In this document: one piece after another, positions 1 through 64,000 of the stretch
Layout of the letters: every line of letters starts with the position of its first letter
Numbering within the stretch: the stretch's first letter is position 1
Source of the DNA: Thermoplasmata archaeon
Lineage (GTDB): Archaea > Thermoplasmatota > Thermoplasmata > Lutacidiplasmatales > UBA184
Length of the DNA stretch: 64,000 bases
NCBI GenBank assembly: GCA_021844945.1
Contig: JAKBSJ010000001.1
Location: 310,001 to 374,000 of the forward strand
Reading direction: 5' to 3'
Made by a program: the position numbers and the translations under genes
Notes under the pieces: generated by a model
What the model was told of the DNA's origin: nothing
Seen by the model: the letters and a program-made list of their open reading frames with translations, nothing else
The model's database searches: none

Positions 1-485
1 TGGTAGTTCAGATTTCCAATTGGACCTGGCAACATTCCGAAGACGCTCTGGTCCTCGGCCTTTCGGTCTGGCCCACTTCTCCGCGATCCGACTATCTCAC
101 AAACTCGGGCGCCTCCGGTTTCGAGATTACGAGCTCGTCGGAGGCGACCGGGGCTCCGCGGGAGTATTTTCGACTAGCACCCTACGCGACGGTGGCGGGA
201 GCGAGCGGAGTGCCCCGTGCGGTCAGCGTCTCGCCCCAAGTGAACCTGGACCGGACCCGCGCATCGGTCAACCTAACGGTAAGCCCGGGAACGAGAAACA
301 TCACTATGCTCACCTACTCCGCGCAGATCCGGCTCGCGGCCCCCTCGTCGATCGGCGATACGCCGCTCTACGAGTACGCGCTCGTGGGCGGAGCCTCCGG
401 GTTCGTCTCCGTTCTGCTCGCCATCTCCACGTACCGGGTCCGTCGGCGACCGTCAGCGACGGACATGATCGAGGACCCGCGATGA
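1..485 (+). CDS. C-terminal part of a surface-exposed, membrane-anchored protein (5' end outside window)
   Basis: The frame is open from the first bases of the window to the TGA at 483-485, so this is the 3' end of a larger gene. What is visible is a Ser/Thr/Asn-rich, beta-like stretch with potential N-glycosylation sites (for example NLT and NIT). A single hydrophobic segment (YALVGGASGFVSVLLAIS) and a short Arg-rich tail follow. That order fits an extracytoplasmic domain held by a C-terminal transmembrane helix with a cytoplasmic basic end. No family is recognisable. The stop overlaps the next ATG (ATGA), so it is probably translationally coupled to the downstream small ORF and glycosyltransferase. 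Confidence 0.6.
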   Translation, partial: VVQISNWTWQHSEDALVLGLSVWPTSPRSDYLTNSGASGFEITSSSEATGAPREYFRLAPYATVAGASGVPRAVSVSPQVNLDRTRASVNLTVSPGTRNITMLTYSAQIRLAAPSSIGDTPLYEYALVGGASGFVSVLLAISTYRVRRRPSATDMIEDPR

Positions 486-625
486 AGTCGACCGAGTCCC
501 CGGAACAGGATCAGGCCCACGTTCCGATCTGGGACGCCTCGAATGTTCGGAGCTGCTCGCTTCTGGACCACCTAAGGATCCATCGCTACGGCACGCGTTC
601 GGATCCCGACCGCGCCGGTAGGTGA
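482..625 (+). CDS. Small hypothetical protein, 47 aa, coupled to flanking genes
   Basis: An ORF of 47 codons starts at the ATG inside an ATGA overlap with the upstream gene. Its stop overlaps the GTG start of the glycosyltransferase (GTGA at 622-625). Overlap at both ends is the main argument that it is translated. The product is polar and basic with no membrane segment and no recognised domain. It could also be a spacer that merely allows ribosome read-through to the next gene; no homology can be claimed. Confidence 0.35.
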   Translation: MKSTESPEQDQAHVPIWDASNVRSCSLLDHLRIHRYGTRSDPDRAGR

Positions 626-2580
626 CGATGGTGACGAGCCTGCAAACGGACGCCGTTCCGTCGCCCTATCCCAGGACGCTGGCAGCGGGTGTGGTCGCCT
701 ACAACGAGGAGCCCAACCTTCGGTTCGCAGTTCGCTCTTTGATCGAACAGGAACTGCCCGATGGGGTCACCTGGGGAAACATTTGGATCGTAGCCAGCGG
801 ATGCACCGACGGGACCGTGGAGGTTGCCGATACCCTCGCGGCCGAGGACTCGCGAGTACGCGTGATCATCGAGCCCAGGCGGGGGGGTAAGGCCCACGCG
901 CTGGGCCACGTCTTCCGTCACGCGAAAGGCGATGCGCTCGTCCTCCTGAACTCCGACGCCCGGGCCGAGCCGGGAGCCGTCGGTCAGTTGGTGCGAACGG
1001 CCCAAGGCAAGTCAGCGCCGTACGCGGTAATGGCCCGGCCCGTGGTCCCTCGCTCGACCGTGGGGCGCTGGACGCCTACGCTGCGATGGATGTGGGACCT
1101 CCATCATGAGTTCCATGCCGAGCTGCTCGCCCACGGGATCGGGGGTCATCTTTCCGACGAACTCCTTCTCGTCAGCGCCCCCGGTGTCCCTCCCGTACCC
1201 GATGGGATCATCAACGACGGTTCTTACCTCGCGGTCTGGCTGTCGCAGCACGGCGGGGGCCGGTGGTACGCGCACGACGCGCGCGTGTCGATCCAAGTCC
1301 CTTCCACCGTGAGAGACCACCTAAACCAACGCCGACGGATCCACGTAGGCAACCTGCAGGTCACGTCGGCGCTCGGAGCGCCGCCGGCAACCCTGCCGCG
1401 ACAATTCCTTCAGAGTCCGGCGGACACCGTACGGCTTCTCGGTAGGATGATCGCCCGCGAGGACGGTTTCGAGCATTTTGGAAAGCTCGTAGCGTGGGAG
1501 CTCGCATCGTACGGCCTCGCCGCGTGGGACTGTCTCCCACCGAAGAAAGACCACGTTCGTTGGAAGCGGATTCGAACGTTCTCGCCCCGGCCCGCGACAA
1601 ACTCGGCACCCACGCAGTGGGCGGAGCCGGTGAGACGAGGAGTGACCGAGCGCCGAGTCTCTTCGCTTCTCCGTGTGGCCAGCGAGTTCGGAACCGGGGT
1701 CCCGGTCGAGCAGCTCCACCAGCTCCTCCCTACCGGGAGACCCAGTACGGCCGAAGCGCTCGGCCGGTGGCTTGAGGAGCGGCCCGACCTCGCACGGCTG
1801 AACGGGGGCCGCGCCTTCGCTCCTACCGCGACCATCTCCCCCACGGGAGATCGTGTCGCTCGAGCTCGGCAGTACCGAGAATTTGCCGAGGTCCTGTGGA
1901 ACGGTCCACTCTCCTTCGGCAAGGACCTGGTGCGATGCATCGCGGTCAGCGGGTCCGTCGCGTTCGGTGAGCCGCGCCCGGGCGACGACCTCGACTTGTT
2001 CGTCGTCGTTCGTTCCGGGTCGCTCTGGTGGTTTCTGGCTCGGGCGTACTTCGCCCTGCTCGTTGCACGCTGGCGCAGCGCCGGGACTTGGGGCCCTACC
2101 CCGTGCCTCAACTACGTGCTAGACGACCGCGAGGCCGCGGTCGAGTTCGCTCGACGCAGTGACCTCATTTTCGCGCGCGAAGCCCTCAGCGTACAGGTCC
2201 TCCGTGGCGATGAGTACTACCGCGGGTTGCTGGCCGCGGGCCCGTGGATGCAAGAGGAGATTCCGCGCCTGTACGCCGCTCGCACCCGGGCCCCGGGGAG
2301 CATCGCCGCCAGGCCCGCTCCGCGATCGATCCGCTTATTGAACATAGGTGTCTTCCCGTTCCTCGCCGCCTATCTCCATCTACGAGGGATCGCTCGAAAT
2401 GCCCGATCGCGGCGCCGGTCGCCCTCGGACCATGGGTTTCGGACCGTGACCGGACTGCGTCGGCTCGTGTTCGCTTCGCACAAATTCGAGCAACTGCGAG
2501 GCCGCTACGCCCGATACGAACCGGCCGGACTCGGCCCGGAAGCAAAGGACGGCGCGGCGGGCGCCCTAGAAGCAAGATGA
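622..2580 (+). CDS. GT2 glycosyltransferase fused to a C-terminal nucleotidyltransferase domain
   Basis: The protein has 652 aa and three parts. Residues ~20-250 are a GT-A family 2 glycosyltransferase: AYNEEPNL near the start, ASGCTDGT, and the metal-binding LLNSDARAEPG region. Residues ~345-405 look like a winged-helix linker. Residues ~435-545 carry the Pol-beta/MNT nucleotidyltransferase signature GSVAFGEPRPGDDLDLFVV (GS...G followed by D-x-D). The family inference is transfer of a sugar from a nucleotide sugar by the first domain and of an NMP by the second; substrates are unknown. The GTG start at 622 overlaps the upstream stop. The fusion is in one uninterrupted frame, so it is not an assembly join of two ORFs. 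Confidence 0.75.
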   Translation: MTMVTSLQTDAVPSPYPRTLAAGVVAYNEEPNLRFAVRSLIEQELPDGVTWGNIWIVASGCTDGTVEVADTLAAEDSRVRVIIEPRRGGKAHALGHVFRHAKGDALVLLNSDARAEPGAVGQLVRTAQGKSAPYAVMARPVVPRSTVGRWTPTLRWMWDLHHEFHAELLAHGIGGHLSDELLLVSAPGVPPVPDGIINDGSYLAVWLSQHGGGRWYAHDARVSIQVPSTVRDHLNQRRRIHVGNLQVTSALGAPPATLPRQFLQSPADTVRLLGRMIAREDGFEHFGKLVAWELASYGLAAWDCLPPKKDHVRWKRIRTFSPRPATNSAPTQWAEPVRRGVTERRVSSLLRVASEFGTGVPVEQLHQLLPTGRPSTAEALGRWLEERPDLARLNGGRAFAPTATISPTGDRVARARQYREFAEVLWNGPLSFGKDLVRCIAVSGSVAFGEPRPGDDLDLFVVVRSGSLWWFLARAYFALLVARWRSAGTWGPTPCLNYVLDDREAAVEFARRSDLIFAREALSVQVLRGDEYYRGLLAAGPWMQEEIPRLYAARTRAPGSIAARPAPRSIRLLNIGVFPFLAAYLHLRGIARNARSRRRSPSDHGFRTVTGLRRLVFASHKFEQLRGRYARYEPAGLGPEAKDGAAGALEAR

Positions 2581-2839
2581 GATAGGGCTTCGCGCCCGGC
2601 TCGTCTTCGCGACTTCGATAGCTCTGCGGACTCGCGAATTCCGACGACCAATGAAGTTGCCCGGCCGCCCTTTCCTGAAACAGAAAAAGTAGCGGGGCCG
2701 TGAGACCGCCCGATCCGTTCACGGAGAGCGGATGCGAAGAGGCGGGCGGACGCGCTCTAAACCTAGTCCGATTATCGAAAACTGCCGTCGAGATCAAGCT
2801 GCCCGCCTCGTACATTGCGGCAGTTCCTATGACGCTACG

Positions 2840-3001
2840 TCAAATGTGGATCCAGCCCGCGTAGAATGCGTATCCGATGAGCGCGATGACTGCGGCGATG
2901 AAGACGAACTTTATGACCTTGAGAATGAGAACAATCGCCACCACGACGATCGCGATAATCAGCAGGGTCAGTGCGGCGTACTCGCTCGGCGATAGTCCCA
3001 T
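2840..3001 (-). CDS. Small two-helix membrane protein, 53 aa
   Basis: From ATG at 3001 the product begins MGLSPSEYAALTLLIIAI and is almost entirely hydrophobic. Two closely spaced transmembrane segments are separated by a Lys (KVIKF), and it ends AGWIHI. The frame extends further upstream, but that part is Arg/Pro-rich and unlike a leader, so I chose the ATG right before the hydrophobic part. It resembles the many small archaeal membrane proteins of unknown function. It stands alone on this strand with noncoding DNA on both sides. Confidence 0.55.
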   Translation of the reverse strand: MGLSPSEYAALTLLIIAIVVVAIVLILKVIKFVFIAAVIALIGYAFYAGWIHI

Positions 3002-3739
3002 CGAACGAGTGGACACTCCCCCCACGTATGAAGTTTCGGAAAGCCCCCCCCAACGCCGCTCCTCCTGGAACGGACGGGATGCTCGTGCAGCTTCTTTCTT
3101 ACGGAACCGACGGGGACCGCGCTCGTGCAGGGGACCGCGCTCGTGCACGCAAAGCAAATGGTCTCGGGACGAGACGGACTCCGACGACGGGTATCGATTC
3201 CGGAACTGCGAGTAACCTCCCGATCGATCCCGTATTGCTCGGGGGGCCGAGTCCCCGACTTTAGAGCGCGCTCCGCTCTCGTGATCAGAGAACGCGAAGG
3301 GGCGGCTCGCCGCGGGATGTGCCCAGCCCCCTTCAACGGGTACGGCCATGATCCTTGGCTCGGGGAGTCGCCGGCCCTCTCCGAATGAGCGATGCGAATT
3401 TCGCGACTTTCCTGGCCGGAAAGTTCTCCAACCTGCCCGCTAGAGTTCGAACGCGAGACCGAGCCAGGACTCGCTGGGTCTCGTCCCGCAGCGACCCCGC
3501 GAGGGCTTCACCGCCGGCTATTTAGGGAAGGGTTTGAGATTCATGGATACCGCCACCTGCGTCCGGTCGGAGGACTAGCGGATTACCGCCGTCGGCGGCT
3601 TGATAAACTGCGCGATCGCCTCCAAAGCGCGACTTCGCGACACGGCGTGCGACGCCTCGTCGCAGCGCCCCCAAAGGATACACGCCTCGCTCGTTCGTAG
3701 TTGGACTGATATTCCAGCAGCGCTAGGAGCCAAAGAACG
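3002..3739. other. 740-bp gap without a convincing gene
   Basis: No ORF here has normal codon use or recognisable domains; the frames translate to Arg/Ser/Pro-rich sequence. It contains a perfect 18-bp tandem duplication at 3112-3147 and a TATA-like element, CTATTTAG, near 3518-3525 without an obvious downstream start codon. It may hold the promoter of the 3740 gene (AT-rich TGATATTCC near 3706-3714) or an untranslated RNA, but nothing identifies one. Confidence 0.4.
3112..3147 (+). repeat. Perfect 18-bp tandem duplication
   Basis: The unit GGGGACCGCGCTCGTGCA occurs twice back to back (3112-3129 and 3130-3147). A partial echo (GCTCGTGCAG) lies about 40 bp upstream. It sits in noncoding DNA and looks like a recent slippage duplication. 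Confidence 0.8.
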
Positions 3740-5167
3740 ATGGATCGATACGAACGGGTTCCGATCGAGGAAGAAAGCCGCGAGGAGCGCGTCAAGAAGT
3801 TCGCTCTCATCGACCAGCCGTACACCCTCGAGGAGGCGGTAATCGAGGGCCAGCGCTGCCTGGAATGCGCGATGCCATACTGCATCCAGGGCTGCCCGAT
3901 CACCCAGGACTGTCGGGGTTACAATGTCCTCGTGGGACAAGGAAAATTTGACGAAGCGGCACGACTAACTCTCCGTGACAACCCTCTCGCGACCGTCCTG
4001 TGCAAGACGTGCTACCACTTCTGCGAGGATGACTGCATCATGACGGGGCGAGGGGTGCCGATTGCGATCCGCCACCTGAAGAGAGCGGCGCTCGAGTTCG
4101 GCAAGTCCGACCTGTTGTACGTTCCCTCCAAGCGCAAGGACGAGCGGGTCGCCGTCATCGGAGCGGGCCCGGCCGGCCTGATGGCCGCCTGGGACCTCGC
4201 CGTGCGCGGCCACCCCGTGACCGTGTTCGAGAACGAACCGTTCCTCGGCGGACAGATCAACACCATTCCCCGTTATCATCTCGACCCGGACGATCTCGAC
4301 ACGGATCTCGCTCGGTGGAGAAATCTCGACATCACCTATGTCGTGGGAAAGAGGGCAGGGACCGACTACACTCCCAAGAGCCTGCTCGAGGAGGGATACG
4401 AAGCGGTCCTCGTGAGCATCGGCGCCTCGAAGGCCCGAGAACTGGGCATCCCCGGCGAGAACCTCCCCGGGGTCTATCACGCCTTGCCGTTCCTGCTCGC
4501 GATGAACAAAGGGCCGGAAGGACTGTTCGGCCGCACGAATCGCCGCATCGTCGTCATCGGCGCAGGCGATGTTGCCCTCGATGCCGCCCGCTCGGCACGC
4601 CGCCTCTCGGGCGGAGGCGACGTTCAGCTGGTCTATCGGCGGGGTCCCGAGGACATGAAAGCGACCGAGGAGGAGAAGATAGGGGGCCAGGTCGAGGGGG
4701 TTCAGTACGTCTTCTTCCGTTCGCCGAAGGAGATCCTTGGAACGGACCACGTCGAGGGACTCGTCGTCGAGCGAACGGAGCACGGCCCGTTGGATGCGAA
4801 GGGCCGACGCGCCCTCGTGACCGTTCCGAACTCCGAGGAGACGATCGAGTGTGACATGGTGATCGTCGCGGTCGGCGAGGTCGCGGACGTTTCCGGGTTC
4901 GACCCGGACTATGGTTTCAAGTTCGCGTCAATGGGCTGGCCCGAAGGGACCCGCGAGGGCTGGATGACCGATGTCGAGGGGGTCTTTGCGACCGGTGGCC
5001 GTTCCGTCGTGCATGCCATGGGCGCCGGGGAGCGGGCCGCCGCCGCGATCGACGCCTACCTCGCGAAGAAGCACGGCCGGGCTCCCGAACCACGACCCGA
5101 TCCGTTCGGAGGTCCCGACCCGCCGGAACTCCCAAGCGGTTACGGTGGCCCGACCTGGACACCTTAG
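3740..5167 (+). CDS. gltD: GltD/NfnL-type NAD(P)-dependent flavoprotein oxidoreductase
   Basis: The 475-aa protein matches the glutamate synthase small subunit/NfnL/SudA family. The N-terminal part has cysteine clusters CLECAMPYC-IQGC and CKTCYHFCEDDC (residues ~41-105) for Fe-S clusters. Two Rossmann nucleotide-binding sites follow: GAGPAGLMAAWDLA at ~140 (FAD) and VIGAGDVALDAARSA at ~270 (NAD(P)H). The length fits the archaeal stand-alone form (~475 aa). No large subunit (gltB) and no NfnS-like small subunit are adjacent, so glutamate synthesis versus electron bifurcation/NADPH:ferredoxin transfer cannot be decided here. The start is the first ATG before MDRYERVPIEEESREERVKKF. Confidence 0.88.
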   Translation: MDRYERVPIEEESREERVKKFALIDQPYTLEEAVIEGQRCLECAMPYCIQGCPITQDCRGYNVLVGQGKFDEAARLTLRDNPLATVLCKTCYHFCEDDCIMTGRGVPIAIRHLKRAALEFGKSDLLYVPSKRKDERVAVIGAGPAGLMAAWDLAVRGHPVTVFENEPFLGGQINTIPRYHLDPDDLDTDLARWRNLDITYVVGKRAGTDYTPKSLLEEGYEAVLVSIGASKARELGIPGENLPGVYHALPFLLAMNKGPEGLFGRTNRRIVVIGAGDVALDAARSARRLSGGGDVQLVYRRGPEDMKATEEEKIGGQVEGVQYVFFRSPKEILGTDHVEGLVVERTEHGPLDAKGRRALVTVPNSEETIECDMVIVAVGEVADVSGFDPDYGFKFASMGWPEGTREGWMTDVEGVFATGGRSVVHAMGAGERAAAAIDAYLAKKHGRAPEPRPDPFGGPDPPELPSGYGGPTWTP

Positions 5168-5452
5168 CGGCGCGCTGGGACCCAAGTCCGAACCTGGGGG
5201 CTCCCGTCCGCTCCCGAGCCGAGATGTTCGAGCTCCGAGGCCGCACTCTACGGCAACTCCGCAAACAATCCGAGATAGGGCCTGCGCTCCCCGGAGCGCT
5301 AACGGTCCCGACCGGGGGCGTTCGGATCAAGAGACTCCGAGTCGCGGGAGGCTGGTCCACGGGATCACGCACGATTCCGCAGCGCCCTCGGGGTCCTTGG
5401 AACGGTAGCCAAAGCTATCCGTCAGCCTAACTCGTGGTGGCCGAAGGCATCC

Positions 5453-6733
5453 GTGGCCGAAGAGGAGTCGACGTTCCAGGATCTCCCTCTCCACGCTCGG
5501 TTGCAACGAGGTATCGAGCAAATCGGATACCGGATCCCGACCCCCATCCAGCGAGGAGCAATCCCGCCGGCGGTCCTGGGCCGCGACATCATCGGTACCT
5601 CTCAGACCGGAACCGGGAAGACGGCCGCGTTCCTGCTTCCGATCCTGGAACGTCTTCTGGACCAGCCACCCGGACGCATCTATGCCTTGGTGCTGACCCC
5701 CACCCGTGAGCTCGCAGTCCAGGCGGAGCGGTTCCTGCGACAGCTCGCCGGGCATACTCCACTGCGCGGTGTAGCGGTCTACGGCGGCGTGGGAATGGCC
5801 GATCAGGAGCGAGGGCTCGCGGGACGCGCCGAAATCGTCATCGCGACGCCGGGGCGCCTCCTCGACCACATGCACCGGGGCCACGTGGACTTCCGCGCGC
5901 TCAAGATCCTGGTCCTGGACGAAGCGGACCGGATGCTCGACATGGGATTCTTGCCGGACGTTCGCCGAATCCTCAGCCAACTTCCGCGGGAGCGGCAGAC
6001 CCTATTGTTCTCCGCAACCATGCCCCCTGAGGTGGTCCGTCTCTCTCGCGACTTCCTGCGCGATCCCAAGCTCGTACAGGTCGGCGAGACCACCGTGGCC
6101 GCGGTCGGCGTCTCCCACCTTGCGCTTCCCGTGCCCGCGCAACGCAAGGCCGGACTCCTCGTCGAACTGCTGCGTGACGCGATGATGACGAGCGTGCTCG
6201 TCTTTACCCGGACGAAGCACCGGGCCGATCACCTCGGGCGGCAGCTCGAGCACGCCGGCATCCCCACGGCGGTGATTCATGGGAACCGGAGCCAGAACCA
6301 GCGCACGGCCGCGCTCGAAGGCTTCCGCTCCGCTCGGCACCGCGTCCTGGTAGCCACCGACATCGCAGCCCGCGGAATCGACGTCAAGGACGTGAGCCAT
6401 GTGGTGAACTTCGACGTGCCGCACGAGCCCGAGACCTACGTCCACCGCGTCGGCCGCACCGCACGCGCCCAACAGCGTGGCGATGCGTATACGCTGGTTT
6501 CTCCCGAGGAGGAGGAAGACCTACGCCGGATCGAGCGACTGATCGGCATGCCGATCCCGAGATCCACGATCCCCGGGTTCGACTATCGTGCTCGCGATGC
6601 GCCCGCCCCGAGGTCTATGGGTCCGGGTCCGCGCGGCGGGGGCCGGCCGAACCGCTACCCGCCCCGCCGGTACGGATCGGGAGTCGGGGGCGGTCGGACG
6701 CCGCGATCCCCTCAGTTCCGGCGTCGTCGTTAG
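5453..6733 (+). CDS. DEAD-box ATP-dependent RNA helicase with basic Arg/Gly-rich tail
   Basis: The 426-aa protein has the full set of DEAD-box motifs. These are the Q-motif region (GYRIPTPIQ), Walker A TSQTGTGKT, PTREL, TPGRLLDH, VLDEADRMLDMGF, SAT, and HRVGRTAR near residue 340. After residue ~375 comes a disordered tail rich in Arg, Gly and Pro, as in RhlE/CsdA-type helicases that bind structured RNA. The expected role is cytoplasmic RNA unwinding in ribosome assembly or RNA decay. The start is GTG at 5453. The stop overlaps the convergent MscS stop by four bases (TTAG at 6730-6733). Confidence 0.92.
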   Translation: MAEEESTFQDLPLHARLQRGIEQIGYRIPTPIQRGAIPPAVLGRDIIGTSQTGTGKTAAFLLPILERLLDQPPGRIYALVLTPTRELAVQAERFLRQLAGHTPLRGVAVYGGVGMADQERGLAGRAEIVIATPGRLLDHMHRGHVDFRALKILVLDEADRMLDMGFLPDVRRILSQLPRERQTLLFSATMPPEVVRLSRDFLRDPKLVQVGETTVAAVGVSHLALPVPAQRKAGLLVELLRDAMMTSVLVFTRTKHRADHLGRQLEHAGIPTAVIHGNRSQNQRTAALEGFRSARHRVLVATDIAARGIDVKDVSHVVNFDVPHEPETYVHRVGRTARAQQRGDAYTLVSPEEEEDLRRIERLIGMPIPRSTIPGFDYRARDAPAPRSMGPGPRGGGRPNRYPPRRYGSGVGGGRTPRSPQFRRRR

Positions 6734-7530
6734 CTCCCCGACGGGGGCTCGGAGGGGTCCGGAGGCTTCGGGGCGCTCTGCCGCACATGGACCAGCTCCT
6801 CGGAGACCCGAAAGTTCACTTCGGCGAGCACCGGTTCGCGGTCTTCGGGACGGCGGACCATGACCGTGAGGACGAGGTCGGCGCCCTGCACCGAGCGCGA
6901 CTTTACGGTGAAAACGGGAGGAAAGCGAGGATCGAGGCGGAGGCGGAGCTTGGAGAGGCTCTTGAGCATCCGGCTCTCAAAAGCCGCCAGGTCTGTTGAG
7001 CCCGTGAGCGTGACGGGAACCACCAACTCCTTCCACGCCTGAGGACTAAGGTTCTCGACCGGCTGGCCGAGGAACGTCGAGTTCGGCAAGGCGATCATCC
7101 GGTCGTCCTCGCTGAGGAGGATCGTCGTCATTGCATTGATCTCGATGACTCGGCCCGCCTGCCCCGCGACCCGGATCGTATCCCCGACCTTGAACGGGCT
7201 GTAGATCCCCGAAAAGAATCTCGCGCCGGCGTTCTCGAGCGGGACCCGGATCGCGACGATCGCCGCGACGGCGACGAGCCCGATGACGAGCAGGAGGATC
7301 GACGGGCTCACCCCGAGCTCCTGGACCGCGAGGACTGCCCCCACGGCCACGACGACCGCGACCCCGAGACGTCGCATCGCGACGGCGACCTGCGGGTTGC
7401 TCGCCCGCATCACGCCCCGAAGGATGAGGTTCACGATCCAGGCGAAGAGCGCCGTAAGCGCGACAATGATCCCGACGTCGAGAAGGACCAGATTGAACCC
7501 CGTGACCATACCGAGCCCGGACATGTTCAC
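6730..7530 (-). CDS. MscS-family small-conductance mechanosensitive channel
   Basis: The 266-aa protein has three N-terminal transmembrane helices (about residues 12-38, 52-72 and 76-98). The third leads into the MscS pore/beta-domain sequence: LENAGARFFSGIYSPFKVGD, then GRVIEINAMTT and ALPNSTFLGQPVENLS. The cytoplasmic alpha/beta domain follows to a Pro-rich end. The family role is release of solutes under hypo-osmotic shock. It overlaps the upstream glycosyltransferase stop by four bases (ATGA), so the two are co-expressed. Confidence 0.88.
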   Translation of the reverse strand: MNMSGLGMVTGFNLVLLDVGIIVALTALFAWIVNLILRGVMRASNPQVAVAMRRLGVAVVVAVGAVLAVQELGVSPSILLLVIGLVAVAAIVAIRVPLENAGARFFSGIYSPFKVGDTIRVAGQAGRVIEINAMTTILLSEDDRMIALPNSTFLGQPVENLSPQAWKELVVPVTLTGSTDLAAFESRMLKSLSKLRLRLDPRFPPVFTVKSRSVQGADLVLTVMVRRPEDREPVLAEVNFRVSEELVHVRQSAPKPPDPSEPPSGS

Positions 7531-8906
7531 CCTCCAACGAGGCTCTCGAAGAGCTCACGCTCTTGGCGGGCCGCCGTCTCGAGCGAGCACGTGCGGGCCG
7601 CGCGCCGGCCTCCGTCTACGAGACGTCGACGTAGGGCGCCGTCGTCCGCGGCGATCCGGCGTATCTGGCGAGCGAGGCCCGTCGCGCTGTCCGGGTCGAA
7701 GAGCAGGCCATTCTCACCGTCCGTGATCAATTCGGCCACCCCGGCTCGGTCCGTCACGAGAGCCGGTCGCCTATGTATCCAACTCTCTACGACGACCAGT
7801 CCGAACCCTTCGTTGACCGACGGCAGGATCGAGAAGTCGCTGCGCTCGTAGAGCGCATCAAGTTCCGCCTGAGTGACGTGCCCCGTGAACACGACCCTGT
7901 CGGATATGCCGGCCCGATGGGCCTCTTCGTCCAGCCGGGCACGCCAGCGATCGGATTTCGAGAGTCCGAGTCCTCCCTTCGAGCTCGAGAAGCTACCGTT
8001 GCCGACAAAGACCAGCCGCAGATTGGGCAAAGAGTTCTTGACGAGAGCGAGAGCGGCGAGAGCGCGATCTTGTCCCTTGGTAGGGTCCATACGCGCTACG
8101 ATCAGTCCCACGGAGTGCGCACGCAAGATCCCGAACTTCTCGCACACGGCGTCGACCTCGGCGGCGGCCGGTCGGGTGCGGTACTCCGCGGGATCGATGT
8201 AGGGGTAGATCCGTAGCACGTCCCCCCGATGACCCAATCGCTCGAGTTCCCGCCGGTACCGGTCGCTGCTGACCACGATCCGGTCGTACGCGGAGAGGTA
8301 CCGCTGCATGACCGGCCGCCAGTCGACCGGGATCGACCGCACGTCGAAGGGAATGTGCCAACGAAAAATCTTCGGCTTCAGCGTTCCGAGCATCTGTCCG
8401 ACCGGGAGCTGCTGGAAATCATGGATGTAGAACAAATCGAAGTCGAGGTCGTGATCGAGCTCGCGAATCCGCATCGCGGTCGTACGGTTGTAGAAGGTGT
8501 ACTCCGTGGCGTCGTCGGTCCAGAAGAGCCCCTCGCTCTTCGCCTTACTAACGAGACCGTGAGCGGTGGCCCAGATCGCTTCCTTTGTGGTTCCATACCC
8601 GGCCATCCGCGCGGGATCGATCGCGACGTGGTGAAGGGAGATTCCCGGTAGATGGGCGGTAGCCGGAGCGTTCGGGTTGAGTGACACCCAGTGGGCGTCC
8701 TCAAGGACGCCGTCGGCGAGCAGCTTCCGGAGCAGGGGGTAGACCATCCGTGTCACGCCCCCCGGGGAGAATCGATAGTCGACCCCTTCCGTGAGCTGCG
8801 TGAGATCGACGCTCGACGGTTCGGCGGTGGTTCGCGTATCTCTGGGAACGCGTAGGAACTGGACGAGCGGAGTCTGCGTGTTCACGAGAATACGTAACTT
8901 CGGCAC
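7527..8906 (-). CDS. GT4-type (GT-B fold) glycosyltransferase
   Basis: The 459-aa protein has a GT-B arrangement: a long N-terminal acceptor domain with RWHIPFDVRSIP, and a C-terminal GT4 donor domain. The donor half shows IVARMDPTKGQDRALAALAL, VFTGHVTQAELDALYERSDF and the EX7E-like SVNEGFGLVVVESW (about residues 385-400). The N-terminal half recalls TreT/trehalose phosphorylase-like GT4 enzymes, but the substrate is not provable. The gene heads an operon with the MscS channel; trehalose or another compatible solute next to an osmotic valve would make sense (inference). Confidence 0.82.
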   Translation of the reverse strand: MPKLRILVNTQTPLVQFLRVPRDTRTTAEPSSVDLTQLTEGVDYRFSPGGVTRMVYPLLRKLLADGVLEDAHWVSLNPNAPATAHLPGISLHHVAIDPARMAGYGTTKEAIWATAHGLVSKAKSEGLFWTDDATEYTFYNRTTAMRIRELDHDLDFDLFYIHDFQQLPVGQMLGTLKPKIFRWHIPFDVRSIPVDWRPVMQRYLSAYDRIVVSSDRYRRELERLGHRGDVLRIYPYIDPAEYRTRPAAAEVDAVCEKFGILRAHSVGLIVARMDPTKGQDRALAALALVKNSLPNLRLVFVGNGSFSSSKGGLGLSKSDRWRARLDEEAHRAGISDRVVFTGHVTQAELDALYERSDFSILPSVNEGFGLVVVESWIHRRPALVTDRAGVAELITDGENGLLFDPDSATGLARQIRRIAADDGALRRRLVDGGRRAARTCSLETAARQERELFESLVGG

Positions 8907-9091
8907 GGAACCACCAGTGGTCTTCGAGAGCGCAGGCCCGACGTGAGCGTCTCAGCCGGGCGATCCTTCCGCGGCGACGACCGCTCCCCCGTTTAGCTCG
9001 CTCGGGTATTAGATTGAGCCTCCCAACCCTCCCCTGCGAAAACAGGCCCCGCCAAGCTCTATCTAGGCGGAGGGTCTTAGGCTCGAAAGAT

Positions 9092-10138
9092 ATGGCCGTT
9101 TTCGAGCCCGTCGTCTTGCGCAGTCTTTTGCGGAGCGTGCGCGAGGCGCGGGGCCAGAAGCTTCCGGTTATCGCCGGGCACAAGTTGCTGTATCGGTGCA
9201 ACCTCGAGTGCCAGATGTGTCCGTTCTGGCGACGCGAGGATGAGGAACTGCTTACGCTGAGTGAGGAGATCCACATGATGGACGCGCTCGCCAGCGCCGG
9301 CGTCTCGTTCCTCGGCTTCGAGGGGGGCGAACCGTTGCTACGACCGGACCTTCCCGAAATCCTCCGGGAGTCGCACAAACGCTTCCACACCTCGCTCGTG
9401 ACGAACGGCTGGCTTCTCAAACAACGGATTGACGAGCTCGCACCGTCGCTCGAGATGCTCTTCGTCTCGCTCGATGGGATCGGTCCGATGCATGACTTCC
9501 TGCGGGGCATCCCGCACTCCTACGAGCGTGCGGTCGAGGGGATCCGGGCCGCCCGCGAGCGCCTGCCCGTGGCGATCAGCAGCACGATCACTAAGGACAA
9601 CCTCCACCAGTCCGAGTCGATGGTGGACCTCGCCATCTCGCTGGGCGTAGAGATCACGTTCCAAGTAGCCTACGACTATTCGACCGCCGACGCGCTCAGC
9701 CCGATGGGCCCCGACTTCCTCGAGACCCTTCAAGCAATCCGCGCTCGGCGGGTGGCGGGCGCACCGATCCTCGAGTCACCCGAGTACTTCGACGCGATCA
9801 TCGACTCGTGGTTCGGGCACAAGAGCTGGCACTGCAAACCATGGCTGACGATCAACATCGACCCCCGCGGCCGTGTGGTCATGCCCTGCTACGTCCTCCA
9901 CGAGTACGCGGGCGAACATCCGGTCTGGGAGATCGACGTCGCCGGCATGTGGAATTCGTTCGACTGGTCGAAGTATGAGAGCTGCAACAAGTGCGGGCTT
10001 GCCTGCTACCTCGAGCCGTCCCTCTTCTCGTGGTCCAACATGGGAATGGTACGGGACCGGATCGTCTCGAACGCGTTCGGCCACATCGGTCGCCGGCGGC
10101 AGCGGGTCGCGGCGGCCGCAGCGTCGGCCCCGGCGTGA
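9092..10138 (+). CDS. Radical SAM enzyme with SPASM-like C-terminal cysteines
   Basis: The 348-aa protein contains the radical SAM 4Fe-4S motif CNLECQMC (CxxxCxxC, residues ~33-40), the glycine-rich FEGGEPLL and the strand-4 ISSTITKDN region. The C-terminal part carries further cysteines (HCKPW, MPCY, CNKCGLAC) like a shortened SPASM/twitch auxiliary cluster. The ATG at 9092 puts the motif at the usual distance from the N-terminus. The substrate is unknown; similar proteins modify lipids, peptides or cofactors. It is divergent from the GT4 gene (185-bp gap) and convergent with the GH15 gene. Confidence 0.82.
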   Translation: MAVFEPVVLRSLLRSVREARGQKLPVIAGHKLLYRCNLECQMCPFWRREDEELLTLSEEIHMMDALASAGVSFLGFEGGEPLLRPDLPEILRESHKRFHTSLVTNGWLLKQRIDELAPSLEMLFVSLDGIGPMHDFLRGIPHSYERAVEGIRAARERLPVAISSTITKDNLHQSESMVDLAISLGVEITFQVAYDYSTADALSPMGPDFLETLQAIRARRVAGAPILESPEYFDAIIDSWFGHKSWHCKPWLTINIDPRGRVVMPCYVLHEYAGEHPVWEIDVAGMWNSFDWSKYESCNKCGLACYLEPSLFSWSNMGMVRDRIVSNAFGHIGRRRQRVAAAAASAPA

Positions 10139-10156
10139 ACGGGGGACGAGCCGACC

Positions 10157-12565
10157 TTATTCGACGCTTCGCGTCCCCGCGGCCTGGACCGAGAAGTTCC
10201 GACCTTCCCAGCGGGCGGTCTCGGGCCAGTAGAACGTGAAGTCGTAGCCCTGACCCTCATCGAGCGCGGCGAGATCTACGAAGTGGACTCCGACGGGCGT
10301 CGCGGTCGCGACAACATCCCGCGCGCTCCGCCACCCATCGTCCGACCAGTGCAGTTGGAACGGCGCGGACGCCTGGACACGGAGCGGCGCCCCTGGCGGG
10401 AGCTCGGAGATCTGCCGGTTGAACTTCCAGAGCTCGAGATGGGAGCGGGCCCTCCGGCGCCCGAGATAGCGGGACTCGACGGCCGGGATGCGGTCGTAGA
10501 CCTTCCCATCGGAAATCGATCGCAGGAGAGTCAGATATTCGGCATGGGCCCACGCCAGCGGCATCGCCGCTCCGCTCGGGCGACCGCGGAACAGTCCTAG
10601 ACTCTCGATGTCGGCCTCGTCCCAGACCTGCTCGGTGAGCAGACCGGTAGGTGTCGCGAACCGCTCCATCGCCCGGGCGTAGGGAAGTGGGTCGTGGCCC
10701 GCCGAGAGCTCGTAGTGGCCGCGCTCGCCCGTCAAGAGCGGCCAAGGCCGGCCGATACCCCATCCTAGGAACGGAGCACCGGCCGGGCCCTGTCCGTACC
10801 CGTCGTGATTGTAGCGTTTCCACGCCGGCCCGTACGGCGTATCGACCTTGAGGAACCGGTCGACCAAGCGAACCGTATCTGTGACGATCGGGTCGCCGGC
10901 GGATCGGATGCCCAAGCGAACAAGGCCGAGGAATTCGGTAGAAACGATCTCCTGGGCCGGCCACTCGCTGGGAGCACCGGGCGCTTGGTTCGGGATGTAC
11001 AGGCGTCCGAAGTCCCCCGACTCGCGCGGCGAAGGGTCGCTCGGCATCGCGGGACGCACGCGTACGTAGTGGCGCGGGATCTCGGGGTCCAGAGTCCCCT
11101 GGGTCGTGACGGTCCACCCTTCGAGATGGCTCTCCAGGAAATCCGCGGTCTCCTCGAAAAGGGTCGCAGTAGCCGTGTCCTGATGGTTCCGCGCGAAGTC
11201 GCTCGCCCCGAGGAGCGCAGCGATCTGCAGTCCGATCGTTGAGGGAGAATATCCGCTCACCTCCTCCCAGCGGTCCTGTTGAGTCACCGGCCCCCGGTCG
11301 ATCAAGAACCGGGCCGCCCGCAGGATCATCGGGTATGGGTCGAAGCTCTCGAGCGCCCGCGCACGCTCCAAGCGCCAGGCCAAGAGGATGGGGAGGGCGA
11401 CTTCGTCCAGCTGAACACCGGTCCAGTACGCTCGTCCATCCAGCCAGAAATTCTGTGGGAATCCGCCGTCGGACTGCTGTCGGCTCGCGAGGTAAATCAA
11501 GGCCCGCAAGGGAGCTTCGCGGATCCCCGCCGCCAAGAGAGCCGTCGCGATCTGGACCATGTCGCGTGTCCAGACGAGGTGGTAGCCCCCGCGATCGTCG
11601 GTCCGCCGGCGGCCCCAGGGCGTCGAAGGAGAGGCGATGAACGCCCCCGGATAGAGCTTGTCCTCGGAAGCGAGCAGGACCATTCGGCTCACGCGTGCGA
11701 GGTGGCCGTGATCACCCGGGCCTACTCCGTACGGATGGGAGTGTTGCGCCGCGCGGCGCCACTGGAGGACGAACCGGTCCCGATGTCGCTCGAAGGGAGA
11801 TCCGAGGGATTGGAGGACAGTCGTCGTCGCGTTCTCGAGGTTCGATCCGAAGGCGACCGCCACTGTGAACTCACCGGAGGCAGGGAGGGCGATCTCGCCG
11901 GTGAGGAAGACGCTGCCGTTCGGAGCGAGGTCGTACTCGTTCTCGATGTCGTACCGGTTCTCGAGCGAGGCCATTTCATCGCCCGCGCCGATGAAGCCGA
12001 CGGTCGCCTTGCGGAACGGAACGTCCGCGGCGATGACGACCCCGACGTCCTCTCTCGAGGCAGCGAGCACCGGGCGGCCGAGCAGCAAGTACACCCCGGC
12101 GTCGGTGCCCCGGGGGAGGAGATCGAGGTGCGGGATGGCGTGGAGGTACAGCCGAAGACGATCCCGAAGCTCCGGGCGGTTCACCACGAGGCGAGTGTGG
12201 ACGAGAAGGGCGGATTGGTGGGGCGCCATGAGGATCTCCTTCTCGATCGAGAACCGTCCCGCGGGATCGGACGTCGTCACCCGGTAGTCCAACGAGTCCG
12301 GGTGCGGCTGCTCGATCTTCGAGGACATGTGCCGCGCCTCGTCCATGTAGAACGACTCCCCGTCGGTCACCCCGTAGAGCATGCCGCGGAACTGCGGACG
12401 GTCGATCGATGGGTGGTAGAGCTCCGTGACCGTCCCCTTCCAGATCGTGTACCAGAGCCGTGCGTCGGCGGAATATGCGGTGCCGAAGCCCTCCTTCGAG
12501 CTCGGGGCCCAACCCACGGGGACTCCGGGAGCACCGGGCGCGACGCGGGTACCGCGGAGATCCAT
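10157..12565 (-). CDS. GH15 glucoamylase/glucodextranase-like glycoside hydrolase
   Basis: The ~802-aa protein has an N-terminal beta-sandwich (residues ~1-280) and an (alpha/alpha)6 barrel. The barrel carries VWTRDMVQIATALLAAG, the catalytic-acid region QDRWEEVSGYSPST and the catalytic-base region TEQVWDEADIESLG, all hallmarks of GH15. A C-terminal beta domain follows. No signal peptide is evident, so it likely acts in the cytoplasm on alpha-glucans, or on trehalose as some Thermoplasma GH15 proteins do. I chose ATG 12565 (MDLRGTRVAPG) because a TATA box lies 31-38 bp upstream; the longer frame to 12655 would cross that promoter. Confidence 0.88.
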   Translation of the reverse strand: MDLRGTRVAPGAPGVPVGWAPSSKEGFGTAYSADARLWYTIWKGTVTELYHPSIDRPQFRGMLYGVTDGESFYMDEARHMSSKIEQPHPDSLDYRVTTSDPAGRFSIEKEILMAPHQSALLVHTRLVVNRPELRDRLRLYLHAIPHLDLLPRGTDAGVYLLLGRPVLAASREDVGVVIAADVPFRKATVGFIGAGDEMASLENRYDIENEYDLAPNGSVFLTGEIALPASGEFTVAVAFGSNLENATTTVLQSLGSPFERHRDRFVLQWRRAAQHSHPYGVGPGDHGHLARVSRMVLLASEDKLYPGAFIASPSTPWGRRRTDDRGGYHLVWTRDMVQIATALLAAGIREAPLRALIYLASRQQSDGGFPQNFWLDGRAYWTGVQLDEVALPILLAWRLERARALESFDPYPMILRAARFLIDRGPVTQQDRWEEVSGYSPSTIGLQIAALLGASDFARNHQDTATATLFEETADFLESHLEGWTVTTQGTLDPEIPRHYVRVRPAMPSDPSPRESGDFGRLYIPNQAPGAPSEWPAQEIVSTEFLGLVRLGIRSAGDPIVTDTVRLVDRFLKVDTPYGPAWKRYNHDGYGQGPAGAPFLGWGIGRPWPLLTGERGHYELSAGHDPLPYARAMERFATPTGLLTEQVWDEADIESLGLFRGRPSGAAMPLAWAHAEYLTLLRSISDGKVYDRIPAVESRYLGRRRARSHLELWKFNRQISELPPGAPLRVQASAPFQLHWSDDGWRSARDVVATATPVGVHFVDLAALDEGQGYDFTFYWPETARWEGRNFSVQAAGTRSVE

Positions 12566-12595
12566 GCTACCCTCGGCGCGATGAAGCACGATGGC

Positions 12596-12603
12596 GTTTA
12601 ACC
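12596..12603 (-). promoter_or_regulatory. TATA box for the GH15 gene
   Basis: On the minus strand the sequence reads GGTTAAAC, 31-38 bp before the ATG at 12565. It supports the shorter start and a very short leader. Confidence 0.5.
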
Positions 12604-12648
12604 GTCGCACCATCCGCTTCCGCTCGGCGCGACCCGTATTCTTTTTTT

Positions 12649-13524
12649 GTGGCACCGGCTCGCGTAGGCGTGGAACTCATCTGGTACCTCGTGATCCTTG
12701 CCGTGGTCGCGATCGCCGCCGGCTTCGTAGGATCGCTGACCGGGATCGGTGGCGGAATCATCATCATCCCGGTCTTGGTCATCTTCTTCAACGTTCCGCT
12801 CGTGGTCGCGATCGGCGCGAGCGTCATCACGATCCTCGCCAACTCGGCGACGACAGGATCGGCGTACCTCCATGACCGTCTGACCGACCTTCGCATCGGG
12901 ATGTTCTTGGAAATTGCTACAGTTCCGGGTGCGATCATCGGCGCGGTCCTGACGGTCTACCTCGTTCACGCGGACCTGCAAGATGCGCTCCTCGTAGCCC
13001 TCGGCATCATCTTGATCCTGCTGGCGGTGGCCGGACTCCGGCGAATCCGCGATGACGCCTACGCCGTCGCGGTTCCGGACCGGCGCTCACGCCGGTTGGG
13101 ATTCTTCGGCTCGTATCATGACGCTCAGCTCAACGAGACGATTGCCTACCAAGCCGCGGATACGAACCGCGCCTTGGGAATCATGTTCGCGGCCGGGCTC
13201 GTCGCGGGGATGTTCGGCATCGGGAGCGGCGTGCTCAAGGTTACCGCACTCGACGACGCCCTAAAGCTACCGATCAAGGTCTCGACCGCCACGAGCAATT
13301 TCATGATCGGCGTGACGGCGTGCGCTACGACCGGCGTGCTCCTAGCGGCCGGCTACGTCAATGCGGTCCTCGCGGTACCGGTCGCGGTCGGCGCGACGGC
13401 GGGCGCGCTAATGGGGTCGTACATCCTCCCCGGGGTTCGCAGCCGGACGGTCCGCATCGCCTTCACCTTGGTGCTCGTCGGACTCTCCATTGAGCTCATC
13501 ATCCGCGGACTTGGAGGACCCTGA
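12649..13524 (+). CDS. TauE/SafE family membrane transporter (sulfite/organosulfur export type)
   Basis: The ~291-aa protein has about eight transmembrane helices. The family's duplicated Gly-rich motifs are present: FVGSLTGIGGGIIIIPVL in the first half and GLVAGMFGIGSGVLKVTAL in the second. TauE/SafE proteins move sulfite, sulfoacetate or similar anions across the membrane. The start is GTG 12649; GTG 12670 is an alternative, and the upstream open frame is antisense to the GH15 N-terminus. It overlaps the following DUF1634 gene by one base and is preceded by a T-run. Confidence 0.85.
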   Translation: MAPARVGVELIWYLVILAVVAIAAGFVGSLTGIGGGIIIIPVLVIFFNVPLVVAIGASVITILANSATTGSAYLHDRLTDLRIGMFLEIATVPGAIIGAVLTVYLVHADLQDALLVALGIILILLAVAGLRRIRDDAYAVAVPDRRSRRLGFFGSYHDAQLNETIAYQAADTNRALGIMFAAGLVAGMFGIGSGVLKVTALDDALKLPIKVSTATSNFMIGVTACATTGVLLAAGYVNAVLAVPVAVGATAGALMGSYILPGVRSRTVRIAFTLVLVGLSIELIIRGLGGP

Positions 13525-13934
13525 TGCCGCAGACCCCTCCCGCCGCTCCGCACCGAGAACTCCCGGCGGATGCCTACCGCGACATGACTCGGATCTTGCG
13601 CATCGGGCTCATCACCGCATTGGTGATCCTCTTGGGCGGAATCGTGGCCTACCTTGCGGAGAACTCCTCGATCGGTTTCCGCCAGATGGTGGCGCAGAAT
13701 CCTATCGTCCACTACCTTGGGCTCGACGCTCTCGCGCAGGGGCTTGCAACCGGCCAGCCCGAGGCCTATCTCACCCTCGGCGTCCTCGTCCTAGTGGCTA
13801 CTCCTATCGCTCGGGTGGTGACGGGATTGTACTTCTTCGCACGTAACCGGGAGCGTGAAATGGCGCTCGTCGCGACGACCGTGGGCATCCTACTCTTCGT
13901 GGGAATTCTGGTGATCGGCCCGTTCTTGCGCTGA
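13524..13934 (+). CDS. DUF1634 membrane protein, partner of TauE-type transporter
   Basis: The 136-aa protein has three predicted membrane helices. It shows the DUF1634 pattern of an N-terminal soluble piece, then ILRIGLITALVILLGGIVAY, a central TLGVLVLVATPIARV segment, and a C-terminal helix. DUF1634 genes are regularly found directly after TauE genes, as here (TGATG overlap with a GGAGGA ribosome-binding site 8-13 bases upstream). The role is unknown; a subunit of the transporter is a fair inference. Confidence 0.78.
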   Translation: MPQTPPAAPHRELPADAYRDMTRILRIGLITALVILLGGIVAYLAENSSIGFRQMVAQNPIVHYLGLDALAQGLATGQPEAYLTLGVLVLVATPIARVVTGLYFFARNREREMALVATTVGILLFVGILVIGPFLR

Positions 13935-14044
13935 TCGGTACCCTTGCCCTAGGTGCTCTGGGGCTAAAGTGGTCGTGCGCCGCTCGATTCGGCCCGAGTG
14001 TCGCTCCATAGGATCTTCGTCGGCACGGTCGCCGCGAGCGCTCC

Positions 14045-15409
14045 CTAGTGAGGCGCGAGCGCTTCGCGGACCGCGCGAACCCCTTCATCGGCCAAGCTGC
14101 GCGCACGTTGGGGCTCCTTCGCCTCGGCGAATACCCGCACGAGCGGTTCGGTACCGCTCGGGCGCACGAGAATCCAGCTCTTCCCGCGATACACCTTGAG
14201 ACCGTCGGTCCGCTCGACCCGATCGGCGCCCTTGCCCAGCGCCTCTGCGGCGCGGCGGAGCACCTCCTCTCTTCGTTCGACCGGACACGGGACCTTCTCC
14301 CGCACGAAGGCGTAGTGCGGCACACCGGCGATGAGCGCGTCCAGAGTTTCGCTCCGCCGCGTGAGCAGATCGAGGACGCTTGCGGCGGCCATCGCGCCAT
14401 CACGAGCGAGCTGGAACTGAGGGAAGACGATCCCGCCGTTCTCCTCTCCACCGAGGACTGCGCGTCGCGTCTGCATCTCGCGCGTGACATTCGGGCTCCC
14501 GACGCGCGTGTAGATCACCTCGCCACCGAGCGGCGTGATCGCGTCCGCGAGCGCCTGCGACATCGTGACCGGGGTGACGACAAACCCTCCGTGGTTGCGC
14601 TCGACCGCGTCCTGGCTGAGCAGCGTCAGCAGCGATTCGCCGGGGACGAAGCGTCCGTTGCGATCCACAAAGACGGCGCGATCTGCATCCCCGTCGTGCG
14701 CAATTCCGAGGTCGGCCCCGAACGCCGGCACCGCTCGCATCAGGTCCCCTAGGTTCGCTTCTGTCGGCTCGGAGGGTCGTCCCGGGAACGTGCCGTCGAT
14801 GTGGCCGTTGAGCGTGCGCACGCGACAACCCAACCGGCGCAATAGGTTCGGGCTGGTGACCGCGGACGCTCCGTTCGCGGTATCGAGCACGACCGAGAAG
14901 CGTCGCTCCGCAATCTTCGAACGGTCGACGCACGCTAGGATCCCGTCGACGTACTCGTCGGCGCCTCCGGGATGTGTCGAGATCGTGCCGATGCGATCGA
15001 ACGGTACCCCCGGTTCCCGGCCCGCGTCTACGGCCTGCTCAATCGACTCTTCGACCGAGCGCGGAACCTCGAGCCCGTCGTCGGCGATGCACTTGACACC
15101 GTTGAACTCGGGCGGGTTGTGCGACGCGGTAACGATCACTCCCAGACGCCCGTGCAAGCGAGGGACGAGATACTGGATAGCGGGGGTCGGCAGGAGTCCC
15201 ACCTCGATGACGTGGTGCCCCGCCAGCGCGAGCGTACCTCCTACCACGCGGGACAACGCGAAGCTCGAGGTCCGACCGTCCCACCCGAGGACAATGGTGC
15301 TTGCGGGGGGCACGACCGAACCGATCGCGCTGGCCGTACGTTGGGCGAACGAGGACGTCAGGCGTTCGCCGACGACCTCGCGGATGCCGTTGGTCCCGAA
15401 CAGGCGCAT
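14045..15409 (-). CDS. glmM: Phosphoglucosamine/phosphomannose mutase (alpha-D-phosphohexomutase)
   Basis: The 454-aa protein carries all four phosphohexomutase signatures in order: active-site Ser loop TASHNPPEFNG (~95), metal loop DGDADRAVF (~235), sugar loop GEENGG (~320) and phosphate loop RPSGTEPLVRVFAE (~410). It interconverts hexose or hexosamine 1- and 6-phosphates for glycan precursors. GlmM versus ManB specificity cannot be read from sequence alone. The start at ATG 15409 (MRLFGTNGIRE) is fixed by the conserved N-terminus and a TATA box shared with the divergent Mut7-C gene. Confidence 0.9.
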   Translation of the reverse strand: MRLFGTNGIREVVGERLTSSFAQRTASAIGSVVPPASTIVLGWDGRTSSFALSRVVGGTLALAGHHVIEVGLLPTPAIQYLVPRLHGRLGVIVTASHNPPEFNGVKCIADDGLEVPRSVEESIEQAVDAGREPGVPFDRIGTISTHPGGADEYVDGILACVDRSKIAERRFSVVLDTANGASAVTSPNLLRRLGCRVRTLNGHIDGTFPGRPSEPTEANLGDLMRAVPAFGADLGIAHDGDADRAVFVDRNGRFVPGESLLTLLSQDAVERNHGGFVVTPVTMSQALADAITPLGGEVIYTRVGSPNVTREMQTRRAVLGGEENGGIVFPQFQLARDGAMAAASVLDLLTRRSETLDALIAGVPHYAFVREKVPCPVERREEVLRRAAEALGKGADRVERTDGLKVYRGKSWILVRPSGTEPLVRVFAEAKEPQRARSLADEGVRAVREALAPH

Positions 15410-15440
15410 GGGCTCTTGGACCTCCCCGAGCGTCGCCGCG

Positions 15441-15447
15441 TATATGA
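15441..15447. promoter_or_regulatory. Shared TATA box between glmM and the Mut7-C gene
   Basis: TATATGA lies 28-34 bp before the Mut7-C ATG (15475). Its reverse complement (TCATATA) lies about 32-38 bp before the glmM ATG (15409). Only one AT-rich element exists in this 65-bp divergent gap, so both genes probably use it. Confidence 0.6.
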
Positions 15448-15474
15448 GCGGCGGGCGTTCGCCCGGCGACGCGC

Positions 15475-15918
15475 ATGGACGAGCGATTCCTTGCTGACGA
15501 AATGCTGGGGCGCCTCGCGCGCTATCTGCGCATCCTCGGATACGACACCGAGTACGTCCGCGAGGAGGACGACGACGCGGTACGCGCACGCGCAGAAAGG
15601 GAACACCGAACCCTTCTGACCCGGGACCGCGCGCTCGCGAGACGCACCGCGGGCTCGGCCCTCCTCCGCTCACCCCACCTCCAGGAACAGCTGGCCGAGT
15701 TGCGCACGCAGATCCCGGGGCTCGTCCTTGCCCCCCGCTTCGACCGCTGCACGCTATGCAACGGTGAGCTCGCGGAACTGCCGGCGAGTGCGGCGCGCCC
15801 TCCCGGTGCGGCCCGGGCAGGACCCGTCTACGAGTGCCGGCGGTGCGGGCACCGCTACTGGGAAGGGTCGCACACCCGCCAGATCCGCGGGTTCCTGCTT
15901 CATCTAGGACCGTCATGA
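15475..15918 (+). CDS. Mut7-C (DUF82) PIN-like RNase domain protein with zinc ribbon
   Basis: The 147-aa protein begins RFLADEMLGRLARYLRILGYDT, the conserved start of Mut7-C/DUF82 proteins, followed by LLTRDRALARR. The C-terminal half has two CxxC knuckles (CTLCNGEL and CRRCGHRYW) forming a zinc ribbon, and the ending SHTRQIRGFL. The family is a PIN-fold predicted RNase that is widespread in archaea. The stop overlaps the trmG10 ATG (ATGA), which suggests coupling to tRNA modification. Confidence 0.85.
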   Translation: MDERFLADEMLGRLARYLRILGYDTEYVREEDDDAVRARAEREHRTLLTRDRALARRTAGSALLRSPHLQEQLAELRTQIPGLVLAPRFDRCTLCNGELAELPASAARPPGAARAGPVYECRRCGHRYWEGSHTRQIRGFLLHLGPS

Positions 15919-16943
15919 ACGCGAGGCTGGAACTCGAGGTAGAACTCTCGGGGGAGGTCGTAGAGCTCGCGCGGGCCGAGCTCGCCTCGCTCGCGGAGGG
16001 GTTAGTCGCATCCATCTCGTCAGAGTCGACCCGTCCCGCGGCCCGAATCGTCGCTCTGGACGTCGCAGACATGGAGGTCGCCCGCGAGTTGGTCGCACGT
16101 GTGTCGCTCGCCCACCGCGTAGTCCGAGTCATCGGTTCCGAAGCTACGGCGGAAGAGCGACTCCTCGCCGAAAGCAAGCGCGGAGTATCGGCTTCGTTTC
16201 GCCTCCGCGGTCACCCCACCGCCCCCGGCTCGGATCCAAGGATCCATCGATTCGCGCAGATTTGGAAGAGCGGAGGAGGCACCATCGACCTCGATCACCC
16301 CGCTCGGCGGTTCTGGGTCGACGGGTCCGACATCGCTTCGAGCCGACTCCTTGAGGAGGTGGGCGCGGTGGACCGAGGTGCGATCCAAGCCCGTCGCATC
16401 TCTCGTCTGCCGTTCTCCCGACCCGTCGGGCTCGACCCGAAGTTCGCGCGCGCCGCGGCGAATCTCGCGCTCGCGGGTCCGGGCCGCCGGATCGTCGATC
16501 CCTTCGTGGGTACCGGGGCACTCCTCGCGGAGGCCGCCTTGCTTGGGGCCGACGTCACCGGGGTTGACGTGGACCTCGAAATGATACGCGGCGCGGCCCG
16601 TAACCTGGAGGCCGTGGGTCGGCCGGGCGCGCGTCTCCTGGGCGGGGATTCGGGCATGCTCGCGGAGCAATTCACCGACGGGTGGTTCGATGCGCTGCTG
16701 ACGGACGCGCCGTATGGCCGTGCCTCGGGCACCGGCGGCGAGCCCGTATCCGACCTCATTGCCCGGGTGCTTCCGCTATGGGCGCGGCGGGTCCGGGACG
16801 ACGGTCGCGTGGTCCTGGTCACCGCGGGGGGGCCCGATCCGCTTTCCGAACCCTGGCGACGCACCGTTTCGGTCCCGGTTCGGCAACACCGCAGTCTGAC
16901 ACGGGAGTTCCGGGTATACCGGCGTTCGGTTTCCCTCACGTAG
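15915..16943 (+). CDS. trmG10: tRNA (guanine10-N2)-dimethyltransferase, THUMP + Rossmann MTase
   Basis: The 342-aa protein has an N-terminal THUMP-containing half (~1-155) and a class I methyltransferase half. The latter shows LPFSRPVGLDPKFARAAANLA, motif I DPFVGTGALLAEAALLG, GVDVD, and the catalytic motif TDAPYGRASG (the D/N-PPY type, here D-A-P-Y). It methylates G10 in the tRNA core. ATG 15915 is inside the preceding gene's stop. The last 8 bp overlap the convergent protease gene. Confidence 0.88.
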   Translation: MNARLELEVELSGEVVELARAELASLAEGLVASISSESTRPAARIVALDVADMEVARELVARVSLAHRVVRVIGSEATAEERLLAESKRGVSASFRLRGHPTAPGSDPRIHRFAQIWKSGGGTIDLDHPARRFWVDGSDIASSRLLEEVGAVDRGAIQARRISRLPFSRPVGLDPKFARAAANLALAGPGRRIVDPFVGTGALLAEAALLGADVTGVDVDLEMIRGAARNLEAVGRPGARLLGGDSGMLAEQFTDGWFDALLTDAPYGRASGTGGEPVSDLIARVLPLWARRVRDDGRVVLVTAGGPDPLSEPWRRTVSVPVRQHRSLTREFRVYRRSVSLT

Positions 16944-18519
16944 CGCCGGACGGTGAGAAGTCGACCGTGGCCGGGCTCGACCCGGGCGCGGGGCAGACCT
17001 CGGACGCGACGAGCTGAAGCTCGATCCCCGTTGCCGATTGGGTATTCTCATAGATGATCTGTATCTCGACTGTCGCTCCGGCGTTGACGGCAAAGTAGCC
17101 GGCGCCCACCGGCGCGCTCGCGTTCGCCGTGCTGTTCGCGTAGGCGTACTCTCCCGAGACATTGAACGTCCAATCGGAGGTGGAGGCCCACGCTTCTCGC
17201 GCCGAAGCATTCAAGGGAGTTGAAGAATCGTTGAGGTAGACCTCGAGCACGCGGGCCCCGAGCACGATGCCGTGCGCTGCGGCGTCCTGGTTCGACAGAT
17301 TCACTCGTGCCGCCACGGCTAGGGCGTAACCGGGCGCGGGAGCGACAAAGTGGCTCGAGGCCGTCGCGGTCCCGCCGATCTGCCCGGTCTCCGCGGCGAC
17401 CGGGACGAGGACGAAGCCGCTGACGAGAATCGCCGCCACGGCGACCCCGACGAGGGTTCGCTTCCAGCCGAGAGGAGAAGCGTCGTTGAGGGGCGGTGGA
17501 TGCCGAGCCCCTAACAGGAGGATCAGGAAGGCGAAGATGAGCCAACCCAAGTATACGAAGAGTCCGAGGAGGAGGAGTAGGATGACGATCGCATAGCTGA
17601 GGTACCGGCTCCGGTCGCCAAAGAGCCCGCGCCAGACGTGGCCCCCATCGAGCTGGCCCGCCGGCAGCAGGTTGATCGCCGTTACGAAGATGCCGACCCA
17701 GCCCGCGAGCGCGAGCGGGTGCAGGTAAAGAATCTGTGTCGGAAAGACGTGGAGGAACGCGACCCAGAGCAGCGACTGCCCGATGAGGATGTTCGAGTAG
17801 CTCGTGCCGAGGAAAGTGATCCCGCACGTAGCCAAGGACGGGGTCGGGAGCGTCCAAGACAGGTAGAGGCCGGCGAACGTGATTGGTATGGCGATCAGGA
17901 ACCCGGCGATCGGCCCGGCGGCTCCGATGTCGAAAAGCACTTTGCGGTCCGTGAACGGTTGGCGAATGCTGATGAACGCGCCGAGCGTTCCAAAGAGGAA
18001 CGGCGGCGGGATGGGCATGAAATACGGCAGCGACGCGTCGAGCCGATAATGGCGCGAGACGAAGTAGTGCGCGAGCTCGTGGCCGCCGAGGATCGCGACG
18101 AGGGGTAGCGCGAAGAAGAGAGCGCCGAAGACAAAGTCGGACTCGGACAGAGAGGCGCCACCGACGAACGCGTTCCAGATCAGCGCTCCGGTGAGGATCG
18201 TGGTGACGAGCGTTGCCGCGAGCAGGCCGAGATTGATCCAGATCGTTCCCCGTGATACCGGCGGCCGATGCACCACCTCGATGAAGGTCTCTCCCGTCCG
18301 CTCGCGGAGCAGTCCGACGTACGCCTTCGCCCATAGCTCGTCGGCCAAGCTTCGGAACGTCGCTTCCAGCGTCGCCCGGTCGACGTGGACCGCGAAGGTA
18401 ACGGACTGCGGGCCGACGGTGGTCTCGTAGACCGGAAAATAGTGGGCGACAATCGTTCGTAGCCGGTCGAGCTCCGAGCTGGAAGATGGGATGCCTCCGC
18501 CCGACAGCGGCATCCCCAT
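16936..18519 (-). CDS. M50 (site-2 protease family) intramembrane metalloprotease with C-terminal extracytoplasmic domain
   Basis: The 527-aa protein has a soluble N-terminal domain (~1-105) and a membrane core with the zinc motif GGHELAHYF (HExxH) and NLLPAGQLDGGH (the NxxPxxxLDG motif). Two or more extra helices and a ~125-aa beta-rich C-terminal domain with many Asn-x-Ser/Thr sites follow. M50 enzymes cut transmembrane substrates such as anti-sigma factors or signal peptides. The substrate here is unknown. The gene directly precedes the 18523-18843 gene in reverse order, four bases apart. Confidence 0.88.
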   Translation of the reverse strand: MGMPLSGGGIPSSSSELDRLRTIVAHYFPVYETTVGPQSVTFAVHVDRATLEATFRSLADELWAKAYVGLLRERTGETFIEVVHRPPVSRGTIWINLGLLAATLVTTILTGALIWNAFVGGASLSESDFVFGALFFALPLVAILGGHELAHYFVSRHYRLDASLPYFMPIPPPFLFGTLGAFISIRQPFTDRKVLFDIGAAGPIAGFLIAIPITFAGLYLSWTLPTPSLATCGITFLGTSYSNILIGQSLLWVAFLHVFPTQILYLHPLALAGWVGIFVTAINLLPAGQLDGGHVWRGLFGDRSRYLSYAIVILLLLLGLFVYLGWLIFAFLILLLGARHPPPLNDASPLGWKRTLVGVAVAAILVSGFVLVPVAAETGQIGGTATASSHFVAPAPGYALAVAARVNLSNQDAAAHGIVLGARVLEVYLNDSSTPLNASAREAWASTSDWTFNVSGEYAYANSTANASAPVGAGYFAVNAGATVEIQIIYENTQSATGIELQLVASEVCPAPGSSPATVDFSPSGAT

Positions 18520-18522
18520 CGC

Positions 18523-18843
18523 TCAGTCCCCCGGACCCGAAGCAGGCTTCCTCAGTCGTTTCGCTCGCTCTTTCGCAGAGTATCCGGTCGCACTCTCGAG
18601 GAACCGGTTGTAGCGTCGGACCGTCTCCGCAGCGACCTCGACGTCGACCTTGGGGTCCATTTCGACTTCGACGCCAAGGAGCTTGCCGACCGGGGCGGCC
18701 GTTAGGTTCCGAAGCGCGCCGTAGTGCGCTCGGACTCCGGTCTCCGTCCGCTCGGCTTCCCCAAACGCCTCTCGGGCAGCAGCCTCGAGCGAGGAGGCGC
18801 CTAAGCGAGAGCGGTGCGACGGCTTGACAGGATAGTTCGTCAC
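18523..18843 (-). CDS. Conserved archaeal hypothetical protein, 106 aa (possibly DUF5611-like)
   Basis: A soluble protein with YGALRNLTAAPVGKLLGVEV and a C-terminal helix RRYNRFLESATGYSAKERAKR. The latter pattern recalls a small archaeal family I believe to be DUF5611; this assignment is from memory and uncertain. It is three bases upstream of the M50 protease gene on the same strand, so the two form an operon. No catalytic residues stand out. Confidence 0.55.
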   Translation of the reverse strand: MTNYPVKPSHRSRLGASSLEAAAREAFGEAERTETGVRAHYGALRNLTAAPVGKLLGVEVEMDPKVDVEVAAETVRRYNRFLESATGYSAKERAKRLRKPASGPGD

Positions 18844-18916
18844 GCTAGGGCTCCGACGCCGGTTCTGACCATTAGCCTAACCGTGGTTCCTTTGGGGCGT
18901 GTTGGGGCCAGCACCG

Positions 18917-19138
18917 TCAGACGGTCTCGATCTCGAACCGCACTCCGTAGCCACGGAGCCGCCGGGTGAGCTCGTCCGAGAGGTCCAGTACCTGGTCGGG
19001 GGTGGCCCCACCGTTCCAATCGTACACGAAGTCGTAGTTGCCCTGGGTGGGCTGGAAGCCCAGCGAGCGCAGCCTATCGGCGATCTCGGAGGGGGTCGCT
19101 CCCTCACTGTCGAACGTGACTCGAAGGTAGGTCTCCAT
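18917..19138 (-). CDS. Conserved hypothetical protein, 73 aa
   Basis: A small alpha/beta protein (METYLRVTFDSEGATPSEI, then NYDFVYDW and LTRRLRGYGVRFEIET). The beta-alpha-beta pattern with matched strands at both ends looks like a ferredoxin-fold domain. Codon use is normal and the ATG is clear. It lies in the same orientation as its neighbours. I do not recognise a function. Confidence 0.6.
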   Translation of the reverse strand: METYLRVTFDSEGATPSEIADRLRSLGFQPTQGNYDFVYDWNGGATPDQVLDLSDELTRRLRGYGVRFEIETV

Positions 19139-19164
19139 TCAGCCCCTCGAGGCTCGACCTCCGC

Positions 19165-19944
19165 CTAAGCATTACGGACGCGTCGGGCGTTCTGGGACCG
19201 TGGCCACATCCCGGCCACGACCTCGGAGGGCCGAGCACCCGACGGAAGTCGGCGGGAAACGAATGTCCGCGTCGGGGTGACGACCCGTAGGGACCCGGCC
19301 GCCCGTGGGGTGGGAGCGCGGACGATGATCCCGAGCTCCGCCGGTCGCTCGTGAAGGATCTTCTTAGGGAGTCGAGGCTCGAACCGGGCCTTCACGAAGA
19401 TTCGGCGCAGTGCATCGCGCCACGCAGAGGCGCCCGTGGGGGGATCCACGGCGAGGGCGATCCGGATCGGCGCGCGCCGGCGGCCACGCCGATCGATGAT
19501 GCCGAGACGAATACGCCGCGAACTGATGGGTAGGAGATCGTCCGCGAGTACCAGCGGAACGGTCTCGATCTCAAGAGCCGGCAACTTGCGCCTTCGACGT
19601 TCGGCATTGACCCGCGCTCCTCCCTCGACGGTCTCGACCGAGACGACCAGACGGTCGAATCCGGGTTCGACGGAGCGGCCGTAGCCGTTGTCGAGGGGTA
19701 CGATCCTCCACCGTCGGTGAGGGAACTCCTTTCTTAGCCAGCGAGCGAGGGCGCGTCGTCGTCGCTCGTACGGCTCGATTCTTCCCCGCGCGGGTTTGCG
19801 ATGTGTCGCTACGTACCGGTCCGTCGTGAGGCCGATCGCGACCTCGCCGCCCCCCCGCATCGCGGCGCGAAGGAGCGCCCAGTGGCCGGCGTGCAAGTGA
19901 TCGAACGTCCCGCCGAGTACCGTCCGTCGAGGTCGCGCGCCCAC
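19165..19944 (-). CDS. coaD: Archaeal-type pantetheine-phosphate adenylyltransferase with short DUF84-like tail
   Basis: Residues ~1-155 form a nucleotidylyltransferase of the archaeal PPAT family: GGTFDHLHAGHWALL (T/HxGH motif), IGLTTDRYVATHRK, and the late ISSRRIRLGIID segment. It makes dephospho-CoA from phosphopantetheine and ATP. Residues ~160-255 resemble the first half of a DUF84 (ITPase/XTPase) domain. That combination is known as a bifunctional PPAT/NTP phosphatase in some archaea, but here the tail is about half the normal size. The start is GTG 19944. Confidence 0.82.
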   Translation of the reverse strand: MGARPRRTVLGGTFDHLHAGHWALLRAAMRGGGEVAIGLTTDRYVATHRKPARGRIEPYERRRRALARWLRKEFPHRRWRIVPLDNGYGRSVEPGFDRLVVSVETVEGGARVNAERRRRKLPALEIETVPLVLADDLLPISSRRIRLGIIDRRGRRRAPIRIALAVDPPTGASAWRDALRRIFVKARFEPRLPKKILHERPAELGIIVRAPTPRAAGSLRVVTPTRTFVSRRLPSGARPSEVVAGMWPRSQNARRVRNA

Positions 19945-19957
19945 GGAGCCTCGTCCG

Positions 19958-20146
19958 TTAGTGCAGAAGTTCGATAAGGAGAATGAAGGCGAAAACGACG
20001 ATCAAGATGTAGAGGAGAGCGCTCCAGTTTCGGCGAGAACGCATTCGCGCTTCTCGGATCTCCCGACAGGCGGGGCTGCATGTTTCCGCGTTGGGAGGGG
20101 CGACCTTGCCGCAGACCTTGCAGTGCGTATGTTCCGGTAGGGCCAT
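19958..20146 (-). CDS. DUF2116-type zinc-ribbon membrane protein, 62 aa
   Basis: The N-terminal part has a zinc knuckle pair, [21 protein letters not shown] basic linker and one C-terminal transmembrane helix ([19 protein letters not shown]) follow. This architecture matches DUF2116, an archaeal family of tail-anchored zinc ribbons. Function unknown. It lies 13 bp upstream of coaD in the same direction and divergent from rps17e. Confidence 0.75.
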
Positions 20147-20228
20147 GGGATGAGTGCGAGCGAGACGCGTCCGTTAACCGTTTTCCTTTCTCGGCTCGCG
20201 CTCCTCCGTCACCGGCGGCGGACAACGG

Positions 20229-20236
20229 TTATAAAG
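20229..20236 (+). promoter_or_regulatory. TATA box for rps17e
   Basis: TTATAAAG lies 25-32 bp before the ATG at 20261, the spacing of an archaeal leaderless gene. It excludes the longer upstream reading of the frame. Confidence 0.7.
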
Positions 20237-20260
20237 GGCCCGAGGGTCCGCACCGCCCAG

Positions 20261-20485
20261 ATGGGCAACATCCGCCAGACGTACATCAAGCGCGTGGCTG
20301 TCGAGCTCGTTCGCAACTACCCCAACGACTTCACCGGAGATTTCGCCCAGAACAAGAAGAAGGTCCTCGAACTCACCGACCTCGGCGTCCAGGTCGATGG
20401 CCACATGCAAGTGGTTTACAAGAAAGTGGCCAACCGTATCGCCGGCTACGCTACACGATACGTGAAGCGCAAGCGCGGCACTTAG
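20261..20485 (+). CDS. rps17e: 30S ribosomal protein S17e
   Basis: The 74-aa protein ([17 protein letters not shown], then [14 protein letters not shown] and [14 protein letters not shown]) matches archaeal S17e over its full length. It is a small-subunit ribosomal protein shared by archaea and eukaryotes. It is preceded by a strong TATA box and transcribed alone, convergent with the aIF6 operon. Confidence 0.95.
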
Positions 20486-20509
20486 ACAGTCCTCCTCGTC
20501 GCAGGCTCT

Positions 20510-21175
20510 CTATTCGAAGATCCCGAACCCTTCCTGTAAGTGTACGATCTCCACCGGGGTGGTGGGAAGCCCGACGATGAGACCGCGGGAGTTTGCGATC
20601 AGGCACGCGCCGACGATCGGGACTCCGAAGTTGGCCGTCGATCGGTGGACGGGTACCCGCAGGACGCGCTCGAGTTCCTGCGTCTCGCTCTCGGTCGCCC
20701 GGGGATGCACCACGACGCCCCGGTTCGTCGCGACGCCCGCCATTCCGACCGTCCCCAATCCGGCGATGGTCCCGCGGAACGCGGACACTCCAAGGGCCCG
20801 CCCGATCGCTTCGGTCGCCGCCTCTGAGAAGTCCGGGTGGACGAGAGCGCCACGGTCGTTCGTAAGAATGTTGTTTCCCATCGCGTTCAGTCGGCTCGCG
20901 ATGCGCGAGACGGGAACCACGGATCTGATCTCGTCCTCCTCGTCGGGGTCGATCCCTTCGGCGACGACGGCTCCGTGAGAGTTCATCGCCATCATCGCGC
21001 CCACGACTTCCGTTCCTTGGACGGTTGCCCGGGCGGTGGCGGTACCGAGGAGTTCGCGCACCTGCCGCTCGAGTCCCGCAGGAGCGTTCGGGGGAAGGAT
21101 CGAGAGCGCTTCGGAGGTCCGAACGTAGACACCAAGGTAGGGGCTACCCGCAATGAGGGCACGACCGACGGGCAC
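20510..21175 (-). CDS. eif6: Translation initiation factor aIF6
   Basis: The 221-aa protein shows the five-fold pseudo-repeat of IF6: repeated 'N..G..VhP' elements such as MAMNSHGAVV, NDRGALVHPDF, TNRGVVVHPRA and ANSRGLIVGLP. aIF6 binds the 50S subunit and prevents premature joining. The start is GTG 21175. It is the last gene of the S19e-PDCD5-L39e-L31e-aIF6 operon, an order conserved in many euryarchaea. Confidence 0.95.
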   Translation of the reverse strand: MPVGRALIAGSPYLGVYVRTSEALSILPPNAPAGLERQVRELLGTATARATVQGTEVVGAMMAMNSHGAVVAEGIDPDEEDEIRSVVPVSRIASRLNAMGNNILTNDRGALVHPDFSEAATEAIGRALGVSAFRGTIAGLGTVGMAGVATNRGVVVHPRATESETQELERVLRVPVHRSTANFGVPIVGACLIANSRGLIVGLPTTPVEIVHLQEGFGIFE

Positions 21176-21198
21176 GCCTCGCTGCCCCCGTCGCGGTC

Positions 21199-21495
21199 CT
21201 ACGCTTCGTCGAGGAGGTCAACCTCGATCAGGCCGTCCTCGAAGCGGATCGCACGGACCCGGACCTGGCGCGGAACATGCTGGATTCCGCGCTCCCAAAT
21301 GTACTCGTTGAGGCGCGGATCGATCCAGACGTCCTCGATCCGCCCCTTCATGTGACGGCTGACGAACCTTCGGACGGTCTCGAGGGCGTGGCCGGCCCGG
21401 CGTCGTCGGCTTGGAGCGTGCATGCTCGCCCGCAGCGGCACGACGTACTCGCGCTCGAGTTCTTCGACCGCATGCTCACCCGGTGTCCGCGCCAT
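21199..21495 (-). CDS. rpl31e: 50S ribosomal protein L31e
   Basis: The 98-aa product contains REYVVPLR, RAGHALETVRRFVSRHMK, VWIDPRLNEYIWERG and the basic strand PRQVRVRAIRFEDG, the full L31e pattern. It has a slightly long acidic C-terminus. It lies between rpl39e and aIF6 in a ribosomal operon. Confidence 0.95.
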   Translation of the reverse strand: MARTPGEHAVEELEREYVVPLRASMHAPSRRRRAGHALETVRRFVSRHMKGRIEDVWIDPRLNEYIWERGIQHVPRQVRVRAIRFEDGLIEVDLLDEA

Positions 21496-21510
21496 CGATA
21501 CAGTTGCTCC

Positions 21511-21669
21511 TTAGCGGTGAAGATGGCCCCGCTTCCACGTCCGGCGCTTCGGATGGCGCACGACCCTTCGGCTGGTCCGCTGCATGACCCATGCCGGAAC
21601 TCTCTGGTTCTGCGCCACGGCGCGGAACAATCGGGTCTTGCGCGCGAGGCTCTTTCGACGGTTCGCCAC
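21511..21669 (-). CDS. rpl39e: 50S ribosomal protein L39e, 52 aa
   Basis: The short frame from GTG 21669 to TAA 21511 reads [20 protein letters not shown], continues [17 protein letters not shown], and ends [12 protein letters not shown]. This is the complete L39e sequence pattern (highly basic, with the conserved N-x-x-P-x-W core). It sits 15 bp upstream of rpl31e and downstream of the PDCD5 gene, the canonical place. It lines the 50S exit tunnel. Confidence 0.95.
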
Positions 21670-21696
21670 GAACGATCTCCTCCCTTCCTTCCGAAG

Positions 21697-22065
21697 TCAG
21701 CGACGTGTAATCTTAATCTCGCGGCGTTCGGGCATCAAGCGCTCCAGTAGCGCTCGCAACGTAGGGTCATCGATCGGCCGCGTCAGTCGGCCGCTGGCCG
21801 CGAGCCCGATGACTTGCTGTTCGACCGCGTTCGCGACATCGGGCTTGGCGAGCCGAATCCTCCCCAGCCGCTCGCGCGCCTCGGGAGTCAGGACCCGGCG
21901 GAGAATCTCCTGCCGCTCGGCTTCCCGACGATCCATCTCGGCCTGTTGGGCCGCCGCGTACGCGTTCTGCGCCGATGCCTGCGCTGGGCCGGACTGGAGC
22001 TCCTGGATCTTGCGACGCCGGATCTCGGTCAGCTCCGGATCATCTTCGTACGCCATAGCCGCCAC
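21697..22065 (-). CDS. DNA-binding protein of the PDCD5 family
   Basis: The 122-aa protein begins with an acidic start and ELTEIRRRKIQELQ, passes through an Ala/Gln-rich helix, and has the core ILRRVLTPEARERLGRIRLAKP-type three-helix domain, ending in a basic tail. PDCD5 homologues occur in all archaea next to L39e/S19e and bind nucleic acid. The start is GTG 22065; ATG 22056 (MAYEDDPEL) is equally possible. Confidence 0.92.
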   Translation of the reverse strand: MAAMAYEDDPELTEIRRRKIQELQSGPAQASAQNAYAAAQQAEMDRREAERQEILRRVLTPEARERLGRIRLAKPDVANAVEQQVIGLAASGRLTRPIDDPTLRALLERLMPERREIKITRR

Positions 22066-22077
22066 CCGTCCAACCCG

Positions 22078-22533
22078 CTAGAGGTACTTGGCGAGTTCGG
22101 GCCGCTGGTCGACGAGGGACTTCAGCGTGTCCCGAGAGAGCGTGTCGAGGAGCTGGAGGCCCTCGGGGGTCACCGCGCGCCCCTGGGTCTTGTACGGGCG
22201 AACGAGGCCGGATCGTTCGAGTTGCTGGACGATCTCCCGCAACACCGCACGTGAGCCGGTTCGGGCGTGATAGGGCGCGCTGCCGCGATCCCGCTTGCCG
22301 CCGTAATCCGCGCTCAGACGCGCGACACCGACGTGACCGTGCAAGTAGATCTTCCGGAGCACGGACGCGCTTCGCATGTACCACCAATCCGGCGAGGTCG
22401 GCGCCCGCTCCTTGTGGACCCCGGTTTTGACGAAGGAGGCCCACGGGGGAGGGCTCACCGCTTGGCGGGTCTTGAGTTCGTTCGCGAGCCGGGGAAGGAG
22501 AGCCGCCGGCGGAACGTCCCGAGGGTGGGTCAT
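22078..22533 (-). CDS. rps19e: 30S ribosomal protein S19e
   Basis: The ~151-aa protein has the S19e winged-helix pattern: WASFVKTGVHKERAP, DWWYMRSASVLRKIY, HGHVGVARLSADYGG and TGSRAVLREIVQQLE. I place the start at ATG 22533 rather than GTG 22548 because a TATA box lies 26-32 bp upstream of 22533. It is the first gene of the ribosomal operon. Confidence 0.93.
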   Translation of the reverse strand: MTHPRDVPPAALLPRLANELKTRQAVSPPPWASFVKTGVHKERAPTSPDWWYMRSASVLRKIYLHGHVGVARLSADYGGKRDRGSAPYHARTGSRAVLREIVQQLERSGLVRPYKTQGRAVTPEGLQLLDTLSRDTLKSLVDQRPELAKYL

Positions 22534-22558
22534 GAGGCGGTCGCCCACTCGGTCGGTC

Positions 22559-22566
22559 TATATAAG
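22559..22566. promoter_or_regulatory. Shared TATA box between rps19e and the MobA-like gene
   Basis: TATATAAG lies 25-32 bp before ATG 22591 on the plus strand. Its complement (CTTATATA) lies 26-33 bp before ATG 22533 on the minus strand. The element is nearly palindromic and the 57-bp gap holds no second AT-rich box. Confidence 0.65.
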
Positions 22567-22590
22567 GGTCCCCGCTCGCTCCGATAGAAA

Positions 22591-23229
22591 ATGAGCCCCG
22601 AAACTGTTGCTCGCGCAGCCGAGTGTCCGGCGGCGCTCCTGCTGAGCGGGGGCCGCTCGCAGCGGTTCGGAGGAGCCGCCAAAGCTCTACTGAGCGTGCG
22701 CGGGAGGCCGGCGGTACGCCGGATGGCAGAGCTCGCTATCGCCCAATCGCTCTCGCCGATCGTTCTGGTCGTCCGACCTCAATTCATCGACATCGTGGAG
22801 GCGGTGGCCGGGCTTCCGGTCGTGGTCCGCCCTTCGGACCGCTGCGCGCTCGGACGGAGCGCATCGATCGACGAAGGTCTGGGCGCGATTCCCCGGGGCC
22901 GCGACGTGCTTCTGTGGCCCGTGGACCATCCCTTTGCACACGCTAAGACCCTTCGAGCCCTGGTCGAAACGAGAGCGATCGAGCCCATGTCCGATTGGAT
23001 CATTCCGACGTTCGACGGGCGCGACGGGCACCCCATCCTGTTTTCTCGGAAAGTCCGGCCCTCGATCCATGCTCTCGGGCCCGCGGATCCCTTGCGAATC
23101 GTTCGCGACAAATTCCGCGCGCGCACGATCCGGGTTCCGGTGGACGATCCCGGTGTGGTTGAGGCGATCGATACCCCCGAGGCGTACGCCCGGGCGAGCG
23201 CTCGAGAGGAGCGATGGACCGACGACTGA
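22591..23229 (+). CDS. mocA: MobA/MocA-like molybdopterin nucleotidyltransferase
   Basis: The 212-aa protein has a GT-A-type NTP-transferase start, ALLLSGGRSQRFGGAAKALL (GG-x-S-x-RFG...K). It also has the VRPSD and LLWPVDHPF motifs typical of MocA-type enzymes that attach CMP (or GMP) to molybdopterin. The pairing with xdhC (16-nt overlap) favours the CTP-type for Mo hydroxylases. No molybdoenzyme is in the window, so the target is unknown. Confidence 0.8.
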   Translation: MSPETVARAAECPAALLLSGGRSQRFGGAAKALLSVRGRPAVRRMAELAIAQSLSPIVLVVRPQFIDIVEAVAGLPVVVRPSDRCALGRSASIDEGLGAIPRGRDVLLWPVDHPFAHAKTLRALVETRAIEPMSDWIIPTFDGRDGHPILFSRKVRPSIHALGPADPLRIVRDKFRARTIRVPVDDPGVVEAIDTPEAYARASAREERWTDD

Positions 23230-24059
23230 CCCAGGAGGCTCTCCGCCTCCTGGAAGCGCACGAGCCATTCGCTCGGGCCACGGTCGTCCGGACCTCGGGT
23301 TCGACCCCGGGAAGGCTCGGTGCCTCGATGATCATACGCACCGACGGATCCACCGTTGGCACCGTAGGAGGAGCGGCCCTCGAAGAGGAGGTCAAGTCAC
23401 TCGGGCGCGTGGCGATCGAGCGCCGCGCCGGCGACCTCCATCACTTCGATCTTCGAGCCTGGGAGCCCGGCGGGCTGCCCAGCTTGTGCGGTGGTAGCGT
23501 CGACATCGCGATCGAGTTCGTTCCCGCTCGCCCCCATATTCTCCTCTGGGGAGGCGGGCACGTCGCGCATGCGGTCGCAGCCGTGCTCCCCGAGCTCGAG
23601 TACACGTTCAGCGTCGCGGACGATCGGCCGGAGTGGGTCGGCAACGACCGCTTCCCCGGTGCCGAGCAGCGGGTCGTAGTCGAGCCGAGTCGGATCTGGA
23701 ACGCCCTGCGACCGGCGTCGTTCTCCCACCTCTACGTGCTCGGCTACGACGCGTTGAAGGATCTCGAGGTACTACGAGCGTCGATCGACCAGTTCCCCGG
23801 AACGATCGGACTGATTGCGAGCGCGGCGAAGCGCGAGCATCTGTTCGCGCGATTGCGGGAGGGCGGTGTTGACCGGGCCGCGATCGGCCGGATCCGCTCC
23901 CCGATAGGGATCGATATCGGCGCGGAGTCCCCGAGCGAGATTGCGATCAGCATCGTCGCCGAAATCATTCGAGACCAACATCCGACGCGCTCACATACTC
24001 GCCGAGCCCATGCCCGCGAGGCAAAGGTTTCGAGGGATGCCGTCCTCCAACCCCCTTAA
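23214..24059 (+). CDS. xdhC: XdhC/CoxI family molybdoenzyme maturation factor
   Basis: The 281-aa protein shows both XdhC halves. The N-terminal domain has TSGSTPGRLGASMIIRTDGS and TVGGAALEEEV; the C-terminal Rossmann-like domain has LLWGGGHVAHAVAAVLPEL and IGLIASAAKREH. XdhC proteins bind sulfurated molybdenum cofactor and insert it into xanthine/CO dehydrogenase-type enzymes. The overlap with the MobA-like gene indicates co-translation. Confidence 0.88.
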   Translation: MDRRLTQEALRLLEAHEPFARATVVRTSGSTPGRLGASMIIRTDGSTVGTVGGAALEEEVKSLGRVAIERRAGDLHHFDLRAWEPGGLPSLCGGSVDIAIEFVPARPHILLWGGGHVAHAVAAVLPELEYTFSVADDRPEWVGNDRFPGAEQRVVVEPSRIWNALRPASFSHLYVLGYDALKDLEVLRASIDQFPGTIGLIASAAKREHLFARLREGGVDRAAIGRIRSPIGIDIGAESPSEIAISIVAEIIRDQHPTRSHTRRAHAREAKVSRDAVLQPP

Positions 24060-24269
24060 TCTGACGGTCGGCGGGCCGCGGGTCGATCGACCGGAGGAGA
24101 CCGTATTCGGCGGTACGCGCGAGGATCTCTCTCGGTCCGGGGCCGCGCGAGGACCCGCTCTCCGGACATCCCCGGGCCGTTCACTCTGGATCCGGCGTCA
24201 CCGCCGAAGGATGACCCGGATGGACGCTCGGCGGGCGGACGGGGCGCTATGCGCCGGGGGCCGGGCCGG

Positions 24270-24737
24270 ATGAGACGGAAGCCAAAGTTCGCCCTCGTTC
24301 CGATTCGCGAACTGCGGGCCCACGAGCGCGCCGACGAGCGAATGATCGAGAAGCTGGTACGGGAGATGTCGGATCGCAAAGTGTTCGTCGACCCGATCTG
24401 GGTCGATCGCGCGACGCGCACGATCCTGAACGGCCATCACCGCTACCATGCCGCGAAGCGCCTCGGGGCGCGCCGGATCCCGGCGTACCTCTTCGAGTAT
24501 CGAGACGACCCATCGGTGACCCTCGACCGGTGGAGCACCGGGCCTCCGATCTCGAAGGAAGAGGTCCTGCATGCGGCGAAGGAGGGGGCGCTCTTCCCGA
24601 TCAAGACCACCCGGCACCGCGTGCGGGAACCCCCCCCGCCCCGTTCCGTTCCGATCGCGGAGCTGATGGCTCCCGAGGAGGAGGAAACCCGCCCGCGGGT
24701 AACGGCGACTCGGCGACGACCGCGCCCTCAGCGGTAA
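24270..24737 (+). CDS. ParB/sulfiredoxin-fold protein, possibly a free-serine-kinase-like enzyme
   Basis: The ~155-aa protein has one ParB-N fold domain: VPIRELRAHERADERMIEKL, then VFVDPIWVDRATRTILNGHHRYHAAKRLGA (split across the GHHR motif), then IPAYLFEY. A charged, Pro/Arg-rich tail follows. Single-domain archaeal proteins of this type include the ADP-dependent serine kinase SerK and SbnI, which share the GHHRY motif. There is no HTH as in true ParB, so chromosome partitioning is unlikely. The start is ATG 24270 or 24249. Confidence 0.65.
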   Translation: MRRKPKFALVPIRELRAHERADERMIEKLVREMSDRKVFVDPIWVDRATRTILNGHHRYHAAKRLGARRIPAYLFEYRDDPSVTLDRWSTGPPISKEEVLHAAKEGALFPIKTTRHRVREPPPPRSVPIAELMAPEEEETRPRVTATRRRPRPQR

Positions 24738-25336
24738 GGGAGCGGGAGATCTCCTTGCGCAAAGCGACGGACTACGGAGTCCAACGCCTCCAGCTCGAGC
24801 GGCGCGAGCCGTGCGCGCAGGGTCTCGGGCGTATCCTGCGCTTCGACGGGCATGCGGCGTTGCTCGAGCGTGGGTCCTGCGTCGACGTCCCCCGTCACTA
24901 GGTGTACGGTCACACCCGTCTCCCTCTCGCCGGCAGCGAGGACCGCGGCGTGGACTTTGGCCCCGTGCATCCCCTTGCCGCCGTATCGGGGCAGGAGCGA
25001 GGGGTGGACGTTCAGCGCCCGGCCTTTCCACGTTTCCACCCAGGACGGCGGTAAAATCGAAAGGAACCCGGCCAGGATCACGAGCTCGGCTCCGTGCGCA
25101 CGAAGTCGATCGGTCAGGACACGCGCGAACTCGGCTGGGGCGAGCGACCGACGAGCAACGAGCTCGACCGGAAGGGCGAGCCGGCGGGCGCGATCGAGCG
25201 CGCCGATCCCCGGACGATCGGCCAGCACGAGGACGACTTCGATCGGGGCGTCGGTGGCTTTCCATCGGGTTACCAGCCCCTCCAGGGTGGTTCCTTCGCC
25301 CGAAACGAGAATCGCTACGCGCAATCGGCCGGGCAC
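24728..25336 (-). CDS. purN: Phosphoribosylglycinamide formyltransferase (purine synthesis)
   Basis: The 202-aa protein follows the PurN pattern: VAILVSGEGTTLEGLV at the N-terminus, the AGFLSILPPSW segment, the active-site region NVHPSLLPRYGGKGMHG (catalytic Asn and His) and the TGVTVHLVTGDVDAGP segment with the catalytic Asp. It transfers a formyl group from 10-formyl-THF to GAR. The start is GTG 25336. It overlaps the convergent ParB-like gene by 10 bp at the 3' end and follows tfb on the same strand. Confidence 0.92.
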   Translation of the reverse strand: MPGRLRVAILVSGEGTTLEGLVTRWKATDAPIEVVLVLADRPGIGALDRARRLALPVELVARRSLAPAEFARVLTDRLRAHGAELVILAGFLSILPPSWVETWKGRALNVHPSLLPRYGGKGMHGAKVHAAVLAAGERETGVTVHLVTGDVDAGPTLEQRRMPVEAQDTPETLRARLAPLELEALDSVVRRFAQGDLPLPYR

Positions 25337-25373
25337 GCCCGCGCCGGGGCACGCGGAGCCAAGAGGCTGACGG

Positions 25374-26354
25374 TTAGAGCATCACGCGGAGCTGGAGCTT
25401 GTCCGTGAGCTCCTTGTAGCGATTGCGGATCGTGACCTCGGTGACGCCTGCAACCTCGGCAACGTCGCGCTGGGTACGACGCTCACCGGCTTGGACGCTC
25501 GCGATATAGATCGCGGCGGCGGCGACCCCGGTGGGGCCGCGGCCGCTCGTCAGCTCGTGCTCCGTCGCGAGCTTGAGGATCTCGTTGGCGCGGGTCTGAA
25601 TCTCGCCCTTCAACTTGAGCTCGGAACAGAAACGCTGGATGTAGTCCTGCGGCTTGGTGGGAAGCAGTTTGAGCTGGAGCTCCCGAGTCATGAACCGGTA
25701 GGTCCGCCCGATCTCCTTGCGGGCGATGTGCGACTTCGAGGCGATTTCGTCCAGCGTCCGGGGCACGTTGCACTGTCGGCAGCTTCCGTAAAGAGACGCC
25801 GCGACCACGCCCTCGATCGACCGACCACGGATCAGGTTCCGATTGACCGCCTTGCGGTAGATGATCGCCGCGGTCTCGCGCACGTTGCGGGGCAACCCGA
25901 GACCGGATGCGATACGGTCGAGCTCGGCGAGGGCGAACGATAGGTTGCGTTCGGTCGCACTGGACACCCGGATGCGCCGCTGCCACTTCCTCAGTCGGTA
26001 GAGCTGCGCCCGGTTGCGCGTCGGGATCGACTTCCCGAACGGGTCGCGGTTGCGCCACCCGATCTCGGTCGTCAGCCCCTTGTCGTGCATCGTAAGGGTG
26101 GTAGGGGCCCCCGTCCGCGCGCGCTTGTCTCCTTGCTCGTGGTCGAAGGAGCGCCACTCCGGCCCCTGGTCGATCATCGACTCCTCGAGCACGAGGCCGC
26201 ATTCGTCGCAGACGACCTCGGCCCGCTCGTAGTCCCGGGTCAAGTGCGTGGAACCGCAGTTGGTACAGCGCGTAGCGGCGACGAGGTCTTCGGGCTTCCC
26301 GTTGGTCCGCTCCTTGCGTGCGGCGGGGGTTTCGCGGGGGTCCGCCGTGCTCAT
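25374..26354 (-). CDS. tfb: Transcription initiation factor IIB (TFB)
   Basis: The 326-aa protein has an N-terminal zinc ribbon ([15 protein letters not shown] and [12 protein letters not shown], residues ~28-60), the B-finger/linker ([18 protein letters not shown]), and two cyclin folds with [18 protein letters not shown] and [17 protein letters not shown]. The C-terminal [22 protein letters not shown] binds BRE DNA. It is the full-length general factor that recruits RNA polymerase. It overlaps gar1 by four bases (ATGA). Confidence 0.95.
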
Positions 26355-26704
26355 GGAGCCTCGCGATCCACACCCTCGCGGATGAGCCGACGGCCGAGCA
26401 ACGCCAACCCTTCCTCGGCCGACACCGGCCGACGAGGTCGAACGCTCAAGTACGGGCGCTCGACGGGACCGAACACCCGAACGACGCGCCCGCGGAATCG
26501 GCCACGAGGGTCGGAGACGATCGTCCCTTCCGGGGCCACCGAAGAATCAGCGGATCGAACGGTAAGCGCTCCGGTGGGAGTTACGGCGAGGACCGTGCCG
26601 ATCTCTCGGGCGGTCGTCGTGCGGCCCCGTACGGTCGACAACTCGTATAAAGCACTTTCGGAATATACATAAGCATTTCGGTCGAGCCTTCCCGGGGTGG
26701 CCAT
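26351..26704 (-). CDS. gar1: H/ACA RNP protein Gar1-like
   Basis: The 117-aa protein contains the Gar1 beta-barrel pattern: [18 protein letters not shown], then [21 protein letters not shown] and [10 protein letters not shown]. It has a short N-terminal extension and a C-terminal helix. Gar1 is a subunit of the archaeal pseudouridylation RNP with Cbf5, Nop10 and L7Ae. A gar1-tfb gene pair is widespread in archaea, which supports the call. It overlaps the upstream ubiquitin-like gene by one base (TGATG). Confidence 0.85.
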
Positions 26705-26913
26705 CAGCCGCCGCTGAATGTCGGAACGATCTGAAGCCGGTGGAGTCCTGCGATGGGCCGGTCGTGAGGCACGGGTCGTCCGTCGATCAGCACCGCGGAT
26801 CCCTCCGCATAGAGCCCGACCGCACGAACGACGTCCCGCACCGTCCGATCCGCGGGAAGCTCAATCCGACGCCACTCCGATCGGCGGGCACGGACGATCT
26901 CGACGTCGAGCAC
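26704..26913 (-). CDS. Ubiquitin-like/ThiS-MoaD-fold protein ending in Gly-Gly (SAMP-like)
   Basis: From GTG 26913 the product is 69 aa: a beta-grasp pattern (LDVEIVRARRSEWRRIELP, then TVRDVVRAVGLYAEGSAVLI) with the typical VLIDGRPVPHDRPIAGLHRLQ and a C-terminal diglycine (TFSGG). That size and ending match archaeal SAMP-type modifiers and sulfur carriers. The longer frame to 27009 runs through the tRNA-Ser gene, so I reject it and use the GTG 21 bp after the tRNA 3' end. It leads the Ubl-gar1-tfb operon. Confidence 0.75.
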   Translation of the reverse strand: MLDVEIVRARRSEWRRIELPADRTVRDVVRAVGLYAEGSAVLIDGRPVPHDRPIAGLHRLQIVPTFSGG

Positions 26914-26934
26914 TACTGGAGCCTCGGTGGGAGG

Positions 26935-27053
26935 CGCTGAGGGGGAGAGCTTCCGAGGGGGGAGATCCTCCCCTGCCTCCTTTGAACTCCCGCGATGCAT
27001 ACGCATCACCAGATCTCGAATCTGGCGCCTTGGCCGAGCTAGGCTACCTCAGC
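26935..27053 (-). tRNA. tRNA-Ser(CGA) with a 32-nt intron in the T-loop
   Basis: The 5' end is at 27053. The acceptor stem GCTGAGG/CCTCAGC, D-arm, anticodon arm (CCAGA, loop TTCGAGA, TCTGG; anticodon CGA) and a 5-bp long variable arm (GATGC/GCATC) fold normally. The T-stem GGGAG is followed by TTCAAA, then 32 extra bases (26949-26980), then T and the matching CTCCC. The discriminator is G at 26935 and CCA is not encoded in full. A TATA-like ACAAATACG lies about 25-33 bp upstream (27078-27086). Confidence 0.88.
26949..26980 (-). other. Intron in tRNA-Ser(CGA) between positions 59 and 60
   Basis: Removing these bases restores a 7-nt T-loop (TTCAAAT) and a perfect 5-bp T-stem. The boundaries can fold as a bulge-helix-bulge: bulge AAG (cut AA/G), central helix TTCA with GGAA (last pair A-G mismatched), bulge GCT (cut GC/T), and inner helix GAGG/CCTC. 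This is the motif recognised by archaeal tRNA splicing endonuclease. Confidence 0.8.
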
Positions 27054-27214
27054 ACCAACTACCGGGGAGACCTGCACGTATTTGTCCGTTGTCAAGCCTT
27101 CGACCCCGCGGGTCTTCGGTCTCGGGCTCCGTCGTTGTCGCCCCCGAACCTTGGCCCACCGCGCTATCGCGTCGCGCTGCAGCACGGCCCGGCGAGCGAC
27201 TCGGGCGACCTCGC

Positions 27215-28249
27215 TCATCGCGACGTACCGTCAAGGTACGACCGGTATCGCGCGACCGCGTCGATGGGTAGAGGATCGACGCGACCGCGAGCAGCAACTT
27301 CGAGGCTCGTGAGGTCGCCGAGGATGAGACCTTCGAGTAAAGCTTCGAGCAGATCGGAGCTTTCGAGGGGGACCCGGACGCCGAGAGTTCCCTTGCGGGC
27401 GAGCATGCGTTCGAGGTATCGGTTGGATGCCCGAACCCTGGGCGCCGTGCCACCCCATTCCAGGAAGAACACTGCGAAACGGCGCGCATCCGAGGCGCGG
27501 ATGTGATCCCACGCGACTATCGCATTATGGTAGGCCTCCGGGATCTCGTCGAACATCGCCAGCCGCTTTGCGTTCTCCTCCATCTGCGTCGCCCAGCGCC
27601 GGGCGAGCGGCAGGAGCGGCGCATCTCCGTAGATGAAGGGGAACCGACGGCCGAGGCGAGCGGCAAGCCGTTCCGGAAGGCCGCCGCGCCTCGCGTGGGT
27701 CGCGTGATGGGCCCGGAGCCGTTCGGCGACACGACCGATCCGGTCTTCGTTCGACTCCGGGAACCACGCGTCGAGCAGTCCGAGAATCGACCCCAGTAGG
27801 AGGCCCACCGAACAGCGGGGCGGCATGTCGGGATTGATGACGATTAGCGGAACGCCATCGCGCTCGGCGCGTTCCGCGAGATCGCCGCCGGAGGTGAGGG
27901 CGACCATTCGCATGCTCTGCCGACGCGCCGCATCGTAGGCGGAGAGCACCTCCCAGGTCTCGCCGGAGTGGCTCATCAGGATCGCGAGAGAGTCGTGATC
28001 GGCCGCGGCCGGCAGGGCCGGCCCCCGCACCACCGCAAACGGGACCTTCGTCTCCAGTTCGAAGACGGCCCTCGCGAGGTCCCCCGAGATCGCCGAGCCT
28101 CCGATCCCGACCGCGTACGTGGGTCGCGGACGGGGCCCGATGAGGCCGCGCGCGGCCTCCGCCCCATCCCGGTATCCGTTTGTGAATTGATCGGCAAGCT
28201 GCGCGGTGAGTGCCCGCATCCGTTCCAGCCCCGGGGCGAAGGCGGCCAT
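27215..28249 (-). CDS. Bifunctional phosphoglucose/phosphomannose isomerase (SIS domain)
   Basis: The 344-aa protein has two SIS sub-domains with the archaeal PGI/PMI hallmarks: GIGGSAISGDLAR (~48), SHSGETWEVLSAYDAA (~92), GGDLAERAE, and the catalytic-site segment QMEENAKRLAMFDEIPEAYHN (~220, with Glu and His). It interconverts fructose-6-P with glucose-6-P or mannose-6-P. It would feed hexose phosphates to the phosphohexomutase and glycosyltransferases in the window. It is 49 bp from the GT4 gene on the same strand. Confidence 0.9.
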   Translation of the reverse strand: MAAFAPGLERMRALTAQLADQFTNGYRDGAEAARGLIGPRPRPTYAVGIGGSAISGDLARAVFELETKVPFAVVRGPALPAAADHDSLAILMSHSGETWEVLSAYDAARRQSMRMVALTSGGDLAERAERDGVPLIVINPDMPPRCSVGLLLGSILGLLDAWFPESNEDRIGRVAERLRAHHATHARRGGLPERLAARLGRRFPFIYGDAPLLPLARRWATQMEENAKRLAMFDEIPEAYHNAIVAWDHIRASDARRFAVFFLEWGGTAPRVRASNRYLERMLARKGTLGVRVPLESSDLLEALLEGLILGDLTSLEVAARGRVDPLPIDAVARYRSYLDGTSR

Positions 28250-28297
28250 GCGGCGCGCGAGGAGCGGTGGCCAATATGGCTTGAGCGCTCGGCGCGC

Positions 28298-29338
28298 CTA
28301 CAGAGCTGTGGCGGGGAACGCGCCGACGGACCGATAGAGGGTTCGGTGTGCTTCGACGATGGGGGCCCAGTCGAATCGTTCCTCCGCGGTCCGACGAGCG
28401 GCAGCTCCCAGCGAAGCGCGTAGCCCGTCGTCCTCCGAAAGGCGAAGCATCGCCGCTCTGAGCGACTCGACCATCGCGGGTGTCGAGCCCTCCTCAATGA
28501 TGAGTCCGGTCCGCCCATCATCGATAACCGGGCGGATCGCGGGCGCTCCCACCACCGGCTTTCCGGTAGCCATTGCTTGGACGACGACCCCGGGAAAGAG
28601 CTCGACTCGGCTCGGGTGAACGACGAACGATGCCGCCCGGTAGAGCCGGAGGAGATCGGTATCCGGAACCTCGCCCACTAGCTCTACCGGCCCCGAGCTC
28701 CGAACGCCCGCGGCGTACTCCGCGTCGGGGGTAGGTCCGACCAAACGCAGTTTAAGCGGGGTTCCGACCAGAGCCTGGGCCGCGAGGTGCCATCGCTTCA
28801 CCGGGATGACGGCCCCGACTCCGAGCACAACATGGGGATCACCAGGAGAAGGTCCGGGAGAGAACCGCGCGGTGTCCACGCCCAACGGAATCGTAACCAC
28901 CGGGCCGGGCGGTGGGAGCTTGCGCAGGGCATCCAGAATGGTAGCGCGGAGCGCGTCGGTCGGCGCGACCGTCGCCGCCGCACGTCGGACGGCGCGGCAC
29001 TCGAGTCGGAAGCCCCAGCGTTCGCTCCAGCGGTCGCGAACGAACCAGTGACGGGAGTGGGTAGTGTAGGCGAAGGGGATGCGGGCCCGGGCGAGACGGT
29101 TCGCGATCACCGGGGTATGGGCGTGGACGATCGCGCCTTCGAGCGTCGAGCGATAATGCCCCAAGTGCGCCGCAAACCGGTACTCCCCCGTGCGGCTCGG
29201 ATGGACTTCGTTGATCACGATCACCTCGTCGCCGGCCCGGCGGAGCGCGGCGGCGAACTCGGCAATCGTTCGCTCTACCCCTCCATAGCCCGTCGGTGGA
29301 ATGGGGCGCTGACCGCTGCCGACGAGCACGACGCGCAC
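28298..29338 (-). CDS. GT4-family glycosyltransferase
   Basis: The ~346-aa GT-B enzyme has the N-terminal PPTGYGGVERTIAEFAAAL and the nucleotide-sugar domain with VGAVIPVKRWHLAAQAL, LVGEVPDTDLLRLYRAASF and the EX7E motif VELFPGVVVQAMATGKPVV. The likely role is sugar addition in surface glycan or glycolipid synthesis. I chose GTG 29338 (VRVVLVGSGQRPIPP), where the Rossmann strand starts; the longer frame to 29569 overlaps the divergent EVE gene in antisense. Confidence 0.87.
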   Translation of the reverse strand: MRVVLVGSGQRPIPPTGYGGVERTIAEFAAALRRAGDEVIVINEVHPSRTGEYRFAAHLGHYRSTLEGAIVHAHTPVIANRLARARIPFAYTTHSRHWFVRDRWSERWGFRLECRAVRRAAATVAPTDALRATILDALRKLPPPGPVVTIPLGVDTARFSPGPSPGDPHVVLGVGAVIPVKRWHLAAQALVGTPLKLRLVGPTPDAEYAAGVRSSGPVELVGEVPDTDLLRLYRAASFVVHPSRVELFPGVVVQAMATGKPVVGAPAIRPVIDDGRTGLIIEEGSTPAMVESLRAAMLRLSEDDGLRASLGAAARRTAEERFDWAPIVEAHRTLYRSVGAFPATAL

Positions 29339-29416
29339 GAAACGCGATGCGAACCCGAGGATATACGGTCCCCTCGCGGGCGTAACCCGTATGCGGCCGG
29401 GAGTCTGGCAGGACTC

Positions 29417-29823
29417 GTGGCCCACTGGCTGATCAAGGAGGAGCCGACGCACTACTCGTTCGCCGACCTCGTCTCGGACGGTCGAACCCGTTGGGACGGT
29501 GTTCACAACCCACTGGCGCTTCGCCACCTCCGAGCGATGCGGAAGGGAGATACCGCGATCTACTACCACACGGGAGATGAGCGGGCGTGCGTAGGCATCG
29601 TCCGGGTGGCGACGGACCCCCGGCCCGATCCGAGCGATCGTCGGGGTTCGTTCCTGGTCGACGTCGACCGGTGCGAGCTCTCGCGCGCGCGGTGACCCTC
29701 GCCGAGATCAAGGCCGACGCGTCTTTCGAGGGTTTTGATCTGGTCCGCATCGGCCGACTCTCCGTCATGCCGGTCACCGAGCCTCGGTGGCAGCGTATCC
29801 TCGCGTTGTCCGACTCGACTTAG
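29417..29823 (+). pseudogene. EVE-domain protein split by a frameshift
   Basis: The first part, from GTG 29417, reads AHWLIKEEPTHYSFADL, then TRWDGVHNPLALRHL and MRKGDTAIYYHTG, the classic start of an EVE (PUA-like, modified-base-binding) protein. It stops at TGA 29693-29695. The remaining conserved half (AVTLAEIKADASFEGFDLVR and RLSVMPVTEPRWQRIL) continues in another frame to TAG 29821-29823. The switch lies in a CG-dinucleotide run (CGCGCGCG, near 29680-29692). Either the gene is newly broken or a base was lost or gained in sequencing. Joined, the product would be ~135 aa, the family's normal size. Confidence 0.8.
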
Positions 29824-31076
29824 ATGGGGAACTCTCCCCGGCGTCGTGCCCAGCGCGCGGCGGCCTCGCGCCACCGGGGCGCGGCATACATTACAATCCG
29901 GTCCCGGGACGGGCCGAGTCGCGCGAGCTGTCTCCATGGCCCGTCGCCGCGGAACGGGAACTCCATCGATCTCCCGTCAACAAGCGCAATCGTCCTCCCG
30001 TCCTCTTCCGGACGGTCCCGGGGCTCGAGACCGGCCAGATCGAAGAGGATGCTCGCGGGAGGAGCGCCGAGCCGGTCCGCGACCGCGTCTTCCGTCGATC
30101 GGCGAAGAGCCGGATCCCGCGCGAGCCGCTTCCACGCCTTCTTGCCCGGTCCCGTGAGTTCGACCAGGCCGGTCACTCGCTTGTGCAGCTGCCGGACGCG
30201 CAATCCGTGGGTCAGCCGCCGACTGGTCTCCGAACGGTCATGGCCGAGCTCGGCCAGCAGGTCCCCGTCGGCGGCCGCCAGCCACTCGTGCGCGACGTCG
30301 GGGTAGCCGTCGGCGCGCTCGACCGCCGCCTGAGCCATCAGTTCGGCGGCGCGGACCGTCTTGTGGTAGTAGACCGCCGCATACATCAGGGCGCGTCCCA
30401 CGAGGAACCCTTCGACCGCGCTGCGCGCTTTCGCGGCGAACGCGAGTCGGCCCCGCGCGAGACGGCTCGTGTCGATCAAGCGAACCGCGTCGATTGCGCC
30501 GTGGGCGACGCCGGTGTAGTACGCGTCCCGCTGCAGGTAATCGATCCGATCCGCGTCAATCGCGCCGTGAAGGAGCGACGAGCGCGGTGATGGGCGTCGG
30601 GAAGGGATCGGGTCGATCAGATCGGCGAGAGTCGCCGGCGAGATACCGGCCGACTCCAGCAGCCCCGGTAGCGTCGGGTCCGCCAAGCCGTCGGCGGTTC
30701 CCTCGATCAGGACTCGAGAGCGGTGCTCGTGGCCGTAGCCGAACACCTCCTCCATCGTCGGCTCGAGAGTATGGGAGAATGGGGGGTGGCCGACGTCGTG
30801 GAGGAGGGCACCGGCGGTCACGAGGGTCTGTTCTCTCTCGGACAACCGAAGGGTTTCCACCATTCGACGTGCGACCCAATAGGTTCCCAGCGAGTGCTCG
30901 AGACGAGTGTGGTTCGCTCCGGGGAACACGAGATGAGCGAAGCCGGTCTGCCGGATGCCCCACAAGCGCTGGAATTCCGGGGTTCCGATGAGCTCGAGCG
31001 CGAGCCCCTGGAGCGAAATCGGTCCGTGGACCGGGTCGTAGATGGATTTGTGGGCACGGATCCTCACGCGGACCAC
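29820..31076 (-). CDS. HD-domain nucleotide phosphohydrolase (dGTPase/SAMHD1-like)
   Basis: The 418-aa protein begins HKSIYDPVHGPISLQGLAL and has the metal-binding HD site TRLEHSLGTYWVA, then LLHDVGHPPFSHTLEP, then GAIDADRIDYLQRDAYYTGV. This is the arrangement of COG1078 deoxynucleotide triphosphohydrolases. The C-terminal ~150 aa are family-specific. It may control dNTP levels; the substrate is not established. The stop overlaps the EVE stop by four bases (TTAG). The start is GTG 31076. Confidence 0.88.
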   Translation of the reverse strand: MVRVRIRAHKSIYDPVHGPISLQGLALELIGTPEFQRLWGIRQTGFAHLVFPGANHTRLEHSLGTYWVARRMVETLRLSEREQTLVTAGALLHDVGHPPFSHTLEPTMEEVFGYGHEHRSRVLIEGTADGLADPTLPGLLESAGISPATLADLIDPIPSRRPSPRSSLLHGAIDADRIDYLQRDAYYTGVAHGAIDAVRLIDTSRLARGRLAFAAKARSAVEGFLVGRALMYAAVYYHKTVRAAELMAQAAVERADGYPDVAHEWLAAADGDLLAELGHDRSETSRRLTHGLRVRQLHKRVTGLVELTGPGKKAWKRLARDPALRRSTEDAVADRLGAPPASILFDLAGLEPRDRPEEDGRTIALVDGRSMEFPFRGDGPWRQLARLGPSRDRIVMYAAPRWREAAARWARRRGEFPI

Positions 31077-31142
31077 CGCAGACTGAGCAGGGCCGCAGAT
31101 AAGAGAGGATGCCTACCGAAGGGCTTTCCGACCCGGCCGAAG

Positions 31143-31151
31143 CTATTTATC
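31143..31151 (+). promoter_or_regulatory. TATA box for the TPR/RING-like gene
   Basis: CTATTTATC lies 28-36 bp before the ATG at 31179. It supports that start over the much longer open frame reaching back to 30723, which is antisense to the HD gene. Confidence 0.55.
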
Positions 31152-31178
31152 GCGGGCTACCCGAGTTCGGTCCACCTC

Positions 31179-33731
31179 ATGCCCGGCTCCGACGGTTCCG
31201 ACGCACTCCGCGTACCTCCCGACCGGCGGGTCGAGCTCGCGTTCGGACGGGACCTTCTGCGGCGAGGGTCGGCTGCTCAGGCGCTCGAGCACTTCCGTAA
31301 CGTCCTCAGGACCCACTCCCGGGACCCCGAAGCTCGGCGAGGATTCGCCGAGGCGTCCCTGGAGGTCGGCGCGTTCGACGACGCGCGTCGAACGGTCGAT
31401 GCAATCCTGGCCGAGAGCCCCAAGGACATCGAGATGTGGCGTCTCGCCGCGAGGATCGATCGAGAGACCGGCGATGCCGCAGGGCTTCTCCGTTGCCTTA
31501 CCGAGATCCGTACGCTCGACCCGAACGACCGGCGCGTCGCCCTCGATCTCTACCACCTTTACGATATCCAAGGTGACCGGGAGGCCGCCTACCGAGCGCT
31601 CGGTGAGGCCATCGCGGACGGGGCGAGCCCTTCGCCCGACGAACCGTACGGAAATTTGCTTCTCGCCCGGGCCGAGCTTGCCCATGACCTGGGCCATACC
31701 GAGGAGGCCGAAGCGGGATTCGCCAGGGCCGTGGAGGCCGAGCCGGCGCTCATCCGGCGCGTGGCGCTTTGGAGGGCGAAGAAGGAGTTCGCGGACGGTC
31801 GACCGGATCTCGCACTCGAACAACTTCGCACCGCGTTCGGCTCGGTGGACGTCGCCCAACGCCCTCCCGAGGCGCTTGCGCTCGAGGGCGAGGTACTGCT
31901 CAGCACCGAACGGACGAGCGAGGCACAGTCGCTCTACGATGCATGGCACGCGCACGACCCGACTTCCGCCACCGCCCTCGTTGGGGCCGCTCGGTGCCGG
32001 ATCGAACAGGGGAAACATCCCGAAGCACGGGACCTCCTCCACGAAGGCCTTGCCCATGCCTCCCGGAACGAGTCGCTCGTTCTCTGCCTCGCGGAGGCCG
32101 AGAGCGGGTCGGGAGACCTCTCAGCCGCCGAGCGCGCGGTTCGGGATGGGATCGAACTGTTCACCGAAAGCGAACGACTCCACGTACGGCTCGCCGAGCT
32201 GGCGACCGCCCGAAACGACTGGGAGGGGGCGGACCGGGCGTACGCCCGTGCCGAAGAGCTCAACCCGACGTCGGTCGATATCGCCCTCGGCCGAGCGTTC
32301 GTCGCCGAGAAGCGGAACGATCCGGAGAAGGCACTCGCCGAGTACGCCCGTGCGGCCGAAGTAGCGCCGAACGACGTACGGGTCTGGAACCGGCAGGGCG
32401 CTCTCTTGCTCTCGCTCCGACGACCTTCGCAGGCCGTGACCAGCTTCGAACACGCACTGAGGATCGACCCGGAGTCCGACGTCGCGCGCGACGGCAAGCG
32501 AATCGCCGATCGGGAAGCGCGGAATCGGACCGTGGACGACTTCGCTCTCGCAGCGCTCCGATCCGAGCACGAGCTCGGTCGACCGGTGACGAAGAGCGAT
32601 CTCTTCGTCGGGCTCCACGTGCCCTTCGATCTCTTGGACGGCGTGCTCGCCGCGATGGCCCGCGAAACGAAGGTCGACATCAGCGCTCTCGCTCCGGGCG
32701 ATCTGGAGGTCCTCGAGCGACGCTCGCGCACGCTAGTGGAACGGGCGGCCGAGCAACCCTCCTCGAGTGGGGATGTCCGTTCCCTCACGCTGGTCGATGT
32801 CGCCGCGCTCGCGGATCCGGCCGATGCGCTGAGCGACGTCCAGCGTCTGTTCGCGTACGTGGACGCGGTTCTCAAGATGGACTTACGCCCGGAGAACCTC
32901 CACCTGACCCCGGAGATGGAAGATACCGCTCGCCAGGCCCTTGCGCTACCTCCGGAGGAGCGAAGCCTCTTCGGCATCGTTCGTGCCCTCCACATAGGTG
33001 TGTACCGTGCGCGGATCGTGAAGGCGGTCGAGCGCTCGAGCGCCACGCCGCGCACCCCACTGCCCACGGTCGACCTCGCCGCCCACGTCGGGGAGGGGCC
33101 GGACGCCGATGGGGATGGCTCCCGCTTCTTCTCCTCCGAAAACATTCCGAACGTCCCCTACTCGGATCCTTCTCGGCGCGCCGAAGGTGAGGCCCCGCGC
33201 GCCCGGCCGCGAGGTTGGCCCGCCGGCATCGCCCCGCTGCCGACCTCCCGGTCCCGGGTACGGGATCGCTGTCTCGGCTGCGGAGGGCTCGCATCGTTGC
33301 AACACGACTGCGGGGGGAGCCTCTGCCGCCTGTGTGCGAGCCAGTTCCAGAACTGCCCGAGGTGTCGGGCGCCAATCGGGCCGCTCGACGTTGCTTCCAA
33401 GCGCACGGCGACTTCCCGATCTCCGGCCCGGTCCTCGACGGCGACGCGGCTCGCCGCCCGCGTCACGGCCACGATAGATCGAGCCCCGTCGACCAGCCCG
33501 GTTCCTAGGTCGGCCCCGGCGCGTCCCGCGAAGCCTCCCGCGCCGACCGCTCGCTCCCCGAAACCCGACGTGCCAACGGCGAGCGCCGGTCCGATCAAAG
33601 CCGGGAGCGGCCCCGCGGGTGCCCGATCCACCTCCGCGCCCGCAGCGAAGGCAACCGCCGCGCCGACCCCCGCATCTCCGGCCCCGAAACCGGTACGACG
33701 GGAGAAGGTCGACGACGAACCGCGCTTGTAA
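31179..33731 (+). CDS. Large TPR-repeat protein with C-terminal RING-like zinc finger and disordered tail
   Basis: The 850-aa protein has about twelve TPR-like helical repeats over residues ~15-430 (for example ALEHFRNVLRTHSRDPEAR, EAEAGFARAVEAEP and KALAEYARAAEVAPNDVRVW). A helical middle region (~430-640) follows, then a compact zinc finger at ~695-732. The finger's cysteines are spaced C-x2-C-x8-C-x4-C-x2-C-x6-C-x2-C, with a His two residues before the third Cys. The ending CPRCRAPIG is like IAP-type RING fingers. A Pro/Ala/Thr-rich basic tail closes the protein. It is predicted cytoplasmic and is the first gene of the zinc-ribbon island. Confidence 0.75.
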   Translation: MPGSDGSDALRVPPDRRVELAFGRDLLRRGSAAQALEHFRNVLRTHSRDPEARRGFAEASLEVGAFDDARRTVDAILAESPKDIEMWRLAARIDRETGDAAGLLRCLTEIRTLDPNDRRVALDLYHLYDIQGDREAAYRALGEAIADGASPSPDEPYGNLLLARAELAHDLGHTEEAEAGFARAVEAEPALIRRVALWRAKKEFADGRPDLALEQLRTAFGSVDVAQRPPEALALEGEVLLSTERTSEAQSLYDAWHAHDPTSATALVGAARCRIEQGKHPEARDLLHEGLAHASRNESLVLCLAEAESGSGDLSAAERAVRDGIELFTESERLHVRLAELATARNDWEGADRAYARAEELNPTSVDIALGRAFVAEKRNDPEKALAEYARAAEVAPNDVRVWNRQGALLLSLRRPSQAVTSFEHALRIDPESDVARDGKRIADREARNRTVDDFALAALRSEHELGRPVTKSDLFVGLHVPFDLLDGVLAAMARETKVDISALAPGDLEVLERRSRTLVERAAEQPSSSGDVRSLTLVDVAALADPADALSDVQRLFAYVDAVLKMDLRPENLHLTPEMEDTARQALALPPEERSLFGIVRALHIGVYRARIVKAVERSSATPRTPLPTVDLAAHVGEGPDADGDGSRFFSSENIPNVPYSDPSRRAEGEAPRARPRGWPAGIAPLPTSRSRVRDRCLGCGGLASLQHDCGGSLCRLCASQFQNCPRCRAPIGPLDVASKRTATSRSPARSSTATRLAARVTATIDRAPSTSPVPRSAPARPAKPPAPTARSPKPDVPTASAGPIKAGSGPAGARSTSAPAAKATAAPTPASPAPKPVRREKVDDEPRL

Positions 33732-33794
33732 CCCGCCACCCGGCCGAATCGGCTTATATACGGGTCGGAGTCATAAACGACGGACGGTTCCTTC

Positions 33795-34337
33795 ATGTCC
33801 GGGGCATCTACGGCAGCGGCAGTCAATCGGATCGCCGCGGGTCTGATCACCGGGATTCTGGTAATCGCGGCGGGGATCCTCTTCGTCGGATTCTACCTCC
33901 TTTTCCCGGCGCATGCCCATGCCTTCGCGCTACTCCTCATCGGAATGGTCGCCGTAGTGTTCGCGGCGATCGCCTATCTCTTCGAGTCGTTCTCTCGGCG
34001 GCCCACCTACCAGCGCACCACCGCCTGGGGGTTTTACGCGTTCGGCTTTGCGGTGCTGCTCCTAACCCTCGGCCTGAACCCGACGGGGTACCTCAGCCTC
34101 GCGCAACAGCTCGTGGGGGTCGTCGTCACGCTCCTCTTCCTCGCGGGATCGATCGCGGGGATTGCATGGCGCTACCGCAGCGCGGCAAGCGTCCCTCCTC
34201 GCGAGGCCGGGCGAGCCGCCTGGCGCGCGTCGACGCCGCAGTCGGCGTTCGATTACCCCACGGCCCACTCGCCGACCGCACCGGTGACGCCGCCGGCAAC
34301 TTCGGGGAAGACTCCTCCGTCCGGGGGAGGTGCCTAG
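33795..34337 (+). CDS. Four-helix membrane protein with Pro/Thr-rich tail
   Basis: The 180-aa protein has four hydrophobic segments: GLITGILVIAAGILFVGFYL, AFALLLIGMVAVVFAAIAYL, WGFYAFGFAVLLLTLGL and VGVVVTLLFLAGSIAGIAW. A ~50-residue cytoplasmic tail rich in Pro, Thr and Ser follows. No family is recognised. TATA-like elements precede it (TTATATACG near 33752-33760 and CATAAACG near 33770-33777). It ends exactly where the next gene's ATG begins, so it belongs to the zinc-ribbon operon and may be its membrane anchor. Confidence 0.65.
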   Translation: MSGASTAAAVNRIAAGLITGILVIAAGILFVGFYLLFPAHAHAFALLLIGMVAVVFAAIAYLFESFSRRPTYQRTTAWGFYAFGFAVLLLTLGLNPTGYLSLAQQLVGVVVTLLFLAGSIAGIAWRYRSAASVPPREAGRAAWRASTPQSAFDYPTAHSPTAPVTPPATSGKTPPSGGGA

Positions 34338-35024
34338 ATGGCTACCACTCCACCCGCCGGAACACCCCCACCCATGCCGTCCGTCCCGACGGTGTGTCCG
34401 ACGTGCGGGGCCAAGGTTCCCGCGAACTCGCGCTTCTGCCCTAACTGCGGGGCGTCACTAGGAACGGCGGCGGTAGGCACCTCGACGAACCCTCCGGTGG
34501 ACCTTCGCCAGCGGGTCGACCAGGACCGGGGGACGCTCAAGCGTCTGGAGCTTCTCATTCCCGGATACCACGGCTACCGCCAAGGCGAAGATGTCCGCGC
34601 CGCGGACAGCCTGCTTCGGCGCCAGGTCGCCGACCGGCTGCGCAACGCGCGCTTCACCGCTGAGAATGCGCGTACGGCTCTCACGCAGGCGAACCAGTTC
34701 AACGCGCTCATGGACCTCGCTCCGCTCATCGCCGACCTCATGCGCATCGAGCCAAAAATCCGCAGCGCGGAGCAAGGATATTCCGGAATTGCTGCGGCGA
34801 TCAAGGTCGGCCCGCAGCAGCTCGATAAGCTCTACGAGTACGACTACGGCTTCGCGGTCGCGGCCGATCAGTTCGCCGCGACGATCGAGGGTCTTCCCGC
34901 GCAGGTCACCGGCGGTGACTACGCGCAGGTTTCGCGTACCGTCGCCGCCGCCCGTGCCGAACTCACCCAACTTGATTCCGCGTTCGGGGCGCGAATGCGG
35001 GTCGTCGAGGGAATCCAGGTCTAG
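34338..35024 (+). CDS. Zinc-ribbon protein with helical C-terminal domain
   Basis: The 228-aa protein has one N-terminal double-knuckle zinc ribbon (CPTCGAKVPANSRFCPNCG, residues ~20-38), a short linker, and an all-helical domain (~55-228). The helical part has heptad-like Ala/Leu repeats such as ARTALTQANQFNALMDLAPL. Similar ribbon-plus-helix proteins accompany SPFH proteins in bacterial PspA/YdjGHI-type loci. It is directly downstream of the membrane protein and 16 bp before the SPFH gene. Confidence 0.65.
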   Translation: MATTPPAGTPPPMPSVPTVCPTCGAKVPANSRFCPNCGASLGTAAVGTSTNPPVDLRQRVDQDRGTLKRLELLIPGYHGYRQGEDVRAADSLLRRQVADRLRNARFTAENARTALTQANQFNALMDLAPLIADLMRIEPKIRSAEQGYSGIAAAIKVGPQQLDKLYEYDYGFAVAADQFAATIEGLPAQVTGGDYAQVSRTVAAARAELTQLDSAFGARMRVVEGIQV

Positions 35025-35040
35025 CAGAGGAAGAAAGAGC

Positions 35041-36222
35041 ATGGTCACCAACCAACCGATACCGCAGAAGGGCGGGAGCCTGTTCGGCTCGACTACGATC
35101 AACTGGGAGGATGCCTACAAGGGCCCCAACATCATGTGGCGGGTGCCCCGCAACATCCGTCTCAACGACAACATCGTCGTCCGAGAGGACGAGATCGCGG
35201 TATTCTTCCGGGACGGTAAGGTCCTCGCGTACTTCGACCGGCCGGACCGGTACGCGCTGACGAGCCTCAACGCCCCGATCGTCGGCGGGCTGGTCCAGGC
35301 GCTCTCCGGTGTTCGGCAGGAGGCCGAAGTCTACTACCTCCAGAAACGAATCTTCGATGGCAAGTTCGGTAGCACCGACCCATACGTTTTCCGCGACCCC
35401 GACTTCGGCCTCGTGAGCCTGCGGGTCTACGGAAGTTATCGCTGGCGGCTCGGATCCCCGGACATCTTCATCACGCAGTTCGTCGGCACGTTCGGGGCTG
35501 CCACGAGCGCCGACGTCGAGGGACGCCTTCGGGATCAGATGGTGATCCTGATCTACAACACCCTCGGTAAGATGAAGGACCAGGGCCTGCGGGTGACGGA
35601 TCTCGCCGGCCAGCTCCAGACGATCGAGCAGGCCATCCTCGGCATGGCCCCCCAGCACTTCGGTCCTCTGGGAGTCGAGGTCCAGCAGATCCAGGGCCTC
35701 TCGATCAACCTGCCGGACGAAGTCCAGAAGGCGGTCAACACGCGCTCGACGATGGGGGTGCTGGGGGTGAATTATCTCCAGTACCAGGCAGGTCAGGCGA
35801 TGACCGAGGCCGCTTCCAACACCGGAGGCGCCGCGGGTACGCTCGCCGGTGCCGGCGTCGGCCTCGGGGCCGGTCTCGGCGTGGGCTACGGGATGACCGG
35901 CATGATGGGCGGCATGTACGGGCAGGGGCCGTCGACGCCGTGCCCCAAGTGCGGCGCCCTGATCCCCCCGGGCACGCGGTTCTGCCCGAGCTGCGGCGCT
36001 CCCGTCGGCGGTTCTCCTCCCGGGGCGCCGGGCCGGGCGGAGACGGTCGCTTGTCCCAAGTGCGGCCAGCCCGTTCCCGCCACGTCGAAGTTCTGTCCGA
36101 ACTGCGGCGCCTCCATGGCTCCGCCCTCTCCTCCTCCTGCGCGAACGTGTCCGAAGTGCAATGCCACCGTGACGGGCTCGGGCAAGTTCTGCCCCAACTG
36201 CGGCGCGGCGCTCCCCCCGTAG
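35041..36222 (+). CDS. SPFH/band-7 (YdjI-like) protein with three C-terminal zinc ribbons
   Basis: The 393-aa protein has an N-terminal SPFH domain of the 'virion core/YdjI' type (NIMWRVPRNIRLNDNIVVRE, EIAVFFRDGKVLAYF, FRDPDFGLVSLRVYGSY, about residues 15-215). A Gly-rich segment with GMTGMMGGMYG comes next, then three zinc ribbons each of the form CPKCG...FCP-CG between residues ~300 and 390. Bacterial YdjI works with PspA-type proteins at the stressed membrane. An SD-like GAGGAAG precedes ATG 35041. Confidence 0.8.
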   Translation: MVTNQPIPQKGGSLFGSTTINWEDAYKGPNIMWRVPRNIRLNDNIVVREDEIAVFFRDGKVLAYFDRPDRYALTSLNAPIVGGLVQALSGVRQEAEVYYLQKRIFDGKFGSTDPYVFRDPDFGLVSLRVYGSYRWRLGSPDIFITQFVGTFGAATSADVEGRLRDQMVILIYNTLGKMKDQGLRVTDLAGQLQTIEQAILGMAPQHFGPLGVEVQQIQGLSINLPDEVQKAVNTRSTMGVLGVNYLQYQAGQAMTEAASNTGGAAGTLAGAGVGLGAGLGVGYGMTGMMGGMYGQGPSTPCPKCGALIPPGTRFCPSCGAPVGGSPPGAPGRAETVACPKCGQPVPATSKFCPNCGASMAPPSPPPARTCPKCNATVTGSGKFCPNCGAALPP

Positions 36223-36241
36223 GTCTCGGTCGAGGTCGTCC

Positions 36242-37219
36242 ATGGTCTACTGCATCCAGTGTGGGAACCAGCTTCCGGATGGCGCGAAGTTCTGTTACAA
36301 GTGCGGGGCCGCGATACCGGCGGGCGCTTCGGGTTCCGGCGGAACCGGGCCCGCGCCGTCCGCCCCATCGGCCCCGACGCTGGCGCCCGCCGGCGCTCAA
36401 GAGCTGAAGTGCCCCGCGTGCGGAGCCCCGGTACACCCGGCCTTCGGGGAAGCGGTCGTCACGTGCGACTACTGCGGCAGCTCCGTGACGTTGGGTGGTG
36501 CCGGCTGGAAAGAGATCTCGAAGCATTCGATGCTCCCGCTCAAGCTGGCCGACCCCGCCCAGGCGCTCGAAGCGGTCCGGGCCGCGATGGACACGGGGTT
36601 CCTCCACCGAAAGGACTTCCAGGAGTCGAAGGTCACGGGACAGAAGCTGACCATGGTACCCTATTGGGTCATCCCCGCGACCGCGAGCACGAACTATCAG
36701 TATCAGGACGCTGCGGTCGGCATCGGCTCGACGGTGGCCGCCGTAGGCGCATCGGCGCTCCTCGGTTCCGCACTGAGTGGTGGCAACCGCGGCGGCATGA
36801 TCATGATGCCCATGTTTGCGGGACCGGCCGTCAACCCGACACGCCAGGATACGATCACGGGAAACTACGAGTTCCCGGTCGTCGCGGTCAAGGCTTTGGC
36901 CAACTACCAGCCGAAGAGCTATCAGTTCCCCCTCGCCGAACGGACGCTCTTCGACAAGAAGCAGGTGCCGGCGGGCACTCCGGTCCTGAACGGGGACCTC
37001 ACCGAGGACGCCGCCCGGAACTCCGCCCGCGCCTACGTCACGCAACTCCAATCGAACGAGGCCCACAAGAAGCATCACATGGTGAGCAACTTCAAGACCG
37101 AGGTCGACGTGAGCGAAGGCGAGCTCCTCCACGCCCCGATCTGGGAGTTTGTGCTCGAACGTAAAGGGGAGACCGAGCGGTTCCTGGTCGACGCCCACGC
37201 GGGGCGCGTCGTCGCCTAG
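36242..37219 (+). CDS. Protein with two different zinc ribbons and a Gly-rich putative membrane segment
   Basis: The 325-aa protein starts with a CIQCGNQLPDGAKFCYKCG ribbon, then a Pro/Ala linker, then a second, longer ribbon (CPACGAPVHPAFGEAV followed by CDYCGSSV, ~62-85). A conserved-looking domain with VPYWVIPATASTNYQYQD, a Gly/Ala segment (STVAAVGASALLGSALSGG) and a C-terminal beta-rich part (LLHAPIWEFVLERKGE) follow. It resembles bacterial TFIIB-ribbon proteins found beside SPFH genes, but I cannot name the family. The stop overlaps the AAA+ gene stop (CTAG). Confidence 0.7.
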   Translation: MVYCIQCGNQLPDGAKFCYKCGAAIPAGASGSGGTGPAPSAPSAPTLAPAGAQELKCPACGAPVHPAFGEAVVTCDYCGSSVTLGGAGWKEISKHSMLPLKLADPAQALEAVRAAMDTGFLHRKDFQESKVTGQKLTMVPYWVIPATASTNYQYQDAAVGIGSTVAAVGASALLGSALSGGNRGGMIMMPMFAGPAVNPTRQDTITGNYEFPVVAVKALANYQPKSYQFPLAERTLFDKKQVPAGTPVLNGDLTEDAARNSARAYVTQLQSNEAHKKHHMVSNFKTEVDVSEGELLHAPIWEFVLERKGETERFLVDAHAGRVVA

Positions 37220-38679
37220 ATCCGCTGCGTTTCGATCGATCCGCGACGGCCTTCGCGAGACCGGATCTCGTCTTCGTAGAAACGCCGGGCGAAATCGCCC
37301 TCCGCCCGACCGATCGGGATCTCGGGGGCGTCGGGCTCGGCAAAATAGGTAAGCAGCGCGGCGGCGCTCGCGAGCTTGACCGCGCGCGACTTGAGGCGCG
37401 GCGAGAACCTTGGGTGATCCGAGCGCTCGAGCGCGCGCTGCGACACCCCTCGGAGCGTCCCGTAGAGGGCGCGGTCGAGTTTCACCGGTCGGGGCCGAAA
37501 CCGGCCCGCGACGAGCGGATGACCGAGCTGGATCGCGTGCACGAGCGTGAGGTGGTCCCGGATCCGCGCGGCGAGCGAGAAGTCGAGTTCTCCCAGGTCG
37601 AGGCGTTCGGCGCTTTCCTCGACGGCACGGAACCGCGCTTTCGTCATCGGGTGGAACCGGAGCAGCATGCGGTCCTCGAGGGCCGCGAAGTTGGGATCGG
37701 CGATCGTCGTCCAGTAATCATCCGTCCCCGAGGTGCGGACGTTGTAGTTCACGGAGAAGAACGAGCGAAACGTGTACGGCCCGATCGTGCCGAACGTCGT
37801 CTCCCACTTCACCTCGCGCTGCTCCATCACCAGCTTGAGCGGCTCGACCATTCCGCGGTAACGGAACCAGTCGTTGAACTCGGGTACAATGAAGTTGAAC
37901 GTCCGGCCCGTGTAGAACGAGCCGACCCGAAGGAACTGGGCGGGGGTAATCCCGCCGCAGTACCGGTTCCGGCCCGGGAGCCCGTGAGGAGGCACCGCCT
38001 GGCGCGGGTTCCCTCGGACCATATCGTCGATCGCGAAGGTCTTTCCCGTGCCGGGGGGCCCGAAGAGCGCGAGATGAAATCCCGTGGACCCGGTCGCGCG
38101 ACCGGTCGGGGCGAGGAGCGGCACGTCGGCAAGGGCATACTGCTGCAGCAGGGAGACCAGGGAGTCGAAGTAAAGCTCCTCTCCGAAGAGTCCGCGCAAG
38201 TATTCGGCCAAGACCCGCACGTCGAATGTCCGTCCGAACTCCCGGGTATCCTCGAGGCGCCGATCGAGCACTTCTCGGAGGGTCTGGACGAACTCCGAAT
38301 CCATCGCATGGATCTCGGACGACTCATCCGGTATCGACGGGAGACCCACCGGTTCGACGGCTTCGCTGCGCGCGAGTTCCCCGATGAGCATCGTCCGGAG
38401 CTCCTCGGGATAGGCGACGAGGTAGGTCTTGTCCGTGCGACCCTCGGTAACCTCGGTAAGGAGCCCGCGACGGCGAAGGCGGGCGAGCAGGCGTGCCGGG
38501 TCCTCGAAGATCCGGTCGCGCAAAAGGCGACCTCTCAGCTCGGAGAGGCGGAAGCGCGCGGGCCCGGTCGCGCTCCCGCGGATACGGCGACGCCGGTCGG
38601 CGTCGGCGATAACCTCCGTAAGCCGGCGGGCGACCGCGAGGTCGGCGTCGGAGAGCTCGACCGCAGATTGGTCCGCCAC
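37216..38679 (-). CDS. AAA+ ATPase (MoxR/RavA-like) with N-terminal winged helix
   Basis: The 487-aa protein has a winged-helix-like N-terminus (~40-90), a helical region, and an AAA+ core. Walker A is LFGPPGTGKTFAIDDM (residues ~205-220). The Walker B position reads FNFIVPEFND, so the usual DE pair is not clearly present. A sensor-1-like VNYNVRTSG and an arginine-rich lid (ALEDRMLLRFHPMTKARF) follow. MoxR-type ATPases remodel proteins and often sit near vWA or membrane-stress genes. It faces the zinc-ribbon operon with a 4-bp stop overlap and shares a divergent promoter with the Hjc-like gene. Confidence 0.78.
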   Translation of the reverse strand: MADQSAVELSDADLAVARRLTEVIADADRRRRIRGSATGPARFRLSELRGRLLRDRIFEDPARLLARLRRRGLLTEVTEGRTDKTYLVAYPEELRTMLIGELARSEAVEPVGLPSIPDESSEIHAMDSEFVQTLREVLDRRLEDTREFGRTFDVRVLAEYLRGLFGEELYFDSLVSLLQQYALADVPLLAPTGRATGSTGFHLALFGPPGTGKTFAIDDMVRGNPRQAVPPHGLPGRNRYCGGITPAQFLRVGSFYTGRTFNFIVPEFNDWFRYRGMVEPLKLVMEQREVKWETTFGTIGPYTFRSFFSVNYNVRTSGTDDYWTTIADPNFAALEDRMLLRFHPMTKARFRAVEESAERLDLGELDFSLAARIRDHLTLVHAIQLGHPLVAGRFRPRPVKLDRALYGTLRGVSQRALERSDHPRFSPRLKSRAVKLASAAALLTYFAEPDAPEIPIGRAEGDFARRFYEDEIRSREGRRGSIETQRI

Positions 38680-38703
38680 AGCGCTTCCACGAGACCTGAG
38701 TTG

Positions 38704-38709
38704 TTAATA
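38704..38709. promoter_or_regulatory. Shared TATA box between the AAA+ and Hjc-like genes
   Basis: TTAATA lies 25-30 bp before GTG 38734 (plus strand). Its complement TATTAA lies 25-30 bp before ATG 38679 (minus strand). It is the only AT-rich element in the 54-bp gap. Confidence 0.6.
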
Positions 38710-38733
38710 CCGCGTTCGCGCGCTGACGGAGCC

Positions 38734-39282
38734 GTGCGGCGCGGCGCGTCGGCCTACGAGCGCGAGCTCAAGGACCTCTTCCAGGGGGACCCCGAGAGAA
38801 TACGCGCCTACGGGCGGTCGCTGCCTCCTGCGGAGCGCGTGGAGTTCGAGCGGATCATCGAACGCCCGTTCCTCGTCATCCGCGCCGCAGGGTCCCTCGG
38901 ATTCGACCTCGTCGCACTCCGCCGAGAGTTCGCGTTCCCGCTCGAAGTGAAGGCATCGCAGGAGCCGGTCATCCGTTTCTCCTCCAGTAGCGGGCGGGCC
39001 GCGGATCAGCTCGTGGCCCACCGAGCCGCCGTGCACCGCGTGGGGCTGATGGTCCTCTATGCGTACCGACGCGTGGGCCAGCGATCGGAAGAGCCCTGGC
39101 GCCTTTTCGGCGCCACGCGAACAAGCTCGGGGGGGATGATGGGAGTTCTGGGACGGCGCCTACCCCCGATCGAGACCACCCGCGAAGGGAACGCGATCCT
39201 GCGATGGCAAAACGGCATGCCGCTTTCGCAATTCCTTCAGACGTTCCGGTTCCTTGCGGAACCCCCGGTGACGGTCCCATGA
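38734..39282 (+). CDS. hjc: Hjc-like Holliday junction resolvase/PD-(D/E)XK nuclease
   Basis: The ~182-aa protein shows the Hjc-type core: ASAYERELKDLF at the N-terminus (catalytic Glu), FLVIRAAGSLGFDLVALRRE (Asp) and FPLEVKAS (E-x-K), then a helix and basic strands. Archaeal Hjc cuts four-way junctions in recombination. A ~35-residue insert sits between the first Glu and the core strand, longer than in most Hjc. GTG 38734 fits the TATA spacing. The stop overlaps the thiolase ATG (ATGA). Confidence 0.75.
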   Translation: MRRGASAYERELKDLFQGDPERIRAYGRSLPPAERVEFERIIERPFLVIRAAGSLGFDLVALRREFAFPLEVKASQEPVIRFSSSSGRAADQLVAHRAAVHRVGLMVLYAYRRVGQRSEEPWRLFGATRTSSGGMMGVLGRRLPPIETTREGNAILRWQNGMPLSQFLQTFRFLAEPPVTVP

Positions 39283-40418
39283 GCGTCCGGATCGCGGGTA
39301 TCGGCATCGGTCGGTTCGGCCGTCGGACCGAGTCCGGTGTGGAGCTCGCGACGGACGCCGGGTTGCGCGCGATGGAGGACGTGGGGCGCAAACCGATCGA
39401 TCTGCTCGTCGTCGGAAACATGCTCGGGGAGGTTCTCGAGGAACGGGCGAGCCCCGTTCCCCGCCTCGCGTCCCGCCTGGGTCTGGAGACGGCCGCCGGC
39501 CTGAGAGTCGAGGCCGCTTCTGCGACCGGTGCAGCGGCCTTTCACGCGGGCGCCGCCGCGGTCGCCTCGGGGCGATCCGATCGCGCCATGGTGGTCGCCT
39601 ACGAGAAAATGACCGGTGCGCCGAGCCCTATCGTCGCACGAGCCCTCAGTCGCGCCCTCGCGCCCGAAGAGGTCGCTGTCGGCGGGACGATGCCGGCACT
39701 TTCGGCGATTATCGCCCAGCGATACGTGTCGCACTACCATGTCCCACTTTCGGCATTCGATCGCGTGAGCGTTCACATGCGCGCTCGGGCCGCGCTCAAC
39801 GCCGCCGCCCAGTTCACGAAGCCGGTCACGGAGGAAGAAGTGGCTCGAAGTCGGATCATTGCCTCCCCGCTCCGCCTGCTGCACTGCGCGGCGATCAGCG
39901 ACGGGGCCGTAGCGCTCGTCCTCGAACGCGGCGACGACGGCGCCGTCGTTCGCGGGATGGGCCAGGGGCTCGATGCGTTTCGAGTCGTGGACCGCCCGTC
40001 CCTCACTCGCTTCGTCGCAACGCGGATCGCCGCGAGGCGAGCCTACGAAATGGCGCACGTAACCCCGAAGGAGCTGGATGTCGCCGAGATTCACGATGCC
40101 TTCGCTCCGTTCGCGCTGATCGACGTGGAGGACCTCGGTCTGGCGGACGAGGGGACCGCGGCGGAGTGGTTTGACGAAGGAAAGGGAACTCGGAACGGCC
40201 CGACTTCCATCAACCCTTCGGGAGGAGTACTCGGTCGGGGCCACCCGGTGGGAGCCTCGGGACTCGTGGAGATCGCCGAGGTGGCGTCCCAGATCCGTCG
40301 CGAGGCGGGATCGCACCAGCTGGACCGACCGGTCCGGCTGGGCCTCGCGCAGTCGATCGGGGGACTCGCCTCCCACAACTTCGTTACGATCCTCGGGCAA
40401 GGGAGCGCGCCGGCATGA
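39279..40418 (+). CDS. Thiolase-family protein (archaeal acetyl-CoA acetyltransferase type) lacking the nucleophilic Cys
   Basis: The 379-aa protein follows the archaeal thiolase pattern: an N-terminal GIGIGRFGRR, an EIHDAFAPFALIDVEDLGL segment, and the C-terminal NPSGGVLGRGHPVGASG with the catalytic His. At the place of the acyl-accepting Cys (normally ACASG) it reads AASATG, so Ser81 replaces Cys. With the DUF35 gene overlapping downstream it matches the thiolase-DUF35 pair that works with HMG-CoA synthase in archaeal mevalonate synthesis. HMG-CoA synthase itself is not here. Activity is doubtful as written. Confidence 0.85.
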   Translation: MSVRIAGIGIGRFGRRTESGVELATDAGLRAMEDVGRKPIDLLVVGNMLGEVLEERASPVPRLASRLGLETAAGLRVEAASATGAAAFHAGAAAVASGRSDRAMVVAYEKMTGAPSPIVARALSRALAPEEVAVGGTMPALSAIIAQRYVSHYHVPLSAFDRVSVHMRARAALNAAAQFTKPVTEEEVARSRIIASPLRLLHCAAISDGAVALVLERGDDGAVVRGMGQGLDAFRVVDRPSLTRFVATRIAARRAYEMAHVTPKELDVAEIHDAFAPFALIDVEDLGLADEGTAAEWFDEGKGTRNGPTSINPSGGVLGRGHPVGASGLVEIAEVASQIRREAGSHQLDRPVRLGLAQSIGGLASHNFVTILGQGSAPA

Positions 40419-40747
40419 GCGCCCCCCCGCTCGTCCTCAGTCGATGCGAGGGATGCGAGCTGCTCTACCTCCCTACGCCGGGCCCGTGCCCCCGCTGCGC
40501 CTCGCGTCGTGCGACCCCGGTAGAGGTCCCTCCGACCGGCATCGTCCTCGCGGCGACCGAGGTGGAGAGCCCGGCGGAGGGCTGGCCCTCGCCGCACCGT
40601 TTGGCCCTCGTTGAAGTGGAAGACTCGGTACGGCTCCTCGCGATCGTGGAAGGCCCGTTGCCCGCGGCCGGCGACGCCGTAGAGGTGCGCCGGGAAGGCG
40701 AGGCCTACCACGTTCAGCGCCTCCGACTCGATCCACGGAAGGAATAG
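40415..40747 (+). CDS. DUF35 zinc-ribbon/OB-fold protein, thiolase partner
   Basis: The 110-aa protein has a rubredoxin-like zinc ribbon (CEGCELLYLPTPGPCPRCAS, residues ~11-30) and an OB-fold (VPPTGIVLAATEVE, ALVEVEDSVRLLAIVEG and GDAVEVRREGEAY). DUF35 proteins bridge thiolase and HMG-CoA synthase and bind CoA. It overlaps the thiolase gene by four bases (ATGA) and abuts the convergent tRNA-Ser(GCT) gene. Confidence 0.88.
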   Translation: MSAPPLVLSRCEGCELLYLPTPGPCPRCASRRATPVEVPPTGIVLAATEVESPAEGWPSPHRLALVEVEDSVRLLAIVEGPLPAAGDAVEVRREGEAYHVQRLRLDPRKE

Positions 40748-40862
40748 CGCGGGGAGGGGGAGTTTCCGGGAGCCGGCGCAGACCGTCTCCCCTTTGAACC
40801 CCCGAGGTGAAATCACCACTGGATTAGCAATCCAGCGCCTTACCGGGCTGGGCCATCCCCGC
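40748..40862 (-). tRNA. tRNA-Ser(GCT) with a 31-nt intron in the T-loop
   Basis: The 5' end is at 40862. The acceptor is GCGGGGA/TCCCCGC, the anticodon arm is CTGGA, loop TTGCTAA, TCCAG (anticodon GCT), and a long variable arm is present. The T-stem GGGGG is followed by TTCAAA, 31 extra bases (40762-40792), then T and CCCCC. The discriminator is G at 40748. A TATA-like TCCTTAAGGA lies about 25-30 bp upstream (near 40886-40895). The layout is the same as in tRNA-Ser(CGA). Confidence 0.88.
40762..40792 (-). other. Intron in tRNA-Ser(GCT) between positions 59 and 60
   Basis: Excision restores the TTCAAAT loop. The bulge-helix-bulge is as in the other Ser gene: bulge AAG, central TTCA with GGAA, bulge ACT, and inner helix GGGAG/CTCCC. 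The intron bodies of the two genes differ, while the splice-site bases are nearly identical. Confidence 0.8.
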
Positions 40863-40997
40863 TCGGCGTGGGGAGGTCGTTCCCTCCTTAAGGATTGGCG
40901 AGCCCCGAGGGCTCCGCACGGATCGGAACGCCCGGGTCGGTGATCCCGCGGCGTTCCCGTTATGTAGCCCGGTCCCGCTCGGCGACCGGGAGAGTCC

Positions 40998-41963
40998 ATG
41001 CGGGTCGCGAAAGCGGGGGTCGTCGGGGCCGGAACGATGGGAGCGGCGATCGCGGAGGTGCTCGCCTACAACGGGATCGAAGTGATCCTGAAGGATATCG
41101 ATGCGAAGCTGGTGGAGAAAGGACTGGACCGGGTGCGCTCCATCCTCGACGAGCTCGTGGCGTTCCACGAAGGACGCGCCGACAAGGAACTCGCGCGCAT
41201 CGCGGAGCTCGGTATCGAGCTGAGCCCCGCTCAGGTCACGGCCGTGCGTCAGAAGCTCGCCCCCAAGGTCACGCGCGCTCGCGCCGACCAGATCCGGGCC
41301 CGGGTACATGGTACGACGGAATACGCATCGTTCCGCGACGTAGACTTCGCCGTGGAGGCTGTCTTCGAGCGGCCCGAGGTGAAGCGGCCCGTGCTCGAGG
41401 AGCTCGATCGCGCACTGCCCGAGTTTGCGGTCATCGGATCCAACACATCCTCCCTGTCCGTGACCAAGCTCGCCCGTGGGCTCTCGCACGTCCGCGAAAC
41501 GTTGGTCACGCACTTTTTCAACCCCCCGTATGCTCTGCCGCTCGTCGAGGTCGCGGCGGGAGTGGAGACCCGCGACGAGGTCGTGGGAGAGACGATCGAC
41601 TTCCTCCAAGGATTGAGGAACCATCGCTACCCGCTGGTCCCGATCCGGGTGAAGGAGTCCCCCGCGTTCGTCGTCAACCGGCTGCTCATGCCCGTGCTCA
41701 ACGAGGCGTGCTTCGCCCTCGAGGAAGGCCTCGCCACCTCGCGCGACATCGACCAGGCGATGAAGGCCGGAGCGGGAATGCCCATGGGTCCTTTCGAGCT
41801 CGGGGATATGATCGGGCTCGACGTCGCCCTCGAAGTGGCCGAGACCCTTCAGCACGCCACGGGAGATCCCAAGTACCGGCCGTCGCCGATGCTCCGTCGC
41901 CTGGTGGAGGCGGGACACCTGGGCCGGAAGACCGGCCAAGGGTTCTACGACTACACCGCCTAA
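40998..41963 (+). CDS. 3-hydroxyacyl-CoA dehydrogenase
   Basis: The 321-aa protein has an NAD-binding Rossmann start, [20 protein letters not shown], with acidic D at the end of beta-2. The catalytic region [14 protein letters not shown], then [15 protein letters not shown] (catalytic His), and the C-terminal domain with [20 protein letters not shown] and [10 protein letters not shown] follow. It oxidises 3-hydroxyacyl-CoA in beta-oxidation or related acyl-CoA metabolism. It is a single-function protein without a fused hydratase domain. A likely TATA (TTATGTAG near 40958-40965) lies upstream. Confidence 0.93.
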
Positions 41964-42011
41964 ATCGCCGATCGACCGCAACGCGTTAAGCAAGACCCGC
42001 CTAGCTCGATC

Positions 42012-42410
42012 ATGAAGTTCCCATCCGTCGAGTGGGCCGACGCGTTGCATACCGCGTTGAACGCGAACCCGGAGTATGCCGAAGCCGCTCGCCAGTGGGA
42101 GGGGGACATCCTCCTCCGAGTGACAGCGGCCTCCCCGGGCGGTCCGGCACCGGGGGTGCGCCTCGAGCTCGAACACGGCTCGTGCCGGGCGGCCACCTTC
42201 GAGGCGGATTCCGCGAACCTCACGAGTGAGTTCGTGTTCGAAGCTTCCGCCGCGAGCTGGGCCAAGCTGATCCGGCGAGAGATCGATCCCGTGGGAGCGA
42301 TCATGAACGGAACGATCCGGGTGAGGGGCAACCTCGCGAAGCTGATGCGCTTCACGCGAGCGGCGAAGGTGCTCGTAGAAACCGCCGGAGCGATTCCCGT
42401 CGATCCGTAG
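42012..42410 (+). CDS. SCP2 sterol-carrier-like lipid-binding protein
   Basis: The 132-aa protein has the SCP2 pattern: an N-terminal helix (EWADALHTALNANPEYAEAA), beta strands with GVRLELEHGSC, and the C-terminal IDPVGAIMNGTIRVRGNLAKLMRF-type segment with the conserved 'G.i...Gd..kl' core. SCP2 proteins bind acyl chains or acyl-CoA. It lies 48 bp after the 3-hydroxyacyl-CoA dehydrogenase gene on the same strand, consistent with a lipid role. Confidence 0.85.
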   Translation: MKFPSVEWADALHTALNANPEYAEAARQWEGDILLRVTAASPGGPAPGVRLELEHGSCRAATFEADSANLTSEFVFEASAASWAKLIRREIDPVGAIMNGTIRVRGNLAKLMRFTRAAKVLVETAGAIPVDP

Positions 42411-42414
42411 CGGA

Positions 42415-43422
42415 TTAGCCTGCGGGCGTCGGCGCCTTTGCGGGTCCCGTGGTCGTAGCAGGGGCGGGCGGCGGCGCGCTGCGAAGCGTGGGGGCGGGCG
42501 GCCGGGGGGGAGGCGCCATCAGCACCCGTTTCAGGAACGCCACGATCTGGGACCACGCCGCTTCCGCGATCGGGAGGTCGTACGTCGACAGGTCGCGGGA
42601 GAGAAAGTCGTGGCGGGCCCCGGGAAACTTCGCGACTTCGAAGTACGCTTTGGACCCGGCGAGGCCGGAGGTGAGCTGCGTGAGCGCCTTCTGCGAGACC
42701 GGATCGGCCGGCGCGTCGACGAAGAGGATCGGAGCCGTGACGAGGGTCGAGAGACCGGCCGGCCGAGTGGGTGCCGGATATGCGAGGACAGTGGCTCCGA
42801 GCTGGACATCCTGGGCCGCGACCGCGAGGGCCAAGCTGGCCCCGTACGATGTTCCGAACACCGCGGACTTGGCCGGGTCGACCATTTCGCGCGCGCGCAG
42901 GTAGTCCAAGGCGTTCTGGTGCAAGCGGACCAGGCGTGCGACCGGCTTCGACGAAATATCGACCCCTCCTCGCAAGTGGGCGCCGGCCCGGATGGTCAGA
43001 TGTTCTCGCATCCCGATCTTCGCGGTCTTGCCGATGTCCGGAACGAGCACTTCGAATCCCTCCCGGGCGAACCGGATCGCCGCGTCCAGAAGGGTCGTCG
43101 TGATCCCATAGACATCGGGCACCACGAGCACGATCGGGTGACGGGCGGTCTTGGTCGGGACAAGGCGGATCGCGGGCGCGCGGCGATCGGGCGTTTCGTC
43201 CGTCTCGAACCAGATCCGCTCGCTCCGGTAGAGCGGCAACGGAGCGCCGGGGGTCTTCTCGCTCCGGATCCAGGTCTTGTTGAGGAAGTCGATCACGCAG
43301 AGCTTGTAGCGTTCCTTGGAGAGGACGATCACCGCCTGGCGCGTTCCGCAGATGTCGCAGACCCCGATGACCCCGCTCCCGAACTCGGGCGGCAGGTCCA
43401 TCATCTTGTCGTCGTCGCGCAT
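42415..43422 (-). CDS. Alpha/beta hydrolase of the dienelactone-hydrolase type with N-terminal zinc-finger-like cysteines
   Basis: The 335-aa protein has CDICGTRQAVIVLS and a third Cys (YKLCVIDF) in the first 45 residues. A DLH-like fold follows: HPIVLVVPDVYGITTTLLDAA, the nucleophile elbow FGTSYGASLALAVA with Ser (classical DLH uses Cys), PILFVDAPADPVS with the acid, and GARHDFLS with His. A Pro/Ala-rich tail ends it. It hydrolyses an unknown ester or lactone. It lies beside the PIN and acyl-CoA synthetase genes on the same strand. Confidence 0.75.
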   Translation of the reverse strand: MRDDDKMMDLPPEFGSGVIGVCDICGTRQAVIVLSKERYKLCVIDFLNKTWIRSEKTPGAPLPLYRSERIWFETDETPDRRAPAIRLVPTKTARHPIVLVVPDVYGITTTLLDAAIRFAREGFEVLVPDIGKTAKIGMREHLTIRAGAHLRGGVDISSKPVARLVRLHQNALDYLRAREMVDPAKSAVFGTSYGASLALAVAAQDVQLGATVLAYPAPTRPAGLSTLVTAPILFVDAPADPVSQKALTQLTSGLAGSKAYFEVAKFPGARHDFLSRDLSTYDLPIAEAAWSQIVAFLKRVLMAPPPRPPAPTLRSAPPPAPATTTGPAKAPTPAG

Positions 43423-43430
43423 CCGATCCT

Positions 43431-43871
43431 CTAGGAGGGCCGACGTACGAGCCGCGTACGCTTGATAATGATTCCCGGGCGCCCTCGCCCGGGACCCAAC
43501 CGGAGCAACCCGGCCCGTCGCGTAAGATGGGAGCGGTCTCGCGGCGTCAACACGTCAACCCCCGACTCGCGAGCGCGCTGCGCGAGAGCGCGATCGGCGG
43601 TGACGAGGACGGCTCCACAACGGCGAGCGCAGTCGAGGATCGCGCTGTCGCCTTCTCCGTAGCACGGCACGGTAGGGTAACGCCGACCCAACGTGCGCGC
43701 GATGCGCGCATACGGTACGGAGCCTTCGGCGAGATGATCGAGCTCTCGCCGAACGACCGTAGGAACCGCGAGCGTAGTGCCGTCGGCCCAATGGGCGACC
43801 TCCTCGCCCAGCCGGGAGCCGCCACGCGCGACCCACAGCAGGATGTTCGTGTCGAGGAGCGCGAACCGCAC
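43431..43871 (-). CDS. PIN-domain RNase-like protein
   Basis: From GTG 43871 the ~146-aa product starts RFALLDTNILLWVARGG (first catalytic Asp). It has VVRRELDHLAEG (Glu), GEGDSAILDCARRCGAVLVTADRAL (two Asp) and a basic C-terminal tail (about 35 aa). This matches single-domain archaeal PIN proteins of the Fcf1/VapC9 type involved in rRNA processing or RNA decay. No antitoxin gene is adjacent, so a toxin role is less likely. The longer frame to 43994 overlaps the acyl-CoA synthetase. Confidence 0.82.
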   Translation of the reverse strand: MRFALLDTNILLWVARGGSRLGEEVAHWADGTTLAVPTVVRRELDHLAEGSVPYARIARTLGRRYPTVPCYGEGDSAILDCARRCGAVLVTADRALAQRARESGVDVLTPRDRSHLTRRAGLLRLGPGRGRPGIIIKRTRLVRRPS

Positions 43872-43881
43872 GGACCGCGGG

Positions 43882-45486
43882 TTACGCGCGCCGGAGGACG
43901 ACGCCGAGGACTTCCCGGTCGTACTCGTTCCCTCCCCGACGACCGCGCAGGAGGAACCGTTGCGCTTTCTGGTTCGCCGTCTTCGGTATCTCACCGATGA
44001 ACTCGATGTACTTCGGGACCATGAAGAACGGAAGGCGCTCGGCGCAGAACTCGAAAAGCTCCTTCGGCGGCACCTCTGCGCCGGGCCGAAGCTGCACGAA
44101 GGCTTTCACATCTTCTTCCCCAAGGGGAGACGGCACGCCGACGACGACGGTCTCGAAGACTGCGGGGTGCTGGTTCAGGACGGATTCCACGTCGTACGGC
44201 GCGAGGTTCTCGCCCCGCCGCCGGATCACGTCCTTCTTGCGATCCACGAAGTAATAGTAGCCGTCGGCATCTCGCGTGACGTAGTCGCCCGTGTGGAACC
44301 AGAGGTTCCGCCACGCATCCACGGTTTGCTCGGCCTTGTTCAGGTACCCGGAGAACATCGAGAACGGCACCGAAGGCCGGACGACGAGTTCCCCGCGTTC
44401 GCCGTCCGCCACCGGCCGATCCTCGTCGTCGACCACCGCTGCCTCAACAAACCCGAGGGGTGTCCCCACGGAGCCCATCCGTATCGCTTCGGGTGGGTTC
44501 ATCAACGTCGTGCAGCCGCACTCGGTCATTCCGTAGAGCTCGATGATCGACACGCCGAAGCGTCGCTCGAACTTTGGCCAGATCTCCCGAGCGGCCCCCG
44601 CGGTCAGCGCCGTTCGCACCGGGTGCGTTTGATCCGTCGACCGGGTCGGTTGTTTATACAGAACGTTGATCATCGAGATCAGCAAGCTCACGTGGCTCGC
44701 CCCGTAACGAGTTGCAGACTCCCAGAACCCGGACGCGGAGAACCGCTCGTCGAACGCCGCCGTCAGATCGTTCAGGAACGCCGCCAGCGCGGTCATCTCC
44801 TGGGCGTTGCAGTGGAAGAGGGGAAGGGCCGAGAACAGGACGCTCTCGGACGTCAATCGGCTACGCCGTCCGAGTTCCACCGCCGTGCGGACGTACTGCT
44901 CGTGCGGGATGATCGCCCCTTTGGGCGGCCCCGTGGTCCCGCTCGTGTACATAATCGCCGCCGGGTCCCAGGGGCGGCGGGCGACTCGAGGCAGCTCGGC
45001 GCCGGACTCGCTCAATTCCGCGAACGGTGTGGCCCCCGAGGACCGGGTCGCGCCGGAGCCGGATGGGTCCGCCACCCACACGCGAGGGATGCCGAGGGCG
45101 GGGCGAACCTCCTCGAACTGAGGCCACAGGCGTGCGTCGATGACGAGCCCTTTCGGCGCTGCGTCGGCGAGCTCGTAGCGGAGGATCTCCCCCTTGAGGG
45201 CAGTGTTCAGCGGCACGAGCACGCTTCCGCGGTGGGCCAGGCCGAACCACGTTACGACGAACTCTGGGGTGTTGAACAGCAGGGTGGCCACCCGGTCGTC
45301 CTCACGGATCCCAGCGCGGTCGAGCCCGTGGGCTACGCGGGCGGCCTCCTGGGCGACCTCGACGTAGGAGAGGGATCGCTGGGAGAACCTGAATGCCGTA
45401 CGCTCCCCATTCTTCTGAGCTTTCGCTTCTACGAGACGGGCGAGGTCGTGGTAGTCCTCGGTCGGGTCGAGCACGACTGCGCGCAC
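43882..45486 (-). CDS. AMP-forming acyl-CoA synthetase
   Basis: The 534-aa ANL-superfamily protein has MYTSGTTGPPKGAIIPH (P-loop-like motif, ~175), LFHCNAQEM, ELYGMTECGCTTLMNP, LWFHTGDYVTRDADGYYYFVD, and the C-terminal core DVIRRRGENLAPYDVE plus catalytic Lys region PKTANQKAQRFLL. It activates a carboxylic acid to its CoA thioester; the sequence resembles the CaiC/medium-chain group. The start is GTG 45486. It fits with the thiolase, dehydrogenase and SCP2 genes nearby. Confidence 0.9.
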   Translation of the reverse strand: MRAVVLDPTEDYHDLARLVEAKAQKNGERTAFRFSQRSLSYVEVAQEAARVAHGLDRAGIREDDRVATLLFNTPEFVVTWFGLAHRGSVLVPLNTALKGEILRYELADAAPKGLVIDARLWPQFEEVRPALGIPRVWVADPSGSGATRSSGATPFAELSESGAELPRVARRPWDPAAIMYTSGTTGPPKGAIIPHEQYVRTAVELGRRSRLTSESVLFSALPLFHCNAQEMTALAAFLNDLTAAFDERFSASGFWESATRYGASHVSLLISMINVLYKQPTRSTDQTHPVRTALTAGAAREIWPKFERRFGVSIIELYGMTECGCTTLMNPPEAIRMGSVGTPLGFVEAAVVDDEDRPVADGERGELVVRPSVPFSMFSGYLNKAEQTVDAWRNLWFHTGDYVTRDADGYYYFVDRKKDVIRRRGENLAPYDVESVLNQHPAVFETVVVGVPSPLGEEDVKAFVQLRPGAEVPPKELFEFCAERLPFFMVPKYIEFIGEIPKTANQKAQRFLLRGRRGGNEYDREVLGVVLRRA

Positions 45487-45548
45487 CCCCGTGAACCGAT
45501 TTTAGGCTATCCGCAAATGCTCGCTTGAACTCGTTTCCCCGAACGCAC

Positions 45549-46052
45549 ATGTATCCGCTCGGCGTTCGCCCGCGTATGATGCGACGATTCGATCCGTTCC
45601 GCGAAGGAGCGCCGATCGTCCCGGAGCTGTCCAGCGGCGCGGTCATCGCGACCGAGGATGGGAAGAAGGTCCTGATGCTGCACGAGATCGCCGAGGATCG
45701 CTGGTGCTTCCCGAAGGGGCACGTCGACCCCGGCGAGTCACTCGAGACCGCCGCTCGGCGCGAGATCCGGGAGGAGACCGGCCTCACCGACGTCCGGCTG
45801 GAGCGGGAGATCGGAGAGATCTCCTATCGGTACTACTCGTCGGAGCGAGGCACGAACATCCTGAAGGTTGCGGTCTACTTCCTGGCGCGATCCGCGGAGA
45901 CGCCCGTCCGCCTCGAACGGATCTTCGACCGGGCGGAGTGGGTCGCGACCGAAGCGGCGAGGGGTCGCCTCGCGTGGGAACGCGATCGAGAGATCATGGA
46001 TGGCGCGCGGCGCCAGCTCCGCAAGCCCCAACCCCCGGTCGAAAGCGCCTAA
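45549..46052 (+). CDS. NUDIX hydrolase
   Basis: The ~167-aa protein contains a perfect Nudix box, [20 protein letters not shown], followed by TGL. It also has the upstream [19 protein letters not shown] and the downstream [22 protein letters not shown], typical of Ap4A/diphosphoinositol-type Nudix enzymes. It probably hydrolyses a nucleoside diphosphate derivative. The start is uncertain (ATG 45549 or 45576). The stop overlaps the hutU stop by four bases (CTAA). Confidence 0.88.
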
Positions 46053-47719
46053 GGGATCCGGAAGCGCGCGCCCTTCGCGAGAGCGATCGACTCCGGGTAG
46101 CCCGCATCGGCATGGCGTGCGACGCCCAATCCGGGGTCGTTGTGCAGCGCTCGACCGATCCGTCGATCCGCCTCGGGAGTGCCGTCCGCGACGATGACAA
46201 GGCCCGCGTGGATCGAGTTCCCGATCCCGACGCCTCCGCCGTGATGAACGCTCACCCACGTCGCGCCGCTCGCAACGTTGAGCAGCGCGTTGAGGATCGG
46301 CCAATCCGCGATGGCATCCGAGCCATCCCGCATCTGTTCCGTTTCGCGGTACGGGCTCGCGACGCTCCCCGAGTCGTGATGGTCCCGACCGATCGCGATC
46401 GGAGCCGTCAGCTCGTGATCGTGAACCATCTGGTTGACCCGGTGACCAAAGCGCTCGCGGTCGCCGTAGCCGAGGTAGCAGATCCGCGCGGGCAGTCCCT
46501 GAAAGTGCACCCGCTCGCCGGCCAGGCGGATCCATCGCAGCAGATGGTCGTCTTCCGTGAACTCGCTTAGGATCATGCGATCGATCCGCCGAATGTCCTC
46601 CGGGTCGCCGCTCAAAGCGACCCAACGGAACGGTCCGCTGCCCCGCGCGAACAAGGGTCGGATGTAGTGCGGGACGTAGCCGGCAATATCGAACGCGTGC
46701 TCTACGCCGGCGTCCCGCGCCTGGGTCCGGAAATTGTTCCCGTAGTCGAACGCCTTGGCTCCTTGGGTTTGCATCGCTAGGATGGCGCGAGCTTCGTCCG
46801 CGATGGAGGCACGAACGTCCCGAAGGTACCCCTCGCGATCTTGCTCGCGCCGCCGCGACGCGGACTCGACCGACTCGCCGCGCGGGATGTACCCATAGAC
46901 AAGGTCGTGAGCCGCCGTCTGATCGCTCACAATGTCGGGCCGGACCCCCCGGCGAACCAATTCGGGATAGACGTCCGACGCGTTCGCGCACAGTCCCACG
47001 CTCAATGCTGTCCGGGATTGAGCGGCGGCCCGGACCCATTCGAGGGCCGTATCGAGATCCGGTGCTTCCCGCTCGAGGAAGCCCCGCTCGAGGCGGCGTG
47101 CGAGCGCGCGCGGGTCCACGTCGACGACCAGGGCTGAGCCTCCCAGCATGGTCACGGCCATCGGTTGGGCGCCCCCCATTTCGCCCAGACCCGAACTGAG
47201 GAACCAGCGACCCGCGAGGTCCGTGGCTCCAAACTCGATACGCGCGAGCGAGGCAAGGGTCTCGTACGTACCCTGGAGGATGCCCTGCGTTCCGATATAG
47301 ATCCAGCTTCCCGCGGTCATCTGGCCGTACATCGTGAGACCCCGCGCCTCCAGGTCCCAGAAGATGTCGTCCGTCGCCCAATGCGGGACGATCATAGCGT
47401 TCGAGATCAGCACGCGCGGGGCGTCGGGATGCGTAGGAAACACCCCGACGGCCTTCCCCGATTGAATCAGGAGAGTCTCGTCCGATCCCAGCGTTCGAAG
47501 TGCCGCGACAATATGATCGTACGCGGTCCAGCTGCGGGCGGCCTTGCCCCGCCCGCCATAGACGATCAGTCGGTCGGGGTCCCGGGCGACCTCGGGATCG
47601 AGGTTGTTCATCAGCAGCCGGAGCGCTGCCTCTTGGGGCCAGCCCCGACAAGAGATCGCCGTGCCGCGGGGCGCGCGGACGGGGCGGGCTACGCTGGAAG
47701 AGTCGACCATCGCCGTCAT
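46049..47719 (-). CDS. hutU: Urocanate hydratase
   Basis: The 556-aa protein is a full-length urocanase. It has [68 protein letters not shown] and the NAD-binding [22 protein letters not shown] region (each part shorter than a full motif). It also has the [13 protein letters not shown] and [17 protein letters not shown] signatures. It converts urocanate to imidazolonepropionate in histidine breakdown. No hutH, hutI or hutG is nearby, so the pathway genes are dispersed. Confidence 0.95.
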
Positions 47720-47847
47720 CGATCGCCGGGAACCTTAGAAGCTTCTCGGACCGGCCGGGTCTCCGTGATGCGCCGTCGTAGGCGCCGGCCGGCCGTACCG
47801 GTGGCCGCGACAGCTTCAAGGTCCGGCGACCGTGAGGGCGCGAGGGC

Positions 47848-47920
47848 GCCGCCGTAGCTCAGTAGGTAGAGCGGCTGATTTGTAATCAGCAGGTCGGGAG
47901 TTCGATCCTCTCCGGCGGCT
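47848..47920 (+). tRNA. tRNA-Thr(TGT)
   Basis: A 73-nt uninterrupted cloverleaf: acceptor GCCGCCG/CGGCGGC, D-arm with AGTAGGTA, anticodon stem CTGAT/ATCAG with loop TTTGTAA (anticodon TGT), and T-arm GGGAG-TTCGATC-CTCTC. The discriminator is T at 47920. No intron and no encoded CCA. Confidence 0.95.
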
Positions 47921-47970
47921 CGACGAACGGACGAACCTATCTGCGCTCCCGCCGTCCCGTGCCCGCGACC

Positions 47971-48831
47971 ATGCCGGGATCCACGGTGGCGATTCTCTCG
48001 ATCGGTAACGAGATCCTTCTGGGCGATATCCCGAACTCGAACGCCCAGTGGCTCTGCCGCGAGTTCACCAAACGCGGAGCGGATGTTCGACATGTCGCGA
48101 TCGTCGGCGATGTTGACGCCGAGATCGCGATCGAGCTCAACCACGCCCTTACGTACGCGCCTCGCTTGCTCGTCACCACCGGCGGGCTGGGACCGACGGA
48201 CGACGATCGCAGCGTCGGCGCCGTGGCCCAAGCTCTGGATCTGGAGCTCGCGTTCGATCCGGTCGCAGGCTCGATGGTGGAGTCGTTCTACGCGAAGTTG
48301 GGCGAGCGCGGTCTGGTCCCGATGACGGGCCTGACGCCTCCTCGAAGGAAGATGGCTCTCCTCCCCCGAGGGAGCCGCGCGCTCACGAACCGCGTCGGTG
48401 CCGCTCCCGGCGTCTTCCTTTCCCGCGGCGCCACCCAGATCGTGCTCCTTCCCGGGGTCCCGGAGGAGATGCAGGATATCGTGCAGGGAGCGCTCGCGCC
48501 GGAGCTCGACTCCCTGCTCGGGCCCGGGAGCTATCGCGAGATAGAGCGGTTCGCCCATATCTCGGACGAGTCGGTCCTCGCGCCGCTGCTTCGCGGCATC
48601 GTCGAGCGGCACCCGGAGGTGTATGTGAAGTCGCGCGCAGAGGTCTTTGGCCGCAGCCCTTCTTTCCGCATCACACTCTCGTGCCGGACGGTGAACCATG
48701 AGGCGGTCGAGCGCCTCCTTCTCGAAGCCCAGGGTGACCTAGAGCAGACACTCGCCGCGCACAAAATCCTCCTGGACGACGACGGAGAGGCGCCCGACCG
48801 AGTTGAACACTGGGCCGGGAACTCATCGTAG
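47971..48831 (+). CDS. CinA-like MoCF-biosynthesis-fold protein
   Basis: The ~286-aa protein begins AILSIGNEILLGDIPNSNAQW and has TTGGLGPTDDDRSVGAVAQAL and VGAAPGVFLSRGATQIVLLP (split), then PGVPEEMQDI. This is the MoCF_biosynth/CinA N-terminal domain, followed by the CinA middle domain and lacking the C-terminal deamidase. Archaeal homologues are linked to ADP-ribose or NMN metabolism, which is not certain here. The start is ATG 47971 (GTG 47959 possible), 50 bp after tRNA-Thr. Confidence 0.85.
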   Translation: MPGSTVAILSIGNEILLGDIPNSNAQWLCREFTKRGADVRHVAIVGDVDAEIAIELNHALTYAPRLLVTTGGLGPTDDDRSVGAVAQALDLELAFDPVAGSMVESFYAKLGERGLVPMTGLTPPRRKMALLPRGSRALTNRVGAAPGVFLSRGATQIVLLPGVPEEMQDIVQGALAPELDSLLGPGSYREIERFAHISDESVLAPLLRGIVERHPEVYVKSRAEVFGRSPSFRITLSCRTVNHEAVERLLLEAQGDLEQTLAAHKILLDDDGEAPDRVEHWAGNSS

Positions 48832-48856
48832 GCGCGCGCGGCGTCGGGTCCGACTC

Positions 48857-49654
48857 CTAGATCGCATTCACGGCGAAGCCTACGACGAATCCGACGAGAA
48901 TCCCCGCGTACACGAGCCGGTTACGAGCGAGCGAGGCCGCGCGGGTCTCGAGCGGACGGAAGGCCACGCGGAGCATCGGCATGATCACGTAGGTGATGGC
49001 TCCGATCGCCAGAGCATCAAAGATGACCAACAATAGGGGGCTCGTCCAGAAGTATCCCACCGCGCCGCCGATCAGCGTAGGCGCCCCCCCGATGAGAAAG
49101 AGTCCGACCATGGTCGCGACGGTTCGGCGGGCGTTGGTACCGAGGAACGGAGAGGCGATGGGGAAGCCTTCGGTGATGTTCTGCAAGAAGAATCCCAGGA
49201 AGACCACCGCGACTACCCCGAGCGACCCCGCGGCCCAGTTTCCCCCGAAGACGAGCCCCTCGGTCAGGTTCTGAAGCCCGATCCCGAGGGCAATGATGAT
49301 GGCGGTGGTCCGCGGCCCGCTGATGCCGTCGGAAGTCGCCTCGGTGGCGAGAGGAGAACCACGGGGGATGTTGTCCACAAAATACAGAACCGCGAAGGCA
49401 ACGACGAACGCGACCGCGAACGCGATCGAGTACCAAGGGTTCGCCACGTAGCTCCCGTTCGGATACAGTATCGTGGAGGCGTCGGAGAACACGTCCGCCA
49501 GAAGGAAGATCAGGATTCCGATTGCCGCTGCGTTGAGTCCAACTGCCCACCGACCCTGCGCCCGACGGCTGTACACGATGGGGAGGGATAGGAAGATCGA
49601 GAATCCCATGGCGGCCGTCAGCAGGATAAACACGCCGAAGTCCGCCCCGACCAT
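48857..49654 (-). CDS. ZIP-family metal transporter homologue with unusual metal-site residues
   Basis: The 265-aa protein has about eight transmembrane helices and the two ZIP signature helices, ALGIGLQNLTEGLVFG and FFLQNITEGFPIASPF. In usual ZIP proteins both begin His-Asn (HNxxEG); here each His is Gln, while Asn and Glu are kept. The His-rich loop between TM3 and TM4 is absent. It probably transports a divalent metal, though the substitutions make specificity or activity doubtful. Likely monocistronic. Confidence 0.75.
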   Translation of the reverse strand: MVGADFGVFILLTAAMGFSIFLSLPIVYSRRAQGRWAVGLNAAAIGILIFLLADVFSDASTILYPNGSYVANPWYSIAFAVAFVVAFAVLYFVDNIPRGSPLATEATSDGISGPRTTAIIIALGIGLQNLTEGLVFGGNWAAGSLGVVAVVFLGFFLQNITEGFPIASPFLGTNARRTVATMVGLFLIGGAPTLIGGAVGYFWTSPLLLVIFDALAIGAITYVIMPMLRVAFRPLETRAASLARNRLVYAGILVGFVVGFAVNAI

Positions 49655-49797
49655 CGTTCGCCGAGGTCGCGTACCGGGCCGCGCTTATAGTTTCTTGGCG
49701 TGAATCATACGCCCCGGGCCATCACGTTGTGAATGAACTCGCACCCTTAACGGGTGACGCCGCGTAAGCTCTTCCAACGGCGAAGGCTCAACGAAGG

Positions 49798-50244
49798 TTA
49801 CGCCGGAGGAGAAGCGAAGCGCCGCATCGCCGCCTCGACGTGGGGTCCCGGACGCATACCTACGACGACATCGACGACCTTGCCCTCGGGGTCTAGGAGG
49901 AATGTCACTCGCTTCGCCATTCCAAAGATCCCGAGGACGCCGTAGGCCTTCGCCACCGACCTCTGGGTATCCGAGAGCAGCGGGAACGCGAGGTGGCAGC
50001 GATCCGAGAACTCCTTCTGGCGATCGGTCGAGTCGACACTAATCCCTAGGACCGCCACCCGGTGAGCGGTAAGGTCGGGCTCGTGGGATTGGAACCCTTG
50101 AGCCTCGCGCGTGCACCCGGGTGTCATCGCTCGAGGGTAGAAGTACAAAACCACTGGGCGACCTCGAAAACCTGAAAGCGAAACCACGTGTCCGTTCTGG
50201 TCCGGCAAAGAGAAATCCGGCGCTACGTCGCCGATCCCAACCAT
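49798..50244 (-). CDS. bcp: Peroxiredoxin (Bcp/PrxQ type)
   Basis: The 148-aa protein has the AhpC/TSA fold: APDFSLPDQNGHVVSLSGFRG, the active site YPRAMTPGCTREAQGF (peroxidatic Cys ~44, P-x3-T-x2-C), VLGISVDSTDRQKEF and FPLLSD. The second Cys that PrxQ enzymes usually have five residues after the first is missing; Cys at RCHLAF is further on. It reduces peroxides in the cytoplasm. It is followed on the opposite end by the AKR homologue on the same strand. Confidence 0.9.
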   Translation of the reverse strand: MVGIGDVAPDFSLPDQNGHVVSLSGFRGRPVVLYFYPRAMTPGCTREAQGFQSHEPDLTAHRVAVLGISVDSTDRQKEFSDRCHLAFPLLSDTQRSVAKAYGVLGIFGMAKRVTFLLDPEGKVVDVVVGMRPGPHVEAAMRRFASPPA

Positions 50245-50264
50245 AGTGGCCGGAGCGGCTGCCC

Positions 50265-51197
50265 CTAGTCAAGGCTTGCCCTTGGGGTCTCCCGTCCCAC
50301 CGCGGAAGAATCAGAAACACGATGGGCCTCTTCGATCGTGAGCGGAGGCGTCTCTTCCCAACCGGCGAACTCCTCGATCCTTTCGGGAGGGGGAATAGCG
50401 ACCAACGCGGCATAGACTCCCGGCTGGTCTAAAGCCCAGCGAATTGCGGCCTGGCCCAGTGTCCTCCGACCGCGAATGGCCAGGAACCCGAACCGGAGCG
50501 CCGGAGCCATCTCTTCCGCCAGCGTTCGGATGGGCAGGGGTCCCCCGGGTACCCTTTCGGGGCTAGGCCCGGAGGACGGTCCGAGACCGGCGAGTCGCCC
50601 GCCGGCCAGAACGTTCCGAGCGAGAAAGGGGGCCCCCCCGAGGACCGCTCCGGGCCGCGCGCCTTGTTCGAGGAGCGAAAGCGTTCCAGAGGCGAACTTC
50701 GGTACGTCGGCGATGGCCGCGAATCGTGCCCAAGCGGAGAGCGGGACTCCCCATCCTTGGATCGTCCCCTTCGTGACTAGCCCCTCGAGCCTTTGGGCGA
50801 CGCCCGCGAGGTTCTCCCCCCCATCAGCGACCGGGTCCCACTCAATCCAGAGCTGGGGAACGGTTCGCCCACTTCTACGCAGCGGGGGAAGGGTCGACTC
50901 TAGGCTCGCTTGCCAAGCGTCGGGGTCGGACAAACCAAGCGAGGCGCCCGGCAGGTCTCGGATCGACCGGGCCAAAACTACGTACGCATCGAGATCGGCG
51001 AGAACGCCGCTCTCCCAGAGCGGCCGCTCGGCGACCGCGCCACCCGCCTCTCCCCACGCCAGAAGGTTGATTCCTCGATCGACCGACCGGCGAAGCAAGA
51101 TCTCGAGCGAGTTCCGATTCCGCAGATCGTGCGGGCCCAGTTCCCACCCTAGGGCCGATATTGAGGCCTGCGTACCGGGCCATGTCCAGGTCCTCAT
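50265..51197 (-). CDS. Divergent aldo/keto reductase homologue, probably not a normal oxidoreductase
   Basis: The 310-aa protein keeps the AKR TIM-barrel layout: LEILLRRSVDRGINLLAWGE, PQLWIEWDPVAD, VTKGTIQGWGVPLSAWARF and RTLGQAAIRWALDQPGVYAALV. The catalytic tetrad is not visible: the DTAxxYG segment reads AWGEAGG (no Asp, no Tyr), and the His of the LLxxHxxD segment is Trp/Glu (LWIEWD). It may bind a ligand without catalysis. The gene lies 21 bp upstream of the bcp start on the same strand. Confidence 0.7.
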   Translation of the reverse strand: MRTWTWPGTQASISALGWELGPHDLRNRNSLEILLRRSVDRGINLLAWGEAGGAVAERPLWESGVLADLDAYVVLARSIRDLPGASLGLSDPDAWQASLESTLPPLRRSGRTVPQLWIEWDPVADGGENLAGVAQRLEGLVTKGTIQGWGVPLSAWARFAAIADVPKFASGTLSLLEQGARPGAVLGGAPFLARNVLAGGRLAGLGPSSGPSPERVPGGPLPIRTLAEEMAPALRFGFLAIRGRRTLGQAAIRWALDQPGVYAALVAIPPPERIEEFAGWEETPPLTIEEAHRVSDSSAVGRETPRASLD

Positions 51198-51291
51198 CGC
51201 TCGAATCGAGGGTAGCCAACCGGAGAATTAGAGGGCCACCGACCTCCTCACGAAGCTATCGCGTTATCTCGCGTCGGGCGCTGTCCGCGCC

Positions 51292-52950
51292 GTGCCGTCG
51301 ATCCTACCGAAACTCCCGCTCACCGAACGGTTCCGTCCGTCTCGACTCGACGAGCTCGCCGGGAATGCGCGGGCGCGCGCCGAGTTGCGGTCTTGGGCCG
51401 AGGGGTGGAAGGGTACTTCGCCGCCTTCTCACCGGGCCGCGATCCTCGTCGGACCTCCGGGAGTCGGGAAGACGTCGGGGGCCATTGCTCTTGCCGACGA
51501 GCTAGGCTGGTCCCTCGTCGAGATGAATGCGTCCGATGCTCGGAACGCCGGTGCTATCGAGCGCGTGGCGGGCCGCGCCTCGCTCGCACGCTCGTTCGGC
51601 GCGGACGGACGCATGAGCGCCCACAGCCGAACGTTGATTCTCCTAGATGAGGCGGATTGCCTTAGCGGCCGTCTGGGCTCGGAGGCTCGGCCACCCCCCG
51701 CCTCGGTCGGGTTCCGGGAGTTCCTCCACGACCGATACGGGACGGTCGCCGCGGTGAACGAGGCGTGGGGGCTCGGAACGGCCGGCCAGCCCCCGGCGTT
51801 CGAGGCGTGGGAGTCGATACCCAAGTTCCCGGGGCGCCAGCGGTGGGCCGCCCTCGCCGCTTCCCAGCAGGATGTTCGCGACTGGCGAGGTATGGAGAAG
51901 AAGGTCGATCTTACCGATAGAGGGGGGCTCGGAGCCATCGCACAGTTGGTGAGGGAGACGAGACAGCCGCTGGTGCTCACCGTGAACGATGATCGAACGC
52001 TCTTCCGCTACTCCCCCGTCTTTCGCGCGAACGCGACCCGCATTCGATTCCAACCCGTGACCGACGCCGAGGTACGCCAACTCTTGCGGCGCATTGCGCG
52101 TCACGAAAGGTTGGCGGTGGACAGTCGCGCGATCGAGGCGATCGTGGCTAGGGTCCACGGCGATCTGAGAGCGGCGCTCAATGACCTAGATGCGATCTGG
52201 CCGCTGCCGCCCGGCCCCGCCCAGATCTCGGTGCTCGGGCCGCGGGACCGTTCGGCGGACCTAGCCGCACTGGTCGGAGAAGCGCTCGGCATGGCACGGT
52301 ACTATCGGAACGTGGAGGTCCAGGACCGGATCGATGCGACGCCCGACGAACTCGAGCCGTGGATCGAAGAAAACCTTCCAAGGGCCGCCATGGATCCGAT
52401 CCATCGGTCCGCGGGATTTGACGAGCTCGCCTACTCGAATCTCTTGCTGGCCCGCGCCCGCCGGTATCGGGTCTATGGTCTGTGGAGTTCCGCTTCCGAA
52501 ATCATGACCGGCGGCGTCGGTCTCGCCGTGCGTGATACCCCCTTCCGACCGATCGAACCGGCCTTCCCTCAGTTCCTTGGAGAGATGGGGCGCTCGAAAA
52601 TCACCCGGGCGACGCGGGAGCAGGTTCTCGCGAAGCTGGGTCCCCTCGCCCACCTCTCGAGGGAGAAGCTCCGAGACGGGGCCATCGATTTCTACGAAGT
52701 GTCGTTCCAACGCGCGATGTCGACCGCGGCCGCCGATGTGGGATGGCGGAATCTCGGGCGAGGGATTGTCCGAGAGGCCGAGCTCGCTCCCGAGGAGGTC
52801 GCTTTCTTGGCGGCGGTGGAACCCGATTTCTCCGGCGTGGAGGCTCTCTACGCCCCGCCCGAGGTCGATGGGCGGCCTTCGCTCGCTACCCCCCCGTCCC
52901 CACCGAACCGCTCATCTCCGTCCCAGCATCGCCTCTCCGACTTCGAATGA
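51292..52950 (+). CDS. rfcL: Replication factor C large subunit with a large insertion in the ATPase domain
   Basis: The 552-aa clamp-loader subunit begins PLTERFRPSRLDELAGN and has Walker A LVGPPGVGKTSGAIALA (~52), EMNASDARN, Walker B TLILLDEADCLSG (~114) and sensor-1 LVLTVNDDR (~228). The collar domain and an extended C-terminus follow. Between Walker B and the family's DRGGL segment (~208) lies an ~80-residue insertion containing RYGTVAAVNEAWG. RFC loads PCNA onto primed DNA. The start is GTG 51292. It overlaps dph6 by four bases. Confidence 0.9.
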   Translation: MPSILPKLPLTERFRPSRLDELAGNARARAELRSWAEGWKGTSPPSHRAAILVGPPGVGKTSGAIALADELGWSLVEMNASDARNAGAIERVAGRASLARSFGADGRMSAHSRTLILLDEADCLSGRLGSEARPPPASVGFREFLHDRYGTVAAVNEAWGLGTAGQPPAFEAWESIPKFPGRQRWAALAASQQDVRDWRGMEKKVDLTDRGGLGAIAQLVRETRQPLVLTVNDDRTLFRYSPVFRANATRIRFQPVTDAEVRQLLRRIARHERLAVDSRAIEAIVARVHGDLRAALNDLDAIWPLPPGPAQISVLGPRDRSADLAALVGEALGMARYYRNVEVQDRIDATPDELEPWIEENLPRAAMDPIHRSAGFDELAYSNLLLARARRYRVYGLWSSASEIMTGGVGLAVRDTPFRPIEPAFPQFLGEMGRSKITRATREQVLAKLGPLAHLSREKLRDGAIDFYEVSFQRAMSTAAADVGWRNLGRGIVREAELAPEEVAFLAAVEPDFSGVEALYAPPEVDGRPSLATPPSPPNRSSPSQHRLSDFE

Positions 52951-53669
52951 GCGGCGTAACGATGCCCGCGAGCTCGGCAAGCGGGCGCCCCAAGGCCGTG
53001 GTGTCGTGGAGCAGCGGGAAGGATTCGGCCTTCTCGCTCTACGAGGTGCGTCGTGCGGGGAAGCTCGACGTCGTCGGACTGCTCACCACCGTCACGGAGA
53101 CGTTCGCCCGCGTTTCAATGCACGGCGTCCGGGAGTCGGTGCTCGAAGCCCAGGCGGTCGCGGCCGGACTACCGCTCTACCGGGTCTCCATCCCATCACC
53201 GTGTCCGAACGAAGTATACGAGGCCAAGATGGCCGACATGGTCCGGCGACTGAGGCTGGACGGAGTCACCCAAGTCGTCTTCGGAGACCTCTATCTCGAG
53301 GACATACGCCGTTACCGGGAACAGCATCTCGATGGCACCGGTATCACACCGGTGTTCCCTTTGTGGGGGCGACCCACCGAAGCGCTCGCCCGCACCATGA
53401 TCCGGTCGGGGCTTCGCGCGACGCTGGTCGCCGTCGATCCTCGCAAACTCCCGGCCCGGTTCGCGGGTCGCGCGTTCGACGAGTCGCTCCTTGCCGATCT
53501 TCCCGCCGGCACCGATCCGTGCGGCGAGAACGGAGAATTTCACACGTGCGTGACCGCCGGGCCGATGTTCACCGCGCCGTTGCGGGTCCACCCAGGGCCG
53601 GTCGTAGAACGGGACGGGTTCGTGTTCGCGGACGTGATTCCCGATGACCTCGGGGAGAAGCGCGCCTAA
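52947..53669 (+). CDS. dph6: Diphthine-ammonia ligase (Dph6) family
   Basis: The 240-aa ATP-pyrophosphatase has the PP-loop VVSWSSGKDSAFSLYEV (~18), LLTTVTETFARVSMHGVRES, VVFGDLYLEDIRRYRE and the C-terminal DPCGENGEFHTCVTAGP signature that defines Dph6/MJ0570-type proteins. It amidates diphthine on elongation factor 2. ATG 52947 lies inside the rfcL stop (ATGA). The stop overlaps the OsmC stop by four bases (CTAA). Confidence 0.92.
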   Translation: MSGVTMPASSASGRPKAVVSWSSGKDSAFSLYEVRRAGKLDVVGLLTTVTETFARVSMHGVRESVLEAQAVAAGLPLYRVSIPSPCPNEVYEAKMADMVRRLRLDGVTQVVFGDLYLEDIRRYREQHLDGTGITPVFPLWGRPTEALARTMIRSGLRATLVAVDPRKLPARFAGRAFDESLLADLPAGTDPCGENGEFHTCVTAGPMFTAPLRVHPGPVVERDGFVFADVIPDDLGEKRA

Positions 53670-54103
53670 GCGAGCCGGGCGTTCACCGAGATCGCGACGT
53701 TGCCCTTGAGCGCTTGGGAGACGGGACAGCCTTCGCTCGCACCCTTTGCCGCCGCCTGGAACTGCTCGGGGGTGATCCCCGGGACATGCCCGACGACCGT
53801 GAGCTCCTCCGTGGTGATCTTCCAGGCCTCGCCGATCTTGTCGAACGTCGCGACTGCCGTGACCTCGAGCTTCGTCGGAGGGTGTTGCTGCCGGCCCAGA
53901 GCCGCGGACAGCGCCATCGAAAAGCACGATGCGTGGGCCGCGGCCAGGAGCTCTTCCGGGCTTGTCTGGGTTCCCTGCTGTTCGGTACGCGCGGCCCAGC
54001 TAACGTTCACCGTAGGGAGAGCGCCCGGAGCCCCGTGAACCGTCCCGTGTCCCTTGATCAGGTCGCCTTCCCACACTGCTTGGGCCGTGCGTCTCGCGGT
54101 CAT
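53666..54103 (-). CDS. OsmC/Ohr-family peroxidase
   Basis: The 145-aa protein has SPEELLAAAHASCFSMALSA with the first catalytic Cys and GASEGCPVSQALKGNV with the second, plus the basic Arg in the N-terminal strand. This is the OsmC (YhfA/OsmC) pattern. It reduces organic hydroperoxides. A TATA-like TTAAAT lies 22-28 bp upstream on the minus strand (54125-54131). Confidence 0.9.
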   Translation of the reverse strand: MTARRTAQAVWEGDLIKGHGTVHGAPGALPTVNVSWAARTEQQGTQTSPEELLAAAHASCFSMALSAALGRQQHPPTKLEVTAVATFDKIGEAWKITTEELTVVGHVPGITPEQFQAAAKGASEGCPVSQALKGNVAISVNARLA

Positions 54104-54230
54104 GAGTCGTCCAACCCGGCGGGCGATTTAACGTGAGCCCGCCTCGAAAGCGGCTCAGGGCGGAACGCCTTTACCTGCTCGGAGCGATGGCGGCGAACCC
54201 CGCCGGCCACGGGCTCGAGGTTCACGTACG

Positions 54231-54992
54231 ATGGTACCACGCTACAACGCACAAGCGCTGCGCGCGAGTTGGGAACGCCAGCAGAACTCCCTCGTGATCG
54301 GCCGGGAGATGCGGTTCAACGTCCTGTTGACCGTACTCAAGGCCGGAACGCGCGCGCGCGCCCGCATCCTCGACCTGGGGTGTGGCACCGGCGCGTTCAG
54401 CGAGCGGATCCTCCGGGAGCTTCCGGGCGCTCGCGTGTGGGGGGTCGATTACGACCCCGTCCTCTTGCGCATCGGCCGGGAGGGTCTTCGCGCGGATCGG
54501 CATCGCCTTGAGTGGGTCGAGGCCGATCTGCGCTCGCCCACGTGGACGCGGGCCTTGCCGAGAGGAAGGTGGGACGCCATCGTATCCACCACCGCGCTGC
54601 ACTGGATCGAGCCCGCCCCGCTCTCCCGGCTTTACGGGACGATCGCGCGCCTGTTGCGCCCGGGGGGGATCTTCCTCAACGGTGATAATCTTCCGTTCGA
54701 TCCTCCGAGCGCGCGGCTTCGCCGGCTCATGCGCGCTCTGCGCCGAGAGCGCCGCGCTCGTAAGCGGACCCCGGGGGTTCTCGACTGGGACGAGTGGTGG
54801 GCACGTACCCGATCGATCCGGGAGCTCGCTCCGGAGTTCCGGGAACGCGATCGCCGCTACCCACACCCTCACGGCGATGAGCGTGTGAATCCGGTCTCCT
54901 GGCATCTGCGGACGCTGCGCGCGAAGGGGTTCCGCGAGAGCGCGGTGGTCTGGCAGTATTTCTCAAACCGTGTCGTGATCGGGATCCGATAG
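54231..54992 (+). CDS. Class I SAM-dependent methyltransferase
   Basis: The 253-aa protein has motif I ILDLGCGTGAFSERIL (~45), acidic end of beta-2 GVDYD, beta-4 WDAIVSTTALHWIEP and the post-motif RLLRPGGIFLNGDN. The pattern is of the trans-aconitate/ubiquinone-type small-molecule methyltransferases; the substrate is unknown. A basic segment (RALRRERRARKR) follows. The gene is monocistronic and divergent from osmC. Confidence 0.85.
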   Translation: MVPRYNAQALRASWERQQNSLVIGREMRFNVLLTVLKAGTRARARILDLGCGTGAFSERILRELPGARVWGVDYDPVLLRIGREGLRADRHRLEWVEADLRSPTWTRALPRGRWDAIVSTTALHWIEPAPLSRLYGTIARLLRPGGIFLNGDNLPFDPPSARLRRLMRALRRERRARKRTPGVLDWDEWWARTRSIRELAPEFRERDRRYPHPHGDERVNPVSWHLRTLRAKGFRESAVVWQYFSNRVVIGIR

Positions 54993-55043
54993 CCGGCTCG
55001 GAATCGTTATCTCCGCAGGGCTTGCTCGGCCCGCCCTCGAGGC

Positions 55044-55679
55044 GTGCCGGTGAGCGACTTCACCTACTTTCTGATCGCGGCGGTGGCGATCTTCGCCGTG
55101 GTGGACCCGATCGGCACCCTGCCGTTCTTCGCCGCCTTCACCATCGGATACGCTCCGGCCGATCGCCGAGTGGTCCTTCATCGGACGGTCCTTTTCTTCA
55201 CGTCGATCCTGGTCGCCTTCGCCCTTGTGGGAAAGTTTCTCTTCGCGGCCTTCGGGTTCACGCTCTCCGCGTTCGAGATCGCCGGCGGCATCCTGCTGTT
55301 CATCGTCGCGTACGACATGCTTCGAGGGGAGATCGGTCCGACGAAGCTGACCGCCACCGACCGGGACGAAGCGATCCAGCGCCGAGACGAGATCTCGGTG
55401 TTCCCGCTAGCGATCCCGCTCCTCGCCGGCCCGGGCGCGATCTCCACCGTGATGATCTACGCGGGGAGCCCGAGCGCCGGTCCCCTCGGGGTCCTGGCCG
55501 CCGTCACCGGCGCCGTCTTCACCGGTGCCGCCACTTTCCTCATCTTCCGCTTCGGCCAGCGGATCCTGGACGTGCTGGGCCGCGTCGGGGTCATGGCCCT
55601 CACCCGAGTGCTCGGGCTCCTGCTCGCCGCCGTCGCGGTGCAGTTCGTGATCACCGGGATCTTGGGCGTCGGCTTCTAG
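55044..55679 (+). CDS. MarC family integral membrane protein
   Basis: The 211-aa protein has six transmembrane helices, with AVVDPIGTLPFFAAFT near the start, FEIAGGILLFIVAYDML in the middle and FPLAIPLLAGPGAISTVMIY in the second half, the signature motifs of MarC/UPF0056. Function is not established despite the historical link to multiple antibiotic resistance. The start is GTG 55044. The last 29 bp overlap the convergent DUF1684 gene. Confidence 0.9.
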   Translation: MPVSDFTYFLIAAVAIFAVVDPIGTLPFFAAFTIGYAPADRRVVLHRTVLFFTSILVAFALVGKFLFAAFGFTLSAFEIAGGILLFIVAYDMLRGEIGPTKLTATDRDEAIQRRDEISVFPLAIPLLAGPGAISTVMIYAGSPSAGPLGVLAAVTGAVFTGAATFLIFRFGQRILDVLGRVGVMALTRVLGLLLAAVAVQFVITGILGVGF

Positions 55680-56355
55680 TCCGAGGTAGGCGCTTCGGAA
55701 CGCGGGCACGCGCGCGGGACCCTCTCGTTGGTCTCGGAGAGGGGAGCGGACGGGACTTCGCCGGCACGCGGGCGCGAACTCGATCGAGCAAGAGCGCGTT
55801 CGGCGTGCGCGGGTTGCGGTCCGCAGCCCAGACCTTCTCTCCCGCGCGAATCGCTACCGGTAGATCGTTCTCGCTCGGGGGGAAGCCGCATTCGTAGGCA
55901 TCGGTGTAGGCGCAGTACGGGTTGAAGGAACGGTTGAAATCGAGCTCATACTCGTCGGATTCGTTGAGATCGAGCGTGAGGTAGCGCCCTGGCCCATACG
56001 TTTCCTTCCCGCTCGACGCGTCGCGGAACGGCACGAAGACCGAGGTCCCCACCCCCTCGCCGGCGTGGTAGACTCGCAGCCGGCACTCTCGGGAGCCGAC
56101 GCGAAAGAGGAGGTCGCCGATGTGGCGCATGACGGACTGACCATCCCGATTCGTCCGAAGATACGATTCCTCCGGCACCTCGCGACGCTCGAGTCGTGCC
56201 GCGACTCGAAAGCGCGGGCTCGGTGGGAAGTATTTCAGCGGGTGGAAAGGGATACGCTCGGCGACGAACGGCGACTCGGGATCGCGGGCCATGAACTCGT
56301 CCTTCATCGCGCGCTCCTTCACGAGCTCGCGTAGCCACCCGTGGTCGTCCGTCAT
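55651..56355 (-). CDS. DUF1684 family protein
   Basis: The 234-aa protein matches DUF1684: an N-terminal WLRELVKERAMKDEFMARDP, HIGDLLFRVGSRECRLRVY, FVPFRDASSGKETYGPGRYL, FNRSFNPYCAYTDAYECGFP and ENDLPVAIRAGEKVW. The last ~50 residues are Arg/Pro-rich and continue antisense into marC; they may be a late extension after stop-codon loss. Function of the family is unknown. Confidence 0.85.
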   Translation of the reverse strand: MTDDHGWLRELVKERAMKDEFMARDPESPFVAERIPFHPLKYFPPSPRFRVAARLERREVPEESYLRTNRDGQSVMRHIGDLLFRVGSRECRLRVYHAGEGVGTSVFVPFRDASSGKETYGPGRYLTLDLNESDEYELDFNRSFNPYCAYTDAYECGFPPSENDLPVAIRAGEKVWAADRNPRTPNALLLDRVRARVPAKSRPLPSPRPTRGSRARARVPKRLPRTRSRRPRSR

Positions 56356-56425
56356 CGGCGCTCCGACCCGACGCGGAGCTTAAGAGTTCTGCCGCGGCCC
56401 TCCTCGGAGGACCCGTGCACGGAAC

Positions 56426-56788
56426 TCACATGTAGCCGAACTGGCGCTTCGCGAAGTCGCTCATCCGCTCGGGGGTCCAGGGGGGATCCCAGACCATCTC
56501 GACGGTCGCCGAGTGGACGTTGGGGACCTTTTCGATCGCGGCTTTGATCTCTTCGGCAAGGATCCCGGCCACCGGGCATCCCGGCGCGGTCAGGGTCATG
56601 CGGAGCGTGACGTCGTCGTCCTTCCAGTCGAAGCCGTAGATGAGCCCGAGGTCGACGATGTTCATCGGGATCTCGGGATCGTAGATCTTCTTCAACTCGG
56701 CCGTCATGAGCACTTCGCGCTCGGAGTACCGCGACGGCACCACGTCGGGAGGACTGGGGTTACTCGGAGAGGGGGTCGCCTCGGCCAT
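56426..56788 (-). CDS. MIP18/SufT-type (DUF59) iron-sulfur assembly factor
   Basis: The 120-aa protein has the DUF59 core: AELKKIYDPEIPMNIVDLGL, TLTAPGCPVAGILAEEI with the conserved Cys, and MVWDPPWTPERMSDFAKRQF. MIP18-family proteins help deliver Fe-S clusters to target proteins. A TATA box (ATATAT, 56811-56816) lies 23-28 bp before the ATG on the minus strand, so the transcript is nearly leaderless. Confidence 0.92.
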   Translation of the reverse strand: MAEATPSPSNPSPPDVVPSRYSEREVLMTAELKKIYDPEIPMNIVDLGLIYGFDWKDDDVTLRMTLTAPGCPVAGILAEEIKAAIEKVPNVHSATVEMVWDPPWTPERMSDFAKRQFGYM

Positions 56789-56810
56789 CGATGACCTAGG
56801 GGAGGGACCG

Positions 56811-56816
56811 ATATAT
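56811..56816 (-). promoter_or_regulatory. TATA box for the MIP18-type gene
   Basis: ATATAT lies 23-28 bp upstream of ATG 56788. A separate box (CTATTAG, 56863-56869) serves the divergent mptA gene 25-31 bp before ATG 56894. Confidence 0.55.
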
Positions 56817-56893
56817 GGCCGTTCCGGGCCTCGTTACTCGGGGCTCAGTTCGCCCGCGAACCCTATTAGCCGGGTGCACCCGTGGAGCGGGAG

Positions 56894-57799
56894 ATGCCGG
56901 ACACCCACGCACTTCCTCCGACTCACGGCCGCTTCGACCTGCGGCGCGTCGGGATCGAAGGGATCCGAAAGCCCATCCATGTGCTACGGGCCGGCCGCGA
57001 TATCGTCCTGAGCACGGAGTTCTCCGTCGCGGTCGACCTCCCCGCATCGCGGAAAGGCTCGGACCTGTCGCGGAACGCCGAGATCCTGGCGGAGATCACG
57101 GAGCGCACGAGCCAACACCCGGTGGGGAGCCTTGAGGCCGCCTGCTCGCAGATCGCGCGGGAGCTGCTCGTTCGACACCCGTCGGCTTCGGAGTCCCAGG
57201 TGGTCGCGAGCGCGGAGTACTTCCTTCGGCAAGGGATCACCCCCGAACGCGAGAGCTACGAGGACTTCCGGCTTCTCGCCGAGAGCCGAGCGTCGCGCGC
57301 GAATGGCTCGGTTCGGATCATGCGAAGCATCGGCGCAGAGGGGGTCGGCATGACGGCATGTCCGTGCGCCATGGAGAGTTGTCGGGAATTGCTGGCCCGG
57401 GAGTTCCCTGAACTCGCGGAACCCCGGTGGAAGGACTTTCCGATGATCTCGCACAATCAGCGTAACCGGACCCGACTCGAGCTGGAGGCGCCCGAAGGCG
57501 TCGACATCGAAGCCGACGACCTGCTCGCAGCGATCGCGAGCGCTCAGTCCTCGCCCACGTTCGCAATCCTGAAACGAGGCGAAGAGGCCCAAGTCGTGCT
57601 GAACGCGCACCGGCGTCCGCGATTCGTGGAGGATGTTCTTCGGGAGCTCCTCGCGGGCCTCCCGGCTCGATTCCCGCACCTGCCGGATGAGGTCGAGGTA
57701 CGTGCCGATACGGTGAGCGAGGAGTCCATTCACAAGTACGACGTACGAGCCTCCCATCGGACGACTCTGGGAGAGCTACGGCGGGCGACCGCGCTTTGA
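56894..57799 (+). CDS. mptA: GTP cyclohydrolase MptA (archaeal FolE2-type)
   Basis: The ~301-aa protein contains FDLRRVGIEGIRKPIHVLR, VDLPASRKGSDLSRNAEIL, the metal-site GMTACPCAMESC (Cys ligand), and ISHNQRNRTRLELEAP with the catalytic His. It opens GTP to a cyclic pyrophosphate, the first step of tetrahydromethanopterin-type pterins in archaea. I chose ATG 56894 on TATA spacing; GTG 56882 gives four more residues. It is followed after 13 bp by an ABC permease gene. Confidence 0.93.
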   Translation: MPDTHALPPTHGRFDLRRVGIEGIRKPIHVLRAGRDIVLSTEFSVAVDLPASRKGSDLSRNAEILAEITERTSQHPVGSLEAACSQIARELLVRHPSASESQVVASAEYFLRQGITPERESYEDFRLLAESRASRANGSVRIMRSIGAEGVGMTACPCAMESCRELLAREFPELAEPRWKDFPMISHNQRNRTRLELEAPEGVDIEADDLLAAIASAQSSPTFAILKRGEEAQVVLNAHRRPRFVEDVLRELLAGLPARFPHLPDEVEVRADTVSEESIHKYDVRASHRTTLGELRRATAL

Positions 57800-57812
57800 G
57801 CGGAGAAGGACG

Positions 57813-59120
57813 ATGCGCACCGCTCTCGATGCCATTCGCCGCCGCCCCGGCCGCTCGGCGCTGACCGCCCTCGGGATTGGTCTCGCCACCGCCCTTGTGG
57901 TCGTGCTTCTCGCGGTCTCAGCGGGAATCCAATCGAGCGCGACCTCATTGGCCGCTCAGAGCGGAGTTGACCTCGTCGTCACAAGCGCCAACACCAGCCT
58001 ATCCTCCGCGACGTTCCCGGTGATCAGCGGAGCGCACTCGCTCGCGTCCGGAATCCCGGCCAACGATACGAATGTCGAGACCGCGAGCCCCTGGCTCGTC
58101 GAGAACATGAGCTTCGGCAACGCCTCGGTATGGGCGAAGGCCAATCAGTCGGCGAACGGCTCGGCGATCCCCTCGACCTGGGCGATCACCACCTCCTATA
58201 CGATTGGCTGGATCCCTTCCGACAACGCCGGCATCGACGTCCCCCCCATCTACTCCGGACCCGGATTCACGTATCCAGGCGACCCGCACTACGCGAACGG
58301 AACCTGGGCGGGAAACGTCCCGAACGAGATCGTCCTCGACCAGGGGCTCGCCGAGATCCTACACGTCAGCCCGGGCCAGCTCGTCTGGATGGGTCAAGGA
58401 ACCCCCGGTGGTCCTTCCGAAGTCCAATCGTGGTACCAGTCCGCCACGCCGTTCCGGGTGGTCGGGATCTCGGGACCGTTCTGGTTGATCCCGTCATCAC
58501 TGCTGGCGTTCACGTACCTTTCGCAGCTCCAATCGATGATCGGAGCCGGCACGCCGGCGAAGGACTACGCGAGCCTTGTCCTCGTGCATCTCTACGACAA
58601 CTCGAACCCCGACGTAGACCGGGACCGTATCGAGGCCGCATACCCCGGCCTCACCGTGTTTACCATCGGCGCGATCCTCGGCGCGGTGCAGGGGGTCGTG
58701 AACCTTTACCGGACCTTTGGTGACATCATCGCGGTCCTCGCGCTCGTCGTTGCCTCCCTCTTCACGACGACGGTGCTGCTGATGAGCGTCGATGACCGGT
58801 CGAACGAGATCGCCGTGCGCCGCGCGATCGGCATCCCTCCCTGGTCGGTCGGGGGGAGCGTCGTGGAGGAGTCCGTGTACTTAGGGCTGATCGGCTTGGC
58901 GATTGGACTTCCGTTGGCCTGGCTCGCCTCCTCCGTGCTGGACCTCGCGCTCGACCGATTCGTTCACGGCCTTCCCGCCGGTTTCACGTTCGTCTCCTTT
59001 CAGCCGTGGGTGATCGCCACCGGCGTCGGTGTCGTTCTCGCGATCGGCCTGATCGCATCGATCGCGCCGGCCGCGCGCGCGGTCACGCTACCGATCGCCT
59101 CGGAGATCCGCGCCCCATGA
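57813..59120 (+). CDS. ABC transporter permease, MacB/FtsX type (first subunit)
   Basis: The 435-aa protein has one N-terminal transmembrane helix (SALTALGIGLATALVVVLLA), a ~250-aa extracytoplasmic domain with many Asn-x-Ser/Thr sites, and three C-terminal helices with the FtsX-type coupling segment DDRSNEIAVRRAIGIPPWS. The MacB/LolC class moves lipids, peptides or drives envelope proteins. It overlaps the next permease by four bases (ATGA). Confidence 0.9.
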   Translation: MRTALDAIRRRPGRSALTALGIGLATALVVVLLAVSAGIQSSATSLAAQSGVDLVVTSANTSLSSATFPVISGAHSLASGIPANDTNVETASPWLVENMSFGNASVWAKANQSANGSAIPSTWAITTSYTIGWIPSDNAGIDVPPIYSGPGFTYPGDPHYANGTWAGNVPNEIVLDQGLAEILHVSPGQLVWMGQGTPGGPSEVQSWYQSATPFRVVGISGPFWLIPSSLLAFTYLSQLQSMIGAGTPAKDYASLVLVHLYDNSNPDVDRDRIEAAYPGLTVFTIGAILGAVQGVVNLYRTFGDIIAVLALVVASLFTTTVLLMSVDDRSNEIAVRRAIGIPPWSVGGSVVEESVYLGLIGLAIGLPLAWLASSVLDLALDRFVHGLPAGFTFVSFQPWVIATGVGVVLAIGLIASIAPAARAVTLPIASEIRAP

Positions 59121-60361
59121 AGCATCGCCGATCCGGCGCGACGCACGCGCGCCTCCAATTGGTGCTCGCGGTGGCCGCCATCGCAGCCGCCGTCGCCCTC
59201 CCCGTCGTGCTCGTCAGTGTCGGGGGCGGGGTCTCCGCCCACGAGTTGAGGTCGGTCCAGAACTCGGGCTACGAGATCACGGTGAACGCGGCGGGAACCC
59301 ATGGGATCGAGGACTCCCATAACCTCGCTTCGTCCATCGGCCACTTGAGCGACGTCGCGGCCGCTTCGCCGGTCCTCACCTTAGAGATCGATGCGTTCCT
59401 CGCCCACGGAGGAGTGTCGGCGATCGAGGCGGATGGAGTGATCCCGGATGCGTTCTCGGCCACGCTGGGACCGCTCGAGAACGGGTTGTTTCCGTCGCCG
59501 CTGCCTCTCGGAGACCCTACGGACATGGTCCACTACGACAACGGGACCTACAACGGGACCCCGACCGACTCGGTTCTGCTCGCCTACCCCTTCGCCGTCA
59601 CGAGCGGGATCGCCCTCGGCCAGTCGATCCTGCTCGGTCCGAGCTCCAACCGGACGCTCGCGACCCCGTTCACGGTCACCGGAACCTTCAACATCAGCGC
59701 CTCCGGGTTCGGCGCCACGACGATCTTCACGGCGCTCCTGCCGCTTTCCGACCTGCAGGTGATGGGAGGTCTTGCCCGGGGGAGCGGGGGCTCGAGCCTC
59801 TTGGACGCTTCTGATGAGATCCAAGTTGCGCTCGTCCGGTCCGCGACGACCGACCCCTCGGTCATCTCCCGGGTGGCCGAAGAGATCCACGATCTCGTAC
59901 CGTACTACGGGGTCACGACCCAGCTGCAGGAGTCGCAGCAGCTCCAGTCGGCCAGCGCGATCCTGACCGGATTCTACCTCGCGCTCTCGTCGGTGGGGCT
60001 GACCGTCGGCCTCTTCTTCCTGGCGATCATCCTCGTGCGACGTGTCGAGCTTCAGCGGCGATCGATTGGCATCCGACGGGCGATCGGCTTGCCGCCACGA
60101 GAGATCGCGGGTGGGATCGCGGTTCAGGCCGTCGCCCTGGCCGCATTAGGTGTGGGCATCGGAGCCTTCACGGGGTACGTCATCATCTCTCTCCTTGCGA
60201 CCTATGCCGGGGGCGCGGTGGCCGAGGCCGCCTCGCTCGCCACCTACAACCCGGAGATCCTCGGGGCGATCGGCGCGGGGGTGCTTGTGCTCGCCGCGCT
60301 CGTGAGCCTGCTCGCGAGCCGCAGCGCCCTTCGCCTCAACATCCCGGAGGCGCTGCGGTGA
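59117..60361 (+). CDS. ABC transporter permease, MacB/FtsX type (second subunit)
   Basis: The 414-aa protein repeats the layout of its neighbour: an N-terminal helix (VLAVAAIAAAVALPVVLV), a large outer domain (VSAHELRSVQNSGYEITVNA onward) and C-terminal helices with the coupling segment VELQRRSIGIRRAIGLPPRE. The two permeases have low similarity outside this segment, so they likely form a heterodimer. It overlaps the ATPase gene by four bases (GTGA). Confidence 0.9.
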   Translation: MKHRRSGATHARLQLVLAVAAIAAAVALPVVLVSVGGGVSAHELRSVQNSGYEITVNAAGTHGIEDSHNLASSIGHLSDVAAASPVLTLEIDAFLAHGGVSAIEADGVIPDAFSATLGPLENGLFPSPLPLGDPTDMVHYDNGTYNGTPTDSVLLAYPFAVTSGIALGQSILLGPSSNRTLATPFTVTGTFNISASGFGATTIFTALLPLSDLQVMGGLARGSGGSSLLDASDEIQVALVRSATTDPSVISRVAEEIHDLVPYYGVTTQLQESQQLQSASAILTGFYLALSSVGLTVGLFFLAIILVRRVELQRRSIGIRRAIGLPPREIAGGIAVQAVALAALGVGIGAFTGYVIISLLATYAGGAVAEAASLATYNPEILGAIGAGVLVLAALVSLLASRSALRLNIPEALR

Positions 60362-61050
60362 ACGCCCCGGCCATCGAGCTGGTGGGGGTCTCCAAGAGGT
60401 ACGAGGGCCTCGGCGAGCCCGTCATTGCGTTGCGGAACGTGACCGGCTCGATCCCTGCGGGCGAGTACGTCTCGGTCGAGGGACCGAGCGGGTGCGGAAA
60501 GACGACCCTGCTCAACTTGCTCGGGCTCCTCGACGTTCCCAGCGAGGGAGAGATCCGCTGGGATGGTCGTGCCATTGCGGCGCGTACGGAGCGCGAGCGC
60601 TCGCGCCTACGGCTCTCAAGCATCGGGTTCATCTTTCAGAGGTTCTACCTCTTGCCAACGTTGACCGCGACCGAGAACGTCGCGCTCCCGATGCGCGCGG
60701 CCGGGATGCCGCGCGCGGAGCGGGACGAACGCGCCCACCGGCTTCTTCGGGAGATGGGACTTTCCCACCGGTTCGACGCGCTGCCCCACCAGCTCTCCGG
60801 GGGAGAGGAGCAACGCGTCGCGATTGCGCGTGCCTTGGCGAACGAGCCCGGGCTCCTCCTCGCCGACGAGCCGACCGGTGAGTTGGACCGCGCCGCGACC
60901 GACGTCGTTCTCCGCTTGCTGGAGGCCGCGCGAGAACGCGCCCGAGCCACGCTGGTGGTTGTGACCCACAACCCGCTCGTCGCAGCGCGAGCGAGGCGGC
61001 ACCTCCGCCTCGAGGACGGGATGGTCGTCCAAGACCGACAGGAGGCCTAG
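60358..61050 (+). CDS. ABC transporter ATPase (MacB/LolD type)
   Basis: The 230-aa ATPase has Walker A GPSGCGKTTLLNLLG, the Q-loop segment IGFIFQRFYLLPTLTATENV, signature LSGGEEQRVAIARALANEP, Walker B LLLADEPTGELDRAA and the H-loop VVTHNP. The LLPTLTATENV and Walker B region are typical of the MacB/LolD group that partners FtsX permeases. The signature has Glu-Glu where most have Q-Q. The start is GTG 60358; it stops two bases before the ABCE1 start. Confidence 0.92.
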   Translation: MNAPAIELVGVSKRYEGLGEPVIALRNVTGSIPAGEYVSVEGPSGCGKTTLLNLLGLLDVPSEGEIRWDGRAIAARTERERSRLRLSSIGFIFQRFYLLPTLTATENVALPMRAAGMPRAERDERAHRLLREMGLSHRFDALPHQLSGGEEQRVAIARALANEPGLLLADEPTGELDRAATDVVLRLLEAARERARATLVVVTHNPLVAARARRHLRLEDGMVVQDRQEA

Positions 61051-61052
61051 CC

Positions 61053-62831
61053 GTGGCCCGCATCGCCATCCTCCTCTCGGACCGCTGTCACCCGAAGGAA
61101 TGCCAGTGGGAATGCGCGGACTACTGTCCCGTCAACCGGATGCAGCAGGAATGCATCATCGAGGGCGCGACCGGCCAGCCAGTCATCTCCGAGACCTTGT
61201 GCATCGGATGCGGCATCTGCATCCACAAGTGCCCGTTCGATGCCATCAAGATCCTCAACACCCCCGAGGCGGACGAATCCGAGATCATCCACCGCTACGG
61301 CTACAACGGCTTCCGGCTCTATCGGTTGCCCGCACCCCCCTCCCACGGTATCACGGGGATCCTCGGACCGAACGGGACGGGCAAGTCGACCGCGTTGCGC
61401 ATCATCGCGGGGACCGAGGTGCCCAACCTGGGAGACTACGAGCATCCGGGGACTTGGGAGGCCGTCTGCGAGCGGTATCGGAGAACCGGGCTTCACGCCC
61501 ACTTCGAGAGGATCCGAAAGGGTCAGCTGAGGATCGCGTTCAAGCCGCAGTACGTCGATTCGCTCGCCGACACCCGGGAGACGGTCGCGGAATATGTGCT
61601 GGGCGGGGGCGCCCGGGGAGCCGCGGTCCTCGACGAACTGGGTCTTAGCCGGAGGAAGGACCGACGACTCTCCGAGATCGCCGGGGGGGAACTCCAGCTC
61701 GCGGCGATCGGGCGCGCGCTGGCGACCGACGCGGACCTGTACTTGTTCGACGAACCGTCCGGATATCTCGACATCGTTCACCGGCTGCAGGTCGCGCGGG
61801 TCCTCCATCGGCTCGGGGCGGAGCGCAGCGTGCTCGTCGTGGAGCATGATCTGGCCCTGCTCGACTACCTCGCCGACCAAGCGCATCTGCTCTACGGAGC
61901 GCCCGCGGCGTTCGGGGTCGTGACCGCTGCGATGCCGATGCGGGCGGCGATCAACACGTACTTGAACGGTTACTTGAAAACGGAGAACGTCCGGTTCCGG
62001 GAGGAGCCGGTGCGGTTCGTCGCGCACCCGCCGAAGCCGGCGAGTCGTCTCGATACGCTCGTCGCGTTCCCGGAGCTGGAGAAGCGATTCGAAAAGTTCC
62101 ACCTCAAGGTCGGAGCCGGTCGGCTCGCCCGCGGGGAAACGGTGGGGGTCGTCGGGCCGAACGCGACCGGCAAGACCACGTTCGTCCGGATGCTCGCCGG
62201 TGCGGAAACCCCGACCCGGGGTACCCTGCCAGGAACGGTTACGGTCAGTTACAAGCCGCAGTACCTCCGGGCGACCCAGTCCGCAAGTCTCCGCGAGCGA
62301 GCCGCAGCGCTCGCCGGCGATCCTACCTTCGATACCGGGACGTTTGAGCGCGAGCTCGTCCCCGGCCTCCACCTCGAGGAGGTGATGGACGTGGCCCTCA
62401 CCGATCTCTCGGGAGGGGAGCTCCAGCGGGCGGCGGTCGCGCTCGCGCTCGCCCGCCCGGCCACGCTCTATCTCTTGGACGAGCCGTCGGCGTACCTTGA
62501 TTCCGACGAGCGGATGTCGATGGCGAAGCTCATTCGCCGCCAGGTCGAGCGCCAGGCGGTCAGTGCGCTCGTCGTTGACCACGACGTCTACTTCCTCGAT
62601 CTCGCATCGGATGCGTTGATGGTCTTCTCCGACGACGGCTCGGACGGCTCGCGCGGGGTCGGGGCCGGCCCGTTCCCGATGCGGGAGGGAATGAACCGTC
62701 TCCTGCGCGACGTCCAGGTCACGTTCCGTCGCGACGCGGAAACCCTGCGTCCGAGGATCAACCAGGAGGGCTCGGCACTCGACCGGGAGCAGCGGTCCGC
62801 GGGCGAGTACTATTACGAACCGGCTGCCTGA
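61053..62831 (+). CDS. abce1: Ribosome recycling factor ABCE1 (Rli1)
   Basis: The 592-aa protein has an N-terminal ferredoxin-like domain with two 4Fe-4S sites (CHPKECQWECADYC and CIGCGICIHKCPFDAI). Two ABC ATPase domains follow: ILGPNGTGKSTALRIIAG and VVGPNATGKTTFVRMLAG, with signatures SEIAGGELQLAAIG and TDLSGGELQRAAVALA. It splits ribosomes after termination. The start is GTG 61053, two bases after the ABC exporter ATPase stop, an unusual operon position. Confidence 0.96.
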   Translation: MARIAILLSDRCHPKECQWECADYCPVNRMQQECIIEGATGQPVISETLCIGCGICIHKCPFDAIKILNTPEADESEIIHRYGYNGFRLYRLPAPPSHGITGILGPNGTGKSTALRIIAGTEVPNLGDYEHPGTWEAVCERYRRTGLHAHFERIRKGQLRIAFKPQYVDSLADTRETVAEYVLGGGARGAAVLDELGLSRRKDRRLSEIAGGELQLAAIGRALATDADLYLFDEPSGYLDIVHRLQVARVLHRLGAERSVLVVEHDLALLDYLADQAHLLYGAPAAFGVVTAAMPMRAAINTYLNGYLKTENVRFREEPVRFVAHPPKPASRLDTLVAFPELEKRFEKFHLKVGAGRLARGETVGVVGPNATGKTTFVRMLAGAETPTRGTLPGTVTVSYKPQYLRATQSASLRERAAALAGDPTFDTGTFERELVPGLHLEEVMDVALTDLSGGELQRAAVALALARPATLYLLDEPSAYLDSDERMSMAKLIRRQVERQAVSALVVDHDVYFLDLASDALMVFSDDGSDGSRGVGAGPFPMREGMNRLLRDVQVTFRRDAETLRPRINQEGSALDREQRSAGEYYYEPAA

Positions 62832-62885
62832 CGCGAGGTCGTGCGGGCCCGATTTGTTTAACTCGACTGCCCGGTTCTCCCGTTC

Positions 62886-63464
62886 GTGGCGCCCGCGGAA
62901 GCGAGTGCGGCGACGTTGCCCGTCACCTCCCATATCGACGAAACCGGAAGGTACCGGGTCGGCGCCAACCTCTCGTGGACGGTCGTCGGGGTCTATGTCG
63001 TGCTCGCGATCCTTCTGGCGGTCATTCTGCCCAAGTCCACGGTGGCGGTCTGGGGCATCGTCGTCATCCTCGTCCTACTGCTCTTCTTCCTCGCCCGTTA
63101 CCTCTCGACGGCCTACTGGATCGACTCGGACCACCTCACCGCGTTCCGGTTGGTCGGCGGGCGTCGGATCCGTCTCGAGGAGGTCCGGCGGATCGAAACC
63201 GCGAGCTTGCGCGAGCTCTCTCCGACCGGGTTCTTCGGGTCCTGGGGATACCGCGGCCGGATGTGGAGCCCGGTGATCGGAAATTTTGACAGCGTTCAGA
63301 CGAACACGAAGGGTATCATGGTGTACGCCGGCCCGACGCCCCTGTACATCACTCCCAAACACCAGGACGAATTCTTGCGCGAGCTCTCTCGCCGCGTGCG
63401 CTCCTATCGGGGACCACTCGAAGTGGACCACGGGGCGCCCGCGGCCCCGCCGGGGCCGTCCTGA
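62886..63464 (+). CDS. Membrane protein with a bacterial-PH-like domain
   Basis: The 192-aa protein has two adjacent transmembrane helices (VVGVYVVLAILLAVIL and VAVWGIVVILVLLLFFLA). A PH-like domain follows (YWIDSDHLTAFRLVGGRRIR and LEEVRRIETASL, then MVYAGPTPLYITPKHQDEFL), as in YdbS/bPH membrane proteins. Function unknown. The start is GTG 62886 with an AT-rich box (TTTGTTTAAC near 62852-62861) 25-34 bp upstream. Confidence 0.7.
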   Translation: MAPAEASAATLPVTSHIDETGRYRVGANLSWTVVGVYVVLAILLAVILPKSTVAVWGIVVILVLLLFFLARYLSTAYWIDSDHLTAFRLVGGRRIRLEEVRRIETASLRELSPTGFFGSWGYRGRMWSPVIGNFDSVQTNTKGIMVYAGPTPLYITPKHQDEFLRELSRRVRSYRGPLEVDHGAPAAPPGPS

Positions 63465-63500
63465 GGCGTACGCTCGCTTCGTCCGCGGGCTCGGGGTCGC

Positions 63501-64000
63501 CTACCTGAGATGGATAAGGTGCGTGCAGTGCATCCCGCCACGGGCGATCGAGTCCTGAAGGTCGACCGGCTCCTTTCCCAGGAGTTCTTGCGTCAAGTGC
63601 TGGTCGAAGACGTTGCACATGAGATACGTGTGAGAGAGCGCGTTCCGGCGGAAGATGCAGTTCGTCCGGACGATGCGCGTCGTGCCGTCGGGTAGTCGCT
63701 CCATCGAGCAGCCGAAGCCAAAGTCGTTCAACACCCGGACCAAGCGCCGGGTACGTTCCTCGGTCGTGCCACCGGGCGGGATGTTCGCCGTGATCGAGCG
63801 CGCGACCTTGCGAGCCGCCGCGGCGAGGAGCAGCTTGGCCGCGCCTTCCCCTTGGGTGGATAGGATCTCCTCGATGACCGCGTCGAGCAGCAGATTGTAC
63901 TTCTTCGGGAACAGCTCCTGGCCCTCGCCGGTGAGATGGTAGCGCTTGCGGGGCCGGCCCACCCCCTCCTTGCAGAACGCCGGGACGACATACCCCCGTT
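63501..64000 (-). CDS. COG2345/SufR-like winged-helix regulator with metal-binding cysteines (5' end outside window)
   Basis: The frame is open to the window edge, so the N-terminal HTH is incomplete. Visible are GVGRPRKRYHLTGEGQELFP (wing and linker of the DeoR/ArsR-type HTH), a helical middle, and a C-terminal part with Cys at FGCSME, TNCIFRRN, YLMCNVF and GMHCTHL. The Cys-x13-Cys pair and the final Cys recall the Fe-S-sensing SufR group. It probably represses genes in response to Fe-S or redox state; targets unknown. Confidence 0.8.
   Translation of the reverse strand, partial: RGYVVPAFCKEGVGRPRKRYHLTGEGQELFPKKYNLLLDAVIEEILSTQGEGAAKLLLAAAARKVARSITANIPPGGTTEERTRRLVRVLNDFGFGCSMERLPDGTTRIVRTNCIFRRNALSHTYLMCNVFDQHLTQELLGKEPVDLQDSIARGGMHCTHLIHLR

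Follow-up and report, generated by a model that had tools for sequence, protein, structure and literature searches.

The interrupted tRNA-Ser(CGA) gene

The window, that is, the whole stretch of 64,000 nucleotides that we analyzed, corresponds to G000:C3:310001-374000 of a 1.26-Mb assembly that is 86.7% complete. Read directly, its minus strand carries at 27053-26935 a class II serine tRNA gene with the acceptor stem GCTGAGG/CCTCAGC, a CGA anticodon, a long variable arm and G73. The T-loop of this gene is split by 32 bases (26949-26980), flanked by GGGAG-TTCAAA and T-CTCCC, which lie between positions 59 and 60 and not at the canonical 37/38 site one base 3' of the anticodon. The parts of the gene and of its bulge-helix-bulge (BHB) motif, each with its support, are as follows.

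26981..27053 (-): 5' exon of tRNA-Ser(CGA), positions 1-59, 73 nt; spliced form recognised as tRNA-Ser(CGA)
26949..26980 (-): 32-nt T-loop intron between tRNA positions 59/60; intron-less alleles GGGAGTTCAAA-TCTCCCCCTCAGCG
26935..26948 (-): 3' exon, position 60 to discriminator G73, 14 nt; sequence and recognition of the spliced form
26983..26986 (-): BHB central helix, exon strand T54 T55 C56 A57; sequence and covariation of base 57 with its intron partner
26951..26954 (-): BHB central helix, intron strand GGAA, I-6 to I-3, the G at I-6 opposite A57; sequence and covariation
26976..26979 (-): inner BHB helix, 5' strand GAGG; covariation across 29 distinct orthologous introns
26955..26958 (-): inner BHB helix, 3' strand CCTC; covariation across the same 29 introns

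The original prediction had placed the insert correctly to the base, and every element of the BHB it described was right: bulges AAG and GCT of three bases each, a central helix TTCA/GGAA with one A-G mismatch, and an inner helix GAGG/CCTC. It had also claimed that removal of the 32 bases leaves a standard T-arm, and this is what we observed, as ARAGORN reported nothing in the unspliced gene and called a clean tRNA-Ser(CGA) only once it was spliced, in agreement with the intron-less alleles described below. Rfam RF00005 gave the locus 26.1 bits, which is under its cut-off, with the T-arm wrong. An intact second tRNA-Ser(CGA), which had been named as evidence that would count against the prediction, was not found by tRNA search in the assembly (86.7% complete). 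Downstream of the tRNA gene, the same strand carries genes for a SAMP2/ThiS-like small protein (26704-26928) and TFB (25374-26354), as well as a short Gar1-like ORF with no Pfam match (26351-26704).

Other interrupted tRNA genes of the genome

The T-loop intron of Ser(CGA) is not an isolated oddity: about one third of the roughly 40 tRNA genes found in the genome, 13 in all, have a T-loop intron, which is typical of the whole family. Ten of them, namely Ser(CGA), Ser(GCT), Ser(GGA), Ala(GGC), Gly(TCC), Arg(TCG), Arg(TCT), Glu(CTC), Gln(CTG) and Asn(GTT), came from tRNA search and inspection of weak matches; a covariance model built from these ten (R1) added Lys(TTT), His(GTG) and Leu(TAG). Since ARAGORN with introns allowed miscalled Glu(CTC) (with a false T-arm), an initiator tRNA-Met with a D-loop intron (as SeC) and Leu(TAA) (as Ser), T-loop introns were called by hand and with a dedicated scan. 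The second such gene in the window was overlooked by ARAGORN, which recognised its spliced form.

40748..40862 (-): tRNA-Ser(GCT); RF00005 26.1 bits, R1 85.2 bits
40762..40792 (-): its T-loop intron, 31 nt, with a BHB that likewise has an A57-G mismatch; sequence and spliced form

Most T-loop introns of the genome, that of Ser(CGA) included, have a mismatch or a wobble pair in the central helix. As read from the sequence, tRNA-Lys(TTT) (L053 1501-1643) and tRNA-Leu(TAG) (L055 1501-1651) each apparently have a D-loop intron in addition to that in the T-loop, and the initiator tRNA-Met labelled tRNA-SeC by ARAGORN (L025 1501-1606) has an apparent D-loop intron; anticodon-loop introns were read in Met, Tyr and Leu(TAA). 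No tRNA for Asp, Pro, Trp, Arg(GCG) or AUA-reading Ile was detected in the assembly; these may lie in the missing sequence or be hidden by further introns. We also considered spread by recent copying of one intron. The mean pairwise similarity of the 13 introns (0.43) barely exceeds that of shuffled sequences (0.40), hence there is no sign of recent transposition.

Splicing endonuclease and ligase

One EndA gene was detected in the genome, with two domains at C3:144565-145362. The encoded protein (P0001) gave two PF01974 and two PF02778 matches, that is, two tandem units in one polypeptide, and its best matches were the solved alpha'2 and related enzymes. The catalytic residues lie in the C-terminal unit, where Y284 and K330 are present in all 111 homologs and H287 in 106 of them. 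The segment YG-SRVGARLE-LSLIE, which by its alignment offsets with the solved chains probably corresponds to the CSL/ASL site, was gap-free against A. fulgidus and in 111 relatives and had no lysine, so that in the alignment EndA has no Lys-bearing CSL or ASL loop insertion beside the active site. These features suggest a homodimer of the alpha'2 type. The genome also encodes the tRNA ligase RtcB (C5:219574-220878), and hence has both the endonuclease and the ligase. An identification of the endonuclease type had been asked for in the original prediction; the answer, a single two-domain alpha'2-type EndA without a CSL/ASL insert, is the opposite of what one would expect from crenarchaea.

With these two enzymes, splicing of the Ser(CGA) precursor would proceed as follows. 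T54-T55-C56-A57 would pair with I-6 to I-3 of the intron, forming three Watson-Crick pairs with A57 opposite G, and the resulting BHB, with its two 3-nt bulges, would lie between the T-stem and the intron hairpin. The two-domain EndA, as a putative alpha'2 homodimer, would then cut each bulge after its second base, and RtcB would ligate the exons into a normal serine tRNA. From the sequence evidence we consider it very probable that the Ser(CGA) insert is an archaeal protein-spliced tRNA intron at 59/60 that is processed in this way by the single two-domain EndA and RtcB.

What counts against this role of EndA is the rule given in reviews, by which alpha'2 enzymes are narrow in specificity and cleave only canonical BHBs (PMC4033280, PMC6379350), set against the mismatched or wobble-bearing helices of most introns here. 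Broad specificity is attributed to enzymes of the (alpha-beta)2 and epsilon2 types (PMC6379350), and the CSL or ASL loop is borne by crenarchaeal and ARMAN enzymes (PMC6379350, PMC12397907). One could therefore argue that the two-domain EndA does not act alone and that an additional beta-like or epsilon-like subunit, or another endonuclease, lies unseen in the part missing from the incomplete assembly. We find this improbable, as the EndAs detected in 120 genomes of the class gave no more than two domain matches per genome, with no sign of a separate subunit gene in this Pfam search, which a very diverged subunit would escape. Likewise, EndA matches were present in 16 of 18 T-loop-intron carriers across the phylum (two had none and one had a duplicated contig). 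A single two-domain EndA is thus usual in the class, and also in those T-loop-intron carriers of other classes that were checked.

Because the only EndA detected is of this two-domain alpha'2 type without CSL/ASL, the lineage is an exception to the published rule by which enzymes of the euryarchaeal type occur only with canonical introns. The original prediction of an endonuclease tolerant of relaxed motifs needs to be qualified. The motif is indeed slightly relaxed by its one A-G mismatch, but the T-loop position alone implies no relaxed enzyme, since other T-loop introns of Thermoplasmatota are often fully paired in the central helix; it is the purine-purine mismatch alone that might imply one. 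Tolerance of the A57-G mismatch may be a general property of alpha'2 enzymes, as homodimeric EndA is reported to cut BHL-like motifs also (PMC8707768), or it may be an adaptation of the lineage. More tentatively, and with somewhat less confidence than we would need to favor it, we put forward that a euryarchaeal alpha'2 EndA lacking CSL and ASL gained, by a third route besides these two loops, the ability to cut BHBs whose central helix ends in A57-G, whereby introns could spread to about one in three tRNA genes, always at the same T-loop site.

Allelic and covariation evidence for splicing

Five genomes of the family (G033, G113, G023, G282 and G042) carry an intron-less tRNA-Ser(CGA) that is identical to the predicted spliced product, and in three more (G105, G244 and G326) intron-less CGA genes with a diverged anticodon arm have a junction equal to the predicted spliced one. 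As these alleles equal the spliced product, the intron boundaries are exact and cannot slide. At exactly the Ser(CGA) junction, some related genomes thus have an insert in this tRNA and others have none, and this, together with the covariation of the BHB helices, argues that the insert is not a chance one.

Covariation was examined in 29 distinct orthologous introns of Ser(CGA), which were gathered by BLAST; their mature tRNAs are 98-99% identical while introns of the same length are about 56% identical. The first four inner pairs were paired in 91% of cases among these orthologs as against 71% with shuffled partners (none of 2000 shuffles reached 91%) and 31-59% when the strands were slid. 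In the central helix, base 57 and I-6 changed together: G57 was opposite C in 30 of 30 cases, and A57 was opposite G in 71 of 79 and opposite U in the other 8. These counts are inflated by relatedness, and loci gathered by R1 are biased to its structure, but the changes also occur inside the ortholog sets of Arg(TCT), Asn(GTT), Met, Arg(CCG) and Ser(TGA). A57 was opposite G in 67 of 84 introns from loci of the family and in only 4 of 25 from other families of the class, which points to the A57-G deviation as characteristic of the lineage. The motif therefore has the 3/3 bulges, the four-position helix and the covariation of a BHB, and is fully Watson-Crick in only some copies. Taken together, these comparisons make us highly confident that the inserts are introns spliced by EndA, with cleavage and ligation as proposed above.

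It may be asked whether the mature tRNA instead keeps the 32 bases as a hairpin that enlarges its T-loop, as the minimum free energy fold of the unspliced Ser(CGA) keeps the cloverleaf and closes the T-stem round the insert (z = -3.7). The T-loop is needed for contact with the D-loop, and pairing of positions 54-57 in the BHB would occlude it; moreover, the helices preserved are those of the splicing motif, and the intron-less alleles of close relatives have exactly the same exons, so we regard retention as very improbable. Still harder to credit is a silent, decaying gene that has retained a random insertion, for, though ARAGORN is blind to the gene and its Rfam score is low, it is the sole tRNA-Ser(CGA) found in the assembly, its exons match those of its orthologs at the high identity given above with all stems intact, its insert keeps covarying helices, and 12 other tRNAs of the genome are split at the same junction.

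Distribution in Thermoplasmatota

In searches of relatives with R1, each of the 51 genomes of the genus gave matches at E up to 1e-12. Of 300 genomes sampled from the class, all 62 of the family matched, with 4-11 matches each, a lower bound as few candidates were scored per genome; outside the family 94 of 238 genomes matched, nearly always once or twice. Those matches outside the family that were inspected proved to be true T-loop introns, and Arg(TCT) or Lys(TTT) was often the tRNA concerned. T-loop introns also occur in other classes of the phylum, and Thermoplasmatota outside the family usually have 0-3 of them, apart from one other enriched lineage (G428) with about 10. In this lineage, which belongs to a different class, G57 is often opposite A in the T-loop introns (loci L274-L283), the reverse purine-purine mismatch. 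No T-loop introns were found by R1 among the genomes listed of family f19, whose EndA, of about 290 aa with one detectable domain, resembles the Archaeoglobus, Thermoplasma and Ferroplasma enzymes.

The relatives of EndA at 57-97% identity are from Thermoplasmata MAGs, including UBA184 and AcS/SubAcS bins, which have been placed in Ca. Lutacidiplasmatales, an order that inhabits acidic environments (PMC9287336); the text of that study does not mention introns, and we found no report of T-loop tRNA introns in Thermoplasmatota in the open-access literature. The host is thus a Thermoplasmata archaeon, in agreement with the original prediction of a euryarchaeal-type genome with a BHB intron at 59/60 of the T-loop. 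Its T-loop introns belong to a lineage-wide set that spread through a Thermoplasmatota family corresponding to Ca. Lutacidiplasmatales and has been kept there. The single Ser(CGA) gene is ordinary in its family, and what is notable is the family-wide pattern with this type of enzyme.

Comparison with known systems and significance

The introns described here resemble the non-canonical BHB introns of Thermoproteota, for example of Pyrobaculum (PMC3218864, PMC8450103), in being short, in their positions outside the anticodon loop and BHB junctions, and in occurring many per genome and sometimes two per gene. Thermoproteota, however, have a two-gene (alpha-beta)2 endonuclease with CSL, whereas here there is one two-domain gene without it, and the introns are concentrated at 59/60 with base 57 mostly opposite G. 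With the canonical 37/38 introns of euryarchaea they share 3-nt bulges, a four-position helix and a single-gene EndA, and the genome has anticodon-loop introns as well (Tyr, Met and Leu(TAA)); they differ from them in the T-loop position and in the purine-purine mismatch of the central helix. The tRNAs of the Asgard Atabeyarchaeia and Freyarchaeia (PMC11291895) are similar in having many introns at non-canonical positions in a non-thermophilic lineage, but the phylum is different. The alpha'2 EndAs of Archaeoglobus, Thermoplasma and Ferroplasma (1RLV, 2GJW, 2OHC; PMC8707768) likewise have two tandem units in one chain, the catalytic Tyr/His/Lys in the second unit and a gap-free CSL/ASL site, and it is these that are reviewed as enzymes of narrow specificity (PMC6379350, PMC4033280). 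We thus have a real, lineage-wide variant of an already known kind of element.

As the ARAGORN results show, tRNA finders can overlook about one in three tRNA genes of such genomes, and since interrupted genes can be missed in this way, tRNA losses reported in these groups need to be rechecked. Reviews tie tRNA introns outside the anticodon loop to endonucleases of the (alpha-beta)2 or epsilon2 type and describe euryarchaeal enzymes as confined to canonical BHBs. The archaea described here, a large group from acid environments, have many T-loop introns alongside a single two-domain EndA. Their G57-C, A57-U and A57-G introns and their intron-less alleles form a natural substrate series for the specificity of EndA.

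Follow-up and report, generated by a model that had tools for sequence, protein, structure and literature searches.

Do the zinc-finger, SPFH, TPR and AAA+ genes that lie side by side in a Thermoplasmata archaeon form one membrane system, or is only part of the locus a conserved unit? The initial annotation of the window (the whole 64,000-nucleotide stretch that we analysed) treated positions 31179-38679 as a single membrane quality-control or stress island. The locus comprises five co-directional genes and a convergent ATPase gene, each open at the coordinates and on the strand given below. Open reading frames, together with Pfam and motif searches, bear out the gene content first described, namely four zinc-finger genes, one four-helix membrane protein, one SPFH protein and one convergent ATPase:

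31143-31151: putative TATA-like box CTATTTATC before the TPR gene
31179-33731, + strand: TPR protein of 850 amino acids (TPRs to E=5e-32) with a C-terminal RING-like Cys/His cluster; accessory
33754-33761, + strand: putative TATA-like box TTATATAC, about 35 bases 5' of the TM4 start
33795-34337, + strand: TM4, small four-helix membrane protein of 180 amino acids; proposed core anchor
34338-35024, + strand: ZR1, with one zinc ribbon and a conserved helical domain; core partner of SPFH
35041-36222, + strand: SPFH protein of the YdjI (Band_7_1) type, with a Gly-rich linker and three C-terminal zinc ribbons; core scaffold
36242-37219, + strand: ZR2, with two zinc ribbons and an alpha/beta domain; core member, variable between lineages
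37216-38679, - strand: AAA+ ATPase with an N-terminal winged-helix-like part; judged a neighbour outside the system

Extent of the conserved core

The initial annotation was to be refuted if neighbourhood analysis showed that the genes do not co-occur in related genomes. In our neighbourhood analysis TM4-ZR1-SPFH-ZR2 withstands this test and keeps its gene order, whereas the AAA+ and TPR genes fall outside the widespread core. Because the SPFH protein is 70-81% identical within the family and its neighbours recur, the cluster is conserved to a greater extent than chance would produce. By its neighbourhoods the island splits, with a predicted core at 33795-37219 that lies behind a conserved TATA-like box. 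Most homologues in the family have a box similar to TTATATAC with nearly the same spacing, and we propose that it is the promoter of the core operon.

The C-terminal cluster of the TPR protein follows the pattern C-x2-C...H-x-C-x4-C-x2-C-x6-C-x2-C, in which the eight Cys/His positions are conserved in all ten of ten homologues. The description 'RING-like' refers to this cysteine pattern; Pfam returns no RING match for the protein. The AAA+ protein carries the motif GPPGTGKT; its similarity to Pfam AAA_22 is weak, with no AAA match above cut-off.

The centre of the core is the ZR1-SPFH pair. In 84 of 90 hits the ZR1 gene lies immediately 5' of the SPFH gene, the others being contig edges or divergent paralogues. 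The pair is intact in 54/54 loci of the Thermoplasmata class that contain ZR1, and in 33/40 loci sampled in two further phyla of archaea. It is also intact in all 71 loci that could be assessed in a scan of named genomes, which used a four-row alignment as ZR1 query and shares genomes with the Thermoplasmata-class sample, so that the two counts overlap. Among 120 genomes of the class, 83 encode both proteins, 1 SPFH alone, 2 ZR1 alone and 34 neither. A Pfam scan of 103 flanking proteins identified no meaningful recurring neighbours outside the core, and a search for ZR1 on plasmids gave no match. Searching the literature for archaeal operons that combine SPFH and zinc-ribbon proteins yielded only surveys of ESCRT and Psp systems and papers on unrelated topics. 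The core is a real and widely conserved archaeal operon, without description in the literature searched; its linkage indicates a shared function but does not tell which.

Properties of the core proteins

The SPFH protein matches Pfam Band_7_1 with E=7.8e-33 (114.3 bits against a cut-off of 24), a family that also has a match in Bacillus subtilis. Like YdjI-type proteins, which are soluble and end in a zinc finger, the window protein has no transmembrane (TM) segment and carries three ribbons. The absence of TM segments extends to 152 of 158 homologues. Ribbon number varies, and some Thermoproteota relatives have no zinc ribbons. A separate canonical Band_7 protein is encoded elsewhere in the same genome.

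ZR1 is a partner protein without a described function, Pfam family or matching fold. Its conserved helical domain spans residues 53-228, and its AlphaFold2 model is a helical bundle (pLDDT 84.8). The best Foldseek match, Chlamydia IncA, is not significant (E=0.057), and no PspA or ESCRT-III entry occurs among the 50 best matches, on which basis we rejected ZR1 as a homologue of these proteins. The helical domain does align with the Leptospira LIMLP_15305 family (NCBIfam NF047596) over most of that model (E=8.6e-12); ZR1 scores 45 bits against the curated 210-bit cut-off, making it a distant relative and not a member. The initial annotation proposed that zinc ribbons may mediate assembly; the ribbon on ZR1 is dispensable, because most homologues lack it. 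Searches for solved relatives of ZR1, the SPFH domain and the AAA+ protein gave nothing convincing, just short zinc-ribbon or coiled-coil matches.

TM4 has four hydrophobic segments by eye and no Pfam family above cut-off. Its homologues precede ZR1 throughout the family, and analogous proteins occur in other lineages; homologous and analogous proteins alike score 3-4 TM segments. Most operons also encode such a 3-4-TM protein or a TM-tailed ribbon protein, although the small TM proteins show no clear homology from one lineage to the next. ZR2 is a member of a zinc-ribbon family found with ZR1-SPFH in most lineages, and is related by profile to ribbon proteins of other lineages. Set against YdjG of the ydjGHI operon, a zinc-ribbon membrane protein with a YpeB-like domain, members have ribbons, joined in other lineages by TM tails, and their similarity to PepSY/YpeB is far from significant. 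The predicted model of ZR2 (pLDDT 77.8) has no significant structural match.

Candidate function and alternatives

Bacterial loci with PspA suggest one comparison for the core. The absence of PspA, first remarked on for this locus alone, holds for the whole class sample: no PspA/IM30 protein scores above cut-off in any of the 120 genomes, in a search for which 9 of 14 controls were positive. A PspA encoded elsewhere in the source genome, which is 87% complete, was looked for and not found. In other archaea that do possess PspA, it does not lie within the fetched flanks of the ZR1-SPFH pair. The data support the earlier suggestion of an SPFH scaffold, accompanied by zinc-ribbon proteins and a membrane protein, that is similar to the portion of bacterial envelope-stress loci around YdjI.

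We estimate an even chance that TM4, ZR1, SPFH and ZR2 work together as a single unit and that this unit is an archaeal relative of the bacterial YdjGHI membrane scaffold that operates without PspA. In such a unit the TM-less SPFH protein would oligomerize, and the small 3-4-TM protein would keep it at the membrane on the cytoplasmic side, a part that TM-tailed zinc-ribbon proteins may play in other lineages. ZR1, encoded just 5' of SPFH, would be the dedicated adaptor that binds the SPFH assembly, and ribbon proteins of the ZR2 family might be its variable sensing or client-binding parts. The assembly would then organize or protect membrane domains and membrane proteins.

It now appears highly improbable that the whole island, TPR and AAA+ proteins included, builds a single machine for membrane quality control whose complex is remodelled by the ATPase. 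The order TPR-TM4-ZR1-SPFH-ZR2-AAA is retained in several genomes of the family, and in the window the 3' ends of the AAA+ and ZR2 genes share four bases; synteny within the family, however, is just as strong for HD, thiolase and HAD genes. The AAA+ gene occurs in 17 of 120 genomes and is missing from most of those with the core. It is found on contigs other than that of the pair in the sister family f2 and the genus g2, about 4 kb from the core in two congeners, and in family f14, which lacks the core. Because it is convergent, it is not co-transcribed with the core. On this distribution we rejected the AAA+ protein as a module member, and the remodelling role first assigned to it is not supported; we judge its gene to be a neighbour that shares synteny with the operon but is not linked to it. 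The TPR gene, likewise once placed with the core, is found in family f1 only and is absent from the fetched g2 loci, making it a family-level accessory with a promoter-like box of its own.

The remaining alternatives keep the core and change its task. In one, the module would serve the assembly or turnover of specific clients and not the membrane in general; it could, for instance, regulate a membrane protease such as HtpX or one particular membrane complex. Regulation of a membrane protease is known for SPFH proteins such as HflKC, and HtpX-like membrane protease genes are found close to the pair in 9 loci of Thermoplasmata, a proximity that also suits the membrane scaffold. We regard a client-specific role as unlikely: HtpX genes are near the pair in a minority of loci (10/172 overall, one of them weak), and the Pfam scan of flanking proteins found no other recurring client gene. 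A cytosolic module, in which the ribbon tails bind RNA or ribosomal components and SPFH provides translation or RNA quality control with a soluble scaffold, is a distinctly poor prospect. It would account for an SPFH protein without TM segments and for the sequence-search matches between the ribbon tails and zinc ribbons of the ribosomal and RNA-binding kinds, but the structure matches are short ribbon matches of low specificity, the ribbons themselves vary in number and are absent from some SPFH relatives, and operons repeatedly include a multi-TM protein or a ribbon protein with a TM tail.

If the membrane-scaffold reading is taken further, ZR1-SPFH might be an ancient archaeal membrane-maintenance system that predates the divergence of Thermoplasmatota, Halobacteriota and Thermoproteota, with the helical ZR1 taking the place of PspA beside YdjI. 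We consider this broader proposal tentative and rather doubtful; if true, the pair would be the membrane-stress machinery of many PspA-less archaea. According to a published survey, Psp domains are missing altogether from over half of the archaeal genomes examined (PMC9239133). The operon offers a concrete candidate, open to testing, for the replacement that some of these archaea use. Relatives occur in the cultured methanogens Methanocorpusculum and Methanomicrobium and, by inference, in Sulfolobales, which makes knockouts and pull-downs feasible.

Relation to known SPFH systems

Flotillin and stomatin-NfeD SPFH proteins carry their own membrane anchor. They share with the window protein the SPFH superfamily of membrane scaffolds, whereas the window protein has neither a TM segment nor an NfeD partner. 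In archaea, an SPFH protein with a zinc ribbon has been described in a membrane-related ESCRT locus of the Meth_adaptin type (PMC10936438). The window locus is similar in having a zinc-ribbon SPFH protein but has no recognized Vps4 or ESCRT-III, its nearby ATPase being unlinked. SPFH proteins with zinc-ribbon partners also occur in some Psp loci (PMC11237479), where PspA is the defining member, in contrast to its absence from the class genomes here. In B. subtilis, YdjG and YdjH recruit the TM-less YdjI, which affects membrane fluidity (PMC8581546). A search for the TPM domain of YdjH among the window's proteins gave no match. The archaeal operon shares with pspA-ydjGHI a Band_7_1 SPFH protein that lacks TM segments and has a C-terminal zinc finger, but it dispenses with PspA and adds ZR1 and multiple zinc ribbons.

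Gene content and predicted transcription units of the locus

All six genes of the island lie at the positions and on the strands given in the initial annotation. With one promoter-like element, the features are:

31179-33731, + strand: TPR protein whose C-terminus carries a Cys/His cluster
33754-33761: TATA-like box TTATATAC, before TM4 and within the gap after the TPR gene
33795-34337, + strand: TM4, small four-helix membrane protein
34338-35024, + strand: ZR1, one zinc ribbon and a helical domain
35041-36222, + strand: SPFH protein, three zinc ribbons at its C-terminus
36242-37219, + strand: ZR2, two zinc ribbons
37216-38679, - strand: P-loop ATPase (AAA+), tail-to-tail with ZR2

The SPFH domain is of the YdjI type (Pfam Band_7_1, E=7.8e-33), and its match to the standard Band_7 model is weak (E=3.9e-4). 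The TM4 stop codon abuts the ZR1 start, and the ZR1-SPFH and SPFH-ZR2 gaps are each below 20 bases. Most homologous loci have a TATA-like box (GATATA, CATATA, TTATA and similar) at about the same distance before TM4, and the TPR protein encoded immediately before has DDEPRL, nearly invariant, at its C-terminus, both in the window (33711-33728) and in its family homologues. This arrangement suggests two transcription units, one of TPR alone and one of TM4-ZR1-SPFH-ZR2 together (the core). In the TPR proteins a long low-complexity Pro/Ala-rich tail precedes DDEPRL; most homologues are about 1500 residues long, compared with 850 in the window.

The window belongs to a genome of 1.26 Mb that is 87% complete; among named genomes, its close relatives are MAGs of Thermoplasmata. 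This genome also encodes a second Band_7 protein, a canonical one (G000:C5:43687-44196, locus L001; E=2e-39); no core gene was detected in the 12 kb around the canonical Band_7 protein (locus L073). 'Candidatus Lutacidiplasma silvani' (locus L127), of the order Lutacidiplasmatales to which the window presumably also belongs, carries TM4-ZR1-SPFH with an AAA+ gene convergent downstream.

ZR1-SPFH pairing across archaea

The island had been read as a candidate membrane quality-control or stress system, a proposal that would fail if its genes did not occur together in related genomes. Independent searches for SPFH and for the ZR1 helical domain in 120 genomes of the class Thermoplasmata upheld co-occurrence for these two genes. 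ZR1 lies directly 5' of a same-strand SPFH gene in 84 of 90 matches (median gap 38 bases), the other six comprising two at contig edges and four divergent paralogues. Both genes are present in 83 genomes, SPFH only in 1, ZR1 only in 2 and neither in 34 (Fisher p about 2e-26, uncorrected for kinship). A ZR1 scan of named genomes, many of which are also in the class set so that the counts are not additive, returned 76 loci, with SPFH directly 3' in all 71 that are uncut by a contig edge. The named set takes in Methanoperedens/ANME-2, Methanocorpusculum, Methanomicrobium and a thaumarchaeon. ZR1 occurs in 106 of 200 genomes from the phylum of the thaumarchaeon and in 16 of 247 from that of Methanocorpusculum; among 40 loci from both phyla, SPFH is directly 3' of ZR1 in 33 and within a few kb in 7.

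Divergent ZR1 paralogues without SPFH (L165:5828-6376 and L166:9030-9680) lie near genes that by eye resemble a proteasome-activating nucleotidase and an HTH/zinc-ribbon protein. A further locus (L168:472-3687) encodes, in order, a distant ZR1-like protein, a coiled-coil protein and a third protein in which zinc ribbons at the N-terminus accompany an SPFH-like domain; this may be a rearranged version of the module.

The absence of PspA noted initially extends to the whole class set: PspA_IM30 has no match above the cut-off in any of the 120 genomes, compared with matches in 9 of 14 control genomes. Two Methanoperedens genomes carry PspA outside the roughly 10-kb flanks fetched around ZR1-SPFH, and PspA is absent from those genomes of Methanocorpusculum and Methanomicrobium that carry the pair. 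The pair is thus independent of PspA.

Partners and neighbours of the pair

The proposed inclusion of the AAA+ protein, as remodeller, and of the TPR protein is not supported by these comparisons. Of the 120 class genomes, 17 encode the AAA+ protein, all of them in the window's own family (f1) or in families f2 and f14. It is on a different contig from the pair in f2 and in genus g2, about 4 kb from it in two congeners, and present without ZR1 in f14, a distribution by which we judge it not to be a module member. Within f1, synteny is just as strong for the HD, thiolase, DUF35-like and HAD genes that surround it. The searches recovered the TPR gene from f1 alone, and it did not turn up in the g2 loci that were fetched. 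Beside the AAA+ gene, a + strand frame (about 38703-39281) that is conserved in the family has, by eye, the look of a Holliday-junction-resolvase-type nuclease.

When 103 proteins flanking the pair in other lineages were scanned against Pfam, no meaningful recurring partner emerged. A notable exception is an HtpX-like M48 membrane metalloprotease, encoded on the opposite strand no more than about 9 kb from ZR1-SPFH, and mostly 1-3 kb from it, at nine Thermoplasmata loci (L053, L058, L065, L066, L067, L078, L080, L081 and L100).

Profile comparison relates ZR2 to the ribbon proteins that lie beside the pair in other lineages (groups b9s, b9l and z8), with probabilities of 95.9-99.8%. Alignments span 177-242 columns for ZR2/b9s, ZR2/z8, b9l/b9s and b9l/z8, whereas those of ZR2/b9l and b9s/z8 cover no more than all or part of the ribbon region. 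SPFH has no predicted transmembrane segment in 152 of 158 cases. Many lineages have a small protein of three to four transmembrane helices before ZR1 or after SPFH, and at loci without one a ribbon protein usually carries a transmembrane tail; profile comparison found no clear homology between the small membrane proteins of different lineages. In class family f7 and some Thermoproteota the pair is joined by P52, which is TPR-like and has a Cys cluster of its own, and by P50, a large zinc-ribbon protein; compared by eye, P52 and the TPR protein of the window are not evidently homologous.

The ZR1 domain is predicted to be a helical bundle (pLDDT 84.8, pTM 0.82; 50 sequences). Invariant residues occur in a P-G...Y-R...D-R-A-D...L-R stretch, in a GY pair and as Y...D near residue 115. 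The domain has no significant match among solved structures (best, Chlamydia IncA, E=0.057), and its sole family match, the Leptospira LIMLP_15305 model, is far below the cut-off. The ZR2 model is of moderate confidence (pLDDT 77.8), and its fold search gave no significant match.

Proposed relationship to YdjI-type scaffolds

The most economical reading is that SPFH would act as a membrane-anchored scaffold, with ZR1 as its dedicated adaptor, and that members of the ZR2 family would be the variable parts, for sensing or for clients. The comparisons establish the gene set, its order and co-occurrence, the missing transmembrane segment of SPFH and the absence of PspA. We infer oligomerisation, membrane recruitment and function of the operon products, as well as this adaptor role; the operon may serve general membrane maintenance or help specific clients. 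The literature searched covers bacterial YdjGHI, Psp surveys and ESCRT loci of archaea that encode an SPFH-zinc-ribbon protein (PMC10936438, PMC11237479, PMC9239133); we found no description of the ZR1-SPFH operon in it, most subscription papers and preprints being outside its reach. In B. subtilis, YdjI lacks a transmembrane segment and is recruited by YdjG/YdjH; it localises PspA, and its deletion lowers membrane fluidity (PMC8581546). The archaeal operon matches the B. subtilis YdjI operon in its SPFH architecture and in having both a membrane partner and zinc-ribbon partners; it differs in lacking PspA and a TPM protein and in the addition of ZR1.

Follow-up and report, generated by a model that had tools for sequence, protein, structure and literature searches.

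Introns at position 59/60 of many tRNA genes in Thermoplasmatota, predicted to be spliced by a fused EndA of a type held unsuitable for them

Introns in the T-loop of tRNA genes are already known from Thermoproteota and other TACK archaea, and intron-rich tRNAs from Asgard archaea; a table of tRNAscan-SE 2.0 holds 673 non-canonical introns in 217 archaeal genomes. The site between positions 59 and 60 is used by introns of Thermoproteota, Thaumarchaeota and Caldarchaeum, and junctions of permuted tRNAs have been placed there as well (PMC3218864). In passages of three reviews, non-canonical tRNA introns are linked to splicing endonucleases (EndA) that have a CSL or ASL loop, and euryarchaea with alpha4 or alpha2 enzymes are described as mostly canonical (PMC4033280, PMC4090602, PMC6379350), one of these passages describing only canonical introns for alpha4 and alpha2 Euryarchaeota (PMC4090602). 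In the same vein, alpha2-type EndA is said in a passage of PMC4033280 to cut canonical BHBs only, the alpha2 enzyme of Haloferax has a strict need for hBHBh' (PMC7714728), and the efficient removal of relaxed motifs is, in a passage of PMC6379350, limited to (alpha-beta)2 and epsilon2 enzymes and tied to the CSL/ASL loop. BHL cleavage has been credited to some homodimers (PMC8707768), including cleavage at 37/38 in full-length pre-tRNA by A. fulgidus (passage of PMC6379350), and multiple-intron tRNAs are listed for Methanopyrus and Methanothermobacter in an excerpt of PMC4033280. Another excerpt of that 2014 review names Korarchaeum cryptofilum as the sole archaeon combining an alpha2 EndA with non-canonical introns.

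The introns described here share BHB architecture, shortness, the occurrence of more than one per gene and the use of D-arm and T-arm sites with the 59/60 introns of Thermoproteota, Thaumarchaeota and Caldarchaeum, but they lie in Thermoplasmatota, concentrate at one dominant site, are unrelated between different tRNAs of one genome and accompany a predicted fused alpha'2 EndA without CSL instead of an (alpha-beta)2 enzyme. Like the Asgard lineages Atabeyarchaeia and Freyarchaeia, these archaea stand outside Thermoproteota and have intron-rich tRNA sets with many non-canonical positions; there, however, 92-95% of tRNA genes are interrupted (passages of PMC11291895), whereas we found a T-loop intron in 13 of 40 genes, concentrated at one site. 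Korarchaeum cryptofilum likewise has an alpha2-type EndA together with non-canonical introns, but its enzyme has a CSL-type loop (passage of PMC4033280), which is absent from all 95 sequences that we aligned. With the canonical 37/38 introns of Euryarchaeota (e.g., Haloferax), finally, our cases have the alpha2-type enzyme and BHB recognition in common and differ by the position, 59/60, and by a central helix that in many genes is relaxed (A57-G). A search of titles, abstracts and text passages found no published report of 59/60 introns in Thermoplasmatota, and single cases may have been listed earlier, for example in supplements or GtRNAdb. What appears to be new is the setting: a known intron class, phylum-wide in Thermoplasmatota, alongside a type of enzyme considered unsuitable for it, with splicing itself predicted from sequence.

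The starting point was a window of 64,000 nucleotides from a contig of a Thermoplasmata archaeon (JAKBSJ010000001.1), in which the following features are relevant:

40748..40862, minus strand: tRNA-Ser(GCT) gene with 59/60 intron; acceptor stem 7/7, G73
40762..40792, minus strand: 31-nt T-loop intron of tRNA-Ser(GCT), between A59 and U60
40885..40892, minus strand: CCTTAAGG, TATA-like stretch, candidate promoter, 23-30 nt upstream of the tRNA-Ser(GCT) 5' end
26935..27053, minus strand: tRNA-Ser(CGA) gene with 59/60 intron
26949..26980, minus strand: 32-nt T-loop intron of tRNA-Ser(CGA); position and motif as in tRNA-Ser(GCT), body different
47848..47920, plus strand: tRNA-Thr(TGT) without intron, in-window control

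A sequence-only reading of this window had assigned 31 extra bases at 40762-40792 to the 59/60 site of tRNA-Ser(GCT), and these coordinates proved exact: removing the insert gives the T-arm GGGGG-UUCAAAU-CCCCC with 5/5 pairs in the T-stem. In the BHB of this gene, the T-stem forms the outer helix, U54-A57 and GGAA form the central helix, AA|G and AC|U are the bulges, and GGGAG/CUCCC is the inner helix. The same reading had likened the splice-site bases (AA|G, GGAA, AC|T) to those of tRNA-Ser(CGA), which indeed agree apart from GC|T in the latter; it had also seen correctly that the two intron bodies differ and that the tRNA-Thr of the window, tRNA-Thr(TGT) at 47848, lacks an insert. Both serine tRNA genes were missed by ARAGORN and by Rfam at the gathering cut-off, so that two of the three tRNA genes of the window are invisible to these searches and ordinary tRNA finders overlook such genes. 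Judged from its sequence and placement, CCTTAAGG is a possible promoter of tRNA-Ser(GCT). At the other end of the gene, a convergent ORF of 110 aa (within 40415-40748 of the window) has its stop codon at 40745-40747, abutting the tRNA 3' end at 40748. A long minus-strand ORF at 46049-47719 of the window encodes what we take to resemble urocanate hydratase.

For a wider view of the motif, a covariance model (R1) was built from the first 10 genes of the window's own genome, all of which fit one structure: the T-stem as outer helix, a central helix in which U54-R57 pair with RGAA-like bases close to the intron 3' end, the bulges AA|N and NN|U, and an inner helix within the intron. The tRNA-Ser(GCT) gene, itself among the training sequences, scores 82.9 bits. 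Of 120 gene readings, 14 with an intact T-loop were dropped, and the remaining 106 were joined by 11 of 40 further readings to give 117 distinct genes. Once the intron is removed, the acceptor stem has 7/7 pairs in all 117 of them and the T-stem 5/5 in 116 and 4/5 in one; these are inserts outside 37/38 whose removal restores the cloverleaf, which is what marks a non-canonical BHB tRNA intron, here at 59/60. ARAGORN recognized 96 of the 106 genes after in-silico removal versus 18 before, the latter as shortened matches, and the 10 genes that it still missed all carry a second, D-loop insert.

Since the model that retrieved the genes of other genomes includes the BHB, pairing statistics lean towards this motif; so read, U54-C56 are all paired with the intron in 115 of 117 genes and all four central pairs form in 70, the fourth being otherwise mostly A57-G. 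Less exposed to this lean is the covariation of position 57 with the intron, where a C stands opposite G57 in 48 of 55 genes and opposite A57 in 1 of 62 (Fisher p = 4.8e-24), the partner of A57 being G in 39 and U in 21 of these 62. Within the family, all pairs of the central helix form in 4 of 13 own-genome and 22 of 53 family genes, and only the fourth pair is missing in 8 of 13 and 30 of 53, respectively, often as the non-standard A57-G. The family introns are thus close to canonical except for the frequent A57-G and are relaxed in many genes. Inner-helix pairing reached 0.83-0.87 versus 0.43 for shuffled introns. We also aligned 46 of the 53 family sequences, all from other genomes and outside the R1 training set, after setting aside the 7 that also have a D-loop insert; all five pairs of the inner helix show changes on both sides. 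In this alignment, whose pairing figures are biased towards the model because it was fitted to R1, the covariation score was 0.799 (0.225 shuffled, at most 0.222 slid) and 94.1% of cells were paired over the whole structure (62.8% shuffled, at most 53.3% slid).

The own genome is archaeal, 1.26 Mb in 5 contigs and 86.7% complete, and 40 tRNA genes were found in it. When genes with disturbed 3' halves were read, 13 of these 40 turned out to carry 59/60 introns of 25-38 nt, namely, Ser (GCT, CGA, GGA), Asn(GTT), Arg (TCT, TCG), Gln(CTG), Ala(GGC), Gly(TCC), Glu(CTC), Lys(TTT), His(GTG), and Leu(TAG); all have a 5/5 T-stem and a 7/7 acceptor stem once the intron is removed. Across 13 upstream regions, several positions between -38 and -26 are AT-rich. 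One further match (C5:45753) was dropped since it was not a tRNA on reading. With ten of the 13 genes outside serine, the introns are not confined to tRNA-Ser and the trait is therefore not a serine-tRNA property.

Relatives with EndA-bearing contigs were mostly Thermoplasmata MAGs, including UBA184 and AcS/SubAcS soil genomes, which a passage of PMC9287336 treats as "Ca. Lutacidiplasmatales", the family to which the window probably belongs as well. The same isoacceptors are interrupted in YP1.bin63 (14), UBA184 (13), AcS5-107 (14) and the own genome (13), the 14th being Asp(GTC), of which no gene was seen in the incomplete own genome. Across 389 genomes sampled from the phylum, each scored by 10 candidates so that all counts are lower bounds and a zero outside the family does not mean absence, strict 59/60 matches numbered at least 4-9 per genome in all 24 family genomes, and at least 60 of the 365 other genomes had one or more. 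The sister-family genome G014, of the same order, illustrates this floor with 0 matches in the survey table and 14 genes with 59/60 introns on reading. Of the 14 isoacceptors interrupted in the family, ten are so in G014 too (p ~0.0002, assuming ~45 isoacceptors and equal chances), and 13 of its introns measure just 13-15 nt, too short for an inner helix of more than 2-3 pairs. Its serine tRNAs have T-loop introns in Ser(TGA) and Ser(GCT), an intact Ser(CGA), and only an anticodon-region insert in Ser(GGA). Among 51 genes read outside the family, the Lys(TTT), Arg(TCT), and Lys(CTT) cases come from several families. T-loop introns were found in none of four serine tRNAs of G013 (same order) and none of three of G018 (same class), which speaks against a simple ancestral picture.

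Both genes that BHB tRNA introns require, EndA and RtcB, are encoded in the own genome. The RtcB ligase is found at 3.9e-172 (PF01139), and the one EndA gene, with a frame of 344 aa at about 144.4-145.4 kb of G000:C3, has two PF01974 repeats in this one frame and matches archaeal EndA chains in the PDB, including the fused A. fulgidus enzyme. PF01974 likewise appears only as two neighbouring matches in five other family genomes (G391, G310, G403, G404, and G405, of which G404 is by coordinates the same genome as G001) and in G014, and each family genome checked is accordingly predicted to have only a fused EndA of the alpha'2 type. As expected for this type, the C-terminal repeat contains Y, H, and K, presumably the catalytic residues, in 95 of 95 aligned EndA sequences, a set in which at least three genomes occur twice (L085/L282, L080/L283, and L118/L286). 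By sequence alignment, none of the 95 has an insertion at the CSL/ASL loop: the distance from the YGS-like motif to the LSLIES strand is 9 residues, as in wild-type A. fulgidus. In chain 3p1y, presumably the A. fulgidus enzyme with a grafted CSL, this interval of the alignment is ~10 residues longer, which marks the place of the CSL. Going by the strict-substrate statements for alpha2 EndA, 59/60 introns with A57-G would therefore be poor substrates. G079 (same phylum, f48) has a 59/60 tRNA intron and, at a reported completeness of 99%, no PF01974 match, probably owing to a missing contig.

Taken as a whole, these are very probably non-canonical, protein-spliced tRNA introns at a predisposed 59/60 site, handled by EndA and RtcB, inherited vertically and not specific to serine. 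In the transcript, the T-stem would serve as outer helix while U54-U55-C56-R57 would pair with the RGAA-like stretch near the intron 3' end, leaving AA|N and NN|U as two 3-nt bulges and the intron body as an inner hairpin; the fused alpha'2-type EndA would cut both bulges, and RtcB would join the exons to restore UUCAAAU. The conserved T-loop UUCRAA would thereby act as a ready 5' half of a BHB that any insert before position 60 ending in approximately NGAANN could complete. As every archaeal T-loop comes with this half, the 59/60 site would recur in many tRNAs, and this is the reason we offer for the repeated use of one site.

How the introns came to sit in so many genes can be read in other ways. 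The sequence-only reading had left open whether they are homologous within the serine family or were gained at a preferred site, and proposed upkeep by the long variable arm or by a maturation step specific to tRNA-Ser. Three of the four serine isoacceptors of the family do carry the intron, conserved for Ser(GCT), Ser(CGA), and Ser(GGA) in the relatives inspected; of the further serine tRNAs to which the reading had pointed, Ser(GGA) has it and Ser(TGA) lacks it, the latter in all four Lutacidiplasmatales genomes read, the own one included. That ten of 13 intron genes are not serine genes leaves a serine-specific maturation step unsupported and refutes the serine family as sole cause, and nine of these ten are class I tRNAs without a long arm. 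The six most similar intron pairs of the own genome include no Ser-Ser pair. An interpretation specific to serine is wrong, and descent and upkeep within that family are highly improbable; the earlier proposal holds in so far as the intron is of BHB type and occupies a preferred site. Recent spreading by transposition within a genome would explain one identical site in many tRNAs and has a model in the similar introns of diverse Thermoproteales tRNAs (passage of PMC4033280). Such similarity was not found here: introns of different isoacceptors are no more alike within a genome than between genomes (0.218 versus 0.215, p = 0.38), which counts against common serine descent too and gives no sign of recent spreading. 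The same isoacceptor across genomes, by comparison, reaches 0.345 versus 0.218 for different isoacceptors within a genome (p = 1.6e-12), and the variance of intron length is 1.9 within isoacceptors versus 8.2 overall. Fast divergence of 30-nt sequences could mask an old burst. The sharing of interrupted isoacceptors across the family and, for ten of 14, with G014 also counts against transposition, which we consider unlikely. Most 59/60 introns were probably inherited vertically within each isoacceptor in Lutacidiplasmatales, a pattern that suggests repeated use of one predisposed site.

The inserts might also stay unspliced, in degenerate or pseudo-tRNA genes or in tRNAs that tolerate a long T-loop. 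Standard finders do miss these genes, but their stems are intact, the exon-intron pairing covaries and, for some tRNAs, Asn and His among them, the own genome showed no copy other than the interrupted one, which makes this reading very hard to sustain. A somewhat different question is whether the alpha'2 EndA would act alone or together with a helper protein or an overlooked second subunit of the endonuclease. The association of relaxed substrates with (alpha-beta)2 and epsilon2 enzymes bearing CSL or ASL, as drawn in passages of PMC6379350, would favor such a partner, and MAGs, the own one being 86.7% complete, could have lost its gene from view; the PF01974 matches in the own genome, the five family genomes and G014, always two neighbours and nothing else, argue against it, and we regard an additional factor as unlikely.

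Along with the splicing reading preferred above goes a bolder one, that a loop-less alpha'2 EndA processes relaxed T-loop introns across the phylum, both those with A57-G in Lutacidiplasmatales and the mini-introns of 13-15 nt in a sister family, perhaps since UUCRAA acts as a half-substrate; to this we give an even chance. If true, the CSL/ASL loop would not be the general key to non-canonical introns, and Thermoplasmatota, with their many T-loop introns and a loop-less alpha'2 EndA wherever checked, would form a natural counter-example to the loop rule of the reviews.

Some genes carry inserts at further sites. The mini-introns of G014 (L302-L307, L309, L310, L312, L313, L320, L057, and L258) are the shortest seen and mostly end in GAAAA, and several of their genes also have an insert in the anticodon region. 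In G013, a tRNA-Ser(GCT) with intact T-loop (L333) has an insert of ~40 nt close to where the anticodon stem begins. Additional D-loop inserts occur in the own genome in Lys(TTT) (L149), Leu(TAG) (L151), and the initiator tRNA-Met (L023), and in relatives in Arg(GCG) (L197, L212, and L232) and Pro(TGG) (L214). The combination of D-loop and T-loop inserts in Lys(TTT) also appears in families f2, f3, and f7 (L255, L259, and L058) and therefore looks old.
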